A DNA stretch of 64,000 bases from Nocardia sp. NBC_01327 (GTDB lineage Bacteria > Actinomycetota > Actinomycetes > Mycobacteriales > Mycobacteriaceae). Position 1 is the stretch's first letter. Every line of letters starts with the position of its first letter. The stretch spans positions 8,432,001 to 8,496,000 of the forward strand of contig NZ_CP108383.1 of NCBI RefSeq assembly GCF_035958815.1. The letters run 5' to 3'. The notes under the pieces were generated by a model that saw only the letters and a list, made by a program, of their open reading frames with translations, was not told where the DNA came from and made no database searches. Position numbers and translations under genes: made by a program. Below are positions 1 to 64,000 of the stretch, one piece after another.

Positions 1-578
1 TCGGCATCCCGGTTGAACCAATCCAGGAACCGGCGCATTTCGGTGTCGAGCCGGGCGGCCGGCGGCGCCTCGAAGTGCACCCGCTGCGGGCCGTAGGGAC
101 CGGACACCACCTCCATCGGCCCGGTCGCGTCGGTTCGCCATGCGCCGAGGCTCACCCGGGAGATCCCGGAGTATCCGGTCGGAAAAAGCCCGGCATGCCA
201 GCCGAACAGCCGTTCGGCGGTCATCGGCCGATCGTGGTCGACCGTCGCGTCGAGAATCATTTCGACCACACCATCAACGTTCCGATCGGCCGGAACCGCT
301 GCGCCGATATCCACCCCCAGACGCCGTGCGATGGAAGATCGGACCGACGCGACGTCGAGCAACTCGCCTTCGATCTCACTGGTCGTGACCACATCTGCGG
401 TCAGAGCGGACAGACTCGCTTGCTCCTGTACCGCGGTCTCGGTATCCGCGAGCCTGCCCATTAGATGACCATGACCGAACGCGACCTCGGCGATCGAATC
501 AGCCAACCGGGCGACGTCATATCTCAAATCAGGCCAGTCGGGCCCTTCCCAGATGTACTTGACGTACCCGTCACCCAT
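1..578 (-). CDS. Fic family protein with DUF4172 N-terminus (partial, C-terminus off the left edge)
   Basis: About 192 residues of the N-terminal half are present; the frame runs off the window edge without a stop. The start is the ATG at 576-578. The N-terminus has the YIWEGPDWPDLRYD signature of DUF4172/Fic_N proteins, followed by TSEIEGELL, which fits the (S/T)xxxE(G/N) inhibitory helix of Fic enzymes, then SSIARRLG and LFPTGYSG blocks typical of this subfamily. The catalytic HxFx(D/E)GNGR loop would lie beyond the edge and cannot be checked. Family members transfer AMP or related groups to hydroxyl side chains of target proteins and often act as toxins or regulators. It lies at the end of an accessory block with a toxin/immunity pair. 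Family assignment is firm; the target is unknown. Confidence 0.85.
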   Translation of the reverse strand, partial: MGDGYVKYIWEGPDWPDLRYDVARLADSIAEVAFGHGHLMGRLADTETAVQEQASLSALTADVVTTSEIEGELLDVASVRSSIARRLGVDIGAAVPADRNVDGVVEMILDATVDHDRPMTAERLFGWHAGLFPTGYSGISRVSLGAWRTDATGPMEVVSGPYGPQRVHFEAPPAARLDTEMRRFLDWFNRDA

Positions 579-662
579 GCGGTGATTATACCACTATTCG
601 CCGCATTATCTGCGGTGAATATCGCATCGCGCCACTCGAGACGCTAGCGAGGGGTTGGCGAC

Positions 663-851
663 TTAGTCCAGGATCAACGAGTACAAGGTGACCGCGCGAC
701 CGTCCGAGCCGGCCACGATCGTGCACGACGTCGCCTCGAACGTCGCGGCGCCGAGGCCGACCCCGAACACGGTGTTGCCGTTCGCCATCGAGTCTTTCCA
801 TGCAGTGAGGTTCGAAGCGACACCGTTGTGAACTGCGGTTCTACAGACGGC
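663..851 (-). pseudogene. possible 3' remnant of a small (secreted?) protein gene
   Basis: A leftward frame ending in TAA at 663-665 has strongly GC-biased third codon positions over about 60 codons (tail TLYSLILD) and looks coding. The same frame upstream loses this character and runs into the neighbouring gene in a different frame, and no convincing start with a ribosome site is visible. It could be the tail of a decayed gene or a short real gene. The family is not recognised. It lies just downstream of the probable immunity gene, a place where orphan fragments are common. Confidence 0.3.
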
Positions 852-945
852 GAAGTGATGTGATGCAGTGCCCCCGGGTGATACGTACAGTCCACAACAA
901 CGCGGATTCGCGACCTGGCTGCGGCATCTCTCGAGAGGCCTCCTC

Positions 946-1707
946 TTATTTCCGCACCCACCCACGACGTTCCAGGGCCACGATTCCTTTGGCAATATCC
1001 GCATACCCTGGCGAGTCAGGCCAATCGGGATCCCAAGCATAATTGTAAATATCCACGTCCATGACGACTTCACCGAAATATCGGTATATTCGAATCTCGA
1101 TGGGCGCGTTGATTTCATCCGATAGAGGACCGGGGAACCAAGCGGATCCCGCTCTCCATTCTATCGGGTGCAGTACAGCGGTACCCCGATGATCGAGGGA
1201 CCGAAGATGATCGTACGCGGAAGTGAATTGATCGGATATTTTCGGAAGTCTCACATACGTCGATCGAATTTGGATTTCGGTCCAACTTATATCCGCGTGT
1301 GGATCCAGCTGCATATCCGCATCGAGAGTCTGCCGGTAGAAGCTGAGTGCGAGATCGCGATCGATGACATCTGCAGATGCATCGCTGACGGCCTGACTAC
1401 TCCATGATGTCTTAAAATCACGGGCATAACGCGATGTCGTACGCAGGAGTCGGCCTGATGGCTCCGGCCTGCCGGGCACCTCCCCGGAGCCCTTGGGCAT
1501 ATCAAGTTCTTCATCCCAATACCAGGTCGACAGGTCCATCGTCAACGGTATGCAAAAGTCTCCCATGAATTCATACAATGAGTCCAGGATGATTTCCCCC
1601 AATCTGATCCCCCCCTCCCCCGTATCAGTTTCGCGGGAAAATCCAAGATGCCATGGATTCTCCACAATTTGCAATTGGTAGGGAACATCTTCGGGGTAAC
1701 AGTTCAT
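946..1707 (-). CDS. probable immunity protein for the upstream nuclease toxin
   Basis: A 253-residue soluble protein of no family I recognise, rich in acidic and aromatic residues, with no signal peptide or membrane segment. The chosen start is the ATG at 1705-1707, which overlaps the TGA of the toxin gene as ATGA, implying translational coupling; an upstream TTG at 1722 in the same frame is less likely. In polymorphic toxin loci the gene directly after the toxin, in tight overlap, normally encodes the cognate immunity protein that binds and blocks the toxin domain. That role is inferred from position, size and acidity only. The codon usage is less GC-biased than the core genes to the right, consistent with acquisition by transfer. 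Confidence 0.55.
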   Translation of the reverse strand: MNCYPEDVPYQLQIVENPWHLGFSRETDTGEGGIRLGEIILDSLYEFMGDFCIPLTMDLSTWYWDEELDMPKGSGEVPGRPEPSGRLLRTTSRYARDFKTSWSSQAVSDASADVIDRDLALSFYRQTLDADMQLDPHADISWTEIQIRSTYVRLPKISDQFTSAYDHLRSLDHRGTAVLHPIEWRAGSAWFPGPLSDEINAPIEIRIYRYFGEVVMDVDIYNYAWDPDWPDSPGYADIAKGIVALERRGWVRK

Positions 1708-4202
1708 TTCGTCCTCTTCCAACCGGAGTCTCGTCGTGCGAATTCCGCCAGTATCTTGCCCGGGTTCGCATCGTTCACGATGGTCACCTTGTCGATTTTA
1801 TCACTGTTCTCTACACCACTCTTTCGCGGTTTCAGGTTATCGTTCAGCAGATCCTCGAATTCGTCGAACATATTATTCGGCTGTCCGATCTCCGTTCCGT
1901 CCAGCCTCGTTCGAGTTATCGTGCCTTCCGCGTTTATGTTTGTAGCTATCCCCTTCTTGGATGATGATCCTATTCTTATGTTTACGTAGACACTCACCTC
2001 CTTTCGCGTGGTAATCGGCATCCCGGCTTCCTCTCTCTTGAGGACTTTTTCTATCGCTTGCTTCACCGGACTATTAAGGCGGTCTGCGTTTTCCAGTGGG
2101 TCTCTCAGCGTCTTCACTTCGACCCGGCGGGTGATTTCACTATGGCCGGGCTGCATGATGCCGATGTCGAATTCGCTGAGTGTCCCGCCGGTGATCGGAT
2201 GTTTCGGGGTTATCGACGCGTTGTCCAGCGCAGGGGTGCCTGTCGATTCGGGTGAAATCTCGAGTTGGCGGCGGAGTTCGCGTACCTCGTTGAGCGAGTT
2301 GTGGACCTGCGGCGGGCGTGTCAGAGGACCGTGCCTTGTGGCCCACTCATCGATGCCAACAGCGCGATCTGCGGTTCGTCCGAGGATCTGGGTGGCTTCG
2401 TTTTCTGCGCCGATGTAGGCGTTTAAGCTGGCAGAGTGTGATGGTGTGTCCGCTGCGGTGTCGGCTGAGTCGGGCCGGACTGTTCCGGGTGGGGTGTCGT
2501 GTCCCGCTGGTGTGGTGCCGTCGGCTGCATGTGTCGGTGCGGGTAAATCACTTTCTGCGGCCGGATTGCTCGGTGGCCTCCGGTCAGGTCGGTCTGCGTC
2601 GCCGGGATGTGGCCTACCCGATGCCGGCGGGTCGTCTTGGATCAGCGCCGCGGGTGTGTCCGAGTTCACTACCGTTGTGGGGTTGTCCACGGCTTGTTGA
2701 CCGGCGTCCTTGCCTGCTGCCACCGCAGCTGCGTCGTCGACGGCGGTGCCCACGTCCTTCCCGGCCTGGATAGCGGCTTTTTCTGCCGCGTCTGTTGCGG
2801 CGGCGGCGCCGCGGGTGAGTGCGGCGGTGGGGCCGTCGAGTGCGATTCCGGCGCCGAGGTCGAGGCCGAGTTTGGTTTGCCAGTACTCGGGTCCGTGTTC
2901 TTTGAGGTCGTCCCAGCGGATCACGGCGGCACCGAGATCGGTGAGCGCGTCCGCGCGGGGTTGCGGGTTCGAACCGGACCAGGTCTGGCCGAAGCTGGTC
3001 ACTCCGCGCGCGAGCGTGCTCCAGCTGTGGGTGAGTCCGGACCACCCGCCACCGCCGGTCAGGTTCGTCTGGAACCGGGTCGCACTCAGTCCGAGTTGCC
3101 ACATCTCGTTCACCCAGTCGCGGGTGGCTTGCGCTTTGGGATCGGTCGGGTTTTGGGTGTGCGGTGACGAAGGTGATGGAGGGACCGGACGTTGGGTGAT
3201 GCTGATCGAGGTGTGCCCGTCGGGTCCGGTGACCGCGGTGAGTGTGGTAGCTCTGTCACCTGTGGTGGTGGTCTGTTGCTGGATCTGGGTATTGGTCAGT
3301 ACGCCCAGCAGCGCCGCGTTGGAGTCGGAGGAATTCTGACTCGCCTGCTGTATCGCTTGACTGCCCGCCTGGATGTCCGCGGGGACAGGACCGGTTCCGG
3401 TGAGCGCGTTGAGCAACGCCGAGGAGGTCGGCCCGGCGCCGGTCTTGGGGCCCGCCGAGGCGGGAGGTGTAATGCCTTGTTGCCCAGCGGGGATGGCGAC
3501 CGTGAGGGTGGCGTCGCCTCCGATGGTCTGTTGATGGATCTGGGTATTGGTCAATGCGCCCAGCAGTGCCGCGTTCGGGTCGGGGGTGGTTTGCGCTGCC
3601 TGTTGTACTGCGTGGGTGCCGGCTTGTAGGTCCGCGGGGGCCGGACCGGTTCCGGTGAGTGCGTTGAGCAATGCCGAGGAGCTGGCAATGGGCTGAGCCG
3701 CCGGTGTGACCGGTGCGAGCGTTGGTGCAACGAATGGAATCGTGTCGTTCGGCTGCGGTACCGGGACGGTTTGCGCGTCAGGACTCGGCTGCGAGTTCTG
3801 CTCTGGCCGTAGGTGAGCGCCCGGGTTGGGGACGCTGCCCGGCTGCGGCACGACGAAACCGTCCGCATCGAGCGTGGCACCGGCTTCGGGATCGGCGATC
3901 GGCTTGGCCTGCAGCGCTATCGGGGCGTGGCCGGGTAGGTCCTGTTGCGCGGAAGCCGGAACCGAACCGGCAAGCCGGGATCGCGGACCGGCTGAATCGG
4001 CGGATGCCCGCTCGATCATGTCCTGGGAGGTCGAGATGCGGGCGTACTTCTGAGCTGCGTCGGCCCCGGACTTCACATTGTACGAATAAACCCGGGGACT
4101 CGCCCGCCCAGATGCCGCCCCCGAGGCCTGGTCGACCGCGGCGGTGGGAGCCAAACTTGCTATCCACGCAGCCCCCCACGCCGGATCATAGGAAGCGCTC
4201 AT
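1704..4202 (-). CDS. large polymorphic-toxin-like protein with C-terminal PD-(D/E)XK-type nuclease domain
   Basis: An 832-residue protein starting at the ATG 4200-4202, with a GAGGG ribosome site. It has three zones. The N-terminal half is Pro/Ala/Gln-rich and low in complexity, with two copies (about residues 170-235 and 257-325) of a repeat containing SSALLNALTGTGP and NAALLG.LTNTQI. The middle is Ala-rich (WSGLTHSW, AAATDAAEKAA). The C-terminal 180 residues are compositionally different and carry EFDIGI followed by VEVKT: D679, E695 and K697 fit the D...ExK active site of PD-(D/E)XK nucleases. This matches a variable carrier with a toxic tip, as in contact-dependent or type VII-secreted toxins. 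No WXG/LXG leader is obvious. It overlaps the downstream immunity candidate by 4 bp. The nuclease call is a motif inference. Confidence 0.6.
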   Translation of the reverse strand: MSASYDPAWGAAWIASLAPTAAVDQASGAASGRASPRVYSYNVKSGADAAQKYARISTSQDMIERASADSAGPRSRLAGSVPASAQQDLPGHAPIALQAKPIADPEAGATLDADGFVVPQPGSVPNPGAHLRPEQNSQPSPDAQTVPVPQPNDTIPFVAPTLAPVTPAAQPIASSSALLNALTGTGPAPADLQAGTHAVQQAAQTTPDPNAALLGALTNTQIHQQTIGGDATLTVAIPAGQQGITPPASAGPKTGAGPTSSALLNALTGTGPVPADIQAGSQAIQQASQNSSDSNAALLGVLTNTQIQQQTTTTGDRATTLTAVTGPDGHTSISITQRPVPPSPSSPHTQNPTDPKAQATRDWVNEMWQLGLSATRFQTNLTGGGGWSGLTHSWSTLARGVTSFGQTWSGSNPQPRADALTDLGAAVIRWDDLKEHGPEYWQTKLGLDLGAGIALDGPTAALTRGAAAATDAAEKAAIQAGKDVGTAVDDAAAVAAGKDAGQQAVDNPTTVVNSDTPAALIQDDPPASGRPHPGDADRPDRRPPSNPAAESDLPAPTHAADGTTPAGHDTPPGTVRPDSADTAADTPSHSASLNAYIGAENEATQILGRTADRAVGIDEWATRHGPLTRPPQVHNSLNEVRELRRQLEISPESTGTPALDNASITPKHPITGGTLSEFDIGIMQPGHSEITRRVEVKTLRDPLENADRLNSPVKQAIEKVLKREEAGMPITTRKEVSVYVNIRIGSSSKKGIATNINAEGTITRTRLDGTEIGQPNNMFDEFEDLLNDNLKPRKSGVENSDKIDKVTIVNDANPGKILAEFARRDSGWKRTK

Positions 4203-5012
4203 CACGACTGGCCCTCGCCGGAACCTGTGTGTTGTTGTCCTGTAACGGGTTTCGTGTCGGTCGAGTGAAAGCGATCGCTTCCGAAGCGGATGAGTGTCGT
4301 GTTTTCGTTGTCGGACAAGAGGTTCGACCGTCCTTCTGAATCTGGGCATGAAAGAACCCAAGCCCTGCAACAGGCTTGGGTTGGCAAATAATCGGAGACC
4401 CGTCCCCGGAGCCAGAGACGAAGCGGGGCGTGCTGTTACCGGGCGCTACCCGGGAGTCCTCTGCGCGGAATCTGTGTCACGGACTCTGCGTACGGGGAGC
4501 CCCGGATCCGTTCGCGAGGCGAACGCGGGAGTGGCCGGCCCCCGACCCTTCAACGACCAAGCCCCGATCCTGTGCGGGTTGAGGGCTTGCGCCGAAGAGG
4601 ACGAACAGAAGTGTGCCGAACCCCGTGTCCGAGTGATATTTCCGAAGACATTCCGGATGAAGGCACAACCATGGCGCTGCGAAAAGCTTGACTTAAGAGA
4701 AGCCCAGCGTCAAGACTCAGAGCGGAACTTCATTAGAAGTCGCAGGTAGATCACTACTTTTACGCCCGCCGTCGTTGGGAGGTAGTTCGTCACGCAGCTG
4801 TCATGGGAGCAGGCCCACTGCTTTGCCTCGACCATCCCCACATAGGCAGATTCGCAGCCGCTGGTGACGCTGCTCGAACCGCCCATCGCAGAATCTCGGA
4901 AGATCAACCAGCAGTATCTATCTGGGAGCGCCCGAAGCCGAGGGGACCTGGCCTTGTCAGGTGAGGAGCGTCGGTCTTCGAAGTCGCCTTCAGCGATGTT
5001 CGACAACCGACA
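4203..5012. other. long non-coding or decayed stretch between toxin and broken MerR gene
   Basis: About 800 bp without a gene I can support. It contains the 4355-4382 hairpin and a second imperfect hairpin near 4559-4590 (CAAGCCC...GGGCTTG). A leftward frame at 4710-5006 (98 codons, TTG start) has some coding-like third-position bias but no recognisable family and no clear ribosome site, so it is not called. It may contain the toxin promoter and remnants of transferred DNA. Confidence 0.4.
4355..4382. terminator. strong hairpin upstream of the toxin gene
   Basis: Perfect 10-bp inverted repeat AACCCAAGCC / GGCTTGGGTT around an 8-nt loop. There is no long T-run on either side. It lies about 150 bp upstream of the toxin start, so it may insulate the toxin from upstream transcription. 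Its presence also argues against starting the toxin at 4370. Confidence 0.5.
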
Positions 5013-5345
5013 TCAGTGCTGCTCGTCGAGGGGTTGCCGGAGCTCGTCGTTGATGCGTTCGGCCTCGGTGAGCTGATCCTCCAGGATCACGATGCGGCAC
5101 GCGCCCTCGGGGGTATTGCCATCATCGATCAGCTGGCGTACCCGTGCGGCAATCCGCAGCTGTTACCGCGAGTAGCGGCGGTGCCTGCCCGCTGAGCATT
5201 GCGGGGCAAGGAGTTTCGCCGTGTCCAGGGCGCGTAGGAACACTTGGGTGACACCGAGGAGTTCAGCGGCGCGTCCCACGCCGTAGGCGGGGAACTCGTC
5301 ATCGTCGAGCCGGTCGCCGGGGTTGGGGCCGTCGGCGGAAGTCAT
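5013..5345 (-). pseudogene. MerR-family regulator broken by an in-frame stop
   Basis: The frame starts at the ATG 5343-5345 and encodes a MerR-type winged helix (AYGVGRAAELLGVTQ ... SAGRHRRYSR). At 5163-5165 it meets TAA. Beyond the stop the same frame continues for 49 more codons as plausible MerR sequence (QLRIAARVRQLIDDG ... DEQH) to a TGA at 5013-5015. A single base change from TAC/TAT (Tyr in the RYSRYQL context usual for the family) to TAA explains this. Such proteins bind palindromic operators between -35 and -10 elements. Here only the DNA-binding half would be made. A palindrome lies just upstream. It is either a real nonsense pseudogene or a sequencing error. Confidence 0.7.
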
Positions 5346-5372
5346 CTCGGATCGATGCTCGGCACCTTGGTG

Positions 5373-5388
5373 TGATGTCACGACATCA
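5373..5388. promoter_or_regulatory. 7-bp inverted repeat upstream of the broken MerR gene
   Basis: TGATGTC-AC-GACATCA, perfect arms with a 2-nt centre, 28 bp upstream of the MerR start. The position suits an autoregulatory operator. Its function is inferred only from symmetry and place. Confidence 0.4.
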
Positions 5389-5622
5389 GGGCCCCGGCGC
5401 TGAGTGCGCTGAGGCCTGACGTCGATTGCGAAGGGTATTGGATTCAATGTTGTTGCCGATTTCCGGCCGGTGTCCGCTCGTGTCGACACGGACGCGTCAT
5501 GCGTGGGTGGGTTACTCGCGGAACACCTCCCGGCACGTAGGCTTCGCTGCCCGCCCCCAACTTTCGAGGCGGTGTCGCCGGCGGGTCACTGTGGGCGACT
5601 TCCGGCGCGTGGTGCGGTGTTT

Positions 5623-5684
5623 CCGGTTCCCTCCAGCGGTAATACCTATTGCCATGTTCTTTTTTCTTCGCCGGAGGGAACCGG
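5623..5684. repeat. 12-bp perfect inverted repeat with 38-bp spacer
   Basis: Arms CCGGTTCCCTCC (5623-5634) and GGAGGGAACCGG (5673-5684), extended by partial pairing GCG/CGC inside. The spacer holds a T-rich run. No gene is visible from 5346 to 5834. The repeat could be a terminator-like hairpin or the ends of a small mobile-element remnant. Confidence 0.4.
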
Positions 5685-5834
5685 GCTAACAACTGACTTC
5701 CCTACCCGCAGCGCATTCGGCTTCCTACTACGGCGCCTTGCCATTTCTTAACTTCCGAACGAGAGAAACAGTACAACGATCTGCGAGGATTGTCTACACC
5801 CATCAATAGAGATTTATTGGGCGTGAATCGGTCG

Positions 5835-6105
5835 TCAGAGAGCGTGTGTGCTGCCGGGGCCGGCGCGCAGCTGGTCGCGTTCATCGGTCAGCGCGATGTT
5901 GGCGTCTTCCAAGTCCAGGATGCGTCCGATACCGGCGAGGTTGACCCCCTGCTCGGCCAGAGCGGTGATACGCCGCAGGCGCGCGAGATCGTCACAGCTG
6001 TAGCGGCGGGTACCGCCCGCGCTGCGGTGGGGGTGATCAAGCCGTGCTGCTCGTACAGACAACTCTCACCGCCGTTCAGCAGGTCATCTACACCGACACC
6101 GCTAC
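5835..6105 (-). pseudogene. MerR/HspR-like regulator with a frameshift in a C-run
   Basis: The C-terminal frame (5835-6030) reads HRSAGGTRRYS...LARLRRITALAEQGVNLAGIGRILDLED, a clear HspR/MerR-type recognition and helix segment. The preceding part of the DNA-binding domain, LYEQHGLITP, is in another frame. The two join if one C is added in the run at 6029-6033 (G-run on the given strand). The sequence before LYEQHG is also degraded relative to the family (about two residues short). No intact start is visible. It is interpreted as a decayed heat-shock-repressor-type gene; no dnaK or clpB is nearby. Confidence 0.6.
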
Positions 6106-6202
6106 CGCGCCCAACATCGCGCGGCCTGAACACCCGAACACCCCGCCTGATCGGACAGATTCGTGAGCACGAGGACCTCTCCCGATACCGACCGCACCTC
6201 AT

Positions 6203-6539
6203 CCCGCCCCGAACCGGACCGGGATCAGCTGGTGATGCGCCGGCCTGACCCCAGCCCGCTACGCCCGTGGTGGGACACCGTCATGGGCCCGGCGATGCCC
6301 GCCCCGCTCGCCGCCCAGCGGTCCCCTGCCCCGCGTCATCCGCGTGCGCGGAACCCGCATGTGCGCCGGCGCAGACACGTCGGTATGAGCACACCCCGCT
6401 GACCCCACCTCGGCCGCAAGAGACGTTCACGCAGCGCGGCCACGCGGTACGACGCGAACGTCGTATCTGGTTGCCGCACAACACCTCACGAAGAGTGGAA
6501 CAACGTACGGGCCCCGGCGCGAATGCCGGATTCCCTTAG
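6203..6539. other. non-coding stretch next to tRNA-Leu
   Basis: About 340 bp between the broken HspR-like gene and the 3' end of tRNA-Leu. I see no supported gene. Short arginine/proline-rich frames on both strands look like by-products of high GC. This is where an integrated element would abut the tRNA. Confidence 0.35.
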
Positions 6540-6613
6540 TGCCCCCGGTCGGACTCGAACCGACACTTGGCGGATTTTAAGTCCGCTGCCTCTGCCAATT
6601 GGGCTACGGGGGC
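6540..6613 (-). tRNA. tRNA-Leu (anticodon TAA)
   Basis: Cloverleaf read on the reverse strand: acceptor GCCCCCG/CGGGGGC with discriminator A, anticodon stem GCGGA/TCCGC around loop CTTAAAA (anticodon TAA), and T-arm TCGG-TTCGAGT-CCGA. The CCA end is not encoded. The variable loop is very short (about 6 nt), unlike the long arm typical of bacterial tRNA-Leu. UUA codons are rare at this GC content. Its 3' end faces the accessory block to the left. Confidence 0.93.
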
Positions 6614-6667
6614 GTCTGGGTCAGAGTACCGAGCAGTACGGTCGGAGTGGAATCAGGATGGGGTGGG

Positions 6668-7276
6668 TTAGCGGGGTTTGTGGGGGGAGCGGCGGATTTG
6701 GGCGTCTTCGGCGACTGTGAGGAGGAGGGTGATGGTGTCGGGGGTGTGGGCCCACCAGCGGTGACGGGTGTTGGCGGGGCAGTAGTAGGAGTCGCCGGTG
6801 GTGAGGGTGGTGGGGGTGGAGTGGGCTTCCAGGGTGATGGCGCCGGTGACTACGTAGATGAGTTCGTCGTTGGGGTGGGTGAATTCGCGGGCGCCGTGGT
6901 GGGTGCCGCCGGTGAATTCGAGGGCGCGGAGGTTGCGGGGGCCGCGGGTGAGGGAGCGGACTGTGCCGTCGGCGTCGCGGTCGGATTGGTCTAGGCGGGT
7001 GTTGTCCGTGGCGCGGACCAGGACCTCGTCGGGGGTGGGGTCGGCGGCGGCGAGCAGTTCGGTGGCGGTGGTGGCGAGGGCGTCCGAGATGCGTTGCAGG
7101 GAGCGCAGACTCGCGTTGGTGCGGCCGTTCTCGAGTTGACTCAGGAACGATTGCGATAAGCCCGTGTGCTCGGACAGCTGGGCCAGGGTCAGCTTCACCG
7201 CCAGCCGCCGATTGTGGATCACATGGCCGAGCTGTTGCCGGCGCGGGGATTCCGCGTCCTCACCTTCCGCCTGCAC
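6668..7276 (-). CDS. XRE-family regulator with C-terminal cupin domain
   Basis: About 202 residues from the GTG at 7274-7276 (ribosome site GAGAGGCGG). An in-frame TTG at 7369 would add 31 residues but nearly touches the operator. The N-terminus is a helix-turn-helix (AQLSEHTGLSQSFLSQLENG) of the XRE type, and the C-terminal part is a small cupin barrel (HPNDELIYVVTGAITLE ... NTRHRWW). This architecture binds DNA as a dimer and senses a small ligand in the cupin. It is divergent from the arylsulfotransferase/permease pair, and two copies of a 12-bp palindrome in the shared intergenic region are its likely operator. The ligand is unknown. Confidence 0.85.
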   Translation of the reverse strand: MQAEGEDAESPRRQQLGHVIHNRRLAVKLTLAQLSEHTGLSQSFLSQLENGRTNASLRSLQRISDALATTATELLAAADPTPDEVLVRATDNTRLDQSDRDADGTVRSLTRGPRNLRALEFTGGTHHGAREFTHPNDELIYVVTGAITLEAHSTPTTLTTGDSYYCPANTRHRWWAHTPDTITLLLTVAEDAQIRRSPHKPR

Positions 7277-7378
7277 GCAACCCGCCTCTCGTTCGCCTGG
7301 ACCATTGTCGACGCCGCGGCGTTTCGCGGGACCGTTGTGATCATGCTGATTCGAAGTGTTCCGGCACAACCCACTCTA

Positions 7379-7407
7379 CTGAATATTCAGTATCGCTGAA
7401 TATTCAG
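7379..7407. promoter_or_regulatory. tandem palindromic operator
   Basis: Two exact copies of CTGAATATTCAG (7379-7390 and 7396-7407), centres 17 bp apart. The second copy overlaps the AGGAGG ribosome site of the gene starting at 7416. It is an AT-rich island in a GC-rich region between divergent genes. It probably binds the XRE-cupin regulator encoded next door (inference). Confidence 0.75.
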
Positions 7408-7415
7408 GAGGATCG

Positions 7416-8525
7416 ATGGAACAGAACACGCTCAAACGGCGCGGCACCGGCCTGATCGGGGCCGACCCGGAGCTCGCCTCACCCGGATACACGCTGTACG
7501 CGCCGCTGGCGGGGCGCGGCGTGGTCGACCTGGTCGATCTCGAGGGTGCACTCGCGCACCGGTGGGAGTTGCCGTATCGGCCGGGGCGGCACGCCCGCAT
7601 ACTCCCGGGCGGCGTGCTCGCGTACAGCGGTGCGACGCTGGAGATTCCGCCGCTGTTCGCCATGTGGCGCAAGTACAGCGGCGGGTCCATGGGCAAATAC
7701 GATCCGAATGGCGTGCTGCTCACGGAGTTCCGCGACAACCTGCAGCACCACGACGCGCACCACTACGACGACGGCCGCATCCTCTACACCGCGGTCGAGC
7801 CGCAGACCGGCGCGGCGGCGGCGCGGATCCAGGGCGGCGTGCCGGGCACCGAGGCCGACGGCATCGTGTGGACCGACGTCATCCGGGAGGTCGCGGCAGA
7901 CGGGACGCCGCTGTGGGAATGGCAGACGTTCGAACACCTCGATCCCGCGGATTTCGGTCTGCAACCGCACTATTGGCGCGAGCACTGGCCGCTCATCAAC
8001 AGCGTGCACCCGCTCGACGAGCACACGGTGGTGGCGAGTCTGCGCAGTGTGTCCGCGGTCATCACCATCGACCGCCGCACGGGGAAGTACACCATCCTCG
8101 CCGATCGCAACACCCTCGCACAGCAGCATCACGCCACCCCGCTGGACAACGGCAGAATTCTGATCTTCGACAACGGCACCTTCCGCACGGGCGAATCGGT
8201 GACCTTCAGCAGAGTCATCGAAATCGACCCTGCCACAGGCGAAATCGGCTGGAAGTACCAGGATTCCCCGCGCGAGGCGTTCTTCACGCCGTTCATGGGC
8301 GGCGCGCAGCGACTGCCCAATGGCAATACCCTCATCACCGAGGCCGCATTCGGCAGGATCTTCGAAGTTACTGCAGCACACCAGATCTGCTGGGAGTACG
8401 TGGTGCCATCGTTCACCGAATACCCGGATCCCGATACCGCGCAGGTCTTTCCGGGAATCTCCAATGCCATCTTCCGCGCCTACCGCTACCAGGCGCAGGA
8501 CATCCCCTGGCTGGCAACACGATGA
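7416..8525 (+). CDS. arylsulfotransferase-family protein (PF14269-like)
   Basis: 369 residues, with ATG 4 nt after AGGAGG. The sequence shows successive beta-propeller-like blades with HHDAHHYDDGRILY, INSVHPLDEHTVVASLRS, QHHATPLDNGRILIFDNG and GGAQRLPNGNTLITEA, the pattern of the arylsulfotransferase_2 family. Such proteins are annotated as moving sulfate between phenolic compounds, but most actinobacterial members are uncharacterised. No signal peptide is visible, so a cytoplasmic location is likely. The stop overlaps the start of the permease gene as ATGA, so the two are co-translated. The pair is probably repressed by the divergent XRE-cupin protein. Confidence 0.7.
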   Translation: MEQNTLKRRGTGLIGADPELASPGYTLYAPLAGRGVVDLVDLEGALAHRWELPYRPGRHARILPGGVLAYSGATLEIPPLFAMWRKYSGGSMGKYDPNGVLLTEFRDNLQHHDAHHYDDGRILYTAVEPQTGAAAARIQGGVPGTEADGIVWTDVIREVAADGTPLWEWQTFEHLDPADFGLQPHYWREHWPLINSVHPLDEHTVVASLRSVSAVITIDRRTGKYTILADRNTLAQQHHATPLDNGRILIFDNGTFRTGESVTFSRVIEIDPATGEIGWKYQDSPREAFFTPFMGGAQRLPNGNTLITEAAFGRIFEVTAAHQICWEYVVPSFTEYPDPDTAQVFPGISNAIFRAYRYQAQDIPWLATR

Positions 8526-9844
8526 CACGCGTCGACACCGAAGTTCATCCGGTGGACGAGGTCCCGCGCCCGGCGCGCGCCCTCGTCGCCGCCGTCCAGC
8601 ACCTGGTGGTGATGATCGCAACGCCCATCACCTCGGTGCTGCTGATCAGCCACAGCCTGCACCTGGACGACGGCACCGCCCGCGCCCTGCTCAGCGCGAC
8701 CCTGCTGTGCAGCGGTATCGGGACGATCCTGCAGTCCGGCGGCCGCTTCGGGCTAGGCGCCGGCCTGCCGTTCGTCATGCTGCCCGGTGGTGCGGCGGTC
8801 GTACTGTTCATTCAGATTGCGCAGCAGTCGAATCCGGCCACCGCGAGCGGCGCGGTCATTCTCACCGCGGTCGCGGGCATACTGCTGGTTCCGGTGGCGC
8901 GCAGGCTCGTCACCCGGCTGCCCGCCGTGGTGATCGCGAGCATGGTGGTGGTCATCGGCGTGAATCTGGTGAAGGTGGCCGGAAATCTGATCACCGCGCC
9001 GGACGGTCATCCGGCGATCTCCGCGGTGCTGCTGGCCGTGATCACCATTGCGGCCACGGTGCTCGCGCATCGCTTCCTGCCACCAGGCTGGCGCAGACTG
9101 TCGGTGCTGCTGGGACTGCTGCTCGGCACCGCGGTGGCCGCGGCCATCGGGCAGTTCCACCTGCAATCGGGTTCCGGCCTGATCCAGACTCCGCAGCTGT
9201 TCCCTTTCGGCACACCGACTTTCGATCTGCTCGCGGCGGTGCCGCTGCTGGTCTTCGGCATCGGTTCGATGGCGGAGGCCGCCGGGCAGACGACACTCAA
9301 TGCCGAAGTCGTCGGCAAGAAGATCGATACCGCGGCGACGGTGGGCCGCACCATTCGCGGCGATGCCGTGACCTCGCTGCTGTCCGGCGCACTCGGCGGC
9401 GCGACCATGGTGACCAGCGGCGAGAATATCGGGCTCATCCAGCTCACCGGGGTGCGCAGCCGGTACGTCACGGCGCTGACCGGCGTACTGCTGGCGATCG
9501 CGGCCTTCTTCGCGCCGATCGGCCGGCTGGTGAACTCACTGCCCGGCCCGGTGATCGGCGGTACCGCCGCCATCGCCTTCGCCATGATCGTCGCCTCCGG
9601 CATCGGCATGTTCGAACGCGTCGATATGCGCAATGACGGTGTCCTGATCACCGCGACGGCCGCGCTGACGGCAGGGCTGCTGCCGATCCTCACACCCGGT
9701 CTCTACCAGAGCTTTCCGGCCGATCTGCGGCTATTGCTCGGCAGTGGCGTGACCATGTCCGCGGTGGTCGGTGTGGTCGTGCACCTGCTCTTCGCCCGAA
9801 TCAGTGCACGCCCTCCATATGACGGGTCACCCACGGAGCGATAG
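8522..9844 (+). CDS. NCS2-family nucleobase (uracil/xanthine-type) permease
   Basis: 440 residues with about 12-14 hydrophobic segments. GENIGLIQLTGVRSR fits the NAT signature of NCS2 transporters (Q/E/P-N-x-G-x(4)-T), and GAGLPFVMLPGG fits the conserved region of the transport core. It imports a purine or pyrimidine base with H+ or Na+; the exact substrate cannot be told. The start at 8522 overlaps the preceding stop by 4 bp. The last 44 bp overlap the 3' end of the convergent POT transporter gene. Pairing with an arylsulfotransferase-like protein and a cupin-type sensor suggests uptake and processing of a common heterocyclic compound (inference). Confidence 0.88.
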   Translation: MTRVDTEVHPVDEVPRPARALVAAVQHLVVMIATPITSVLLISHSLHLDDGTARALLSATLLCSGIGTILQSGGRFGLGAGLPFVMLPGGAAVVLFIQIAQQSNPATASGAVILTAVAGILLVPVARRLVTRLPAVVIASMVVVIGVNLVKVAGNLITAPDGHPAISAVLLAVITIAATVLAHRFLPPGWRRLSVLLGLLLGTAVAAAIGQFHLQSGSGLIQTPQLFPFGTPTFDLLAAVPLLVFGIGSMAEAAGQTTLNAEVVGKKIDTAATVGRTIRGDAVTSLLSGALGGATMVTSGENIGLIQLTGVRSRYVTALTGVLLAIAAFFAPIGRLVNSLPGPVIGGTAAIAFAMIVASGIGMFERVDMRNDGVLITATAALTAGLLPILTPGLYQSFPADLRLLLGSGVTMSAVVGVVVHLLFARISARPPYDGSPTER

Positions 9845-11267
9845 CCAGCACCCCGAAGCCCACCAGGACCGCCACCAGCCCGGTGATACCGAAGTACGCC
9901 AGTTCCCGGGACGGGTCGTAGAACTTGGAGAGCACACCCGACATCGAGGTGCCGATACCGACCGAGAAGAAATACAGGGCCATCATCTGGGCGCGAAAAG
10001 CATTGGGCGCCAGCTTGGTCGTGACCGCCAGGCCGATCGGCGAGAGCAGCAGTTCCGAGATGGCGAAGCCGCCGAGCACCGCGAAGACGAACAGAATCGG
10101 CACGGACTTGCCCTCGGTGCCGGAGAAGATCGCGAAAAGCATGAAGGCCGCACCCATTCCGAGCACGCCGAGCGCGAACTTGTGCGGGGTGCTCGGCGCG
10201 CGATTGCCCAGCCGGGTCCACATGATCGCGAACAGCGGCGAGAGCGCGATGATCCACACCGGTTCCATGGAGCCGATCCAGTTGGACGGCGCGGTCCAGC
10301 CGAAGACGTTCCAGTCGATCCGCTCATCGGAGTACACGGCCAGCACGGTGAAGATCTGCTGGAACAGCGACCAGAACACCGCGTTCGCGATGAACAGCGG
10401 AATGAAGGCGCGCACCCGGACGCGCTCGGTGGGTTCGACTTTCGAGCTGGTCAGCATGATGGCGAAGTACGCGATCGAGGCCACCACGATCAAGCCGGTG
10501 GTCGCGTTCGGCAGATTCGACAGCGTCAGCAGACCGGTCAGCGCTGCCACGGCGACCAGCGCCGCGAACACCACGACGGCGGCGATGGACTTCGGAATCG
10601 CGGTGCGCGGCAACGGGTTCGGCACATCCCGGCCGTGGTCGCCGAGATTGCGGCGGAACACCACATACTGCGTCAGGCCCAGCGCCATGCCGATCGCCGC
10701 CGCGCCGAAGCCGTAGTGGAAGCCCACATGATCCTGCAGTAGACCGGTGAGCAGCGGTCCCGCGAACGCACCGAGGTTGATGCCCAGATAGAACAGCGTG
10801 AAACCGCCGTCGGCGCGCGCATCACCCTTGTCGTACAGGGTGCCCAGCAGCGACGAGGCATTGGCCTTCAGCGCACCGGAACCCAGCGCCACCAGCACCA
10901 GGCCGACACCGACACCGGTCAACCCGGGCAGGACCGCCAGCGCGATATGACCCGCCATGACGACCACGCCGCCGTAGAACACGGTGCGCTCGGAGCCCAG
11001 CACCCGGTCGGCGATCCAGCCACCGAGCACCGTGGAGAGATAGACGAGACCACCGTAGGCGCCGACAATGCCGGTGGCCGTGCTCTTCTCCAGGCCCAGA
11101 CCGCCGTCGGCGGTCGTGTAGTAGAGGTAGTAGCCCAGGATGGTGACCATGCCGTAGAACGAGAACCGTTCCCACAGCTCGACGCCGAACAGATTCGCCA
11201 GACCGATGGGATGACCGAACAGGGTCCGTTCGGAGACCGGTTTCGCGTGGTGAGCTACCTCTGACAT
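9801..11267 (-). CDS. POT/PTR family proton-dependent oligopeptide transporter
   Basis: 488 residues with about 14 membrane segments. ELWERFSFYGM near residue 30 is the E-x-x-E-R-F-x-x-Y-G proton-coupling signature of POT transporters, and FYLGINLGAFAGPLL is the second family signature. It brings di- and tripeptides into the cell with protons. The start is the ATG at 11265-11267. The 3' end overlaps the convergent permease gene by 44 bp. It stands alone with a 349-bp upstream gap, so it is probably a single transcription unit. Confidence 0.92.
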   Translation of the reverse strand: MSEVAHHAKPVSERTLFGHPIGLANLFGVELWERFSFYGMVTILGYYLYYTTADGGLGLEKSTATGIVGAYGGLVYLSTVLGGWIADRVLGSERTVFYGGVVVMAGHIALAVLPGLTGVGVGLVLVALGSGALKANASSLLGTLYDKGDARADGGFTLFYLGINLGAFAGPLLTGLLQDHVGFHYGFGAAAIGMALGLTQYVVFRRNLGDHGRDVPNPLPRTAIPKSIAAVVVFAALVAVAALTGLLTLSNLPNATTGLIVVASIAYFAIMLTSSKVEPTERVRVRAFIPLFIANAVFWSLFQQIFTVLAVYSDERIDWNVFGWTAPSNWIGSMEPVWIIALSPLFAIMWTRLGNRAPSTPHKFALGVLGMGAAFMLFAIFSGTEGKSVPILFVFAVLGGFAISELLLSPIGLAVTTKLAPNAFRAQMMALYFFSVGIGTSMSGVLSKFYDPSRELAYFGITGLVAVLVGFGVLAIAPWVTRHMEGVH

Positions 11268-11616
11268 GAACCAGACCCTCCCATATTGGGCAATCTGACA
11301 GCAACCTCAACTGTTGACCCGCGTCACAAACTCCAGAGCAAATGCACAGGTCAAAGCACTCTTGGCAAGGGCCTTCAGTTTGCCAGCCAATGGCCCCACC
11401 ACGAGCCCTGACCAGCGGCGAGTCGCTCTCGAACGGGATATGCCCGGTTTACCTGGTTCGAATCGGAAGCTCGCACGGAAATGCCGTCAGCCCGAATCCG
11501 GAAGCGGGCCGCGGTGATACGACCAGCCACTCGGTACCCGCCGAGATCGCGCGGCCGCATACGCCGGCTTCCGTCGGCCGGACCGCCCGAGCACCGCGAC
11601 CGAGGTTGGATGCGGT
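11268..11616. other. intergenic region upstream of the POT transporter
   Basis: 349 bp between the POT start and the ppx2 stop. It should hold the POT promoter and the ppx2-operon terminator. I see no strong inverted repeat, RNA gene or supported ORF. Confidence 0.4.
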
Positions 11617-12576
11617 TCAGGCGATGGAGAGGGCGATGCCGTCCAGGATGTCGTGCTCACTGATGATCAGCTCGGAGATTCCGGCTCGGCGGGCCAGCTC
11701 GTCGGCCAGCACCTCGGCGATCACCGCACCGCCGCCGATCACATCGACCCGGCCGGGATGCATGGGACCCAGTGCGGCGCGCTCATCGTGACTCATGCCG
11801 ATCAGCAGATCGCTCACCCGGCGCACCTCGCTCAGCGGCAGGCGGGTGAGATGCACCTTCTCCGAATCGTATTCGGGCAGGTCGAGTGCGACCGCGGCCA
11901 GCGTGGTCATGGTTCCGGCCACGCCCACCCAGGTGCGCGCCCGCTCCACCGGCACCACGCCGAAGGCCTGCGCCAAACGCTCGGAGGCGAAGAAGCGCGC
12001 CGACGCGACCTCCTCGCGCGTGGGCGGATTGCCGAGCAGGCAGCGTTCGGTGATCCGCACACAGCCGATATCGGCCGAATACGCGGACTGCACGCCGTCA
12101 CTGTCGCCCAGCACCACCTCGGTGGATCCGCCGCCCAGATCGACGACCACGAAAGGGCCGTCTTCGCTGGACAATTCGCCGACCGCACCGGCGAAGGACA
12201 GCCGCGCCTCCTCGTCGCCGGTAATGACCTCGGCCTGCGCGCCCTCCACGACCCGGCCGAGTTCGACGCCCGTCATGGTGAAGAAGTCCTCGCGATTGCT
12301 CGCGTCCCGGGTCGCGGAGGTGGCGGTCATCCGCACCCGCGCGACACCGTGCTCGATCATGAGATCCACATAGTCGTGCAGTGCGACCCGGGTGCGCTCG
12401 ATGGCTTCGGGATTCAGCGCACCGGTGGCGTCCACGCCCTGGCCGAGCCGGACGATCCGCATTTCCCGATGCACATCGGTGAGATGCGCGCCGCGCGTCT
12501 CATCCCGGGTGGCATCGGCGATCAGTAGTCGAATGGAGTTGGTGCCGCAATCGACGGCGGCGATCCGTTCACTCAT
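11617..12576 (-). CDS. ppx2: Ppx/GppA-family phosphatase (exopolyphosphatase)
   Basis: 319 residues. The N-terminal DCGTNSIRLLIAD is the phosphate-1 loop of the ASKHA fold, and VVDLGGGSTEVVLGD near residue 145 is the second nucleotide/phosphate loop. Family members hydrolyse inorganic polyphosphate or pppGpp. The short form without a C-terminal HD domain matches the mycobacterial Ppx2 (Rv1026) type, and the position, last in a run eno, ftsB-like, DUF501, ppx2, is the same as in M. tuberculosis. The start ATG shares one base with the TAA of the DUF501 gene. A link to the stringent response is known for the family, not seen here. Confidence 0.88.
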   Translation of the reverse strand: MSERIAAVDCGTNSIRLLIADATRDETRGAHLTDVHREMRIVRLGQGVDATGALNPEAIERTRVALHDYVDLMIEHGVARVRMTATSATRDASNREDFFTMTGVELGRVVEGAQAEVITGDEEARLSFAGAVGELSSEDGPFVVVDLGGGSTEVVLGDSDGVQSAYSADIGCVRITERCLLGNPPTREEVASARFFASERLAQAFGVVPVERARTWVGVAGTMTTLAAVALDLPEYDSEKVHLTRLPLSEVRRVSDLLIGMSHDERAALGPMHPGRVDVIGGGAVIAEVLADELARRAGISELIISEHDILDGIALSIA

Positions 12577-13133
12577 TACGCACCTTCTGAGTTCGCCTCG
12601 TGGTCCGCACCGGCCGGGTACTTCGGCCAGTCTGCCGGAATCGCCTTGCCGCGCAACCCGTGTTCGGCGGCGGCGGCTACCGCCTCGTCACCGAGCGGGT
12701 TCACCCCCGGACCCTTGGCCAGCGAATGGGCGATGAGGACATGCAGGCATTTGACCCGATCCGGCATACCGCCACCGGCGAAATCCGTGCCGAGATCCTC
12801 GATGGCATTGCGCTCGGCCAGGTAGCTCTCGTACGCGGCGCGGTACCCGGCGGCCAATTCGGTGTCGTGGGTGAGCCGTTCGGTCATATCGCGCATGAGA
12901 CCCGTGGTCTCCAACCGGCTGGCCTCGGCGGTGAGCCGCGGATCGGTCAGGTAGTACAGGGTCGGAAAGGGCGTGCCGTCGGGCAGTTTCGGCGCGGTCT
13001 TCACGACCGCGGGCAGCCCGTCCGGGGTGTGGTACGCGATGGCGAGTACGCCGCGCGGCTCCCGGCCCAGCTGCTTGGCGACGATCTCGAGATCCCGCTC
13101 GCTGGGCTGACCGGGGTTCTCGGATGTGGTCAC
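12576..13133 (-). CDS. DUF501 family protein (Rv1025-like)
   Basis: 185 residues from a GTG at 13131-13133 that overlaps the TGA of the FtsB-like gene as GTGA. Conserved DUF501 blocks are visible: KQLGREPRGVLAIAYHTPDG, FPTLYYLTDP, ASRLETTGLMRDM and CLHVLIAHSLAKGPGVNPLGDE. No signal peptide or membrane segment. The function of the family is unknown. Its constant place between a cell-division coiled-coil protein and an exopolyphosphatase across actinobacteria suggests a housekeeping role. It is tightly coupled at both ends (4 bp upstream, 1 bp downstream). Confidence 0.88.
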   Translation of the reverse strand: MTTSENPGQPSERDLEIVAKQLGREPRGVLAIAYHTPDGLPAVVKTAPKLPDGTPFPTLYYLTDPRLTAEASRLETTGLMRDMTERLTHDTELAAGYRAAYESYLAERNAIEDLGTDFAGGGMPDRVKCLHVLIAHSLAKGPGVNPLGDEAVAAAAEHGLRGKAIPADWPKYPAGADHEANSEGA

Positions 13134-13783
13134 CTGGGTTGTCCTTCCTCGACTGGGGCAGGCGGATTCGGCGGTGGTGGCGCCGGATCCGCGGGTGGGG
13201 CGGCGGCGGGTTGCGGCGCGGAAATACTGCGCCACAGCTCCGTGTACCAGGGGTCCGGTTCCCGTGCCTTCGCGGGCTGGGTCGGAATGGCCGGCTGGTC
13301 TATGCCGGGAATCTGCACGATATAGGGGGTTTCGCCGGGCATGACCAGCCGCAGCCGGTCGCGCGCCTCGGACTTGATGTAGGCCGGATCCTGTTGCTGC
13401 GCACGGCGATCACGCAGGCGCGCCACATCGTCCTGCAATTGCTCACGCTGCGAGGCGAGTTCGGCGGCATCGGCGCGCTGGGTGAAATACGTGCGCAGCG
13501 GCACCGCCAGGGTGAGTGCGAGCCCGCACAGCACCGCGGCCAGCAGCACGGCGCGACCGGTGGACATGCCGAGGATCTGGCGTTCGTGCCGTTCGGATTT
13601 CGCCCGCGCGGTGCGCTTCGAGGTGGCCGCCTTCGCGGCCGAACGACGCTTGGGAGCGCCGCCGCCGGAAGCGGAAGCGGCGGGTTCGGCCCGCTTGGCA
13701 CTGGTTCGAGGCTTGGCGGTGCGCGACGGGCGGCGGTCACCGCGTCCTGCCGGACTGGTTCCGCGCGCCCGTCGCTCCGTCAT
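13130..13783 (-). CDS. FtsB/DivIC-like septum formation initiator
   Basis: 217 residues. A basic, Ala/Lys-rich cytoplasmic N-terminus (about 70 residues) is followed by one membrane segment (AVLLAAVLCGLALTLAVPL), a coiled coil (ELASQREQLQDDVARLRDRR), the family block DPAYIKSEARDRLRLVMPGE, and a Pro-rich extracytoplasmic tail. The architecture and place downstream of enolase match the FtsB/DivIC homologue of mycobacteria (Rv1024), which joins the divisome with FtsQ/FtsL-type proteins. The long basic N-terminus is common in actinobacteria. It starts 50 bp after eno and overlaps DUF501 by 4 bp, so it is probably co-transcribed with both. Confidence 0.85.
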   Translation of the reverse strand: MTERRARGTSPAGRGDRRPSRTAKPRTSAKRAEPAASASGGGAPKRRSAAKAATSKRTARAKSERHERQILGMSTGRAVLLAAVLCGLALTLAVPLRTYFTQRADAAELASQREQLQDDVARLRDRRAQQQDPAYIKSEARDRLRLVMPGETPYIVQIPGIDQPAIPTQPAKAREPDPWYTELWRSISAPQPAAAPPADPAPPPPNPPAPVEEGQPR

Positions 13784-13833
13784 TTCACACCCCGAAACTC
13801 AGCCGATTGTCCCAACCTTCGGGGATCGATTAT

Positions 13834-15183
<1,350 letters not shown>

Positions 15184-15294
15184 CTAACGTGTAGATGCTG
15201 ATGGGACACATCCCCCCGTCAGCCTCGCACCCCCACACGCGGCCTCGCACTCCCGGTGACCGCGTGTCGCGGTGTGAGCGACCCTAATTCGAGG

Positions 15295-16035
15295 TCAGGC
15301 CCGGCGGCCGACGCTGTACGCGGCGGCGCGGTAGCGGACCGTGCTCATGTAGGTCGTGGACTGGTTGTAGGTGAGCAGCGCCTGCTGCCAGCCGGGGGCG
15401 CCGGTGAGGTCGCCGCCGCTGGCGCACAGGTAGCGCGCCGCGGTCAGCGCCGCATCGTCGATATTGTCCGGATCGGCGATACCGTCGCCGTTCGCGTCCA
15501 TGCCCCAGCGCTGCCAGGTCTCCGGGATGAACTGGAACGGGCCCATGGCTCGCACGGGATTGCCGTCGGCGTCCAAGATCTTGGCGACGCCGGGCGAACC
15601 GTCCAGGGCGCGGCCCCGGATCGGCGGCGTCACCTTGCCGTCGTCGGCGACATGCGCCCCGCTGTGCGTGCCGTGCTGACTCTCGACGCTGGCGATGGCG
15701 GCCACGGTGGTCCATCCGATTCCGCATTCCGGGCGCGAGCGCGCCATGAGCGCGGCGGCATATCCGTAGGCCTCCAGCGCAACCACGCCGATGCCGAGCG
15801 TGCCGGATTGCTCCTGCGCCCACGAGTGCAGCTGAATCGCACTGCGCCCCGGCGCATCCAGATCGATGAGCGGCAGCGGCGCGCCGGCACCGGGCGGCAT
15901 GCTGTCCGGGACAGGCGTGAGATTGACTGTGCCGCAACCTGCCAGCAGCACGAGAGCGGCCGCCGTGACCATCAGGCCGGCGCGGTTCAGAGTGGCGCCG
16001 ACACCGGCCTGTTTGGAACGCACTCCATACATCAT
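15295..16035 (-). CDS. lpqU: lytic murein transglycosylase lipoprotein (LpqU-like)
   Basis: 246 residues. A hydrophobic signal segment ends in LVLLAGCG, a lipobox with the modified Cys around residue 34. The rest is an MltB-type SLT_2 domain: IASVESQHGTH contains the catalytic Glu, and AMGPFQFIPETWQRWGMDANGDG is a strong family signature. It cleaves the glycan strands of peptidoglycan from the outer face of the membrane. It lies upstream of eno in the same direction, as Rv1022 lpqU does in M. tuberculosis, with a 174-bp gap that probably holds the eno promoter. Confidence 0.9.
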   Translation of the reverse strand: MMYGVRSKQAGVGATLNRAGLMVTAAALVLLAGCGTVNLTPVPDSMPPGAGAPLPLIDLDAPGRSAIQLHSWAQEQSGTLGIGVVALEAYGYAAALMARSRPECGIGWTTVAAIASVESQHGTHSGAHVADDGKVTPPIRGRALDGSPGVAKILDADGNPVRAMGPFQFIPETWQRWGMDANGDGIADPDNIDDAALTAARYLCASGGDLTGAPGWQQALLTYNQSTTYMSTVRYRAAAYSVGRRA

Positions 16036-16160
16036 CCAGGTAGTTCGGTTTTCCCTCCACGAACGTGAACGGACGCTCGTTCGAGTCGCCCTGATCGATA
16101 CGGGTCGGTTACCCTCCCGGCTAGTCTTTGATACTTATCAGCTATCGCTAGACACGCCCA

Positions 16161-16179
16161 TTAGGTAAGCCTTGCCAAA
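16161..16179 (+). promoter_or_regulatory. IdeR/DtxR-type iron box
   Basis: TTAGGTAAGCCTTGCCAAA matches the 19-bp actinobacterial consensus TTAGGTTAGSCTAACCTAA at 15 positions, with the left half nearly perfect. It lies about 80 bp upstream of the first gene of the diaminopropionate operon, where a bound Fe(II)-IdeR dimer would block transcription in iron-replete cells. I saw no second box of this quality in the window. Binding is inferred from sequence. Confidence 0.65.
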
Positions 16180-16256
16180 TTTCTCGTTGCCGGATACCTT
16201 CCCTCGGGAAGCTGAAACCCGCATGTCACCCCTGAAGCCAGGAAGGCATCCCCTTG

Positions 16257-17336
16257 GTGAAAAGCGTTCTCTCTGAACGTAAGACGTTTCACCCTTCGGA
16301 ACTCGAACGACGCGAACTCCCGGCCTCCGCCGGACAGGCGGTACGCGCGCTAGCTGATGAGATCGCCATCACACTGGGCCCTAGCCCGGCGATAGCCACC
16401 ACGCTCACCGACCCGGACCTGCTGCACCACATCGACGCCCGCTACCTGGAACTCCCCGAGGCCGTGCACCAGGCCATGCGCCCGCCCGCCACCGATGCGG
16501 GCGTCACAGTTGTCGGCCGGCTACCACTGCGCGACGACGAACTCGGGCACACGCCCCTGGACTGGCGGCAGGCCGCGGCCTGGGCCGGAGACGCCGGGCG
16601 CCGGTCCTCCTCCTACGCTCTCGACATCACCATGCTGCTGCTGGCGCGCTGCGCGGGTGAACCCTTCGGCTGGCAGGGGCAGCAGGGCGGACGGCTGGTC
16701 AACAACATCGTGCCCTCCCCCGGACACGAGCACGAGCAGTCCGGCGCGAGCAGTACCGCGCTGCTGAGCCCGCACTCCGAGGACGCCTTCCATCCGCGGC
16801 GCGCCAATCTGCTGATGCTCGGCTGCCTGCGCAATCCGGATGATGTCGGCACCACCGTCTCCTCGGTGCGGCGGGTGGAACTGGATGCGGCACAACGGGA
16901 ACGGCTCAGCCGGCGCGAGCTGCCCATCCTGCCGGACGTCTCCTACGGCGCCGACTTCCCGGACGAGCCCGCGCCCCCCATCGCCACCCTCGGCGACGAG
17001 GACGGACGGCTGACGCTGCGCTTCGATCCCGCGTACACGCCGCTCGGCGATGCCGATCCCGAATTCCGTTCCGCCTACGACCATTTGGCGGCGGAACTCG
17101 AAAGGGTTTGCATCACCGCCGCTTTGGCCCCCGGAGAACTGCTGCTGGTGGACAATGACGTTGTGGTGCACGGCCGGGTGCCGTTCACCCCCCGCTACAA
17201 CGGCACCGACCGCTGGCTCAAGCGCGTGAACATCCGGCTGCCGCAGCGTCGCCGCGCTGCGGCCGAGACCGCCGAGAGCGGCTACGGCCAGCGGGTGGTG
17301 GCGCCATTCCGGACGATCCGAGGTAACCGCAGGTGA
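16257..17336 (+). CDS. Fe(II)/2-oxoglutarate-dependent amino-acid hydroxylase (VioC/AsnO clade)
   Basis: About 359 residues from a GTG 10 nt after AGGAAGG (a TTG one codon earlier is also possible). The iron-binding facial triad is HSE in SPHSEDAF (about residues 173/175) and the distal His in VVVHGRVPF (about 305). The 2-oxoglutarate-binding Arg lies 14 residues later in GTDRWLKR, the same spacing as in the arginine beta-hydroxylase VioC. The HxE rather than HxD triad is a hallmark of the clavaminate synthase/VioC/AsnO clade, which hydroxylates free amino acids at the beta carbon. It is first in the iron-box operon; its stop overlaps the next start as GTGA. The substrate is unknown; a beta-hydroxylated amino acid as iron ligand would fit. 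Confidence 0.82.
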   Translation: MKSVLSERKTFHPSELERRELPASAGQAVRALADEIAITLGPSPAIATTLTDPDLLHHIDARYLELPEAVHQAMRPPATDAGVTVVGRLPLRDDELGHTPLDWRQAAAWAGDAGRRSSSYALDITMLLLARCAGEPFGWQGQQGGRLVNNIVPSPGHEHEQSGASSTALLSPHSEDAFHPRRANLLMLGCLRNPDDVGTTVSSVRRVELDAAQRERLSRRELPILPDVSYGADFPDEPAPPIATLGDEDGRLTLRFDPAYTPLGDADPEFRSAYDHLAAELERVCITAALAPGELLLVDNDVVVHGRVPFTPRYNGTDRWLKRVNIRLPQRRRAAAETAESGYGQRVVAPFRTIRGNRR

Positions 17337-18322
17337 ATACCCGACCGACCCCGCTGCGTGTACTCAGTCGCAGCGATCTCGCGGATGTGCCGATCAGTCC
17401 CGCCGAGGTGGTGCGCGCCGTCGAGGACGCGTATCTCGCCTTCGCGGCGGGAGATTCGGATAATCCGCGCAAGCTCAGCGTCGCTCATCCGGACGGCTGG
17501 TCCGTGGCCTACGCCATGCTCGGCCGGGACGGTCGCCGCCGGGTGGTCGCCATGAAGACCTCGTACAAGTTCGATCCGCACCACGACCGCAGCACCAAGC
17601 GGTACTACACCACCATCACGCTCTACGACGATGCCACCGGTATGCCACTGGCCATGATGGATTGCGCGCGCGTCGGTGCGCTGCGCACGCCGGCGGTATC
17701 GGCGCTGCTGGTGCGCGAGACGGCCCGGCCCGGGGCGCGCAGTGTGCTGCTCATCGGCACCGGAACCCAGGGGCGGAATGCGCTGCCGCATCTGCTGGCC
17801 GCCAATCCGCAGCTGAATCGGCTGATGCTGTACGGCACCCATCCCGAGGGGCTGGAATCGGTGTATCAGCAACTGCGGCAACATCATCCACAGGCCGAGC
17901 TGGAGCTGGTCAGCGATCCGCACGCCGCCGCCCGCACCGCCGATGTCGTGCTGGCGACCGCCGGGCCCGGTACACAGGTCAGCATCGAGGCCAAGGATCT
18001 CGCACCCGGCGCGACCGTGGTGCTCGTCGGTTACGGCCTGGCGCCGTCCACACTCACCGAGGCGGATCGCGTCATCGCCACCAGCGCTGAGCAGATGACG
18101 CTGACGGGCACCGATATGGCGGGCCCGGACGGGCGGCTGCGACACGTCGACGCCGAGCTACCGCAGATCCTCAATCACCGCGCCGTCGGCCGAAGAACCG
18201 ACGACGAGCGCATTTTCGTCTACAACAGCGGTCTGGTGCTCACCGATATCGCGGTCGCGCACGCCCTGGCCACCCGCGCCATTGCCGAAGGCCGTGGAAC
18301 GGAGGTGCCGCTGTGGGACTGA
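17333..18322 (+). CDS. ornithine cyclodeaminase-family dehydrogenase, SbnB-like
   Basis: 329 residues. The family core is visible: an N-terminal substrate part with MKTSYKFDPHHD and DCARVGALRTPAVSALLVRE, and a Rossmann motif SVLLIGTGTQGRNALPHLLA (GxGxxG around residue 140). In staphyloferrin B biosynthesis SbnB uses NAD to oxidise N-(1-amino-1-carboxy-2-ethyl)-glutamate, releasing L-2,3-diaminopropionate and 2-oxoglutarate. The presence of an SbnA-like gene in the same operon makes this role more likely than true ornithine cyclodeaminase. The GTG start overlaps the hydroxylase stop; the 3' end overlaps the decarboxylase start by 10 bp. Confidence 0.78.
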   Translation: MNTRPTPLRVLSRSDLADVPISPAEVVRAVEDAYLAFAAGDSDNPRKLSVAHPDGWSVAYAMLGRDGRRRVVAMKTSYKFDPHHDRSTKRYYTTITLYDDATGMPLAMMDCARVGALRTPAVSALLVRETARPGARSVLLIGTGTQGRNALPHLLAANPQLNRLMLYGTHPEGLESVYQQLRQHHPQAELELVSDPHAAARTADVVLATAGPGTQVSIEAKDLAPGATVVLVGYGLAPSTLTEADRVIATSAEQMTLTGTDMAGPDGRLRHVDAELPQILNHRAVGRRTDDERIFVYNSGLVLTDIAVAHALATRAIAEGRGTEVPLWD

Positions 18323-19698
18323 CCGGCCTGCAGCCCGGCCTCTCCACCATCACGGCGGCGCCCATGCCCGCCTATCGCGACGATTGGGAACAGCGTTTGC
18401 TGGCGCACCCGACACTGCTGCGCGATATAGCGGAAAGTGTCGGCGGACCGTTCCACCTCATGTATCCGGCCCGGGTCGCCGCGAATATCGCGGCCTTTCA
18501 ACAGGTATTCGCCGGCAAAGGCGTGGTGGGCGCCATCTACTACGGCAAGAAGGCCAATAAGTCGCCCGCCGTGGTGCGAGTCTGCGCGGAAAACGGTGCG
18601 GGCGTGGATGTCTCCAGTGCGGGGGAATTCCGTGCGGCGCTGGCCGGTGGCGTACTCGGTCGCGATCTCATGGTCACGGGCCCGGCGAAATCGACGGAAT
18701 TGCTGGTATTGGCCGTGCGGCATCGCGCCCTGGTCGCCATCGACGATCTCGACGAACTCGCCCGGCTGAGCGCCCTCGGCAGTGGTGATAGCGCCCGCGG
18801 CGGTGCCCATGCGGGCGCCCGCGCGCTGTTGCGGGTGCTGCCGCCCGGGTCCGCCAGTCGCTTCGGCATGACCGGCGACGAACTCGATCTGGCACTGACC
18901 CTGATCGATGCCGACTCGATTCGCCTGGAGGGCTTCAGCTTTCATCTCCGCGGCTACGAGGTCGCCGATCGCGCCGCACTCGCCTCGATGCTGATCACCC
19001 GCTGCCGGGAGGCCCGCGGCCTGGGCCACCCCGTCACCACGCTGTCCATCGGCGGCGGTTTCGGCGTGGACTATGTGCCCGCCGCCGCATGGGATGCCTT
19101 CCGGGACGGGGTGAATCCGTACTGGTTCCACAGTGATCGTGCACCGCAGTCGGATTCGTACTACCCGTATCACTGCCCGGTGCCGGGTCCGGAAATGCTG
19201 GCGGCCATTCTCGATTACGAAGATCTCGGAGATCGGCTGCGCGCGGCCGGAATTCGAATCGCGATCGAGCCCGGCCGGGCGCTGCTGGACCGCGCCGGAA
19301 GCACCGTCTTCCAGGTGCAGGGCACGAAAACCCGTACGGCGCACGGTCACCCGTACCACGTCCTGACCGTGAACGGCACCAGCCTCAGCCTCTCCGAGCA
19401 GTGGTTCGACAGCGAATACCTGCCGGATCCGGTGCTGTGGCCGCAGCTCCCGGGCAGCGTGAGTCCGACCTGCGTCGGCGGCTCCTCCTGCCTGGAGGAG
19501 GACATGCTCAGCTGGCGGCGCATTCCGCTCCCCCGGCCCGCAGCAACGGACGATCTGCTCATTTACCCCAATACGGCCGGTTATCAGATGGACAGCAATG
19601 AATCGGCCTTTCACGATCAGCCGATTCCCCCTAAAGTCGTCTTGCATAACGACACCGGGGAACGGAATTTCGAATGGGAGCTCGACTCCCCGACCTGA
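18313..19698 (+). CDS. type III PLP-dependent decarboxylase (LysA/SbnH-like)
   Basis: 461 residues from a GTG with GGAGG 7 nt upstream. The fold-type III barrel has the PLP lysine in AIYYGKKANKS (about K80), a glycine-rich loop in TTLSIGGGFGVDY, an AIEPGRALLDRAG block, and the C-terminal CVGGSSCLEEDML, equivalent to the CxxxC/D substrate-site motif of diaminopimelate/ornithine decarboxylases. Relatives in siderophore clusters (SbnH, AcsE) remove CO2 from a citryl-diaminopropionate or from ornithine. Here the likely substrate is diaminopropionate, a conjugate of it, or the hydroxylase product. It overlaps the SbnB-like gene by 10 bp. Confidence 0.8.
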   Translation: MGLTGLQPGLSTITAAPMPAYRDDWEQRLLAHPTLLRDIAESVGGPFHLMYPARVAANIAAFQQVFAGKGVVGAIYYGKKANKSPAVVRVCAENGAGVDVSSAGEFRAALAGGVLGRDLMVTGPAKSTELLVLAVRHRALVAIDDLDELARLSALGSGDSARGGAHAGARALLRVLPPGSASRFGMTGDELDLALTLIDADSIRLEGFSFHLRGYEVADRAALASMLITRCREARGLGHPVTTLSIGGGFGVDYVPAAAWDAFRDGVNPYWFHSDRAPQSDSYYPYHCPVPGPEMLAAILDYEDLGDRLRAAGIRIAIEPGRALLDRAGSTVFQVQGTKTRTAHGHPYHVLTVNGTSLSLSEQWFDSEYLPDPVLWPQLPGSVSPTCVGGSSCLEEDMLSWRRIPLPRPAATDDLLIYPNTAGYQMDSNESAFHDQPIPPKVVLHNDTGERNFEWELDSPT

Positions 19699-19825
19699 AT
19701 AAGCAGTGCTTTTCGGACATCGCTCAGCCGACCCGGAATCGGGTGGACTAATGTTGCGCTGAGCTTCGATCGACTGCGTTGAACAGCACCTATCCGCATA
19801 ACACCGATCGCGAGGAGATACTTTC

Positions 19826-20971
19826 ATGCCGGTTGTCACGACGCGCGTGACAGACCTTATCGGCCGCACCCCACTCTTCGAGCTGGCGGCCACGGACACC
19901 GGCACCCGGCTGTTCCTGAAGCTCGAGAACATGAACCCCACCGGTGCCGCGAAAATCCGAATGGCCAAGGCCATGATCGACGATGCGGAAGCGCGCGGAT
20001 TGCTGCGCCCCGGTGGGCACATCATCGAATCCACCTCCGGGAATACGGGTCTGGGGCTGGCGGTTATCGCCGCCGAACGCGGGTACAGCTTCACCGCGGT
20101 GGTGGACCATCACGCCTGCCGCGACAAACTTCGCACAATGAAGGCCATGGGCACGGAACTGATTTTCGTCTCCGGGGGCGATGACGACAGCCTCTCCACC
20201 TCGGCGCGGGAGGATCTCGCCGAGCAAATGGCGCTGGACGAATGCGCGGCGGCCTTGCGGGCGGGGCGCGAGCCCAACACCTACTTCACCGAGCAGCACA
20301 ACAACGATGCCAATCCGCTCGGGTACTACGTGCTCGCCGATGAATTGCTCGCCGATCTCGGACGGGTGGATGCGCTGATTTCCGCTGTCGGGACCGGTGG
20401 TTCGCTGTTCGGAACGGCGCGCCGGCTGCGGGATCTGGGGCTGGAGCCACTGCTGTACGGGGTCGAGCCGGTGGGCTCGATCGCCTTCGGCGGACAGGCC
20501 GGGCCGTACTGGCAGTCGGGGACCGGGACGCCGGAGGGCGCCGATCCGGGCAAGACCGTTGCCGAGGATCTGAGCATGCTGAAGGAGGGGGTGAAGGTCT
20601 CCGATGTGGAGGCGTTCGCCGCCACCCGGGTGCTGGCGACCAAGCTCGGGCTCATGATCGGCGGTTCGGCGGGCGGTTCGATCTACGCCGCGCTGGATCG
20701 GATGGACGAATTTCCGGCCGGGTCCACGGTGGTCAGCATTGTGGGCGACGGCGGGGAGAAGTATCTCGACACCGTCTTCGACGACTTCTGGATGAGCGAG
20801 CGGAATCTGCTCGATCCGGCCACCGAGGTCAAGGTCGCCGAGATGCTGGATCGCTACGCGCCGGCGCGCGGCTACCGGGCCGGGGCCGCCACGCCGCCCG
20901 CCGAGGTGACGCACACGATTCTGATGCCGGAGCAGGCCGAGGCGTTCGCGGGCGGGGCCACGGCCAAATGA
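19826..20971 (+). CDS. cysteine synthase-family PLP enzyme, SbnA-like (2,3-diaminopropionate pathway)
   Basis: 381 residues, with ATG after GAGGAG. Fold-type II motifs: PLP Lys43 in NPTGAAKIRMAK, the phosphate loop STSGNTGLGLAVIA, GTGGSLFGTARRL, and SAGGS near the end. The length exceeds CysK (about 310 residues) and fits the SbnA/VioB group, which joins O-phosphoserine and glutamate through a PLP aminoacrylate to make the precursor cleaved by SbnB. The SbnB-like gene two positions upstream supports this. A 127-bp gap separates it from the decarboxylase gene and might hold an internal promoter; no iron box is seen there. Its stop overlaps the MATE start as ATGA. Confidence 0.8.
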   Translation: MPVVTTRVTDLIGRTPLFELAATDTGTRLFLKLENMNPTGAAKIRMAKAMIDDAEARGLLRPGGHIIESTSGNTGLGLAVIAAERGYSFTAVVDHHACRDKLRTMKAMGTELIFVSGGDDDSLSTSAREDLAEQMALDECAAALRAGREPNTYFTEQHNNDANPLGYYVLADELLADLGRVDALISAVGTGGSLFGTARRLRDLGLEPLLYGVEPVGSIAFGGQAGPYWQSGTGTPEGADPGKTVAEDLSMLKEGVKVSDVEAFAATRVLATKLGLMIGGSAGGSIYAALDRMDEFPAGSTVVSIVGDGGEKYLDTVFDDFWMSERNLLDPATEVKVAEMLDRYAPARGYRAGAATPPAEVTHTILMPEQAEAFAGGATAK

Positions 20972-22374
20972 TTTACGGCCCTCGGCAATCCGATGGGAGG
21001 CAGCTGACATCGCTGGCCATGCCCATCGCCTTGACGCAGCTCGCCCAGGTCGCGGTATCGACCACGAATATCGCGCTCATGGGGACGCTCGGGGTGCGGC
21101 AGGTGGCGGCGGGCGGCCTGGCGCTGGTGCTGTTCAACCAGATTCGCACCATGTGCGTCGGATTGATCACCGGCACCGGCAATCAGGTCGCCACCGTGGT
21201 GAGTCATGCGGGCAAGCGCACCGGGGGCAGGGCCGCGGCCGCGGACGAGGTCCGGGAGGTGGTGCGGTCCAGCTTCCTGATCGCGACCATTGCCGGAATC
21301 CTCGGCGGCGCACTGCTGATCGGGCTCGGCTGGGCATTGCGCTGGCTCGGTCAGGACGCCTCGGTGCTGGCCGAGGCGCGACCCATGATGGTCGCGCTCG
21401 CACCGGGGTTGTTGCCCTGCCTGTGGTTTCAGGTGCTGCGGCAGTACACCGTCGGCATGCAGCGGCCGCAGGCCCTGCTGATGGTGACGCTCGGATCGGT
21501 GGCGCTGAATGTGGCGCTGGCACTGGCCTTCATGCACGGCTGGGCGTTCCTGCCGAATCTCGGACTGACCGGTGTCGGCGTCGCCACCTCACTGGTCTTC
21601 CTGATCACCTTCGGGGTGTTCTGGACCATGGTGCACCGGGATCCGAAACTCGGCGCCACGCTGCCGGTGCGCATGTGGCCGGTGCAGTGGGCGACGGTGC
21701 GGGACGAACTGCGGCTGGGTACGCCCATCGCGCTCACCTACGGTTCCGAGGCGGGCATGTTCTCGGTGCTGGCGCTGGTGATGGGCAGCCTCGGCGCGGC
21801 GGCGCTGGCGGCACACAATGTCGTCTACCAAATCGTCTACATCGTGTTCCAGGTGGCGATCGGGTTGTCGCACGGTGCTTCGATTCTGGTGAGCAAGGCC
21901 GTGGCACGCGACGAATTCGGGCATGCGCGCTCGGTGGCGTGGCTGGCGCTGCGCTATGCCGCGGTGGTCGCGGCGCTCACCGGAATCGTCTATGTGGCAG
22001 CACCGGACTGGGTGCTGTGGCCGTTCCTGGACGACACCGATGCCGCGACCGTCTCGCTGGCGCACGGGCTGCTGCTCATCGCCATCGTTTTGCAGTTCTT
22101 CGATGCCGCGCAGAACATCGGCGTGGGCCTGCTGCGCGGCCTCAAAGACACCCGGGCAGGTTTCCGGCTGTCGCTGGTGGGGTATTGGATTGTGGGATTG
22201 CCCACGGCATTGCTGCTCGCCTTCCCCTTGCATCTGGGCGCGGCGGGCGTGTGGTGGGGCCTGACCGCCGGTCTGGCCACCACAGCTGCTCTGATGCTGC
22301 GCCGGTACTTCACGCTGCTCCACGCGCGTGAGCAGGAGCATCCCCGAGTGCTGGCCGGTAGCCTCGGACACTGA
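20968..22374 (+). CDS. MATE-family efflux transporter
   Basis: 468 residues with about 12 membrane segments arranged as two similar halves (SLAMPIALTQLAQVAVSTTN near the N-terminus; LRLGTPIALTYGSEAGMFSV in the middle). This is the MATE pattern of cation-coupled drug and metabolite exporters. It is last in the diaminopropionate operon, translationally coupled to the SbnA-like gene, so it is the likely exporter of the product. MATE and MFS pumps take this place in several metallophore clusters. Substrate inferred from context only. Confidence 0.87.
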   Translation: MIYGPRQSDGRQLTSLAMPIALTQLAQVAVSTTNIALMGTLGVRQVAAGGLALVLFNQIRTMCVGLITGTGNQVATVVSHAGKRTGGRAAAADEVREVVRSSFLIATIAGILGGALLIGLGWALRWLGQDASVLAEARPMMVALAPGLLPCLWFQVLRQYTVGMQRPQALLMVTLGSVALNVALALAFMHGWAFLPNLGLTGVGVATSLVFLITFGVFWTMVHRDPKLGATLPVRMWPVQWATVRDELRLGTPIALTYGSEAGMFSVLALVMGSLGAAALAAHNVVYQIVYIVFQVAIGLSHGASILVSKAVARDEFGHARSVAWLALRYAAVVAALTGIVYVAAPDWVLWPFLDDTDAATVSLAHGLLLIAIVLQFFDAAQNIGVGLLRGLKDTRAGFRLSLVGYWIVGLPTALLLAFPLHLGAAGVWWGLTAGLATTAALMLRRYFTLLHAREQEHPRVLAGSLGH

Positions 22375-22505
22375 GTTGACACATAAACCTCACCTCCCCG
22401 CAAGCATGCCGTCATTGACCGTGGGCACTCTGAAGTAAAAGGCTTCGCTATTCTGGCGGACGGAATCAGCAAGCTGAGGGCACACACCATCCGGGGAGGA
22501 TGTCC

Positions 22506-23453
22506 GTGTACATCGCGAGAGTCGCTGAGCACCCGAGGGCAGACCATGTTCTGTTCCATTTCAGTGACACCCACCTGATCGCCGCCGACGCCGATCTCTA
22601 CGGGGACGTCGACGCGGAAGCACGGCTACGCCAACTCCTCGACGAGGCCGAGGCCAGCCGCATCACCCCCACCGCCATCGTCTTCACCGGCGACCTCACC
22701 GATCAGGGTGAGGCCGGCGCCTACCGCAAGCTGCGCGCGCTGGCCGAACCCTGGGCCGCGCGCATCGGCGCACCGCTGATCTGGGTGGCCGGCAATCACG
22801 ACAGCCGGGCCGTACTGCGCGAAGAACTGCTGGATGAAAAGGGTTCTGCCGCACCGCTTGACGCTGTGCACATGTTCGACGGGCTGCGCATCATCGCCCT
22901 CGACACCACCGTGCCCGGCCACCACTACGGCGAGATCACCGATGCGCAGCTGCAGTGGCTGCGCGACGTGCTGGCCGAGCCGGCGCCCTTCGGCACCATC
23001 CTGGCCATGCACCACCCGCCCATCCCCTGTGTGATGGATCTGGCGGTGACGGTGGAGCTGCGCGATCAGCGCCGCCTCGCCGATGTGCTGGACGGCACCG
23101 ATGTGCGCACCATTCTGGCTGGGCACCTGCACTTCTCGACCAGTGCGACCTTCGCTGGGATTCCGGTGTCGGTGGCCTCGGCCACCTGCTACAGCCAGGA
23201 TCTGGCAGTGCAGCAGGGCGGGCAGCGGGGCCGCGACGGGGCGCAGGCGTTCAACTACGTGCACGTCTACCCGGACACCGTGGTGCACTCGGTGGTACCG
23301 CTGGGCGCCGGGCCCACGGTCGGCGAACCGGCGACCCCGGAGCAGGCGGCCGCGCGACTCGCCGAGGCCGGGATCGTGATTCCGGAGGCCGCCCGCATCC
23401 CGCACGTCATGCGGCGGCGCGACAGTGCGACCGAGTCCGACGGGGTGCTCTGA
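22506..23453 (+). CDS. cpdA: calcineurin-like metallophosphoesterase, CpdA/Rv0805-like
   Basis: About 315 residues. The GGGGAGG ribosome site abuts an ATG at 22500, so the GTG at 22506 (7-nt spacing) is the better start. Metal-binding motifs are in order: [23 protein letters not shown] and LAGHLHFS, which bind a dinuclear centre. This is the class III cyclic nucleotide phosphodiesterase pattern of Rv0805, which hydrolyses 2',3'- and 3',5'-cAMP. The next gene, convergent, is a CpsY-like Stealth protein, the same neighbour as in M. tuberculosis (Rv0806c). An imperfect 19-bp tandem duplication covers the stop codon. Whether cAMP is the true substrate is unproven. Confidence 0.85.
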
Positions 23454-23470
23454 GTCAGACGGGGTGCTCC
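23433..23470. repeat. 19-bp tandem duplication spanning a stop codon
   Basis: Two copies of GAGTCMGACGGGGTGCTCY (M = C or A, Y = T or C; 23433-23451 and 23452-23470), 17 of 19 identical. The TGA of the CpdA-like gene (23451-23453) sits at the junction. A shorter tandem repeat, GGTCGGTTCA twice, follows at 23477-23496. Confidence 0.7.
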
Positions 23471-23493
23471 GAGGGCGGTCGGTTCAGGTCGGT

Positions 23494-24960
23494 TCAGGCA
23501 GCGCCGGATTCGAACGCGGCAATGGTGTCCGTGATCGCTTCGGGCTTCTCCCAGGGCGCCGCTTCCGGGAAGTAGGTGTCCAGGAACTCCGATACCGCGC
23601 GCACCCGCTCCGTCTCCGGGACCTCCGGGAAACTGCCGTCATTGAGGCAGAAGAAGTCCACATTGCGGCGCTTGGCCAAACCGTCGAGCAGTGCGAGGCC
23701 GGTGTACATGGTGGTGTCCACGTAGCGGACCTTCGCCGCCTCCTGTGCGACGGCGCGCCCGGTGAGCAGCGCGTAGTAGTGGTAGAGCGAATTGGTCACC
23801 GAGATATCGGTGGCCGCGCGGAAGCGGCTGGTGCGGGTGCGGGCGAAATCCTCCGGGAAGGCCTGCTCTATCTCGTGAAGCACACTGCGGCGCAGCGGAA
23901 CCGGGGTGTGCTCCAGGTGCCGGGTGATGATGTGACCGAAGCGCCTGGTCAGCAATTGCCGGTTCATTCGGGCGGCGTTCTCGAAACCGCTGCGGCGTTC
24001 ATTGTTGGCGCCGGGGCCGATTCGGGTGCCCGCCTCGATATAGCGGCTGATCCCGGCCGGGGTGAAGAACATGGACGGGCGCACCGGGCGCGCGAAGAAC
24101 ATGTCGTCATTGGAGTACAGGAAGTGCTCCGAGAGACCCTCGATGTGCTGCAGCTGGCTTTCCACCGCATGCGAATTGAACACCGGCAGGCCGCTGGCAT
24201 CGGCGAAGTGGTCGATCGCCCGCACGACGGTCACCTGCGGATCGTCGGCCAGCCAGTCCGGCACTCTGGAATCGGTGGCGATGAAGATGCGTCTGATCCA
24301 CGGCGCGTTCTTGTGCACCGAGCGCAGTGCGTAGCGCAGTTCGTCGATCTGGCGGATGCGGGCATCGGCCTCGTCGCCCTCGCCGACCACCACCTGCGCC
24401 AGCATTCCCGCACGGCGAGCGCGGAATTCGGGATCGGTGCCGTCCACCCAGGAGAAGACGATATCGATGTCGAAGCCGACATCGGTGGAGTGCGGGGTGA
24501 ACATGCCCTCGAGCGTCGGCCAGCTGGTGTCGTAGAGCAGCACGGTGGAGAACTCCACATCGGCAAGGTCGAACACATTGCGGGTCAAGGCATTCGGACG
24601 CGGGCACTCCACGGTGTCGCCGTGGTACTCCCACAGTTCGACATCCACGTGATGGGCGGTGTCCAGGTCCCGGCCGAGCCGGAAGACATTGTGTTGCTTC
24701 TCATTGAACTTGAATCCGGACACCATGGCGGCGCCGAGTACGCGCCGCAGCGCCGCCCGGTACTGGGTGTCGACCGCCAGGACCAGGCGGTGATCGGAGT
24801 CACGCACCAGCAGGTACGGGACTTCCGCCACTGTCAGTTCGCCACGCAGATAGCGCAGATCGTCGATCACCGCGTGGGACGCCACGAGGTTCGCCACCGT
24901 CGCGCCTCCGACCGTTGCCACCATGTCCGACTGCTGCTGCCCCGACCCGAAATCCACCAT
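23494..24960 (-). CDS. Stealth-family capsule/exopolysaccharide phosphotransferase (CpsY-like)
   Basis: About 488 residues; ATG at 24958-24960 (a GTG just before is also possible). All four Stealth conserved regions are visible: CR1 IDIVFSWVDGTDPEF, CR2 ELRYALRSVHKNAPWIRRIF, CR3 FNSHAVESQLQHIEGLSEHF followed by SNDDMFF, and CR4 CLNDG. These enzymes move hexose-1-phosphate units in capsule or wall polysaccharide assembly, like GlcNAc-1-phosphotransferases. It is convergent with the CpdA-like gene, the arrangement of Rv0805/Rv0806c. No signal peptide or membrane segment is evident. The exact sugar is unknown. Confidence 0.9.
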   Translation of the reverse strand: MVDFGSGQQQSDMVATVGGATVANLVASHAVIDDLRYLRGELTVAEVPYLLVRDSDHRLVLAVDTQYRAALRRVLGAAMVSGFKFNEKQHNVFRLGRDLDTAHHVDVELWEYHGDTVECPRPNALTRNVFDLADVEFSTVLLYDTSWPTLEGMFTPHSTDVGFDIDIVFSWVDGTDPEFRARRAGMLAQVVVGEGDEADARIRQIDELRYALRSVHKNAPWIRRIFIATDSRVPDWLADDPQVTVVRAIDHFADASGLPVFNSHAVESQLQHIEGLSEHFLYSNDDMFFARPVRPSMFFTPAGISRYIEAGTRIGPGANNERRSGFENAARMNRQLLTRRFGHIITRHLEHTPVPLRRSVLHEIEQAFPEDFARTRTSRFRAATDISVTNSLYHYYALLTGRAVAQEAAKVRYVDTTMYTGLALLDGLAKRRNVDFFCLNDGSFPEVPETERVRAVSEFLDTYFPEAAPWEKPEAITDTIAAFESGAA

Positions 24961-25537
24961 CACCGTCTCCGCTCTCTTCGTGCTCGCACCTCACACTGAC
25001 TTTCACAACACGGCGACCCAACGCGTCTACGCGGCGCGCTGCCGACCTGACCTGCAGGTATCGGCGCGTGCCGCGAAAACTGTTGGGCGCATTCAGAAGA
25101 ACGGGGCGGACAGCAGAATGCGCGGGATGCTCCACGGTCGTCTCGGGTACGGCCGGAACCCCATACGCACTCACCTCACTCGCTCGCCGGGACGCCTGAG
25201 CGTCATGTTTGACGCCTGGTGCGTCACGTTTTTCGATGCTGCTGCGTTCGTCGACGCCGAGGGGCGGACGGACTTCACCGGGCGTACATTGGCCGGTTAC
25301 TCGCATGACCCCGAATGAACGGGGGACTGTAACGAATGATGCAACCGTTATCGCTTCTCGTCAATCCATTACCTCGCAGGTCCATAGGTGTTTTCACACC
25401 TGTAACCGACGAGCATCACGAGCCGGGCGCCGCGGACGCCCGTCACGGACGCCAGCGCACCAGGGGGGCAACGGCATACACTTGCGGGCAACACAGTCCA
25501 GCCCGCTGTGTTGGTACCCGATCGTGAGGTGACGCAG
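24961..25537. other. 577-bp intergenic region
   Basis: Divergent gap between the Stealth gene and the PPOX gene. No supported ORF; frames on both strands lack family signs. It holds small inverted repeats, AGGTGT-tttc-ACACCT at 25386-25401 and CAACACAG/CTGTGTTG at 25489-25513; the latter lies about 25 bp upstream of the PPOX start and could be an operator. Both promoters must lie here. Confidence 0.4.
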
Positions 25538-26029
25538 ATGGTAGCCGAAGCGCGGGAACGTCAGGAGCCCTCGACGGAAGGCCCGGAGACGGAACACCCC
25601 GAACTGAGCGTACTGCCGGAGTGGCCGCTGGACACCATCGCGGTGTTGGTGACCACAGATCCCACCCCGCACGCCATCCCGGTCTCGTGGCCGGTGCGTG
25701 CCGGAGATCGGCGGATTCTGCTCAGCCTCAAATCCGATCGCGGCTCGCTGGCGCGGCTGCGCGAGCGCCCCGATGTGGCGCTGCTGATCCTCGGCGGCGG
25801 CAATGTGGCGCTGTGCGCGCGGGGTCGCGCGCAGATTCTGGCCGATCCCATGCCCGGCGCCGACGACTACACGGCGGTGGCGATCGAGGTCGAGGTGATC
25901 GATGATCATCGGCAGTCGGCGTTCGCGGTGCTGTCGGGGATCCAGCGCAATGTGCTCGATCCCACGGAACTGCGGTATCTGGAGAAGCGGGTCGCGACGC
26001 TGAAATCGATGGCGGCCGAACGCAACTGA
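25538..26029 (+). CDS. pyridoxamine 5'-phosphate oxidase-family (FMN split-barrel) protein
   Basis: 163 residues from the ATG at 25538 (GAGGTGAC upstream); a longer frame from 25508 lacks a ribosome site. The pattern LDTIAVLVTTDPTPHAIPVSW ... ILLSLKSDRGSLARLRERPDVALLILG ... ARGRAQILADP is that of small PPOX-like split-barrel proteins, which bind FMN, F420 or heme and act as reductases or binders. True PdxH residues cannot be recognised, so vitamin B6 synthesis is not implied. An inverted repeat just upstream suggests local control. Substrate unknown. Confidence 0.75.
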   Translation: MVAEARERQEPSTEGPETEHPELSVLPEWPLDTIAVLVTTDPTPHAIPVSWPVRAGDRRILLSLKSDRGSLARLRERPDVALLILGGGNVALCARGRAQILADPMPGADDYTAVAIEVEVIDDHRQSAFAVLSGIQRNVLDPTELRYLEKRVATLKSMAAERN

Positions 26030-26177
26030 GCACCGTCCCCGTACGACGCATTCGGACATTTCAGACACGGTTTCGGTGGGTGCTCCCCGGCGCCGAAATG
26101 AATGCCCGCAGCCGGTCTCGACTTCGACCATAATCGGGAAGGGATGCGGTGTGGATGCACCGCGGGGAAGGAGAGAT

Positions 26178-26753
26178 GTGAGCGTCAGTCTGGCCAAGGG
26201 CGGAAATGTATCGCTGTCCAAGCAGGCCCCGAACTTGACCAAGGTCGCCGTATGCCTCGGTTGGGACGTCCGGACCACCACGGGTGCGGACTACGACCTG
26301 GATGCGAGCGCCATGGCCACGGGGCCGAATCAGCGGGTGCTGTCGGATGCGCACTTCGTGTTCTACAACAACCTGCGTTCGCCGGAAGGCACCATCGAGC
26401 ACACCGGTGACAACCTCACCGGCGCCGGCGACGGTGATGACGAGGTGATCAATGTCGACCTGGCAGCCATGCCCCCGACGATCACCAATATCTTCTTCCC
26501 GGTATCGATTCACGAGGCAGACATCCGCCGCCAGTCCTTCGGACAGGTGCGCAATGCCTACATTCGCGTGGTGGACGCGGTCACCAGCGCCGAGCTGGCC
26601 CGCTTCGACCTCACCGAGGACGCCTCCACCGAAACCGCCATGGTCTTCGGCGAGCTCTACCGCAACGGCGCCGAATGGAAATTCCGCGCCATCGGCCAGG
26701 GCTACGCCTCCGGCCTCGCCGGCATCGCCCGCGACTACGGCGTCAACGTGTAG
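26178..26753 (+). CDS. TerD-family (tellurium resistance/calcium-binding) protein
   Basis: 191 residues from a GTG with a GGAAGGAGAG ribosome site. The TerD signature is complete: VSLAKGGNVSLSK at the N-terminus, CLGWDVRTTTGADYDLDASA with the acidic Ca-binding loop, FYNNLRSPEGTIEHTGDN, DLAAMPPTITNIFFPVSIHEA and the C-terminal FGELYRNGAEWKFRAIGQGY. These cytoplasmic proteins bind Ca2+ and occur in stress/ter operons. Here it is single, with no TerB, TerC or kinase neighbour, as often in actinobacteria. Role in tellurite resistance not implied. Confidence 0.92.
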   Translation: MSVSLAKGGNVSLSKQAPNLTKVAVCLGWDVRTTTGADYDLDASAMATGPNQRVLSDAHFVFYNNLRSPEGTIEHTGDNLTGAGDGDDEVINVDLAAMPPTITNIFFPVSIHEADIRRQSFGQVRNAYIRVVDAVTSAELARFDLTEDASTETAMVFGELYRNGAEWKFRAIGQGYASGLAGIARDYGVNV

Positions 26754-26768
26754 GACGCAATCACCTCA

Positions 26769-26835
26769 TGTCCTGATGTCCTCAGTTTAGAGACACTCCG
26801 TAGAAATGTGTCCTAAGATTGAAGACATCAGGACA
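26769..26835. promoter_or_regulatory. TGTCCT repeat cluster and 12-bp inverted repeat before a Fic gene
   Basis: TGTCCTGATGTC (26769-26780) and its exact reverse complement GACATCAGGACA (26824-26835), 43 nt apart. TGTCCT occurs at 26769, 26777 and 26809, and inverted at 26830. A TAAGAT at 26814-26819 could be the -10 element, embraced by the repeats, and the ribosome site follows at once. It looks like an operator, possibly for the Fic protein's own C-terminal winged helix. Confidence 0.55.
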
Positions 26836-26846
26836 GGAGGACGCGC

Positions 26847-27986
26847 GTGCTCTACTCCACGCCCGAGCTCGACGACACCGACACCGCGGTGCTGGCCGGC
26901 ATCTACCGCCGCCGCGATGCCATCGCGTCCGAAATGCGCGTCCCCAAGCGCTGGCCGGGTCTGTTGCGACGCAATCTCATGGCCAGAGCCATTCGAGGGT
27001 CGAACAGCATCGAGGGCTATGTGGTCGAGACCGACGATGCCGCCGCGGCCGTGGACTACGAAGAGGCGCTCACCGCCGATGAACGGACCTTTGCCGAGAT
27101 TCGAGGCTATCGGCAGGCCCTCGGCTACGTCCTGACGATGGCCCAGGACGCCGCAACGATCGACGAATCAACGCTCAAGGCACTGCATTTCATGATGCTC
27201 GGGCACGAGTTGACCAAGAACCCCGGTCAGTACCGCACCGGTCCGATCTATGTGCGCGACGACCACAGCGGCGACACCGTGTACGAGGGTCCGGGGTCGG
27301 CCATGATTCCGGCATTGATGGCGGAACTCGTGGCAGCGCTGGCCTCGGATGCCGATCCCATTGTCGCCGGGGCGATGGCACATCTGAATCTGGTCATGAT
27401 TCATCCGTTCCGCGACGGCAACGGTCGAATGGCTCGCGCCCTGCAGACGCTCACGGTATCGCGCGGAGGTCTTGCGGAGCCGACCTTCTGCAGCATCGAA
27501 GAGTGGCTCGGAGTGAACACCGACGACTATTACCGGGTGCTGGCCCGCACCGGCGCGGGCACCTGGAGCCCGCGCCGGGATGCGCGGCTGTGGATGAAGT
27601 TCAACCTGCGGGCTCACGACATCCAGGCCCAAACCGTCGAGGGACGCCTGCGCCGCACGGCGCAGGCCTGGTCACGCCTGGATGATCTGGTTGCGGCACA
27701 GCGACTTCCGGACCGGGCCACCGATATCCTCTACGACGCCCTCATCGGATTCCGGATCCGGCGGCACGGCTATCTGACCCGCGCCGGCATCGACGAACGG
27801 ACAGCGTCCCGAGACCTCAAGGCGCTCACCGATATCGGGCTACTGTCCGCGCGCGGTGAAACCCGCGCCCGGCACTACGTCGCCGGCAACCAGCTGCTCG
27901 ACCTCAAAATGCATCTGCGCGAGGACGTCCCGCGAACCATCGTCGACCCGTACCCGCGCCTGCGCGCGGAACTCTTGGAACCCTGA
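26847..27986 (+). CDS. Fic family protein with C-terminal winged helix
   Basis: 379 residues from a GTG after ACAGGAGG. The Fic core has the full active-site loop HPFRDGNGRMAR (about residues 190-201) with catalytic His and the anion-binding Gly-rich turn. SNSIEGY near residue 52 fits the (S/T)xxxE(G/N) self-inhibition motif placed N-terminally (class II). The C-terminal part (YLTRAGIDERTASRDLKALTDIGLLSARG) is a winged helix-turn-helix. Fic enzymes usually AMPylate target hydroxyls; the DNA-binding tail suggests autoregulation through the inverted repeats upstream. Stands alone; target unknown. Confidence 0.9.
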   Translation: MLYSTPELDDTDTAVLAGIYRRRDAIASEMRVPKRWPGLLRRNLMARAIRGSNSIEGYVVETDDAAAAVDYEEALTADERTFAEIRGYRQALGYVLTMAQDAATIDESTLKALHFMMLGHELTKNPGQYRTGPIYVRDDHSGDTVYEGPGSAMIPALMAELVAALASDADPIVAGAMAHLNLVMIHPFRDGNGRMARALQTLTVSRGGLAEPTFCSIEEWLGVNTDDYYRVLARTGAGTWSPRRDARLWMKFNLRAHDIQAQTVEGRLRRTAQAWSRLDDLVAAQRLPDRATDILYDALIGFRIRRHGYLTRAGIDERTASRDLKALTDIGLLSARGETRARHYVAGNQLLDLKMHLREDVPRTIVDPYPRLRAELLEP

Positions 27987-27997
27987 GTCCGGCCGAA

Positions 27998-28705
27998 TCA
28001 GTTCAGTTGGCGGATTTTGGCGGCTATGCGGTCGGTGATTACGGCTGAGGTGCGGGCGTCGGCGTAGGCGCAGCTGGAGACTTCGATGATGGCGTTGCCC
28101 TGGGTGCGCATGGTGTCGGAGCAGACCCAGGTGCTGCCGCTGGAGGAGACGGTCCAGTCGGCGGAGACGGCGGTGGGGTCGCTGTTGTGGGTTACGGCGT
28201 TGACGTGCAGGACGCTGGCTTTGTCCTTGGTGGCGTCTTTGGGGGTGTTGGTGACGTCCTGGTCTTTGCACTGGGCGAGCACGCCCTGGTACTGGTGCAC
28301 GAGGGATTCGGCGACGAGGAAGTTCTTGAAGGTGGCCACCGTCTCGTAGATGGCGTGCTGATAGTTGTCGCCCGCCTCCTGCAGCGAACGCAGGCGGAAG
28401 CCGTTCCACTTGTCGCCGTAGGTGTCCGAATCGGCGGTGTACATCATGGGTGCGCACTGGGTCGGCGCATAGGTGAAGTTCGGGGCGGTCGGCACCGTGT
28501 TCTCGAACTTCTGGGTGAGGGTGGTGGAGGCGACGATCTTGCCGACCTCATCGGTGGTCAGCAGTACATCGGAGATCTTGTCGGGTGTCAGCCGCGGCAT
28601 CTTGGCCACCACCGGATCCGGCGCGGGCACACCGCTGACCACTCGGCCACAGCCCGCGACCGCGAAAAGCACGGTCAAGCATATGGCGACAGTTCGCCCC
28701 CGCAT
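27998..28705 (-). CDS. sensor-domain lipoprotein (PknH C-terminal-like)
   Basis: 235 residues; ATG at 28703-28705 with GAGGAGG upstream. Signal peptide with lipobox AVAGC (Cys near residue 19). The mature part (LLTTDEVGKIV ... CAPMMYTADSDTYGD ... VAESLVHQYQGVLAQCKDQ ... STWVCSDTMRTQGNAIIEVSSC) has the paired cysteines and pattern of the PknH extracellular sensor domain found in many mycobacterial and nocardial lipoproteins. It sits on the outer membrane face and may bind a ligand. It lies 12 bp from the convergent Fic gene. Function unknown. Confidence 0.8.
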   Translation of the reverse strand: MRGRTVAICLTVLFAVAGCGRVVSGVPAPDPVVAKMPRLTPDKISDVLLTTDEVGKIVASTTLTQKFENTVPTAPNFTYAPTQCAPMMYTADSDTYGDKWNGFRLRSLQEAGDNYQHAIYETVATFKNFLVAESLVHQYQGVLAQCKDQDVTNTPKDATKDKASVLHVNAVTHNSDPTAVSADWTVSSSGSTWVCSDTMRTQGNAIIEVSSCAYADARTSAVITDRIAAKIRQLN

Positions 28706-28813
28706 TGGCCCTCCTCTGAACCCGAAACAGCAGAAGCATAACGGGCAGAGGCGGGGTACCGCCCGGCGTCGGTGCTGCGATCGGGTCACGACCACCGTGC
28801 CGGGACCCCTCGG

Positions 28814-29833
28814 TCAGTCGCCGGGCCAGTACCGCAGCCACTCCCCCGGCGCGAGCGCGCGACGTTCACCACGCTCGGATTCGGCGGTGTCCTCGGCGGT
28901 CCGGATGGCGGCGGCGAAGGCGAGGGTGGCTTTGCGCAGGCGCTCCTCGGCACTGTCGGCGCCGCCGAGGTGGATCACCCGCAGGTCCTGCGGGATCAGT
29001 TCATCGGGCAGTCCGGCCTTGGCGCTGCGCGAGCGCACCTTCTCGGCCAGGGCCAGGGCGGGCTGTGCCATGGCAATGCCGTCCAGGCAGGAGGGGCGGG
29101 ACTTCTCGGCGGTCTTGCGCTCCTCCCAGGCGGCTTCCTGGGCGGCGATCTTGTCGGCGAGCGCGGCGGCGGGGTCGATGCCGTTGTCGATCAGGTGCGG
29201 GCTGCGGTGGGTCAGCTTGGCGACCAGGGCGGCGGCCACCTCGGCGACGGTGAATTCGCCTGCGGCCTCGGCGATTCGGGAGTGGAAGAGCACCTGCAGC
29301 AGGAGATCGCCGAGCTCCTCCCGAATGGTTTCGGCATCACCGGCCTGGATGGCGTCGAGCAGCTCGTAGGTCTCCTCGAGCAGATACGGGCGCAGCGAAT
29401 CATGCGTCTGGGTGACCTCCCAGCCGCCGAAATTCCACAGCCGATCCATGACATCGACGGCCTCACCCAGCGCCTCGGTCATGCGCGCGGTATCGGCCGC
29501 CACATCGCGCCCGGTACCGCCCGCCGCCTCGGTCGTGTGCGCGGTATCGACCACCACATCGCGCCCGGCACTGCCGGCCGCCTCGGTCATGCGCGCGGTA
29601 TCGGCCGCCACATCACGCCCGGTACCGCCCGCCACCTCGGCCGAGCGCGCAGTGGTACCCGCCGCCTCGGTCGAGCTTGCTGTATTACCCACCACTTCGG
29701 CCGAGCGCCCGGTGTCGGCGATGGCATTCCGCTCGCCCGCGGCCGGAGCTACGCCGCGCCCCGGATCTGCCACGCCATGGACCCCGGTCCCGCCCGAGGC
29801 CGGGCCGTGCGCGCTGATGTGGGGCCCGCTCAT
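28814..29833 (-). CDS. mazG: MazG nucleoside triphosphate pyrophosphohydrolase with repeat-rich N-terminus
   Basis: 339 residues. The MazG domain starts near residue 122: [22 protein letters not shown], then [12 protein letters not shown] and [16 protein letters not shown], which give the ExxE...ExxD Mg-binding helices. It hydrolyses (d)NTPs to monophosphates and PPi, cleaning damaged nucleotides. The start ATG overlaps the mfd stop as ATGA, as expected for the mfd-mazG pair of actinobacteria (Rv1020-Rv1021). The first 120 residues are unusual: low complexity, with three near-identical 18-residue units, where M. tuberculosis has a non-repetitive region. The catalytic part looks intact. Confidence 0.9.
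29468..29629 (-). repeat. three in-frame 54-bp tandem repeats in mazG
   Basis: Residues 69-86, 87-104 and 105-122 of MazG are G(G/S)(T/A)GRDVxxDTAxxTEA units; units 1 and 3 differ only in the last residue. Shorter degenerate units ([20 protein letters not shown]) precede them. The copy number is likely to vary between strains. Confidence 0.8.
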
Positions 29834-32800
29834 CGGGCGGCGGCCGCCTGTGGTGCGGGCCGCACATCCACTGCGCCGGGGGCTTTTCCGTCGAGGGCCA
29901 GGAGTAGATCGGCGACGAACTGCAGCACTTCGATATCGCGCACGCGGGCCGCGCCGACGCTGTCTTCGACGCGCGGTAGCGGCAGCTGCACGATGCCGGT
30001 GGCGGGGCGGTAGGTGGCGTTCGGGTACAGACGCTTGAGGCGCAACTGCTTCGAATCGGGCAGTTGCAGCGGCGCCACCTTGAGTGTGGTTCCGGTGACC
30101 GCGATTTCGGCGATCTTGTACTCGCGCGCCAGCAGGCGCAGCTTGGCGACCGATACCAGGCGCAGCACCTCCACCGGCAGCGGGCCGTACCGGTCGACCA
30201 GCTCCTCGACCACCGCGGCCAGACCCGAATCATCCTGGGCGGCAGCCAGTTTGCGGTAACCCTCCAGCCGGAGTCGATCGGAGGCGATGTAGTCCGGCGG
30301 AATGTGCGCGTCCACCGGGAGATCGATGCGGACCTCGCGCACCTCCTCGTCCACGGTGATGGGCCGGCCGTCCGCGGCGGCGCGGTACGCCTCCACCGCC
30401 TCGCCGACCAGACGCACGTACAGATCGAACCCGACGCCCGCGACATGCCCGGACTGCTCCGCGCCGAGCACATTGCCCGCACCGCGAATCTCCAGGTCCT
30501 TCATGGCCACCGCCATACCCGCACCCAGATCCGAGTTCTGCGAAATGGTGGCCAGGCGGTCGTAGGCCGTCTCGGTGAGCGGCTTCTCCGGCGGGTACAG
30601 GAAGTAGGCGTACCCGCGCTCGCGACTGCGGCCGACCCGGCCACGCAGCTGGTGCAGCTGCGAAAGACCCAGGGCGTCAGCACGTTCCACGATCAGCGTA
30701 TTGGCATTGGAGATATCGAGGCCGGTTTCGATAATGGTGGTGGAAACCAGCACATCGTATTCGCGCTCCCAGAAGCCCTGCACGGTCTTCTCGAGCACAT
30801 CCTCGTTCATCTGGCCGTGTGCGATGGCGACCCGCGCCTCCGGCACCAGATCGCGAATCCGCTTGGCGGACTTCTCGATCGAGGACACCCGGTTGTGCAC
30901 GTAGAACACCTGGCCGTCGCGCAGCAGCTCCCGGCGGATGGCGGCGGCGACCTGCTTGTCGTTGTACGAACCGACATAGGTGAGCACCGGATGCCGCTCC
31001 TCCGGCGGGGTGAGAATGGTCGACATCTCACGAATGCCGGCCAGGCTCATCTCCAGGGTGCGCGGAATCGGGGTGGCGGACATGGTGAGCATGTCCACGT
31101 GCGTGCGCAGCGCCTTGATGTGCTCCTTGTGCTCGACGCCGAACCGCTGCTCCTCGTCGATAATGGTGAGGCCCAGGTCTTTCCAGCGAATGCCGGTCTG
31201 CAGCAGGCGGTGCGTGCCGATGACGATATCCACCTCGCCGGTGGTCATGCCCTCCATGGTTTCCCGCGATTCGCCCGGATCGGTGAAGCGGGACAGACCC
31301 TTCACGGTGACCGGGAAGCCGGCGAGCCGCTCGGTGAAGGTCTGCAGATGCTGTTGTGCCAGTAGCGTTGTCGGCACCAGCACCGCGACCTGCTTACCGT
31401 CCTGCACCGCCTTGAACGCGGCGCGCACCGCGATCTCGGTCTTGCCGTAGCCGACATCACCGCAGATGACGCGGTCCATCGGGACCGCCTTCTCCATATC
31501 GGACTTCACCTCGGCAATGGCGGTGAGCTGATCGATGGTCTCGGTGAAGGCGAAGGCGTCCTCCATCTCCACCTGCCACGGTGTGTCCGGGCCGAAGGCG
31601 TGACCGGGCGCGGCCTGCCGGGCGGCATAGAGCTGCACCAGCTCGGTGGCGATCTCGCGAACTGCCTTGCGCGCCTTGCGTTTGGTGTTCTGCCAGTCGG
31701 AACCGCCGAGCTTGGACAGGCTCGGCAGCTCGCCGCCCACATACCGGGAGAGCTGATCGAGCGAATCCATGGGCACGAAGAGGCGGTCGCCGGGCTGCCC
31801 GCGCTTACTGGGCGCGTATTCGATGACCAGGTACTCGCGCCGGGCGCCGCCGATGGTGCGCTCGATCATCTCCACGAACCGGCCGATGCCGTGCTGATCG
31901 TGCACGACCATGTCACCGGCGCGCAGCGCCAGCGGATCGACCTGGTTGCGGCGCCGGGCCGCCATCTTCTTGCCGTCGCCGGCGGTGACGCGGTTACCGG
32001 TGAGATCGGATTCGGCGATCACCACCAGTTTCGCGTCGTCGAAGACAATGCCGTCGTGCAGTGACCCGCAGAGCACGCCGACCAGCCCGCGCACCGGTTC
32101 GGCGCCCGGTTCCAGGGTGGCGGCGGGCACCTCGGCATCGGCGAGACGTTCCAGAATGCGTTGCGCCGTACCGTGTCCCGCGACCACGATGACCGCGCGG
32201 CCACCGGTGGTGACATGCGCGCGCAGCGACGCGAAGATGGTGGCGACCAGCTCCTCGGAACCGCGGGCCGACGGCGCGGACAGCACCGGCAGCACGATCT
32301 CGTCCGGATGGTCGGCCACCAGCGGGCTCAGCGTCCACCAGGGCAGGCCGCGCTTGCGGGCATCGGCGTGCACCACATCCAGACCTCGATAGCCCGACGC
32401 CGCGAGATCGAGCCCGTGCGCGCCCAGCGGCGCGGCCCCGCCGAAGGAGGCCGCCGTCCAGGACGCCTCCAGGAACTCCTCACCGGTGCGCACCAGATCG
32501 GCGGCACGGGTGCGGACCTTCTCCGGATCACACAGCAGCACATGCGATCCCGCGGGCAGCAGCTCGGTGAGCAGCTGCAGCGAACCCGGTTGCAAGACCG
32601 GCAGCAGGGCCTCCATACCGTCCACCGGAATGCCTTCGGCGAGCTTCGCCAGCATTTCCAGCAGTGACGCGTCGGCCGGATTCTCCTCGGCCACCTCTAC
32701 CGCCCGCGCGCGCAGCGCCGGGGTGAGCAGCAGTTCGCGGCAGGGCTGGGCCACCGCCAGTTCGATCGGCACCTCGTTGATCGAGCGCTGATCGGCGACC

Positions 32801-33444
32801 GAGAAGGCGCGCAGCTCGCTCACCTCATCGCCCCAGAACTCCACGCGCACCGGATGATCCGCGGTGGGCGGGAAGAGGTCGAGAATGCCGCCGCGCACCG
32901 CGAATTCGCCGCGCTTGCCGACCATATCGACCCGTTCGTAGGCGAATTCCACCAGCCGCTCGAGCAGTTCCTCGAACTCGAACTCGGCGCCGGCGCGCAG
33001 CACGATCGGCTCGATATCGCCGAGACCGCGCGCCATCGGCTGCATGAGCGAGCGCACCGTGGTCACCACCACCCGCAGCGGCTCCCCGTAGATCGGGTCC
33101 TCCGGATGCGCCAGCCGCCGCAGCACCTGCATGCGCTTGCCGACCGTATCCGCGCCGGGCGAGAGCCGCTCGTGCGGCAGCGTCTCCCAGGACGGGAACA
33201 GCGCGACACCCGGGCCCAGCATCTCGGTGAGTTCGGCGGCCAGATCGTCGGCCTCGCGACCGGTGGCCGTCACCACCACCAGCGGGCGCTGCCCGGCAAT
33301 GGTCGCGGCCACGAACGGGCGCACCGCCGAGGGCGCCACCAGCATGGCCGAATCCCGCCCGATCAGCTTCTCGACCTGCTGTAGAGCTGTATCGGCACCG
33401 GCCACCGCGGCCAGTCCCGCTAGAGGTGGACGTTGGCTCGACAT
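29830..33444 (-). CDS. mfd: transcription-repair coupling factor
   Basis: 1204 residues, full family length. The N-terminal UvrB-homology part ([25 protein letters not shown]) is followed by the RNA polymerase-interaction region ([15 protein letters not shown]) and the RecG-like translocase: Walker [21 protein letters not shown] near residue 665, [18 protein letters not shown] near 762, [14 protein letters not shown], and motif [18 protein letters not shown]. Mfd pushes stalled RNA polymerase off lesions and recruits UvrA. Downstream coupling to mazG is by a 4-bp overlap. Confidence 0.98.
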
Positions 33445-33581
33445 GAGGCGGACTCCTGGGCGCAGATCAGCGGTTCGGACAGCTCATCGAGTCTAATGGC
33501 CCGTGCCGACAGCCCAGCGCATGGACAGCCATTCCGCCGTGATCCCGCCACGATCACCCTTCCTCGTGCTTCGATGTCCTC

Positions 33582-33986
33582 ATGTCCTTTGTGGCTGATC
33601 CGCGAGTGGATGCGTACATCGAGACCCTGCCGCCCTGGCAGCAGGCCGTCTGCCGCCAGGTGCGCGAGCTCGTGCACGAGGCGGATCCGGAGGTCACCGA
33701 AACCGTCAAACGGCGGGTGCGGCCGTACTTCGTGCTCGACGGGAACATCTGCGCACTGCTCGGCACCAAGCAGGCCGTCGACATCTTCCTCTACGACGGG
33801 GCGAGGGTTCCCGATCCCGAGGGCATCATCACCGGCGGCCACGACAACAAGACCGCCCGGATGATCGCGGTGCACGAGGGCGAAACTCTCAACGCGCCAG
33901 CGCTTCTCGCCATGTTCCGGCAGATCGTCGCCGACAATCGCGCGGGCGGCTGGCGAAAACTGCAGCGCGAGGGCTCGCAACCGTAG
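33582..33986 (+). CDS. DUF1801 family protein
   Basis: 134 residues. The family pattern is clear: VDAYIETLPPWQQAVCRQVRELVHEADPEV, then a predicted alpha/beta fold with VDIFLYDGARVPD and KTARMIAVHEGE. DUF1801/YdhG proteins are small cytoplasmic proteins of unknown role, seen in many actinobacteria. Divergent from mfd with a 137-bp gap that must hold both promoters. The ribosome site is weak. No functional hint from neighbours. Confidence 0.8.
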   Translation: MSFVADPRVDAYIETLPPWQQAVCRQVRELVHEADPEVTETVKRRVRPYFVLDGNICALLGTKQAVDIFLYDGARVPDPEGIITGGHDNKTARMIAVHEGETLNAPALLAMFRQIVADNRAGGWRKLQREGSQP

Positions 33987-34086
33987 CGACGGCACGAGTG
34001 TGCCGTGGTAACAATGTTCCCCACGGGTACGGGTTCCGGGGAGCCGATCCGTGTGCTCCGAACCGGCCCCGGGTCTAGGGGATGTT

Positions 34087-35127
34087 TTGAGCACACAGCC
34101 GCCGACCTTTTCGCCCAACGGGTATCAGCCCGCTTCCGGGCAGTCCTACGGGCAGCCGAGCTACGCCGGGCAGCAGCCTTATGCGGGACAGCAGCCGGAG
34201 GGCCAACTGGGTTACGCGCCAGCGGGTTACGGGCCCGGCCGTGGACTCCCGTATCCGCAGCAGCAACCCGCGGCGCAGCCGTCCGTCTCGCAGCAGCAGT
34301 TTCTGCGGCAGTTCGGGCAGCGGGGGCGGCAGTTTCCCCCGCCGCCGACCGGCAGGGACCGGTGGAAGTTGGTGGGGCTGGCCGTACTTGTCGTGGTGCT
34401 CGCACTGGGTGCGGTCGTCGCGATCGTGGCCGGTAGCGCCGACGGCGAGAAGAGCCGGGCGAGCCCGTCCACCACACCGGCGGCCGTCCCCCTGGCACCG
34501 CCCGTGACCACGGTCGCGCCCACGACCACCGTCGCACTCCCGGCGGGGCCGACCGCGGCCGACCTCATGCCGCTCGTGCTGGCCGACTCCGATGTGCCGT
34601 TCTCCTGGCAGGAGGCCACCGATAAGGAGACCGACGACGACGGCATCACCGACGCCGACAAGGTCTCCGGTGAAACGCCGGAATGCACTGCGGCGCTGCG
34701 GCAATACGTGACCCCCTCGGCGGAGAAGGCGCTGGCGAAGGTGAAGACCGTCTTCGCCCGCACCGGCCCGCACGGCGGCCCCTCGGTGAAGACCGTGGCG
34801 GAGGCGGATTCGCTCACGAAGGCGACCACGGACTTCGCGGCGGAGATGTCCACCTACGACAGGTGCCCGACCGTCATCTACGACGGCACCCGCATCACCT
34901 ACACCCCGATCTCCGGACTGCCCGTGGTCGGTGACGAGATCCTCGGCTACAAGGTCGTCGCGATCACGCCGGGCGGCGGGCAGGCCAAGGGGCTCGAGTA
35001 TGTCGCCCGCTCCGGCGGCAAGGCATGGACGTTCGAGTACAACGCCAATGTCAACGACTACGTCGACAGCGAGGCGAACCTGCTCTACACCAAGGCGCTG
35101 GCGAAGTGGACCGCCGGCATCAAGTAG
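34087..35127 (+). CDS. membrane-anchored protein with Gln/Pro/Tyr-rich N-terminus
   Basis: About 346 residues from a TTG at 34087 with AGGGG before it; the frame extends further upstream without a better start. The first ~90 residues are Gln/Pro/Gly/Tyr-rich (SYAGQQPYAGQQPEG), then come a basic stretch, one membrane segment (LVGLAVLVVVLALGAVVAIVAG) and a Thr/Pro-rich linker. An exported domain of about 200 residues follows, with two Cys (ETPECTAAL, STYDRCPTV) that may form a disulfide. Topology suggests a cytoplasmic disordered tail and a wall-facing domain. The family is not recognised. A strong terminator follows. Confidence 0.7.
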   Translation: MSTQPPTFSPNGYQPASGQSYGQPSYAGQQPYAGQQPEGQLGYAPAGYGPGRGLPYPQQQPAAQPSVSQQQFLRQFGQRGRQFPPPPTGRDRWKLVGLAVLVVVLALGAVVAIVAGSADGEKSRASPSTTPAAVPLAPPVTTVAPTTTVALPAGPTAADLMPLVLADSDVPFSWQEATDKETDDDGITDADKVSGETPECTAALRQYVTPSAEKALAKVKTVFARTGPHGGPSVKTVAEADSLTKATTDFAAEMSTYDRCPTVIYDGTRITYTPISGLPVVGDEILGYKVVAITPGGGQAKGLEYVARSGGKAWTFEYNANVNDYVDSEANLLYTKALAKWTAGIK

Positions 35128-35145
35128 CCGAAATCGACTGCGGCC

Positions 35146-35176
35146 CCGTCATCCCGGCATGCTTTCGGGATGACGG
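35146..35176. terminator. bidirectional hairpin terminator
   Basis: Perfect 10-bp stem CCGTCATCCC / GGGATGACGG with an 11-nt loop between convergent genes. No U-tract, as usual in high-GC actinobacteria. Confidence 0.75.
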
Positions 35177-35185
35177 AGAACTCCG

Positions 35186-35830
35186 TCAGACGTAGCGGCG
35201 CAGGCGGCGAGCCGCGAATTCGCGGAAGTACGCGACCTTTTCGTCCGGAACGATGGACGGAAGCAGGAAGTACCAGGCGCGTTCCATGCGGGTGGCCATC
35301 TGGTCGATGGACTCGGTGCTGACCGCGACCATATGGACGCCGGTCGTCATCTCCTGCAGCAGTAGGCCGATGGTCTCCGGATCCAGTTCCGGCTCCAGAT
35401 CGCCCTGTGCGATGGCACGTTCGGCGAGCAGACGATGCGTCTCGCCCCACGTCTTGGCGATATTGTCGCCGCCCGCACCGCGATAGTCGCCGATCTGGTG
35501 GGTGAGCTTCAGCATCGCACCGACCATGGCGTCGTTCATGGTCAGATCGGCCACCACATAGGTGATTCCGATGCACGCCTCCAGCGCAGGCACCCGCGGA
35601 TCGAAGAATCCCTGGCAGGCGCTGATCAGTCGCTCGTTGCCCTGATCGACCACCGCGCGCGCCAGCTCTTCCTTCGAGCCGAAGTGAAAGTACAAGGCGC
35701 CCTTGGTTACATTCGACTGCGCGATGATCTCGCTCAGGCTCGCGTTCGCATAGCCAAGTCGCAGAAAGACATCGGCAGCGCCCGCGAGCACGGAATCGCG
35801 AGTGATCTCCGCACGCGCTTGCCTAGCCAT
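35186..35830 (-). CDS. TetR-family regulator, ArpA/ScbR-like (gamma-butyrolactone receptor type)
   Basis: 214 residues. The N-terminal domain ARQARAEITRDSVLAGAADVFLRLGYANASLSEIIAQ followed by VTKGALYFHFGSKEELA closely resembles the ArpA/ScbR family of autoregulator receptors, which bind gamma-butyrolactones and control secondary metabolism. The C-terminal ligand domain (YVVADLTMNDAMVGAMLKLTHQIGD ... LLLQEMTTGVHMVA) also fits. No butyrolactone synthase (AfsA) is in the window. It stands alone, convergent with the Gln-rich membrane protein. Two 16-bp direct repeats lie 33 bp upstream and may be its operator. The ligand is an inference from similarity. Confidence 0.75.
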   Translation of the reverse strand: MARQARAEITRDSVLAGAADVFLRLGYANASLSEIIAQSNVTKGALYFHFGSKEELARAVVDQGNERLISACQGFFDPRVPALEACIGITYVVADLTMNDAMVGAMLKLTHQIGDYRGAGGDNIAKTWGETHRLLAERAIAQGDLEPELDPETIGLLLQEMTTGVHMVAVSTESIDQMATRMERAWYFLLPSIVPDEKVAYFREFAARRLRRYV

Positions 35831-35862
35831 CAGATCCGCCTGTCATCAAACCAGCCATTCCT

Positions 35863-35897
35863 GAAGTAGACCGACATCCCGAAGTTGACCGACATCA
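35863..35897. promoter_or_regulatory. 16-bp direct repeats upstream of the ArpA-like gene
   Basis: GAAGTAGACCGACATC (35863-35878) and GAAGTTGACCGACATC (35882-35897): 15 of 16 identical, 19 bp apart, in the promoter region of the TetR gene at 35186-35830. Likely regulator-binding sites; not a clear palindrome. Confidence 0.5.
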
Positions 35898-36048
35898 CAG
35901 TTCGAACACCACTCGAAGGATGGGTGAACCGTACCACCCGGCTGCCGGATGCCAGTCGATTCGAGCATTCAACCCGTCCTCCTTCGCAATTCGCTAGTTA
36001 ACTGTCCAGTTCCACCCCTATACGACCAATATTTCAGACCGTAAGGTC

Positions 36049-36702
36049 TCAGACTCCTTTGCCGCTGGGCCATTCCGACGCCAGCTTGGGTTCCGCCTCC
36101 AGATGCGTGAGCCCGTTCCAGCACAGGTTCACCAGGTGCGCGGCGACCACTTCCTTGGACGGCTGACGCTCGTCCAGCCACCAGGTGGCCGCCGTCGCAA
36201 CCATGCCCACCAGCGCTTGTGCGTACAGCGTCGCCAAACTCGTATCGAACCCGCGGCGCTCGAAATCCCCGGCGAGGATGTGCGCCACCTGATTCACCGC
36301 CTCGTTCAGCAGACTGGAGTAGGTACCCACCGCCGCGGACACCGGTTGGTCGCGCATCAGGATGCGGAACCCGTCCGTGCGCTCCTCCATATAGGTGAGC
36401 AACGCCAGCGCCACCTGCTCGAGACGCACCCGCGAACGGTTCTGCGCGAGCGATGCGGTGATCATCTCCAGCAGTGCGGACATCTCCCGATCGACCACAA
36501 CGGCGTACAAACCCTCCTTGCCGCCGAAGTGTTCGTACACCACGGGTTTCGAGACCTGCGCCCGCTGCGCGATCTCCTCCACCGAGGTGGCGTCGTATCC
36601 GCGCTCCGCGAAAAGGGTGCGACCGATCTCGATGAGCTGCTGCCGCCGTTGGGTTCCCGTCATACGCGGACGCGACACCCGGCTGCCATCACCCGAAGTC
36701 AT
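36049..36702 (-). CDS. TetR-family regulator (Rv1019-like)
   Basis: 217 residues from the ATG at 36700-36702 (GGGAG upstream); a longer frame to 36804 lacks support. The DNA-binding domain is textbook: QQLIEIGRTLFAERGYDATSVEEIAQRAQVSKPVVYEHFGGKEGLYAVV. The C-terminal domain (MEERTDGFRILMRDQPVSAAVGTYSSLLNEAV, ATWWLDERQPSKE) binds an unknown ligand. It lies between mfd and glmU, the place of Rv1019 in M. tuberculosis, so it is part of the conserved block. A near-perfect palindrome lies about 240 bp upstream, next to tRNA-Gln. Confidence 0.88.
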   Translation of the reverse strand: MTSGDGSRVSRPRMTGTQRRQQLIEIGRTLFAERGYDATSVEEIAQRAQVSKPVVYEHFGGKEGLYAVVVDREMSALLEMITASLAQNRSRVRLEQVALALLTYMEERTDGFRILMRDQPVSAAVGTYSSLLNEAVNQVAHILAGDFERRGFDTSLATLYAQALVGMVATAATWWLDERQPSKEVVAAHLVNLCWNGLTHLEAEPKLASEWPSGKGV

Positions 36703-36940
36703 CGCTCCCGCCTTCCCCTGTATGCCGTACAACCGTCCTGTAACTCTTTCAGACCGGAGACCCACTGTGCTCGAGCGCCCCGCCGACACACGAGGTTCGA
36801 TCACGTCCGGTTCACGGCATCCGCCAATGTGAAATGGAGAGGTGCAACATCAAGTTCCGGCATTCACTTGCAAAAATCGCGGAATGGCCACCCCATGTGC
36901 GAGTATCTACACGCGCATGCCATAACCAGCAGAGCGGCGT

Positions 36941-36950
36941 ACCGTACGGT
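36941..36950. promoter_or_regulatory. ACCGTACGGT palindrome before tRNA-Gln
   Basis: Perfect 10-bp palindrome, extended to 20 bp with one mismatched pair (GGCG-T...C-CGCC), 14 bp upstream of the mature tRNA 5' end. It could be a TetR operator or a chance part of the tRNA promoter. Confidence 0.35.
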
Positions 36951-36964
36951 CCGCCGGGTTGCAA

Positions 36965-37035
36965 TCCGCCGTAGTGTAATGGCAGCACCACTGATTTTGG
37001 TTCAGTTAGTTCAGGTTCGAGTCCTGGCGGCGGAG
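36965..37035 (+). tRNA. tRNA-Gln (anticodon TTG)
   Basis: Acceptor TCCGCCG/CGGCGGA with discriminator G. Anticodon stem CTGAT/GTTCAG around TTTTGGT (anticodon TTG). T-arm TCAGG-TTCGAGT-CCTGG. CCA not encoded. It lies 109 bp before glmU, the same place as the tRNA-Gln gene of mycobacteria. Confidence 0.93.
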
Positions 37036-37144
37036 CTCGCGAACGGGGTCACTATGGTTGGCCCCGCACATCGCTGACGCAGCACAACTGTGGCCCAGCG
37101 CAACCAAAGAACTCAGCACGATGACGCGCAGCCGAGGGAGATCC

Positions 37145-38650
37145 ATGCCACAGCAGACCGCCGTCGTCGTTCTCGCCGCCGGAGCCGGAACCCGAATGCG
37201 GTCCAAGACCCCCAAGGTGTTGCACCCACTTGCCGGCCGCAGCATGCTCGCTCACGCGTTGCATGCGGCGAACGAGATCGACCCAGCGTTCCTCATCACG
37301 GTGGTTGGCCACGACCGCGAACAGGTCGGTGCGGCCGTCGGCAAGGTCGCCGCCGACCTCGGCCGGGACATCACCCTGGCGGTCCAGGAGGAACAGCTCG
37401 GCACCGGGCACGCGGTGCAGTGCGCACTCACCGCCGTGCCCGAAGATTTCGACGGGGACCTATTGGTCACCTCCGCGGATGTGCCTCTGCTGGACGGGCA
37501 TACGGTCTCCGCACTGCTCGACGAGCACCGCAGCTATCCGGAGCGATCCGCGGTCACGGTGCTGACCTTCGAGCCCGATGATCCGAACGGCTACGGCCGC
37601 ATCATCCGCGATACGCACAATCACGTGCTCGAGATCGTCGAGCACGCCGACGCGACTCCGCTGCAGGCCGGCATCACCGAGGTCAACTCCGGTGTGTACG
37701 TCTTCGACGCGGCCGTGCTGCGAATCATGATCTCCCAGTTGACCACTGCCAACGCCCAGCACGAGCTGTACCTCACCGATGTGCTGAAGCTGGCCCGCGA
37801 GGCCGGGCATCCGGTGCACGGTGCGCGCCTGGTCGATTCCGCCAAGGTCACCGGCGTCAACGATCGGGTGCAGCTGGCCGGTGCGGCCGCCACGCTCAAT
37901 CGCTACATCCTGGAGCGGCACATGCGCGCCGGGGTCACCATCATGGATCCGGGCACCACCTGGATCGACGGCGAGGTGCGCATCGGCCGCGACGCGATCA
38001 TCCGGCCGGGCGTACAACTGTTGGGCGGCACCGTGATCGGCGAGGACGCCGAGGTCGGCCCGGACTGCACGCTCACCGATGTGCTGGTCGGCGACGGCGC
38101 CCACGTGGTGCGCACGCACGGCGAGCGGGCCACCATCGGACCCGGCTCCACCATCGGACCGTTCAGTTATCTGCGCCCGGGCACCGTGGTCGGCGACTCC
38201 GGCAAGCTCGGGGCGTTCGTCGAGACCAAGAACGCGAATATCGGCGCGCACTCCAAGGTCCCGCACCTCACCTACGTGGGTGACGCCACCATCGGCGAGC
38301 ACAGCAATATTGGCGCGTCGAGTGTTTTCGTCAACTACGACGGCGTGAAGAAGCACCACACCGTAGTCGGTTCGCATGTGCGCACGGGCAGCGACACCAT
38401 GTTCGTCGCCCCGCTCACCGTGGGTGACGGGGTGTATACGGCAGCAGGTACTGTACTGCGCAGAAACGTTCCGCCAGGTGCGCTTGCGGTGTCGGGCGGA
38501 GCGCAACGAAATCTCGAGGGCTGGGTGCAGCGCAATCGCCCCGGTACCGATGCCGCCCTGGCGGCCGAGGCTGCCATCGCGGCAAGTGAGAAAGCGGCCC
38601 TGGAGGCCGATGAGATATCCGACGAGCAAAAGGATGGCGAACGTCCGTGA
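37145..38650 (+). CDS. glmU: bifunctional UDP-N-acetylglucosamine pyrophosphorylase/glucosamine-1-P acetyltransferase
   Basis: 501 residues from the ATG at 37145 (GAGGGAG upstream). The N-terminal uridylyltransferase has [29 protein letters not shown] and [11 protein letters not shown]. The C-terminal left-handed beta-helix acetyltransferase has [41 protein letters not shown] and [12 protein letters not shown]. It makes UDP-GlcNAc for peptidoglycan and other glycans. The C-terminal tail after [11 protein letters not shown] is Ala/Glu-rich, as in mycobacteria. Its TGA overlaps the prs GTG start. Confidence 0.97.
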
Positions 38651-39627
38651 CCGCGTTCTCTACCGAAAACCACAAGAATCTGATGCTGTTCTCGGGACGC
38701 GCTCATCCTGAGCTCGCCGAGGCGGTGGCCAAGGAACTCAATGTCCATGTGACCCCGCAGACCGCGCGCGACTTCGCGAACGGCGAGACCTTCGTCCGGT
38801 TCGAGGAATCGGTCCGCGGCTCCGATGCCTTCGTGCTGCAGAGCTTCCCGGCCCCGCTGAACCAGTGGGTCATGGAGCACCTCATCATGATCGACGCACT
38901 CAAGCGCGGTTCGGCCAAGCGCATCACCTCGGTGCTGCCCTTCTACCCGTACGCCCGCCAGGACAAGAAGCACCGCGGTCGTGAGCCCATCTCGGCTCGC
39001 CTGATCGCGGATCTGCTCAAGACCGCGGGTGTCGATCGCATCATTACCGTCGATCTGCACACCGATCAGATCCAGGGCTTCTTCGACGGCCCGGTCGACC
39101 ACATGCACGCACAGGTGCAGCTGGCCGAGCACATTCGCAATAACTACGCGCTCGACAATATCGCCGTGGTCTCGCCGGATGCCGGTCGTGTGAAGGTCGC
39201 CGAGAAGTGGGCCAACTCGCTGTCGGACGCGCCGCTGGCGTTCATCCACAAGACGCGGGATCCGCTGGTGGCCAACCAGGTTGTGGCCAATCGCGTGGTC
39301 GGTGAGGTCGAGGGTCGCACCTGCATCCTGATCGACGACATGATCGACACCGGTGGCACCATCGCCGGCGCCGTCAAGGTGCTCAAGGAGGCGGGCGCGG
39401 GCGATGTGGTCATCGCCGCCACCCACGGCATCCTCAGCGCCCCGGCCGCCGAGCGGCTGGCGAACTGCGGCGCCAAGGAAGTGGTGGTCACCAATACGCT
39501 GCCGATCGACGAGGCCAAGAAGTTCCCGTCGCTGACCGTGCTGTCGATCGCGCCGCTGCTGGCGCAGACCATTCGCGAGGTCTTCGAAAACGGTTCGGTC
39601 ACCGGCCTTTTCAACGGCAACGCATAG
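38647..39627 (+). CDS. prs: ribose-phosphate pyrophosphokinase
   Basis: 326 residues from a GTG overlapping the glmU stop (GTGA). Family signatures: [37 protein letters not shown] (ATP-binding flexible loop), [34 protein letters not shown] and the PRPP loop [11 protein letters not shown]. It makes PRPP for nucleotides, His and Trp, and in actinobacteria also for decaprenyl-phosphoryl arabinose. A hairpin terminator follows. The glmU-prs pair is conserved with mycobacteria. Confidence 0.97.
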
Positions 39628-39644
39628 CACTTCGACGCTTGCGC

Positions 39645-39677
39645 AACGCGCCCCTTCCGATTCGGGAGGGGCGCGTT
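39645..39677 (+). terminator. hairpin terminator after prs
   Basis: AACGCGCCCCTTCC-gattc-GGGAGGGGCGCGTT: 14-bp stem with one G-T pair, 5-nt loop, 17 bp after the prs stop. Confidence 0.8.
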
Positions 39678-39791
39678 CGTATATATGGGTGGCGCAATGG
39701 GTGCCCCCTCCCCGGCGCAGCGGTAGCGTTGACTCGAAGTCACGCGGGTTTGCTAAAGGTGCGCTGAAGCGCGGAGAGGTGTGGTTTCCGT

Positions 39792-40109
39792 ATGGACGAC
39801 CGGCGCAACGATGATGAAGACCAGCTCATCGACGAGGTGCTCGACACCGATGACGTCGAGGATCTCGACTACGACATGGGCGACGACGATCAGGCCGACG
39901 AGGTCCGCGAATACGAGCGGGCCATTGCCGACCCACCGGAGGACCTCATCATCCGCAACCGCGAGAACGACGACACCGGGCGCCTGGGCATCGGAGAGGA
40001 ACTCGACCAGGAGTGGACCCGCCGCCGGCAGCGTGATGAATACAAGGCGGAGGACGACCGGCCCGCCGAAGTCGCCGCCATGGAAATCGTCGACGAACCC
40101 CGGGACTGA
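39792..40109 (+). CDS. small acidic hypothetical protein
   Basis: 105 residues, ATG start, very acidic (DDRRNDDEDQLIDEVLDTDD; DYDMGDDDQADEVREYERA), with no membrane segment or Cys. The middle, DPPEDLIIRNRENDDTGRLGIGEELDQEW, is reminiscent of small disordered actinobacterial proteins that follow prs, but I cannot assign a family with certainty. It has its own 164-bp upstream region containing the prs terminator. Function unknown. Confidence 0.65.
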   Translation: MDDRRNDDEDQLIDEVLDTDDVEDLDYDMGDDDQADEVREYERAIADPPEDLIIRNRENDDTGRLGIGEELDQEWTRRRQRDEYKAEDDRPAEVAAMEIVDEPRD

Positions 40110-40205
40110 CACGTTCCGCCGCGGACCGGTGCGTGTTTACGCATCGGCCCGCCATTGTGATACCCATGGGGACGGTCCGACACCACCCATCGAGAAGGGC
40201 GCGAC

Positions 40206-40976
40206 ATGAGCACGCCGCCGAACGAACCGCACGCCGGCGCCGACCCGGGCGACATGTTCAAGAAGAAGCCCGAGGGCACTTCCGGACAGGACGCCGCGGC
40301 AGCCGAGCAGCCGCAGGATCCGGCGGCCACCGAGTACAACCCCGGCGCCTGGGGGCAGGACGCCGCGACCACCCGGTACAACCCCGGCGCGCCCGCGCAG
40401 GATGCGCCGCCGATCACCCAGTACCACCCGGGCACAGCGGGTTCGGACGTGCCGCCGATGCAGTATCCGCCCGCGCAGGCCTATCCGCAGGGCGATGCCT
40501 ACCCGGCCGGCGGGGTGCCCGGCTATCCGCCGATGGGCGGGCAGCCGCAAGGTGGTTATCCGACCGGTGACCAGGGCGGATACCCCGGTGGGCAGCCGCC
40601 TTACGGCCAGCAGCCCTATCCGCAGCAGCAGTACGGTCAGCAGCAGCCCTATGGCCAGCAGCCCTATGCGCAGCAGCCGTACGGCCAGCCCTACGGTCAG
40701 CCCGGATATCCGCCGATGGGATACGCACAGCCGGCGAGCACCAACGGTCTGGCCATCGGCGGGCTCATCACCTCGCTGGTCGGCTTCGTCACCTGCGGTA
40801 TCGGCTCGGTCATCGGGATCATCCTGGGTGTGGTGGCGCTGAACCAGATCAAGCAGTCCGGGCAGCAGGGACGCGGTATGGCGCTGGCGGCCATCTGGGT
40901 CGGCGTCGGCGTGATCGTGCTCTACATCCTCTACTTCCTGATCATGGTCGTGGCCGTCGGCACATCATCGTCGTAG
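40206..40976 (+). CDS. DUF4190-type membrane protein with Gln/Pro/Tyr-rich N-terminus
   Basis: 256 residues. The first ~170 are disordered, with TEYNPG / TRYNPG / TQYHPG repeats and then many PYGQQPY-type units. Two membrane segments follow (AIGGLITSLVGFVTCGIGSV; AAIWVGVGVIVLYILYFLIM) joined by GVVALNQIKQSGQQGRGMAL, the DUF4190 signature. Such proteins are common in actinobacteria; some associate with the tip complex or wall, but the role is unknown. The TA-rich Tyr repeats suggest protein-protein contacts. Its ATG follows GAAGGGCG. Confidence 0.8.
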   Translation: MSTPPNEPHAGADPGDMFKKKPEGTSGQDAAAAEQPQDPAATEYNPGAWGQDAATTRYNPGAPAQDAPPITQYHPGTAGSDVPPMQYPPAQAYPQGDAYPAGGVPGYPPMGGQPQGGYPTGDQGGYPGGQPPYGQQPYPQQQYGQQQPYGQQPYAQQPYGQPYGQPGYPPMGYAQPASTNGLAIGGLITSLVGFVTCGIGSVIGIILGVVALNQIKQSGQQGRGMALAAIWVGVGVIVLYILYFLIMVVAVGTSSS

Positions 40977-40989
40977 GAGCGCAACAGCA

Positions 40990-41622
40990 GTGCCACAGTT
41001 CACCGGATTCCCCCTGACCGGCCTCGACTTCTACGAAGATCTCGAGGCCGACAACTCCAAGGCGTTCTGGACCGCGCACAAGCGGGTCTGGGAGACCTCG
41101 GTCCGAGATCCCATGCAGGCCTTGATGTCCGAGCTGGAGCCCGACTTCGGGCCCGCCAAGATGTTCCGGCCGTATCGGGATGTCAGGTTCTCGAAAGACA
41201 AGACCCCCTACAAGAATCATCAGGGCGCGGTGGTGCACACCTCGGCCGGTGCCGGGTTCTATGTGCAGATCGGCGCGGCCGGACTGTTCATCGCCGTGGG
41301 GCTCTACGGACCGACGCCCGCGCAACTCGCCCAGTTGCGCACCGCCATCGACAACGAGGTGCGCGGGACCGAGTTGGAGAACCTGCTGGCCGGGCTGACC
41401 GCCGCCGGATACACCCTGGGCGGCGACCGGCTGGTCACACGGCCCAAGGGTTATCCGGCCGACCATCCGCGCATCGAACTGCTCCGGCACAAATCCCTCA
41501 CCCTCAGTAGGGATTTCGGCGCACCGGCGTGGCTGGAGAAGCCGCGCGCGGCCGTGGAGATCCGCAAGGCGTGGGAAGAACTGCGGCCCGCAGCCGAGTG
41601 GCTTGCCGCCGTAACCGGTTGA
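40990..41622 (+). CDS. DUF2461 (TIGR02453-type) family protein
   Basis: 210 residues, GTG start 13 bp after the DUF4190 gene, so probably co-transcribed. The family pattern is clear: GFPLTGLDFYEDLEADNSKAF, the conserved FRPYRDVRFSKDKTPYKNHQ block, GFYVQIGAAGLFIAVGLYGP, and LKR-like tail regions (HPRIELLRHKSL). DUF2461 proteins are soluble and of unknown function, widespread in bacteria. No catalytic residues are established for the family. Confidence 0.85.
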   Translation: MPQFTGFPLTGLDFYEDLEADNSKAFWTAHKRVWETSVRDPMQALMSELEPDFGPAKMFRPYRDVRFSKDKTPYKNHQGAVVHTSAGAGFYVQIGAAGLFIAVGLYGPTPAQLAQLRTAIDNEVRGTELENLLAGLTAAGYTLGGDRLVTRPKGYPADHPRIELLRHKSLTLSRDFGAPAWLEKPRAAVEIRKAWEELRPAAEWLAAVTG

Positions 41623-41629
41623 GCGACTG

Positions 41630-42019
41630 TCAGTCCGGAGCAGATCTGCGCAGCGGCCGCCGCAGCGTGCGGCTGCTCAGCGCCAGGGTCATGAGAGCGG
41701 CGGCCGCGACCACGCCGATGGTCTCCAGGCGAGCGGTGGTATTGCGGTCGCAGTGAATGTGGAAATCGGGTGCGGTGCAACCGGGTTCGAAGCAGAGCTG
41801 GGAACCGGTCCATTCGTGGCGCGGGCTGATGACGGTGCCGCAGTCGACACTGCCGGCGGGGTGCGGTAGCGGCAGGAACAGCAGTGCCACCGCCCCGGTC
41901 AGCAGGAGCAGGCCGCCCAGAAACCACAGGCGGTCCCGGCTCCAGCCCAGCAATGGCGGCAGCACGATACAGAAGGCCGCGACGCCAAGGACGAGGCCGA
42001 AAATCTCCCACGGCTTCAC
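41630..42019 (-). CDS. small membrane protein, hypothetical
   Basis: 129 residues with three predicted membrane segments (IFGLVLGVAAFCIVLPPLL; LWFLGGLLLLTGAVALLFLP; IGVVAAAALMTLAL) and an external loop between the second and third containing three Cys and several His (DCGTVISPRHEW, LCFEPGCTAPDFHIHCD). The Cys could form disulfides or bind a metal. The family is not recognised. It lies convergent to the DUF2461 gene, 7 bp apart. Confidence 0.6.
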   Translation of the reverse strand: MKPWEIFGLVLGVAAFCIVLPPLLGWSRDRLWFLGGLLLLTGAVALLFLPLPHPAGSVDCGTVISPRHEWTGSQLCFEPGCTAPDFHIHCDRNTTARLETIGVVAAAALMTLALSSRTLRRPLRRSAPD

Positions 42020-42132
42020 TGGTTTCTGATCCTATGACGCGACTACCGCCGCTATTGCCGGAATTGACTGTTTATTGAGGTATCACAGCCTGACGTATCA
42101 CAGCTGGAATATCGCGGCCCCGGACATCACTG

Positions 42133-43104
42133 TTAGCGGCGCTCTGCCAGCCAGAGGGCGAAGCGCTCCTGCGGGTCGGTCCACCTGCGCTCGGTCGCGA
42201 AACCCGCTGCGGCGAGCTCGTTCTCGAGACCGTCACGGCGGAACTTCGCGGAGATCTCGGTGCGCAATTGCTCACCGGCCGCGAAATCCACCGACAGATC
42301 CAGATCCGCGATGGTGACGGACACGGCCTCGGTGGCCTCCAGGCGCATTTCGATCCACTCGTTCTCGGCATCCCAGAGCGCCACATGCGCGAACTTCTCC
42401 GGGACGAAATCCGCGCCGAGGCGGGCGTTGAGCACATGCAGCACATTGCGATTGAATTCCGCGGTGACTCCGGCGGCATCGTCGTAGGCGGGCACCAGCA
42501 CCGCCGGATCGATGACCAGACCGGCGCCGAGCAGCAGCTGCTCGCCCGGCTCCAGCACATCGTGCACATCGGCCAGGAACTGCGCGCGTTCCGCCGGAAC
42601 CAGATTGCCGATGGTGCCGCCGAGGAAGGCGATCATGCGGCGGCCGCCGCGCGGCAGATTGTCCAGCGTGGCGGTGAAATCGCTGACCACCCCGTGCACG
42701 CTCAGGCCCGGGAACTCGGTGGCCACCTCGTTCGCCGAAGCGCTCAGTGCGGCCACCGACACATCCTGCGGCACATAGGTTTTCAGCGGCCCCTCGGCCG
42801 TGAGCGCCTCCAGCAGCAGCCGGGTCTTGGCGGCCGATCCGGCGCCGAGCTCCACCAGCACCTCGGCCTGGGCGATCTTGGCGATCTCCCCGACCACCTG
42901 CTCCAGCAGCGCGCGTTCGGTCCGCGTCGGGTAGTACTCGGGCAGCTGCGTGATCTGCTCGAACAGTTCACTGCCCCGCGCGTCGTAAAACCACTTGGGC
43001 GGCAACCATTTCGGTTCCGCCGTCAGCCCGCGGCGCACATCCGATCGCAAACCCGCGGTCAGATCGTCGTCGGTCAAATGGATCTCCAGCGTCGCCGAAG
43101 TCAT
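42133..43104 (-). CDS. egtD: L-histidine N(alpha)-methyltransferase
   Basis: 323 residues. DUF2260/EgtD features: PKWLPPKWFYDARGSELFEQIT, LPEYYPTRTERALLEQV (histidine-binding part), the SAM motif VELGAGSAAKTRLLLEAL, and the C-terminal AEWLE-type region with WTDPQERFALWLAERR. It trimethylates histidine to hercynine, the first committed step of ergothioneine synthesis. Its ATG overlaps the egtC stop (ATGA). It is last in the leftward egtA-B-C-D run. Confidence 0.96.
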   Translation of the reverse strand: MTSATLEIHLTDDDLTAGLRSDVRRGLTAEPKWLPPKWFYDARGSELFEQITQLPEYYPTRTERALLEQVVGEIAKIAQAEVLVELGAGSAAKTRLLLEALTAEGPLKTYVPQDVSVAALSASANEVATEFPGLSVHGVVSDFTATLDNLPRGGRRMIAFLGGTIGNLVPAERAQFLADVHDVLEPGEQLLLGAGLVIDPAVLVPAYDDAAGVTAEFNRNVLHVLNARLGADFVPEKFAHVALWDAENEWIEMRLEATEAVSVTIADLDLSVDFAAGEQLRTEISAKFRRDGLENELAAAGFATERRWTDPQERFALWLAERR

Positions 43105-43901
43105 CGAGAAGTCCTTCCATGTTCGAAATCCAGCGGTTTCACCGTCAGCCGCCCCGGCCGCACCACCACCAATTGCCGATCATCGATCGACTGCCAGCGC
43201 GGATCATCGTCGTACGGCTCCGAGGCGACCACCGCGAAGTCATCGGCCACCAGCACCGACAGCGCGTGCTGCCAGGTGGTGGCCCACACCGTTTCCCCGT
43301 CCCCCAGCAAAAGGTTCAACCGCGCCCGCGGCGAGCGCTCGAACACCGCCCGCACCACCGCGGTCAGCGCATCCTCCGGCCCGGTGAACGAGCCGGACGA
43401 GGGCGGCCCGTTCTCCAGCAGACCGCGCAGGATCACCCAGAGCAGGGCCGAGTCCGTGAGCGACTCGGCCTCCAGCAGGTCGCGTGAATCCAATTGGGCG
43501 GCAACGGCGGTGAGGGCGAATCGCCAGTCCGGGATCGCGCCGTTATGGCTGAAAGCCCAGCGGCCGTGGGTGAACGGCGCGCACGCCGCCTGCTCCACCG
43601 GCAGGCCCACCGTGGCGGAACGGACTGCGGCAAGGACCGCCGACGAATGCAGTTGCGGCAGCACCTCGTCCACCGCGGGATCGGTCCAGATCGGGGCCGC
43701 ATTGCGGTAGCGCGACGCGACGGGGTGCGCGGCGGCGGGGGCGGGAATCCACCAGGCGACGCCGAAGCCGTCGGCATTGATGGTGCCGCCGCCGCGCATA
43801 TCGCGCGGGGCCCAGGATTGGGTGCGGAGGGAGTGCGGACCGCGAGTGAGGATGTCTCCCACGGGAACCGGCGGGCCCAGGTAGGCGAGGTGGCGGCACA
43901 T
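43101..43901 (-). CDS. egtC: gamma-glutamyl-hercynylcysteine sulfoxide hydrolase
   Basis: 266 residues from the ATG at 43899-43901, so that the mature N-terminus is Cys2 (CRHLAYLG), the nucleophile of class II glutamine amidotransferases; longer upstream frames lack this. RGGGTINADGFGVAWW and FSHNGAIPDW are family blocks. It removes the gamma-glutamyl group from the EgtB product. TGATG overlap with egtB and ATGA overlap with egtD. Confidence 0.95.
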   Translation of the reverse strand: MCRHLAYLGPPVPVGDILTRGPHSLRTQSWAPRDMRGGGTINADGFGVAWWIPAPAAAHPVASRYRNAAPIWTDPAVDEVLPQLHSSAVLAAVRSATVGLPVEQAACAPFTHGRWAFSHNGAIPDWRFALTAVAAQLDSRDLLEAESLTDSALLWVILRGLLENGPPSSGSFTGPEDALTAVVRAVFERSPRARLNLLLGDGETVWATTWQHALSVLVADDFAVVASEPYDDDPRWQSIDDRQLVVVRPGRLTVKPLDFEHGRTSR

Positions 43902-45241
43902 CAGAGGTCCTCCGGGCGGAGGTCTCTGGCCAGGCGGAAGCCGGCGAAGATCTGGCGGCGGATGGGGTGGTCCCAATTGCGGAAGGTGGCACGGCAGGCG
44001 ACATCGTCCGCGCCGAAGGAACCGCCGCGCAGGACTCGATAGTCGCCGCCGAAGAAGACCTCGGAGTATTCCCGGTAGGGGAAGGGCCGGAAGCCCGGGT
44101 AGGGCGTGAAACCCGAGGAGGTCCACTCCCAGACATCGCCGATCAGCTGGTGCACACCCTGCGGTGACGCACCCGCCGGATACGCGCCCGCATCCGCCGG
44201 TTCCAGGTGCCGCTGACCGAGATTCGCGGTATCGGCGGCCGGATCGGCATCACCCCAGGGGTAGCGGCGGGAGCGGCCGGTGGCCGGATCGAAGCGGGCC
44301 GCCTTCTCCCATTCCGCCTCGGTCGGCAGGCGTTTGCCCGCCCAGGTGGCGTAGGCCTCGGCCTCGAACCAGCAGACGTGCACCACCGGCTGATGCGGGC
44401 GAACGGGCTGCATGACACCGAAAACCCGGCGCCACCAACGGCCGCCGCCGTCCCGCTCCCAGAATTGCGGGCAGATCAGACCGGCCTCGCGGCGGTGCGC
44501 CCAGCCCGCTTCGGACCAGAGCTCGGGACGGTCGTAGCCGCCGTCCGCCATGAATTCGAGGTACTGCTCATTGGTGACGGGAGCGGTATCGATGGCGAAG
44601 GCGGGCACCTCGACGGGGTGTGCGGGGCGCTCATTGTCCAGCGCCCACGGATCGCCGTCGGTGCCCATGGTGAATTCGCCTGCGGCAATGACGACTTCGC
44701 CGCGCACGGGGGTGCTCACCACCGGAGCGGCGGGCGCCGACAGCACCGCTTCGCCCTGCCGCAACTGATGGGTCGCGAGCATGGTTTCGTCATGCTGCTG
44801 CTCGTGCTGCGCGATCATGCCGAAGGCGAAACCGTCCGCCACCAGCGCATCACCGCGTAAGGGGCTGTGCTCCAGCACATCCCACACCTTGCCCCGCACC
44901 TGACCGACGTACCGCTTGGCCTGCGCCGGATTCAGCAGCGGCAGCGCGGGCCGATTCGCGCGTGCGTGTTTGAACGCGTCGTACAGCTCGTCGATATCGG
45001 CGCGCACGGCCTCGCGGCCGCCCACGTCCCGCACCAGCCAGAGTTCTTCCTGATTGCCGATATGCGCGAGATCCCACACCAGCGGGCTCATGATCCGCGA
45101 ATGCTGCGCCACCAGTTCGGCCTCGTCCAGGCAATCGGTGAGCCCGGCCGTACGCCGCCGCGCCCGCTCCAGCACCTGCGCGATCCGCTCCCGCAGCCGA
45201 TCCGTCTCGGCCCGGTCAGTACCCGATAGCTGAACAGTCAT
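43901..45241 (-). CDS. egtB: hercynine oxygenase (iron-dependent sulfoxide synthase)
   Basis: 446 residues. The N-terminal DinB_2-like domain carries SPLVWDLAHIGNQEELWL and IAQHEQQHDETMLATHQLR, which supply the three iron-binding His. The C-terminal FGE-sulfatase (C-type-lectin-like) domain has FTMGTDGDPWALDNERPAHPV, RLPTEAEWEKAARFDP and VWEWTSSGF. EgtB joins gamma-glutamylcysteine to hercynine with O2. It starts 69 bp after egtA and overlaps egtC by one base. Confidence 0.96.
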   Translation of the reverse strand: MTVQLSGTDRAETDRLRERIAQVLERARRRTAGLTDCLDEAELVAQHSRIMSPLVWDLAHIGNQEELWLVRDVGGREAVRADIDELYDAFKHARANRPALPLLNPAQAKRYVGQVRGKVWDVLEHSPLRGDALVADGFAFGMIAQHEQQHDETMLATHQLRQGEAVLSAPAAPVVSTPVRGEVVIAAGEFTMGTDGDPWALDNERPAHPVEVPAFAIDTAPVTNEQYLEFMADGGYDRPELWSEAGWAHRREAGLICPQFWERDGGGRWWRRVFGVMQPVRPHQPVVHVCWFEAEAYATWAGKRLPTEAEWEKAARFDPATGRSRRYPWGDADPAADTANLGQRHLEPADAGAYPAGASPQGVHQLIGDVWEWTSSGFTPYPGFRPFPYREYSEVFFGGDYRVLRGGSFGADDVACRATFRNWDHPIRRQIFAGFRLARDLRPEDL

Positions 45242-45310
45242 GAGAGAACTCCGAATTCGAGAAGTCGAGCAGGCGGTGGCTTTCCGCGAAACCGGCGGCA
45301 GGCTGCGAAC

Positions 45311-46648
45311 TCATGCGCCACCCCCGGATTCGAGAAAGGCCGTGGGCGCGTGTCCCTCGCGGCAACGCGCCGCGGCGGCGGCCAATTCCGCTGCGGCAAC
45401 CGGGGTTGCGGCATGCGCGGTGGCAAGCTCCAGGAGAGCCACTGCGGCCGTGCGGATTTCGGGATCGGCCAGTCCGTAGCGAGCGGCCTCGGACCAGCGG
45501 CCGGCCGTCGAACCCGCCAGCGCCGTCGCCTCCGCCACCACGGCGGGCGCGGAGACCAGGGCGTCGATGGCATGCACCGGGACCGTCCAGGTATTGCCCG
45601 GCTGGGCGTCCAGGTAGCGGACCTCCAGATGCCCCGAGGCGCGGACCGGCGGAAAGACCGTCGTCAGGTGATAGTCGAGATCGTCGCGAGTGGGCCGGCG
45701 GCCGATCTCTTCGTCGAGGGCGCCGCACAGCCAGTCCGCGAAGGTGGCGCCGGGCGGAGCCGTCCAGTCCACCACCCCCGCGCTTTCGGGTCGTACGCAC
45801 AGCAGTGGCACATCGAGCGCCCAGCGGGCGTAACCGGTGATCGGGTCGGACCAGTCGTGCACGGGTGGCCGGGTGCGCAGATGGTCCAATCGGAGCCAGG
45901 TACGCATGCGCTGGGAGGCCCAGGTGCCGGGGGGCGCGCCACTGAGGTCCGGGGAGCAGGCGAAAGCGGCCAGCAGGGCCGGGCCGATGGCATAGAGGGC
46001 GGTCCAGCGGGCCGCGATATCGGCGGCATCCACCCCGGCATCCACGCTCACCTGGGCAGCGGCGGTATTGCACATCATCAGCGCACCGAACGGGCCGATA
46101 CCGGCGAACGAGGATTCCATGGCGCGATAGCGCGGCAGTTGGAGCAGGCGCTGCGGGCTGCGCACCGGATCGGCGGAAGCGGAGATGATGTGGATATCGC
46201 GGGTATCGAGCAGCTCCCGTAGGCGGCCGGTATCGGCCAGCAGGCGCTCACACAATTCGGCGGCGGTGCCGAACGGGGCGCTGGAGAGTTCGATCTGACC
46301 GCCGGGCTCGAGGGTGACCCGGCTGCCTCCCGGCAGCGGATCGGCCGGGGAATCAGGAGAAATGGACTGTGGCGCATAGGATCCCAGCGCGTCTGCCAGC
46401 ACAGTCAGCTGCGGACGCGGGGCGGACGCCGACGGCTCTCCCTGCGCGGTAAGCCACTCGAGTTCGGCGCCGATGAGCATCGGCGGGCCCTGTTTGAAAC
46501 AGACTTTTCCGATGTACGCCTCGGCCGCGGCCCGAGTGGAGAACTCATTTCCCGGCGCCAGTTCGGCGCGGCCCGTCTGCACGGCGCCGGGCTGAACCGC
46601 ACGCCCGGCAACTCGCGGCAAATCGGTGCGGGACGTCGTAACCACCAT
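45311..46648 (-). CDS. egtA: glutamate-cysteine ligase, ergothioneine type
   Basis: 445 residues. GCS2-type features: GPPMLIGAELEWLT near the N-terminus, SRVTLEPGGQIELSSAPF, a central MMCNTAAAQVSVDAG, and FPPVRASGHLEVRYLDAQPGNTW. It ligates glutamate and cysteine to supply gamma-glutamylcysteine to EgtB. First in the leftward egt run. The divergent egtE gene begins 63 bp away, so the promoters of both must overlap in that gap. Confidence 0.93.
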   Translation of the reverse strand: MVVTTSRTDLPRVAGRAVQPGAVQTGRAELAPGNEFSTRAAAEAYIGKVCFKQGPPMLIGAELEWLTAQGEPSASAPRPQLTVLADALGSYAPQSISPDSPADPLPGGSRVTLEPGGQIELSSAPFGTAAELCERLLADTGRLRELLDTRDIHIISASADPVRSPQRLLQLPRYRAMESSFAGIGPFGALMMCNTAAAQVSVDAGVDAADIAARWTALYAIGPALLAAFACSPDLSGAPPGTWASQRMRTWLRLDHLRTRPPVHDWSDPITGYARWALDVPLLCVRPESAGVVDWTAPPGATFADWLCGALDEEIGRRPTRDDLDYHLTTVFPPVRASGHLEVRYLDAQPGNTWTVPVHAIDALVSAPAVVAEATALAGSTAGRWSEAARYGLADPEIRTAAVALLELATAHAATPVAAAELAAAAARCREGHAPTAFLESGGGA

Positions 46649-46711
46649 GCCAACCTCCGCTCGCCCGATCCGGCACCGCCCGATGCGCAGGGCGATCAGA
46701 CCAGAGTAGCG

Positions 46712-47944
46712 ATGAATACCGACAACAAATCTGACGAAATGGAGAACACACCAACCGATATGGTCGTTCCCATGGTGAACATCGCCCGGTTACGCGCCGA
46801 TACCCCCGGTTGCGAAGGTCAAATTTTTCTCGACAGCGCAGGCTCCTCACTGCCTCCGCGGATCGTCGTGGAGACCGCCATCGCGCATCTGCGGCGGGAG
46901 GCCGAGATCGGTGGCTATCGCGCCGCCAACGAGCGGCTCGACGATCTGCACGCCGTGAAGACCTCGATCGGGCAACTGCTCAATGCCGATGCGAGCTCCA
47001 TCGCGCTCAGCGACAGCGCCAGCCGATCGTGGAGTGATTTCTTCTACTCGGTGCCACTGCGGCCCGGCGACCGGATTCTCATCTCGGGCGCCGACTACGC
47101 CAGCAATGCCATCGCCGCCCTGCAGCGCGCCCGGCAGACGGGGGCCGTCGTCGAGACGATTCCCAGCGACAGCAGCGGGCAACTCGATCTGGACGCGCTG
47201 GAATCCATGGTCGACGAACGGGTGAAACTCGTCTCGCTGGTACATGTTCCGACCAACGGCGGCCTGGTGAATCCGGTCGCCGAGGCCGCGCAGATCGCCC
47301 GGCGCGCGGGAGCGCTGGTATTGCTCGACGCCTGCCAGTCGGCGGGTCAGCTGCCCCTGGATGTCACGGAGCTCGGCGTGGACGCGCTGTCCGCGACCGG
47401 TCGCAAATGGCTGCGCGGGGCACGCGGCACCGGCTTCCTCTACGTGCGTCCCGAACTGGCCGCGACCACGGAACCCGGCCGCCTCGATCTGCACAGCGCG
47501 GTATGGACCGGGCCCGCCGAATACACCCTCGCCCCGGCCGCCGAGCGCTTCGAATTCTGGGAGTGCGATGTCGCCGGACGCCTCGGGCTGGGCGCGGCCG
47601 TGCGCTATCTGCTCGACGCCGGGCCCGCCGAGATCTACGCGGCGATCGCCGAGCGCGCGGAGTACCTGCGCAAACTGCTGCAGGCGATCCCCCGCGTCAC
47701 CGTGCGCGACCGCGGCACCCAGCACGCGGGCATCGTCTCCTTCACCGTGGACGGTGTCGGCACCGCCGAGGTCCGCAATCGCCTCGCCGCCGAATCCATC
47801 ATCGTGACGGTCAGCCAGGCCTCCTCCACGCTGCTGGATATGACCGCCCGCGAGCTCGACTCGGTGGTGCGCGCCTCACCCCACGCCTTCGTCAGCTTCG
47901 ACGATCTCGATCGCTTCGCCGACGTCGTGACCGCACTTCACTGA
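46712..47944 (+). CDS. egtE: PLP-dependent hercynylcysteine sulfoxide lyase
   Basis: 410 residues; several in-frame ATGs near the 5' end make the exact start uncertain (46712, 46739, 46772). Aminotransferase class V fold with IFLDSAGSSLPPRIV, VLLDACQSAGQLPLDV (cofactor Asp) and the PLP-Lys in SATGRKWLRGARGTGFLYV. It cleaves the C-S bond to give ergothioneine, pyruvate and ammonia. Divergent from egtA here, while in mycobacteria egtA-E run in one direction. Confidence 0.88.
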   Translation: MNTDNKSDEMENTPTDMVVPMVNIARLRADTPGCEGQIFLDSAGSSLPPRIVVETAIAHLRREAEIGGYRAANERLDDLHAVKTSIGQLLNADASSIALSDSASRSWSDFFYSVPLRPGDRILISGADYASNAIAALQRARQTGAVVETIPSDSSGQLDLDALESMVDERVKLVSLVHVPTNGGLVNPVAEAAQIARRAGALVLLDACQSAGQLPLDVTELGVDALSATGRKWLRGARGTGFLYVRPELAATTEPGRLDLHSAVWTGPAEYTLAPAAERFEFWECDVAGRLGLGAAVRYLLDAGPAEIYAAIAERAEYLRKLLQAIPRVTVRDRGTQHAGIVSFTVDGVGTAEVRNRLAAESIIVTVSQASSTLLDMTARELDSVVRASPHAFVSFDDLDRFADVVTALH

Positions 47945-48022
47945 GCAACATCGCGAAACGGTTAACAGGGCGGCGCGGCGGCGGGATAGTTGAGGTGTTG
48001 GCCAGCGTTTGAGGAGTCGATC

Positions 48023-49669
48023 GTGAGCCGCTTCACCGACGAAATGTATGCGACGGCGCGAACATCCGGGCACGGGCTGGTGACCGGGGAGCCGGACTCG
48101 CCACTGCGGCAGACGTGGGGCGAGATCCACACGATCGCCCGGCAGATGGCCGGCGGGCTGGCGGACGCCGGCATCGGGCACGGGGATGCGGTGGGCGTGC
48201 TCGCCGGAATGCCGGTGGATATCGCGCCCGCCTGCCAGGCCGTGTGGATGCGCGGCGCCTCGATCACCATGCTGCATCAGCCCACGCCGCGGACCGATCT
48301 GCTCATGTGGGCGCACGACACCGAAACCGTGCTGCGCATGATCGACGCGCAGGCCGTGGTGCTGGGCGCGCCCTTCGAGGCGGCGGCCCCGCTGCTGGCC
48401 GAGCGCGGTATCGCGGTGGTGACCATCGATCAGATGCGCGGCGGGCGCGATATCGCACCGCTGCCGACCGGCGAGGCCGATATCGCCCTGCAGCAGTTGA
48501 CATCCGGGTCCACGGGATCGCCGAAGGCGGTGCGGATCACGCACGGCAATTTCTTCGTCAATGCCTACGCCATGTTCGATCGGGTGAAGTTCCAGCTCGA
48601 CGACGATGTGATGATCAGCTGGCTGCCGCTCTTCCACGATATGGGCATGATCGGATTTCTGAGCGTGCCGATGCACCTCGGCGCGGAAGTGGTGTGCGTG
48701 ACGCCGCTGGACTTCCTCGTGCGGCCGATCCTGTGGGCCGAACTCATTTCGAAGTATCGCGGAACCGTCACGGCCGCACCGAATTTCGCGTACTCGCTAC
48801 TCGCCCGCAGGCTCCGCAACGCCGAGGAGGGCGCCCTCGATCTGAGCAGCGTCCGGTACATGTGGAACGGTGCGGAACCGGTCGACGCCGACACCATGGA
48901 GGCGCTCGCCGACGCCGGAAAACGCTTCGGGCTCAACCCGATGGCGCTCACGCCTGTCTACGGTATGGCCGAAACGACTCTGGCCGTGTCCATTCCGGAT
49001 CCGGGGCTCGGGCAGATACTCGATGTGGTCGATGCCGATCTGCTCGAGGCGCTCGGCAAGGCGGTGCCGGTCAAGAATCCCGATCACCATCACGGCGCGG
49101 TGCGCCGCCTGCCCACGCTCGGCTATCTGGTCGACAATCTCGAGGGCCGGATCGTCGACGCCGACCGGCATCCGCTCCCGGTGCGCAGTGTCGGCGTGAT
49201 CGAATTACGCGGCCCCGCAGTAACTTCCGGCTATGTGACGGTCGAGGGCTTCCGGCCCACGCTGGATGCCGAGGGCTGGCTCGACACCGGCGATATCGGC
49301 TACTTCACCGACGCCGGACTGGTGGTGGTGTGCGGCCGCATCAAGGACGTCATCATCATGGGCGGCCGCAATATCTACCCCACCGATATCGAGCGAGCCG
49401 CCTTGCGCATCAAGGGAGTTCGCCCCGGCAATGCTGTGGCCGTGCGCTTGGACGCGGGGCAGAAACGCGAAAGCTTCGCGGTCGTGGTGGAGAGCAACGA
49501 CTTCCAGAACCCCGACGAGGTGCGGCGCATCGAACACGACATCGTCCACACCGTGTTCTCCGAGGTGGGTTTCCGCCCCCGCAGCGTCACCATCCTCGGC
49601 CCGGGCGCCCTGCCCAAGACCTCCTCGGGCAAACTCCGCCGATCAGCGACCCAGGCCACTCTCGGCTGA
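48023..49669 (+). CDS. fatty-acyl AMP/CoA ligase (Pks16/Rv1013-like)
   Basis: 548 residues from a GTG with GAGGAG upstream. AMP-binding motifs: [19 protein letters not shown] (P-loop), [40 protein letters not shown] (hinge) and the C-terminal [11 protein letters not shown] with catalytic Lys. These activate carboxylic acids to acyl-adenylates for CoA or carrier proteins. The gene near pth resembles M. tuberculosis pks16 (Rv1013), which despite its name is a ligase. The substrate is unknown. A bidirectional terminator separates it from pth. Confidence 0.85.
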
Positions 49670-49680
49670 AAACGAACGAA

Positions 49681-49706
49681 CCCCCGTCCGGAAATCCGAA
49701 CGGGGG
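49681..49706. terminator. bidirectional terminator between ligase and pth
   Basis: CCCCCGTCCGGAAATCCGAACGGGGG: 7-bp outer stem CCCCCGT/ACGGGGG and inner CGG/CCG with a short loop, located between two convergent stops. Confidence 0.85.
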
Positions 49707-49721
49707 CACGATGTTTGCCTG

Positions 49722-50303
49722 TCAGTGCAGTTGGTTCTGCGCCGTCTCCAGACCGACTCGGAGCAGTAGCTCGACCGCGTCCGCGGCCTGCTCGACGATC
49801 ACCGGAACCTCTTTGCGCTCCGGTGCGGAGAAGGGCTTCAGCACATAGTCGGCGGGGTCCTGGCGGCCGGGCGGACGCCCGATGCCGAACCGAACCCGCA
49901 GGTAATCCTTGGTGGTCAGCGCCTGCGACATGGAGCGCAGGCCATTGTGCCCACCCTCGCCGCCGCCCTGCTTCAACCGGATCACGCCGAACGGCAGATC
50001 CAACTCGTCGTGCACGGCGATCACCTCGGTCGGCGGGACCGAGAAGAATTTCGCCAGTGCGGCGACCGGGCGGCCGGACAGGTTCATGAAGCTGCGCGGC
50101 TTGGCGATCAGTACCTTGCGCCCGTCCAGGCGCGCCTCCAGCAGATCCGCACCGGACTTCTTGTGCACGGTGAAACGGCCGCCGACGCGCTCCGCGAGCA
50201 CATCGGCGACCATGAAACCGACATTGTGCCGGGTGCGCTCGTATTCGGGTCCGGGGTTACCCAGTCCGACCACGAGCACGGGCCCGGCCGTTGCCTCGGT
50301 CAT
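49722..50303 (-). CDS. pth: peptidyl-tRNA hydrolase
   Basis: 193 residues. [20 protein letters not shown] contains the catalytic His, [10 protein letters not shown] the tRNA-contact Asn, and [20 protein letters not shown] followed by HNGLRS the conserved Asp/His. It frees tRNA from dropped peptidyl-tRNA. It follows rplY in the same direction with a 22-bp gap, as in M. tuberculosis Rv1014c-Rv1015c, so the two are probably one operon. Confidence 0.97.
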
Positions 50304-50325
50304 TGAAAACCGTTAGCAGGCAGTA

Positions 50326-50934
50326 TTACTCGGCGGCTTCGGCGGTGCCGTTGGCCTCGGCGGCGGCATCCTCGGACTCCTGCGCGGAGGCCGGGGCGGC
50401 GATGATGTTGACGATCAGCGCCTCCGGGTCACCGGCAAGGGTGACGCCCGCGGGCAGCGTGATGTCGCCGGCGTTGATCTGGGTGCCGGCCTCGACGCCC
50501 TCGATGGAGACGTCGATGAATTCCGGCAGGCTCATGGCGTCGGCCTCGACGGACAGCACGGTGACGTCCGAGGTGACCAGGGTGGCCGAGGCGGCCTCGC
50601 CGACCAGGTTCACGCGGACATCGACGACGACGCGCTCGCCACGACGGACGATCAGCAGGTCGGCGTGCTCGATGTAGCGGCGGATCGGGTGCACGACCAC
50701 GGACTTGGTCATGGCCAGCGCCGGGGTGCCCGCGATGTCCAGGTTCAGGATGGCGTTGGTGCCGTGCTCACGCAGCACCGCGGCGAACGCGCGGGCGTTG
50801 ATGGACAGGTGCTGCGGCTCTTCGTTGTGGCCGTACAGCACGGCGGGCACATTGCCGTCGCGGCGGGTACGACGCGCGGCACCCTTACCGAACTCGGTGC
50901 GTACGGTGGCTTCCAGAAGGTTGGCGTCGGACAT
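50326..50934 (-). CDS. rplY: 50S ribosomal protein L25/general stress protein Ctc
   Basis: 202 residues: L25 N-terminal domain ([26 protein letters not shown]) binding 5S rRNA, plus the C-terminal beta domain of the long TL5/Ctc type ([22 protein letters not shown]). The acidic Ala/Glu tail ([15 protein letters not shown]) is typical of actinobacteria. It precedes pth in the same direction. Confidence 0.97.
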
Positions 50935-51163
50935 GACTGTCTACTCCTACGGCTCGTCCGGGCTGATGTCAGCGTGCTCGCCAGGGGAAAGTGCCGCCCT
51001 GGCGCGATTGGTCTGCTAGTCATAGGCGAAGACCGAACAGGGGACGACCGGAGGCCGAGCCGCGTCGATCACGGTGGACATTTTGGGGTGTCGCACCCTC
51101 GCCGAGACAACCCGAAGACTCTAACACGCGGACCTAACCGCTTTACACAGCCCCCACCTCGAG

Positions 51164-51832
51164 CTATGCGGCTTCGGCATGTCTTTCGAATGTGGCTGCG
51201 TAGCAATCCACATACTGGCGGCCGGAGCGGCGAACCAGGTCGGCCATGAGTTCATCGGTCGCCTGCCGGACAGCGTACCGATCGGCCGGCGGGAAGTAGC
51301 GCGGGCGGCCGATCGAAATGCGCACCTTGGCCGGACGCAGGAAACGGCGATCACGCGGATTCACCCGATCGGTTCCGGACAGCACGACCGGCACCACGGG
51401 CGCGCCGGTCTGCATGGCCACGCGGATCACGCCGGTGCGGCCGCGATAGATGCGGCCGTCCGGGGATCGGGTGCCCTCCGGGTGGATTCCCCAGATGCCG
51501 CCCTGCTCCAGAATCCGCGCCGCCGCCGTGAGCGAATCGCCGCCGGCCTTGCCCGGGGTGCGATCCACCGCCACCTGACCGGTCGCGTTCATGACCCAGC
51601 GGTTCACCCGGCCGCGCCACCCGCCGGTGGTGAAGTACTCCTGCTTGGCGATGAAGGTGACCTTCCGGGGCAGCACCAGGCACAGGTACAGCGAATCCAC
51701 CACGGCCAGATGGTTGGCCGCGATGATGACCGGCCCCTCCGCTGGAACATGTTGCAGCCCTTCCACTTTCGGTCGGCCGAGCAACCACAGCAGCGGGCCG
51801 ACCAGCACATGCTTCAACAGCCAGTACGACAT
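51164..51832 (-). CDS. PlsC-family 1-acyl-glycerol-3-phosphate acyltransferase
   Basis: 222 residues. Acyltransferase motifs: NHLAVVDSLYL (NHx4D, catalytic), a KVTFIAKQEYF block, GIHPEGTRSPDGR (substrate phosphate) and APVVPVVLSGT. An N-terminal hydrophobic stretch (VLVGPLLWLLG) suggests membrane association. It acylates lysophosphatidate or a related acceptor in phospholipid synthesis. It is divergent from a TetR gene, with two operator-like palindromes between them, so it is probably controlled by that repressor. Confidence 0.85.
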   Translation of the reverse strand: MSYWLLKHVLVGPLLWLLGRPKVEGLQHVPAEGPVIIAANHLAVVDSLYLCLVLPRKVTFIAKQEYFTTGGWRGRVNRWVMNATGQVAVDRTPGKAGGDSLTAAARILEQGGIWGIHPEGTRSPDGRIYRGRTGVIRVAMQTGAPVVPVVLSGTDRVNPRDRRFLRPAKVRISIGRPRYFPPADRYAVRQATDELMADLVRRSGRQYVDCYAATFERHAEAA

Positions 51833-51855
51833 GACCTACCTCCCCGAAAAGATTC

Positions 51856-51894
51856 GTAGACACTGTCTACACCACGCGGGTAGACAGTGTCTAT
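51856..51894. promoter_or_regulatory. two palindromic TetR operators
   Basis: GTAGACACTGTCTAC (51856-51870) and GTAGACAGTGTCTAT (51880-51894): TAGACA-N-TGTCTA palindromes with centres 24 bp apart, in the 98-bp gap between the divergent plsC-like and tetR genes. Strong candidates for binding of the adjacent TetR to control both. Confidence 0.8.
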
Positions 51895-51930
51895 GACGAA
51901 TCGCGGGTGATCTGTTGGAGGATGTGCGGC

Positions 51931-52506
51931 ATGAGTGTCGTTGAGCCGCTGCGTGAGCGGTTGGTGAGCGCCGGCGTGGACATGCTGGAACAGGTCGGGG
52001 CCGAACAGCTCGGCTTGCGCGCCATCGCCCGGGAAGCGGGGGTGTCGCACGGCGCGCCCCGGCGCTGGTTTCCGACCCACAATGCCCTGCTCGCGGCCAT
52101 CGCCGCCCGCGGATACGTCGATCTCGGCGCCAGACTCGAAGCGGCACAGGGCGATACACCCCGGGCACGCATCGAGAACAGCTGCCTGACCTACGTCGAA
52201 TTCGCCGCTCGGCGCCCGGAGATGTTCGCGCTCATGTTCCGCCACGACCTGCTGGAGGGCGCCGGCGAGAACCTGCGGGCGACCATCACCCTCCCCATGT
52301 TCCGGCGCTGGCGCGACCTGGTCGCCACGGGTCTCGCCTCCGGCAGCGCCACGAGCGCGGACGAATTGGCCCTGGGCCTGTGGACCAACCTGCACGGCAT
52401 CGCCTCGGTCGTGGCCAACCGCAGCATCGAAGCCATCGCCCCCGGCACCGACATCCCCCGCCTGGTAGCGCAGGCCATCGCCCGCCACCTCCCCGAATCC
52501 CGCTGA
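51931..52506 (+). CDS. TetR-family regulator
   Basis: 191 residues from the ATG at 51931 with GGAGG 8 nt upstream. DNA-binding part RERLVSAGVDMLEQVGAEQLGLRAIAREAGVSHGAPRRWFPTH, with the recognition helix at SHGAPRRWF; the C-terminal WHG-type domain is ALMFRHDLLEGAG ... WTNLHGIASVVAN. Divergent from the PlsC-like acyltransferase and next to the double palindrome, so likely an autorepressor that also controls the acyltransferase, perhaps sensing an acyl compound (inference). Confidence 0.87.
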   Translation: MSVVEPLRERLVSAGVDMLEQVGAEQLGLRAIAREAGVSHGAPRRWFPTHNALLAAIAARGYVDLGARLEAAQGDTPRARIENSCLTYVEFAARRPEMFALMFRHDLLEGAGENLRATITLPMFRRWRDLVATGLASGSATSADELALGLWTNLHGIASVVANRSIEAIAPGTDIPRLVAQAIARHLPESR

Positions 52507-52599
52507 CCCGACGGGCGCTCGGCGGGGAACCGGCTGGTCGGGCGCAGGAGGGCTTCGCGTAGCCTGGACAGGTTGCCTCGTCTGCTAAGGAGTCCCCCG

Positions 52600-54228
52600 T
52601 TGAGTTCCCCGACCGCCAGCGCGACCAACGCACCCAGTTCCGGGCGGTTGGCCGGCGAGGTAGCCCGGCGGCGCACCTTCGCGGTGATCTCCCATCCGGA
52701 TGCCGGTAAGTCGACGCTGACCGAGGCGCTCGCACTGCATGCGAAGGTCATTTCCGAGGCCGGAGCCATTCACGGCAAGGCGGGACGCAAGTCGACCGTC
52801 TCCGACTGGATGGAGATGGAGAAGGCGCGCGGTATCTCCGTCAGCTCCACGGCGCTGCAGTTCGAGTACGGCGACTGCGTGATCAACCTCGTCGATACGC
52901 CGGGCCACTCCGACTTCTCGGAGGACACCTATCGGGTGCTGACCGCCGTCGACGCGGCCGTCATGCTCATCGATGCGGCCAAGGGCCTGGAACCGCAGAC
53001 GCTCAAGCTCTTTCAGGTCGCGCGCGATCGCGGCATTCCGGTGATCACCGTCATCAACAAGTGGGACCGGCCGGGCCAGGCGCCCCTGGAACTGCTGGAC
53101 GAGATCACCGATCGCATCGGCCTCACCCCCACCCCGCTGTTCCTGCCCGTCGGCATCGCCGGTGATTTCCGCGGTCTGCTGCGGCGCGGTCCGGAGGGCG
53201 CACCGGTCGAATACATCCACTTCACCCGTACCGCGGGCGGCGCGACCATCGCCCCCGAGGAGCACCTCACCCCCGAGCAGGCCGCCGAGCGCGAGGGCGC
53301 GGAGTGGGTGACCGCCGTCGAGGAGAGCGAACTGCTCTCCGCCGCCGGACAGGATCACGATGAGGAACTGTTCCTGGCCGGGCACACCTCACCGGTGATC
53401 TACGGGTCCGCCATGCTGAATTTCGGTGTGCGGCAGATACTCGAGACCCTCATCGAGATCGCCCCGCCGCCGCGCGCCCGCATCGATATCAACGAGAAGC
53501 CGCGCGAGACCTCCGATCCGTTCAGCGCCGTCATCTTCAAGGTGCAGGCCGGTATGGACACCGCGCACCGCGACCGGCTGGCGTTCATGCGCATCGTGTC
53601 CGGCGAATTCGAACGCGGCATGGTCGTGACGCACGCGCAGACCGGGCGCCCGTTCGCCACCAAGTACGCGCTCACCATTTTCGGCCGCGAGCGTTCCACC
53701 GTGGACACCGCGTACCCCGGTGATGTGGTGGGCCTGGTCAATGCGACCGCCCTGGCCCCCGGTCACACCCTGTACGCGGACAAGAAGGTGCAGTTCCCGC
53801 CGATCCCGTCCTTCGCCCCGGAGCACTTCGCCACCCTGCGCGCCCAGAGCGCCGGCAAGTACAAGCAGTTCCGCAAGGCCATCGACCAGCTCGACTCCGA
53901 GGGCGTAGTCCAGGTGCTGCGCAATGACATTCGCGGCGACGCCTCCCCCGTCCTCGCCGCCGTCGGCCCCATGCAGTTCGAGGTCGTCACCGCCCGCATG
54001 CTCGGCGAGTACAACGTCGAGACCAATCTCGACAACCTCCCGTACCAGCTGGCCCGGCGCACCGACGCCGAATCGGCCGTGGAACTGAGCCGCCAGCGCG
54101 GCGTGGAAGTCTTCACCCGCACCGACGGCGTCATGCTCGCCCTCTTCGGCGACAAGTGGAAACTGGCCTACGTCCAGAAGGAACACCCGGGCCTGACCCT
54201 GGAACCGCTCGTCGCCACCACCGACTGA
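52600..54228 (+). CDS. prfC: peptide chain release factor 3
   Basis: 542 residues from a TTG at 52600 with AAGGAG 7 nt upstream; the frame extends to 52573 without a ribosome site. GTPase motifs: SHPDAGKSTLTEAL (G1), GISVSSTALQFEY (switch I), DTPGHSDFSEDTYR (G3), NKWDRPG (G4). The C-terminal RF3 domain includes EVVTARMLGEYNVE. It removes RF1/RF2 from the ribosome after peptide release. Confidence 0.95.
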   Translation: MSSPTASATNAPSSGRLAGEVARRRTFAVISHPDAGKSTLTEALALHAKVISEAGAIHGKAGRKSTVSDWMEMEKARGISVSSTALQFEYGDCVINLVDTPGHSDFSEDTYRVLTAVDAAVMLIDAAKGLEPQTLKLFQVARDRGIPVITVINKWDRPGQAPLELLDEITDRIGLTPTPLFLPVGIAGDFRGLLRRGPEGAPVEYIHFTRTAGGATIAPEEHLTPEQAAEREGAEWVTAVEESELLSAAGQDHDEELFLAGHTSPVIYGSAMLNFGVRQILETLIEIAPPPRARIDINEKPRETSDPFSAVIFKVQAGMDTAHRDRLAFMRIVSGEFERGMVVTHAQTGRPFATKYALTIFGRERSTVDTAYPGDVVGLVNATALAPGHTLYADKKVQFPPIPSFAPEHFATLRAQSAGKYKQFRKAIDQLDSEGVVQVLRNDIRGDASPVLAAVGPMQFEVVTARMLGEYNVETNLDNLPYQLARRTDAESAVELSRQRGVEVFTRTDGVMLALFGDKWKLAYVQKEHPGLTLEPLVATTD

Positions 54229-54238
54229 CCAGCAGAAA

Positions 54239-54763
54239 TCAGCCCATGGTTCCCGTGGAATCGGGGGGCATGGGTTCGGTGCGGGGGGCGTCGGCCGGGT
54301 CGCGGGCTATCAGGCCCCAGCGGCTCGAGGTGAGGCGCAGGCTCGGCAGGTCGGAGAGGGACATGACGACCTCGTAGGTGCGCTCGTAGCCGGTGTGGGC
54401 GATGCGCCACTTGCCGTCGTCGCATTTGACGTACTGGTCGGAGTAGAAGGCCGCGCCGCGCAGCAGCATATTGTGGCCGGGGATCAGGACCGTATCGGCG
54501 AGGTACCAGGTGCCGACGGCGGTATCGCCGGTGACGTCGATCTCGGGGTGGTCGCAGCGGTGTTCGGTGATGACGTGCGGGCCGAGGGTATTGCGCATGA
54601 ACGCCAGGAAGGCATCGCGCGATTCGAATTGGAGGTACTCGCTGTAGGTGGCGGTCGCCTCCGGAATCATGGTGTCGGCGAACTCCTCCCACGACTTGGT
54701 GTCGAGGGCACGCAGATACCGGAACTTCAACCGGCTGATCGCGGTGACCGCATCGGAATCCAT
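54239..54763 (-). CDS. NTF2/SnoaL-like domain protein
   Basis: 174 residues from the ATG at 54761-54763 (GGGAGGT upstream). The pattern AISRLKFRYLRALDTKSWEEFADTM ... HRCDHPEIDVTGDTAVGTWYLAD ... KWRIAHTGYERTYEVV is the SnoaL_4/NTF2 cone fold, which houses small hydrolases, isomerases and non-enzymatic binders. A W-pocket with Asp and His residues (FADTMIPEATA; EHRCDHPE) is present, as in ring-modifying members. Convergent with prfC, 10 bp apart. Substrate unknown. Confidence 0.8.
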   Translation of the reverse strand: MDSDAVTAISRLKFRYLRALDTKSWEEFADTMIPEATATYSEYLQFESRDAFLAFMRNTLGPHVITEHRCDHPEIDVTGDTAVGTWYLADTVLIPGHNMLLRGAAFYSDQYVKCDDGKWRIAHTGYERTYEVVMSLSDLPSLRLTSSRWGLIARDPADAPRTEPMPPDSTGTMG

Positions 54764-54878
54764 ACCTCCCACAATCCCATCAGGACTGCGGGATACCGCA
54801 CCATTGGCGCAGATTTGTACCGGATCGCTATCAGTCGGACACACCCCCGCCCCCTGCGCGCCGCGGCGCGGGAGGCGC

Positions 54879-55781
54879 TCAGCCCTGGATGCTGAAGCAG
54901 GTGGTGCAGAAGTCCTCGCCGAATTCGGTCAGTCGCAGGCTCTTTCGCACGATCTTGGGCGCCCGGCCGGCCTTCTTGAGCGCGGTCTCCACCACCGGCT
55001 GCACCTCCAGCACCATGTAGCGCGACAGCACCACCGGATCATCGGAGGTGGTGGTGAGCCCGAGCCGGTTCAGATTGATCAGATAGTGCCGGGCGCGGTC
55101 CGGGTAGCGCACGCCCGCCTGCTCCGGCACCGAGGTGAGATCACCCTGCACGAGTTCCGAACCGATGCCCAGCGGGCGGTTGGTGCGCACATCGACGGTC
55201 GGCTGCGGGCCGTTCAGCGCCATGAAGCGCAGGATGCGGGCCTCGTCGGGCGCGAGCTGATCGAGAATGCGGTCGTAGGCCGGATGCACGTCCTCGGTGA
55301 AATAGACGTCCGCCGAGCGCGCCAGCAGTGAGTCGCCGCGGCGGCGCAGCTCTTCGCTGCTGGCCGAACGCAGCAGGCTGCCCGCCCCGATGGCATGCTG
55401 ATTCGGGCCACCGACCGGTGTCGGGACATAGCTGACGATCTCGCGCACCGAACCCTCGGTGACGCCGAGCGCGCTGCGCGCGATGGACCGCAGCGCCGCA
55501 CCCGTGCGCTCGGCGATATCGGCCGACGATTCGCCGTCCAGCGCGGCCTGGGTCAACTGCTTGGTGATCTCGAAGCTGGTGCCGACCGCCCACTGGCCGC
55601 TGCGGGCCGCGGTGCCGACCGCCAGCCCGGCTGCCCGGAACACGCCGCGAATCAGCCGGGCCTCATTGCTGATCTGCCGCTGCTCGACTTCCGAGCTGCG
55701 TTCCACGGCACGAGAACCCGGACGGACCACCTCCGCCGCACCCCCCGGCGCCTGCACGGTCCTGTCCTCTGCCACGTCCAT
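54879..55781 (-). CDS. Abi-alpha (DUF4393-like) protein, copy 1
   Basis: 300 residues. After an Ala-rich helical N-terminus (FRAAGLAVGTAARSGQWAVGTSFEITKQLTQAALDGESS), the C-terminal half carries VHPAYDRILDQLAPDEARILRFMALNGPQPTVDVR, YLINLNRLGL and a terminal LTEFGEDFCTTCF, the Abi-alpha pattern. Family members were named after an abortive-infection protein, but actinobacterial copies are widespread and uncharacterised. A paralogue lies at 57440-58297, on the far side of a DUF445 gene. Divergent from DUF445 with a 345-bp gap. Defence role unproven. Confidence 0.6.
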   Translation of the reverse strand: MDVAEDRTVQAPGGAAEVVRPGSRAVERSSEVEQRQISNEARLIRGVFRAAGLAVGTAARSGQWAVGTSFEITKQLTQAALDGESSADIAERTGAALRSIARSALGVTEGSVREIVSYVPTPVGGPNQHAIGAGSLLRSASSEELRRRGDSLLARSADVYFTEDVHPAYDRILDQLAPDEARILRFMALNGPQPTVDVRTNRPLGIGSELVQGDLTSVPEQAGVRYPDRARHYLINLNRLGLTTTSDDPVVLSRYMVLEVQPVVETALKKAGRAPKIVRKSLRLTEFGEDFCTTCFSIQG

Positions 55782-56126
55782 CTCCGAATATCGCCAGGTG
55801 AACTAATCGTCCACGATTATTGCCGCCGACTGACCCACGGGCACGTCGAACTCGGAAAGCCATGCGAAGGTTACCCCGTTCACGCGGAACGACACGCGTC
55901 CAACATGATCCCCAACGCCCCCGCACCGCATGCAAGTTGGATGTGCTTCCCGCCATTCTCGTGGTCCCCTCGTGACAGGGGAACAGTGGGGCAGAGCAGT
56001 GTGACCGAGATCTCCGACCCAGACACTCCTTCGCTGGACTCGATTCCTGGGCGCACAGTAAGGTCCGAGACGCCGAGGGGTTCTGTGCCGGCGGCGGTTC
56101 CGGTATGGGTCGGCAGGAGGGTGAAC

Positions 56127-57449
56127 GTGCTAGAGAGTCTTTTCGGAGTCCACCCGACAATATTGCTGGAACTGATCACGATTCCGTTGTTCACGGGTGT
56201 CATCGGCTACATCACCAACTGGACCGGCGTGCTCATGCTGTTCAAGCCGATCAGTTTTCACGGCATCCGGGTTCCGGGGCTCGCGGCCTTGTTTCCGTTC
56301 CTGCCCAAGCGGATTCAGGTGCTGCCGCTGCTGCAGTACGACGGCCGGATGGGCTGGCAGGGGATTGTGCCGTCGCGTGCGGACAAGATGGCGAGTATCG
56401 CGGTCGACAAAGGACTGGCGAAACTCGGGAGCGTCTCGGACTTCTATCGGGAACTCGAACCCGACAAGCTCGCCGAACATCTCACCGAAATAGCGGAACT
56501 CCAGATTCGCGACATCGTGGAAGACATCCTGAAACGCGAACATCCGCAACTTTGGTACAACCTGCCCAATGGCGTTCGCGAGATGGTGCACTCGCGCGTG
56601 GCCGAACAGCTCCCCACAATTCTGCGTGAACTCACCGATGAACTCGGCAACAACATCGATCAACTGCTCGACGTCAAGCAGATGGTGATTCGCTACTTCC
56701 AGGCGCGACCGCAGTTGCTCAACAGCCTGTTCCAGGTGCTGGGCGCCAAGGAACTCCGGTTCATGCAGAACTTCGGTTTCTACTTCGGCGCGCCCATGGG
56801 CCTGGTGCTGGTCGGCATCCTGCACTGGACCGGATGGTCGGCGCTGGCGGTGCTGCCGATCGGCGGCATCGTCATCGGCTGGGTGGTCAACTGGGTCGGC
56901 ATCAATATGATCTTCGCGCCCGCCTACCCGAAGTGGTGGGTGCCGTGGCGGCAGGGGCTGCTCGTCAAGCGGCAGCCCGAGATCACCGAGGGCTATGCGG
57001 ACATGGTGGCCAGTCAGATCATGACGGTCGCCAATATCGGCGACGAACTGCTCAACGGGCCGCGCTCGGACCGCACCATGCAGATGCTGGCCGACACCCT
57101 CAAGCCGGCGGCGGACCAGGCGCTCGGGCCCGCCCGCGGGGCGGTGAAGTTCCTGCTCGGCAATCGTGAATACGACGAGCTACAGGACAGTTTCACCGCC
57201 GAGTCCATGAAGATCGCGCCGATCGCCTTCGCGGACCCGGCGTTCAACGTGCAGCAGGGCAAGCAGGTCCAGGAGTACATCGCCAAACAAATGTCGGCGC
57301 TGCCGCCGCCGGACTTCGTGGACATGCTGCGATCGGCCATCAAACAAGATGAATGGCTCTTGTTTGTCCATGGCGGTGTGCTGGGGCTCATCGCCGGTTA
57401 CGCTCACCTCCTGATCTTCGGAACAGGAGTGGCTACCTCATGGATATGA
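56127..57449 (+). CDS. DUF445 family membrane protein
   Basis: About 440 residues from the GTG at 56127, 6 nt after AGGAGG (another GTG at 56121 directly abuts it). The hallmark PLFTGVIGYITNWTGVLMLF near the N-terminus and IGWVVNWVGINMIFAPAYPKWW in the middle are the two DUF445 repeats. Membrane segments lie at the N-terminus, centre and C-terminus (FVHGGVLGLIAGYAHLLIFG), with a long helical region between them (REMVHSRVAEQLPTILRELT). Function unknown; a lipid or envelope role has been suggested for the family. It overlaps the next Abi-alpha gene by 10 bp. Confidence 0.85.
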   Translation: MLESLFGVHPTILLELITIPLFTGVIGYITNWTGVLMLFKPISFHGIRVPGLAALFPFLPKRIQVLPLLQYDGRMGWQGIVPSRADKMASIAVDKGLAKLGSVSDFYRELEPDKLAEHLTEIAELQIRDIVEDILKREHPQLWYNLPNGVREMVHSRVAEQLPTILRELTDELGNNIDQLLDVKQMVIRYFQARPQLLNSLFQVLGAKELRFMQNFGFYFGAPMGLVLVGILHWTGWSALAVLPIGGIVIGWVVNWVGINMIFAPAYPKWWVPWRQGLLVKRQPEITEGYADMVASQIMTVANIGDELLNGPRSDRTMQMLADTLKPAADQALGPARGAVKFLLGNREYDELQDSFTAESMKIAPIAFADPAFNVQQGKQVQEYIAKQMSALPPPDFVDMLRSAIKQDEWLLFVHGGVLGLIAGYAHLLIFGTGVATSWI

Positions 57450-58297
57450 CCGAAACCGACTCGGGCGAAGGGGAACCCGCAGATACCTCCACCGAGCTGG
57501 TGGTGCGGCCCGCCGCGCCGCTGCCGGTTCCGGTACCCGGGTCCGCCTACCCCGCCGGACCGGTGCGCACCGCGACCGGCGTTGTCCGGGTTGCCATGTC
57601 GGCGGCCGTGGAGGCCGGAGTCTGGAGCCTCAGCACCGCGCTCGGCGTCACCTCGGTGGTGCTGCGGGGCAGTATGGCCGGTCATCCGCCGCGCGATATC
57701 CTCTCCGAAGCCGGTGCCCAGGTGCGGCATTCGGTGCGGCAGGTACTGGGGGTCGCCGCCACCGATGTGGCCGAGACCGACGCACCCGCGCCCTCCCCCA
57801 CCACCGTCCTGCGGGCGCGCGGCGCCGAATTACTGCGCCGCTCAGCCGATTTCCACACCGAGGACGATAATCACCACCCCGCCTACGCCCGCATTCTCGG
57901 TGAGCTCGCTCCCGACGAAGCACGCATAGTGCGCCACCTCTATCTGGACGGCCCGCAGCCCGCCCTCGAAGTGCGCGGCGGGCGCGCCGCCGCCGGTGGC
58001 CAATTCAACCTGCTGGGTGACGATGCCGGTCTGCGCTATCCGAATCGGGTCGAGGAATACCTCATCAACCTCGACCGCCTCGGCCTCATCGACGTCACCC
58101 GCGAGCCGCTCGGCAATCCCAATCGCTACCAGTTGCTCGAGGCCCTCCCCGAAGTCCGCCGCCTCCTCAAGCGCACCAGCTTCGGCACCAAAGTCCTCTA
58201 CCGCACAGTCGAACTGACGTCCTTCGGCGCCGGTTTCGTCCGCACCTGCCTCCCGGTCCCGTCCCTCGACCACCCTCCCCTAGAACACCACGGCTGA
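57440..58297 (+). CDS. Abi-alpha (DUF4393-like) protein, copy 2
   Basis: 285 residues from the ATG at 57440 (an ATG two codons on is also possible). Same plan as copy 1: Ala/Val-rich N-terminal helix (GVVRVAMSAAVEAGVWSLSTAL), then NHHPAYARILGELAPDEARIVRHL, DGPQPALEVR, YLINLDRLGLIDV and the C-terminal LTSFGAGFVRTC. It overlaps the DUF445 stop by 10 bp, so they are co-translated. The two copies clearly derive from one ancestor but differ at many positions. Possibly partners of DUF445 in a membrane complex (inference). Confidence 0.6.
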   Translation: MDMTETDSGEGEPADTSTELVVRPAAPLPVPVPGSAYPAGPVRTATGVVRVAMSAAVEAGVWSLSTALGVTSVVLRGSMAGHPPRDILSEAGAQVRHSVRQVLGVAATDVAETDAPAPSPTTVLRARGAELLRRSADFHTEDDNHHPAYARILGELAPDEARIVRHLYLDGPQPALEVRGGRAAAGGQFNLLGDDAGLRYPNRVEEYLINLDRLGLIDVTREPLGNPNRYQLLEALPEVRRLLKRTSFGTKVLYRTVELTSFGAGFVRTCLPVPSLDHPPLEHHG

Positions 58298-58314
58298 CCT
58301 CTCCGCATACGAAA

Positions 58315-58550
58315 CAGCCCGCACCCGAACAGCACTCACACAGCCTGTGCCATCCGGATGCGGGCTGAGTGGTACCGAACAGCCCGCGTTCACACCGAAC
58401 AGCGCTGGTAACGCCTGTGCGGTGCGAACAAGGGCTGCGCGGAAACACGGGCTGTGCCGTGCGGAGCTGGGCTGAGTGGTACCGAACAGCCGGTGTCCGG
58501 ACCGAACAGCTCTTGTAGAGGCTGTGTGGTCCGGACACCGGCTGTTCGGT
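58315..58550. repeat. array of three long imperfect palindromes
   Basis: Unit 1 (58315-58367): CAGCCCGCA ... TGCGGGCTG. Unit 2 (58380-58437): paired blocks CAGCCC/GGGCTG, GTTC/GAAC, CACCG/CGGTG and ACAG/CTGT. Unit 3 (58481-58550): perfect 23-bp arms starting ACCGAACAGCCGG with an inner ACAGC/GCTGT stem. GGGCTGAGTGGTACCGAACA... is directly repeated for 23 bp at 58362-58384 and 58469-58491. GAACAGC occurs in every unit. It lies between convergent gene ends, so it may terminate transcription, but a triple array with conserved cores is more than a simple terminator. Confidence 0.85.
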
Positions 58551-58570
58551 CGAGAGGGCGGGCGGGGCCG

Positions 58571-60358
58571 TTAGTAGTCGGCGAGTTCGAGCCAGCGCTC
58601 TTCGGTGGATTCCTTTTCGGCCTGGACCTGTTTGAGTTCGGTGCCGAGGGCGATGAGCTTGTCGGGGGTGGTCGCGGCGTCGGCGAGGGCGGCGTGCAGT
58701 TTCGCCTCGCGTTCGTCCAGCTTTTGGATGGCACGCTCCAGCTTGGAGAGTTCCTTGCGGGCGGCGCGGTGGGCGGCGGCGTCGGTGACGGGTGCGGTGG
58801 CGTTCGAGGAGCTCTGGCCGCCGACCTTGGCGGCCGACATGGCGGCGCGCTTCTTCAGGTATTCGGTGATGCCGCCGGGCAGGTTGGTGAGTTTGCCGTC
58901 GCCGAACAGCGCCCAGGTGGAATCACAGATGCGTTCCACCAGGTACCGGTCGTGGGAGATGACGACCATGGTGCCGGCCCAGTTGTCGAGCAGGTCCTCC
59001 AACTGCTGGAGGGTGTCGATATCCAGGTCGTTGGTCGGCTCGTCCAGCAGCAGGACATTGGGCTCGGCCATGAGGATTCGGGTCAGCTGCAGGCGGCGGC
59101 GCTCACCACCGGAGAGATCGCGGATCGGCGTGCGCTGTTTGGCAGGCGTGAAGCCCAGGCGCTCGGCCAGCTGGCTGGCGCTGATCTCCTTGCCGCCCAG
59201 CATGGTTCGCATGGCGACATCCTGAACCGCTTCCAGCGCACGCATATCCAGCGGCAGGTCGTCGAGTTCCTGTCGCAGCCAGCCGATCTTGACGGTCTGG
59301 CCTTCGATGCGCTTGCCGACCTTCAATTCCGAATCACCGGCGAGGGCGCGCAGCAGCGTGGTCTTGCCGGAGCCGTTCACGCCGACCAGGCCGACGCGCT
59401 CACCGGGGGCGAGTCGCCAGGTCAAGTCCTGCACCAGTTCCCGGCCGTCCGGGGTCGCGAGGGTGGCGTCCTCGAGCTCGATCACCACGCGGCCCAGGCG
59501 TTTACGGGCGAACGACGCCAGCGCGACACTGTCGCGGGGCGCGGGCACATCGGCGATCAGCGCCTCGGCGGCCTCGATGCGGTACTTCGGCTTGGAGGTG
59601 CGGGCGGGCGCGCCGCGGCGCAGCCAGGCGAGTTCCTTGCGGGCCAGGTTCTGGCGGCGCGCCTCGGTGGCGTCGGCCTGCCGGGTGCGCTCGGCACGCG
59701 CGAAGATCCAGTCGTTGTAGCCGCCCTCGTAGGTCTCCACCTTGCCGCCCTGCACCTCCCAGGTGCGGGTGGCGACGGTATCGAGGAACCAGCGATCGTG
59801 GGTGACCACGACCAGTGCGCTGCGCCGCGCGACCAGATGTTCGGCCAGCCACTGCACACCCTCGACATCCAGGTGGTTGGTGGGCTCGTCCAGTACCAGC
59901 AGGTCCAGATCGCGCACCAGCGCGGCGGCCAGCGCGGTACGGCGGCGCTCACCACCGGAGAGATTGGAGACCAGGGCGTCCATGCCGAGGTCGGCGATGC
60001 CGATGCCCTCGACCACCGTGCGGATGCGGGTATTGGCGGCCCATTCGTGCTCGGCGACGCCATCGGTCATCTGATCCTCGGCCAGGCCCGCGAGCACCAC
60101 CTCACCGACGGTCGCGCCGTCCGGCAGCACACCGCGCTGGGTGACCACGGCGATGCGCAGGCCGCCGACCCGGCTGACCCGTCCGCTGTCGGCCGGTTCG
60201 AGCCCGGTCAGCACCTCCAGCAGCGTCGTCTTACCACCGCCGTTGAGCCCCACCACCCCGATACGTTCCCCGGCATGCACCCCGAGCGAGACATTGTCCA
60301 GCAGCGGCGTGATCCCGAAGCTCTTCGAGACCTGTTCCAGATTGATGAGGTTGGACAT
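58571..60358 (-). CDS. ABC-F family ATPase
   Basis: 595 residues from the ATG at 60356-60358. Two ABC domains without membrane segments: Walker A NGGGKTTL and NGSGKTTL, signatures LSGGERRRTAL and LSGGERRRLQL, Walker B LLVLDEPTNHLD and LLLDEPTNDLD, and the characteristic ABC-F linker between. A C-terminal coiled coil (KLERAIQKLDEREAKLHAAL) follows. ABC-F proteins act on the ribosome E-site, resolving stalls or protecting against antibiotics (EttA/Uup type). The C-terminal coil favours a Uup-like subtype. It lies near ispE, as in corynebacteria. Antibiotic resistance not implied. Confidence 0.9.
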   Translation of the reverse strand: MSNLINLEQVSKSFGITPLLDNVSLGVHAGERIGVVGLNGGGKTTLLEVLTGLEPADSGRVSRVGGLRIAVVTQRGVLPDGATVGEVVLAGLAEDQMTDGVAEHEWAANTRIRTVVEGIGIADLGMDALVSNLSGGERRRTALAAALVRDLDLLVLDEPTNHLDVEGVQWLAEHLVARRSALVVVTHDRWFLDTVATRTWEVQGGKVETYEGGYNDWIFARAERTRQADATEARRQNLARKELAWLRRGAPARTSKPKYRIEAAEALIADVPAPRDSVALASFARKRLGRVVIELEDATLATPDGRELVQDLTWRLAPGERVGLVGVNGSGKTTLLRALAGDSELKVGKRIEGQTVKIGWLRQELDDLPLDMRALEAVQDVAMRTMLGGKEISASQLAERLGFTPAKQRTPIRDLSGGERRRLQLTRILMAEPNVLLLDEPTNDLDIDTLQQLEDLLDNWAGTMVVISHDRYLVERICDSTWALFGDGKLTNLPGGITEYLKKRAAMSAAKVGGQSSSNATAPVTDAAAHRAARKELSKLERAIQKLDEREAKLHAALADAATTPDKLIALGTELKQVQAEKESTEERWLELADY

Positions 60359-60668
60359 GAATCCTTCTGTATCGCGTCGACGGCGCAAACGGTGATCGCC
60401 CCCTGCAAGCCTACCGAGCCCGCCGCGACAGCCCCTGGCCAGTGCGGTGGGGCTCACAGGCAGTTGCCCTCGATGGCGCGCCCTGACGCAGCGATCGGCG
60501 CGGAAGAGACGACTCTTGTGCCGCCAAACATGTTGTGGTTGAGTCGAAAACACTTCGGTTAGTGGTTCCCTAGAAGTACGTCGCAGAACGGGAGCCCCTC
60601 ATCTCGCCTGAACGAGATGACGAAGGGGCGGCAGTGTATTTGCTCACCCCTTTTACGGAGGTCTTCTC
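60359..60668. other. intergenic region with TCATCTCG/CGAGATGA hairpin
   Basis: 310 bp between divergent ABC-F and LLM genes. A perfect 8-bp inverted repeat TCATCTCG-cctgaa-CGAGATGA at 60599-60620 lies 48 bp before the LLM start and could be an operator or an attenuator. No RNA gene or supported ORF seen. Confidence 0.45.
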
Positions 60669-61547
60669 ATGCAGTTCGGTATCGGCCTGCCCATTTCCGC
60701 TCCCGCCACCCTGCTCGACTGGGCGCGGCGCGCCGAAGCGGGTCCATTCGCCAGTCTGGGCCTGCTCGATCGCCTGGTCTGGGACAACCCCGAGCCGCTC
60801 GTCGCGCTCGCCATGATCGCGGGCGCCACCAGCCGCATCCGGGTGCAGACCGAGGTGCTGATCGCCCCGCTGCGCGATCCGGCGCTGCTGGCCAAGCAGG
60901 CCGCGACGCTCGATGTCATGTCCGGCGGCCGCCTGGTGCTCGGGCTCGGCGTCGGCGGGCGCGAGGACGACCACATCGCCTCCGGCACCGATCTGCGCAC
61001 CCGCGGCAAACGCCTCGACGAGCAGTTGGAGATCATGCGCCGGCTGTGGTCGGGCAAATCCTTCAACGACGATTGCGGACCCATCGGCCCCGCACCGCTG
61101 CGCCCCGAAGGCCCGGAGATCCTGTTCGGCGGCTTCAGCCCCGCCGCCGTCGACCGGGTCGGCCGCTGGGGCGGCGGTTTCCTCGCCGCCGCCGCGCCGA
61201 GCTGGGCCGGCGGCCTGTTCGACACCGCCCGCAAGTCCTGGACCACGCACGGCCGCACCGGTTCCCCGCGCATAGTCGCCCAGGTCAATGCCGCACTCGG
61301 CGCCCAGGACGTGATCGACGACGCCCGCGCCTCCCTCGGCGCCTACTACGAATTCTCGGGCCGCGCCGACTACATGCTCGACGGAATCCTCACCACCCCC
61401 GACCAAATCCGCACGGCCATAACCCAATTCGCAGACCTGGGCGCGGACGAGGTCATGTTCTACTGCTACGGCCGCGACGCCGACCAGATAGACCGCATCG
61501 CCGATGTAGTCGGTCCCGCCTCTCCGGAACTTCAGCGCCCGGCCTAG
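60669..61547 (+). CDS. LLM-class flavin-dependent oxidoreductase
   Basis: 292 residues, ATG after ACGGAGG. Luciferase-like TIM barrel: MQFGIGLPISAPATLLDWARRAE, LVALAMIAGATSRIRVQTEVL, VMSGGRLVLGLGVGGREDD (the GGRLxLGLGxG block), KRLDEQLEIMRRLWSG and a C-terminal DLGADEVMFYCYGRDADQ. Family members use FMNH2 or F420H2 to oxidise or reduce small organics. F420 use is common in this lineage but cannot be decided. Substrate unknown; a hairpin upstream suggests specific regulation. Confidence 0.85.
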   Translation: MQFGIGLPISAPATLLDWARRAEAGPFASLGLLDRLVWDNPEPLVALAMIAGATSRIRVQTEVLIAPLRDPALLAKQAATLDVMSGGRLVLGLGVGGREDDHIASGTDLRTRGKRLDEQLEIMRRLWSGKSFNDDCGPIGPAPLRPEGPEILFGGFSPAAVDRVGRWGGGFLAAAAPSWAGGLFDTARKSWTTHGRTGSPRIVAQVNAALGAQDVIDDARASLGAYYEFSGRADYMLDGILTTPDQIRTAITQFADLGADEVMFYCYGRDADQIDRIADVVGPASPELQRPA

Positions 61548-61692
61548 TGCCGTCGACGGTTCTCGACGCGTAGCGGCGGCAGGGTCCGAAACCGATTCCG
61601 GTCGTACCCGGCGAGTTACCCCGATCTCACGAAATCAGTTGTCGCTCTTACCAGATCAGATGTCACGTGTCGCTGAAGTCTGGGGAGGCCGA

Positions 61693-62613
61693 TCAGGAGA
61701 CGGAGGTGATTCGGGCGCCGGGGACGGGGCCGTAGGCGGTGCGGACGCTGCGGCAGACGCCTGCGCCGGAGAGTTCGGCCGCTACGGCCACGGCCGCGTC
61801 TTCGCTTTCGCAGAGGAAGGCGCAGGTCGGGCCGGAACCGGAGACTATGCCCGCCAGGGCCCCGGCCGTCACGCCCGCGCGCAGGGTGCGGCGGAGTTCG
61901 GGGGCGAGGGACAGCGCCGCTGCTTGCAGATCGTTGCCGAGTAGCGGTGCGAGCTGCTGCGGGTCGCCCGAGGCGAGGGCCTGCAGCAGCGCCTCGGGGC
62001 TGCCGAGGCGCGGCGGGTCGCCGACCTCGCGCAGCCGGTCGAGTTCGTGGAATACCGACGGGGTGGACAGGCCGCCCTTGGCCAGCGCCAGCACGAAGTG
62101 GAAGGTGTTGCGGCACAGCACCGGGAGCAGTTCCTCGCCGCGACCGCGACCCAGGGCCGTCGCGCCGTGCAGGGCGAAGGGCACATCACTGCCGAGTTCG
62201 GCTGCGATATCGGACAATTCAGCGCGGCCGAGGCCGAGCTCCCACAGATCGTTCAGGCCGACCAGGGCGGCGGCGGCATCGGCGCTGCCGCCCGCCATAC
62301 CGCCCGCCACCGGAATGCCTTTGGCGATCGCGATTTCCACCAGCGGCGCCCGGCCGCCGAGGTGGGCGAGGCGGACCGCCGCCTGCCACACCAGATTGCC
62401 GCGGTCGGTGGGGACCTGGTCGGCGCCCTCTCCGCTCACCTTCACCGTGAGGGCGGCGGCCGGTGCGATCTGCAGATCGTCACCGAGCGAGAGCGCCTGG
62501 AAGACCGTGGTGAGGTCGTGATATCCGTCGTCGCGAAGATCGCCCACCCCCAGGTGCAGATTCACCTTGGAGGGCGCGCGCACGACGAGGGGACTAGGCA
62601 CAACAGACAGCAC
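61693..62613 (-). CDS. ispE: 4-diphosphocytidyl-2-C-methyl-D-erythritol kinase
   Basis: About 306 residues from a GTG at 62611-62613 (another GTG 12 bp on is equally plausible; no clear ribosome site). GHMP kinase motifs: [24 protein letters not shown] at the N-terminus with the catalytic Lys/Asp region, [17 protein letters not shown] (ATP loop), and [11 protein letters not shown] near the C-terminus. It phosphorylates CDP-methylerythritol in the MEP isoprenoid pathway. It lies 19 bp downstream of the SDR gene in the same direction. Confidence 0.95.
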
Positions 62614-62632
62614 GGTGTCAGAGTAGTTGGCC

Positions 62633-63385
62633 CTACAGGAGTGCGCCCCCGGTGGCATCGATCCACTGGCCCGTCACCCAGCGGGAGTCGTTGGAGGCGA
62701 GGAAGGCAACGATGTCTGCGACCTCGGCGGCGCCGGCGACCCGGTTCAGCGGCGACAGGGCGGAGACCGCCGCCCAGGCCTGGTCATTGCGCAGCCAGTC
62801 GGCGTTCATATCGGTGTCGATCACGCCGGGAGCCACCGCATTGACCGTAATACCGCGTGCGCCAACCTCTTTGGCGAGTACGCCGGTCAGCGAGTCGATG
62901 GCGGCCTTGGTCATGGTGTACGCGATGAGCTCCGGCATCCGCGCACCCCGGGTCAAACCGGTGGAGATGTTCACAATCCGGCCGCCGTCACGCAGCCGCT
63001 CCAGGCCGAGCTTGGTGACGAAGAACGGAGCCTTGGCATTGACGGCGAAGACGCGGTCGAAGGATTCCTCGTCGGTGCCGCCGATGGGTTCGCGGATGCC
63101 GTCGGTCCCGGCATTGTTGACCAGGATGTCGAGGCCGTCGGCGTGCGCGTCGAAGGCGGTCCACAGGGCCTGCGCATCGCCGGGAACGCCGAGCGGCGCC
63201 GCGAGGGCGAAGGCCGAGCCGCCCGCCGCCTCGATGGCCGCGACCGTCTCCTTCGCGGCGGCGGTATTGCCGTTGTAGTGCACGGCCACTCGGGCACCGT
63301 CGCGGCCGAGGCGTTCGGCAATGGCCCGTCCGATACCGCGGCCACCACCGGTGACCAGGGCGGTCTTGCCTGCGAGTGCGCTCAT
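62633..63385 (-). CDS. short-chain dehydrogenase/reductase
   Basis: 250 residues. Rossmann [16 protein letters not shown] (TGxxxGxG), NNAG in [12 protein letters not shown], the catalytic Ser in IVNISTG and Tyr-Lys in [12 protein letters not shown] (YxxxK), and the C-terminal [18 protein letters not shown] typical of classical FabG-like SDRs. NADPH use is suggested by the Arg after the glycine motif. Divergent from the TetR gene at the right edge with two operator-like palindromes between, so probably repressed by it. Substrate unknown. Confidence 0.9.
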
Positions 63386-63403
63386 GAGTCAGCTCCCTTT
63401 ATC

Positions 63404-63452
63404 TAGCGATCGTTACAGAAAGGGACCGTAGCACATTATCTAGCGAGCGCTA
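63404..63452. promoter_or_regulatory. two palindromic TetR operators
   Basis: TAGCGATCGTTA (63404-63415) and TAGCGAGCGCTA (63441-63452), each within TTATCTAGCGA-x-CG-y-TA, centres 37 bp apart. They lie between divergent SDR and TetR genes; the second ends just before the TetR start. Typical arrangement of a TetR with its divergent target. Confidence 0.75.
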
Positions 63453-63465
63453 TAAAATGGCGGGC

Positions 63466-64000
63466 ATGGCCACACCCACCCGGGGACGACCCCGGAAATT
63501 CGACCGAGATGCCGCACTGGACAAGGCATTACGCCTGTTCTGGCAGCAGGGCTACGAGGCCACCTCCATCAGCGACCTGACCACCGCACTCGGCATCGGC
63601 GCGCCCAGCCTCTACGCCGCCTTCGGCGACAAGCAGACGATGTTCAACGAATCCATCGCGGTCTACGGGGCCAATTACGCGGGCTTCGCCGAGCGCGCGC
63701 TCGCCGAGGAGCCGACGGCCCGGGCCGCCGTGGCCCGCACGCTGCGGGAGGCGGCAGTCGAATACACCAAGCCCGGACAACCCGGCGGCTGCATGGTGAT
63801 CAGCGCCGGGCTCAACACCACGAACACCGAGGTGGCGGCCGCGCTAGAGCACATGCGCACCGCCAATGTGCACGCCTTCGCCGAGCGGATCCGCACCGAT
63901 ATCGACGCCGGACTGCTGCCCGCCGATACCGATGCGGCCGTCCTGGCCCGCTACATCGGAACCGTGATGCAGGGCATGTCACAGGGCGCCCGCGACGGCG
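63466..64000 (+). CDS. TetR-family regulator (partial, runs off the right edge)
   Basis: 178 residues in the window, no stop before the edge. Start at the ATG 63466 (an ATG at 63457 is in frame). The DNA-binding domain RGRPRKFDRDAALDKALRLFWQQGYEATSISDLTTALGIGAPSLYAAFGDKQTMF is complete, and the C-terminal TetR_C_16-type domain (TKPGQPGGCMVISAGLNT ... ARYIGTVMQGMSQGARDG) is nearly so. Divergent from the SDR gene across two palindromes, so it probably represses the SDR and itself. The ligand is unknown, perhaps the SDR substrate. Confidence 0.88.
   Translation, partial: MATPTRGRPRKFDRDAALDKALRLFWQQGYEATSISDLTTALGIGAPSLYAAFGDKQTMFNESIAVYGANYAGFAERALAEEPTARAAVARTLREAAVEYTKPGQPGGCMVISAGLNTTNTEVAAALEHMRTANVHAFAERIRTDIDAGLLPADTDAAVLARYIGTVMQGMSQGARDG

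Follow-up and report, generated by a model that had tools for sequence, protein, structure and literature searches.

What is the row of long palindromes that fills the gap between two convergent genes of Nocardia sp. NBC_01327: a peculiarity of one locus, or part of a repeat family with a role of its own? The initial annotation of the window (the whole stretch of 64,000 nucleotides that was analysed) had described three long hairpins between convergent genes, a 23-bp direct repeat, and a perfect 23-bp stem with an inner stem in the last hairpin, and all of these features are borne out (Table 1). The first unit begins 12 bp past the stop of the left gene, and the half-sites of unit 2, at 58374 and 58394, lie 20 bp apart. 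In unit 3, the outer stem is formed by exact complements of 23 bp (58481-58503 and 58528-58550), inside which ACAGC pairs with GCTGT. Two copies of the direct repeat, GGGCTGAGTGGTACCGAACAGCC, lie 107 bp from each other, in register with a 105-nt direct repeat. The spacer between units 2 and 3 resembles extra right-arm half-sites (GGGCTGTGCCG, GGGCTGAGTGGT), and in an alignment its orthologue in the sister genome G143 includes further duplicated array material. The word CGAACAGC is found 14 times in the window, compared with 2.9 expected, and six of the 14 occurrences fall in the array. Compared with dinucleotide-shuffled sequences, the array has a much more stable predicted fold on either strand (z = -9.2 and -10.5).

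Table 1 Features of the palindromic array and its flanking genes (positions in the window)
Feature	Position	Strand	Description	Evidence
Unit 1	58309..58373	.	65-bp nested palindrome, somewhat decayed	both-strand family-model match, inverted repeat I3, context
Unit 2	58374..58443	.	70-bp nested palindrome	inverted repeats, family-model match
Spacer between units 2 and 3	58444..58480	.		direct repeat D1, orthologue alignment
Unit 3	58481..58550	.	70-bp nested palindrome	inverted repeat I1, family-model match
Left convergent gene	57353..58297	+	Abi_alpha domain, ends just before unit 1	PF14337
Right convergent gene	58571..60553	-	ABC-F ATPase, ends ~20 bp beyond unit 3	

By eye, the left gene looks like another gene of the window (54879-55781, minus strand), the two flanking a single gene; of these look-alikes, it is the left gene of the array in which the Abi_alpha domain was found.

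A first DNA search of the genome (G000, 9.4 Mb) revealed related copies, and a covariance model (R1) built from an alignment of thirteen 70-bp copies matched ~75 places. The list of matches was near the scoring limit, and a 1.25-Mb sample was therefore rescanned as a check; only ~2 places were added, so that ~80 copies is a fair estimate, resting on the model searches and this sample. Unit 3 is the top-scoring copy of the genome (84.7 bits, E = 1.5e-17), with the unit itself having been part of the alignment behind the model. Together with the ~75 other matching places, this score indicates that the array is not a product of chance. The genome-wide palindrome search proposed in the initial annotation thus upholds its idea of a lineage-specific repeat family, with positions shared by the sister species and other subfamilies in the genus, while the opposite case considered there, an element occurring nowhere else and lost in close relatives, is refuted by the copies in G000 and the positions shared with G143.

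The geometry of the family is fixed. Nearly all copies in G000 are 70 bp long; each arm carries two ACCGAACAGCCCG-like half-sites 20 bp apart, which are mirrored by the other arm, and the short centre is often TRTA. RCAGC motifs on the same strand are spaced by 20 bp in 77 pairs, by 19 bp in 9 and by 21 bp in 6; minor peaks lie at 40 and 60 bp. The spacers vary from copy to copy, yet pair within their own copy, and the model scores similarly on both strands, the element being nearly strand-symmetric. Single dispersed copies are mostly unlike one another and are not recent clones; several subfamilies are present per genome, and larger palindromes surround some copies. At some loci, the 20-bp unit is extended into tandem ladders. 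At one of these (L014:1380-1720; G000:C1, about 6969060-6969400), one arm has become ~7 tandem repeats of 19-20 bp, possibly an intermediate of array growth.

How far does the family extend? The sister genome contains at least ~75 copies, and R1 also detected ~17 copies in G138 and a few each in G016 and G027. A second model (R2), built from copies of the CACACCC type, matched 34 of 150 congeners (own genome counted) and a few genomes outside the genus. Across other Nocardia and Mycobacteriales, the same geometry is combined with the motifs CACACCC, CACAGAC and GCACCC; the copies measure 64-81 bp (64, 73, 78 and 81 bp were seen), and the half-sites are still 19-20 bp apart. Several genomes, such as G138, hold more than one motif type, and one site with CACAGCC in G000 has CACACCC at the orthologous position in G138. 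A motif switch throughout G138 was rejected: most of its CACACCC copies lie in a different, non-orthologous palindromic repeat of ~600 bp, and there is one true orthologous change. In this large palindrome (L213-L219), a nested palindrome of the CACACCC type occupies the central 70-72 bp, and no DUF222 gene is nearby. It is conceivable, although we would not expect it, that four-site palindromes of 64-81 bp with a shifting motif are spread throughout Mycobacteriales, which would imply a co-evolving putative DNA-binding or DNA-processing protein.

Most of the tested G143 loci have a counterpart in G000 between the same two genes, with a flank identity of ~92%, and the array of the window is also common to both genomes at the same gene pair, with a different number of units. 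Elsewhere, the element has been gained or lost: among four other G143 loci checked in G000, three (L168, L169 and L173) correspond to closely spaced flanking genes lacking the element, and at the counterpart of L167, ~3.6 kb separates the flanks. The three empty sites display neither a visible target-site duplication nor crisp boundaries. At L177/L089 and L183/L084, synteny between the two genomes was found mostly on a single flank, a hint that rearrangements may have broken the sequence close to elements.

The position of the copies was related to genes called with a home-made codon-usage gene caller. No copy in the sampled regions of G000 overlaps a called gene, although coding sequence makes up ~85% of the sample. 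Counted by locus, with the DUF222-linked subfamily left out, the 46 loci comprise 20 convergent, 23 co-directional and 3 divergent gaps, while element-free gaps of at least 80 bp (n = 521) comprise 56, 294 and 171, respectively; convergent gaps are thus enriched (odds ratio 6.4, p = 1e-7) and divergent gaps depleted (p = 8e-5). Of 48 loci in other genomes, 24 are flanked by convergent genes and a single one overlaps a called gene; several copies fill the stop-to-stop gap to within ~15 bp. This is also where published REPs lie (PMC3733652). Such placement is compatible with a role at the 3' ends of genes, but also with a safe harbour in which a repeat persists as a neutral or selfish sequence.

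The locus of the window in other species bears on this point. In N. acidivorans and Nocardia sp. SYP-A9097, the same convergent gap contains a different palindrome made of CGTC-REP-like dimers, and in N. jejuensis it contains another hairpin; in N. crassostreae, the same gene pair is separated by ~20 bp without a palindrome, and in N. yamanashiensis and N. inohanensis by ~2 kb of different sequence that appears to be coding. Different palindromes therefore occupy this gap and none is required, as if any hairpin would serve.

Another important issue is whether the element, or a part of it, is under selection. Spacer covariation is strong across paralogues and species (score 0.41 versus 0.17 after shuffling), but it does not prove selection because each palindrome may be born by inverted copying. 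In 21 G000-G143 orthologue pairs, stem sites differ by 20%, and 12 compensatory double changes were counted where shuffling gave 8.3 on average (at most 18 in 5000 rounds), a non-significant excess made up of few, mostly single compensations. The covariance analysis proposed in the initial annotation thus gave strong covariation between paralogues but no significant compensation between orthologues, and selection on structure is not established; the compensated pairing of unit 2, from which it had been suggested there, cannot be assessed with a single sequence. The spacer pairs are partly decayed, with ~0.5-0.9 paired per column. A bias of G-U over A-C pairs, taken as a sign of selection on an RNA strand, was significant when pooled over cells, but was lost per locus with well-formed copies and is not claimed.

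The half-sites behave differently. After exclusion of one pair that is probably out of register (L192/L128), core columns 7, 9, 27 and 28 and their partners 64, 62, 44 and 43 show no changes in 20 orthologue pairs, compared with ~27% changed in columns outside the motifs. This pattern points to the half-sites as the probably constrained part, the constancy being partly ascertained, as the search model by which the copies were detected itself favours the core. On inspection, several positions at which the right arm of unit 3 differs from its G143 counterpart match the unit's own left arm, which is suggestive of template switching; the predominance of single compensations between orthologues speaks against it.

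Taken together, these data may best be described by a REP-like family whose dispersed intergenic palindromes have an undescribed architecture, with hairpins at transcript ends, recognised half-sites and template-switched arms, a joint reading on which our judgement is evenly balanced. The hairpins would act at transcript ends as a bidirectional barrier to read-through or as 3'-end protection between convergent genes. This is the most likely function, judging by the placement of the copies and their replacement by other hairpins, and we hold it with about middling confidence. The four phased half-sites would be kept by some recognition event. The arms would be made, and now and then refreshed, by template switching during replication, a documented origin of hairpins (PMC8794818); with such inverted copying, arms would match each other and not other copies.

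An alternative that is possible, but on balance unlikely, is a miniature non-autonomous mobile element (REPIN- or MITE-like) whose transposase recognises the phased half-sites and for which the 3' placement is a harmless landing. Dispersal, the several subfamilies per genome, presence or absence between sister genomes and a patchy distribution among congeners are consistent with it, as are ~19 near-identical copies inside a longer repeat. Against it stand the dissimilarity of most single copies, the sharing of most tested G143 sites, the indistinct boundaries of the empty sites and the absence of target-site duplications, the flanks of 49 elements showing no exact duplication of more than 3 bp. 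Two candidate mobilisers were rejected. A RAYT (Y1_Tnp, PF01797) profile had no match in G000, while it matched 5 of 14 control genomes. A DUF222-HNH (13E12-type) gene is carried by the 16 G000 regions that hold the ~19 near-identical copies, some of which occur in G143, but no such gene lies near any tested locus from other genomes; more probably, a single element has travelled as a passenger of a longer repeat. In these cases (L109:7476-9967 and ~18 other copies), the element lies 3' of the repeated DUF222-HNH gene, in a longer inverted-repeat region.

It is also possible, though doubtful, that the copies are binding sites of a nucleoid-associated, topoisomerase-like or regulatory protein, with four half-sites on one helical face and the hairpin incidental. 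The 20-bp phasing with its minor peaks, the steadiness of core columns relative to spacers and a geometry that stays the same although species differ in motif all favour such sites. However, a pure duplex-binding site needs no pairing of spacers across the dyad, no candidate protein is named, and the several motif types in G138 weaken a model with a single factor.

An equally tentative view holds that the palindromes are a functionless by-product: template switching, together with slippage between 20-bp repeats, would create and homogenise them, and they would be tolerated away from promoters and coding DNA. The tandem ladders, the larger palindromes around some copies, the decayed spacer pairs, the non-significant orthologue compensation and the documented mode of hairpin birth fit this view, which nevertheless does not account for a half-site motif common to the copies, a unit size fixed at 70 bp or the constancy of core columns. 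A family of structured small RNAs, another suggestion of the initial annotation, is highly improbable and gained no specific support: strong folding and paralogue covariation would agree with it, but both strands score alike, no Rfam match at curated thresholds is present at the element (the window contains only two tRNAs), no per-locus G-U signal is seen, and no promoter-like sites were found, the last being a weak test for this type of genome. For a DNA-processing site, the third suggestion made there, the data speak neither for nor against.

How does the preferred reading, a REP-like family at transcript ends, compare with known systems? An attC-like reading (GTTRRRY) was discarded by inspection, since GTTCGGT does not match. 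The uptake sequences of Neisseria (DUS) and Haemophilus (USS) are short motifs that occur as inverted pairs 3' of genes in thousands of copies. The Nocardia family resembles them in its inverted motif pairs 3' of genes and differs in having ~80 units and phased double half-sites. For actinobacterial intrinsic terminators, U-tract-less and bidirectional kinds have been proposed; these share with the present elements a GC-rich hairpin just past stops, often between convergent genes. In contrast, none of 98 element flanks has at least five T in 8 nt, so that the elements are not canonical intrinsic terminators, and only one site in the region matches the terminator consensus, namely a short inner stem. 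A shared motif and a fixed 70-bp geometry would also be unexpected of independent terminators.

The closest relatives are REPs and REPINs. As in REPINs, two inverted modules and a middle form one large hairpin, here the fixed mirrored 70-bp unit, with conserved modules and a variable middle (Bertels and Rainey 2011, PMC3116915); in contrast to REPINs, G000 lacks a RAYT, each arm has tandem half-sites, and single copies are mostly old and vertically shared. With the GTAG and CGTC superfamilies of REPs/BIMEs (Di Nocera 2013, PMC3733652), the family shares short intergenic palindromes in tens of copies, clustered 3' of genes near stop codons, mainly in convergent or unidirectional gaps, with several families per genome; CGTC REPs likewise have no dedicated transposase. 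Unlike REPs, which are single hairpins of 20-40 bp, the Nocardia unit spans 64-81 bp and has a pair of phased half-sites in each arm, its spacers differ between copies while self-pairing, and it has no GTAG or CGTC end tag (within 10 nt of 98 element ends, GTAG was found once, GTGG 3 times and CGTC 9 times). Since the REP/REPIN tag and RAYT, the MITE features and those of canonical terminators all failed, we call it a new REP-like family. A literature search, with most subscription papers beyond its reach, found no description of it, and the text of the 2013 survey mentions neither Actinobacteria nor Nocardia (PMC3733652).

G000 also contains a CGTC-tagged REP-like repeat (CGTCATCCCGGC, loop, GCCGGGAT) in 65 exact copies (none in the backwards control), often as inverted dimers (e.g., G000:C1:95216-95290 and C1:347122-347211); Actinobacteria do not figure among the five phyla in which the survey records CGTC REPs (PMC3733652). 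With orthologous copies in a sister species and other motifs farther off, the new family offers a comparative system for asking whether selection or template switching shapes such palindromes, and its four-site geometry, changing motif and lack of a RAYT suggest that REP-like repeats can exist without the known mobiliser.
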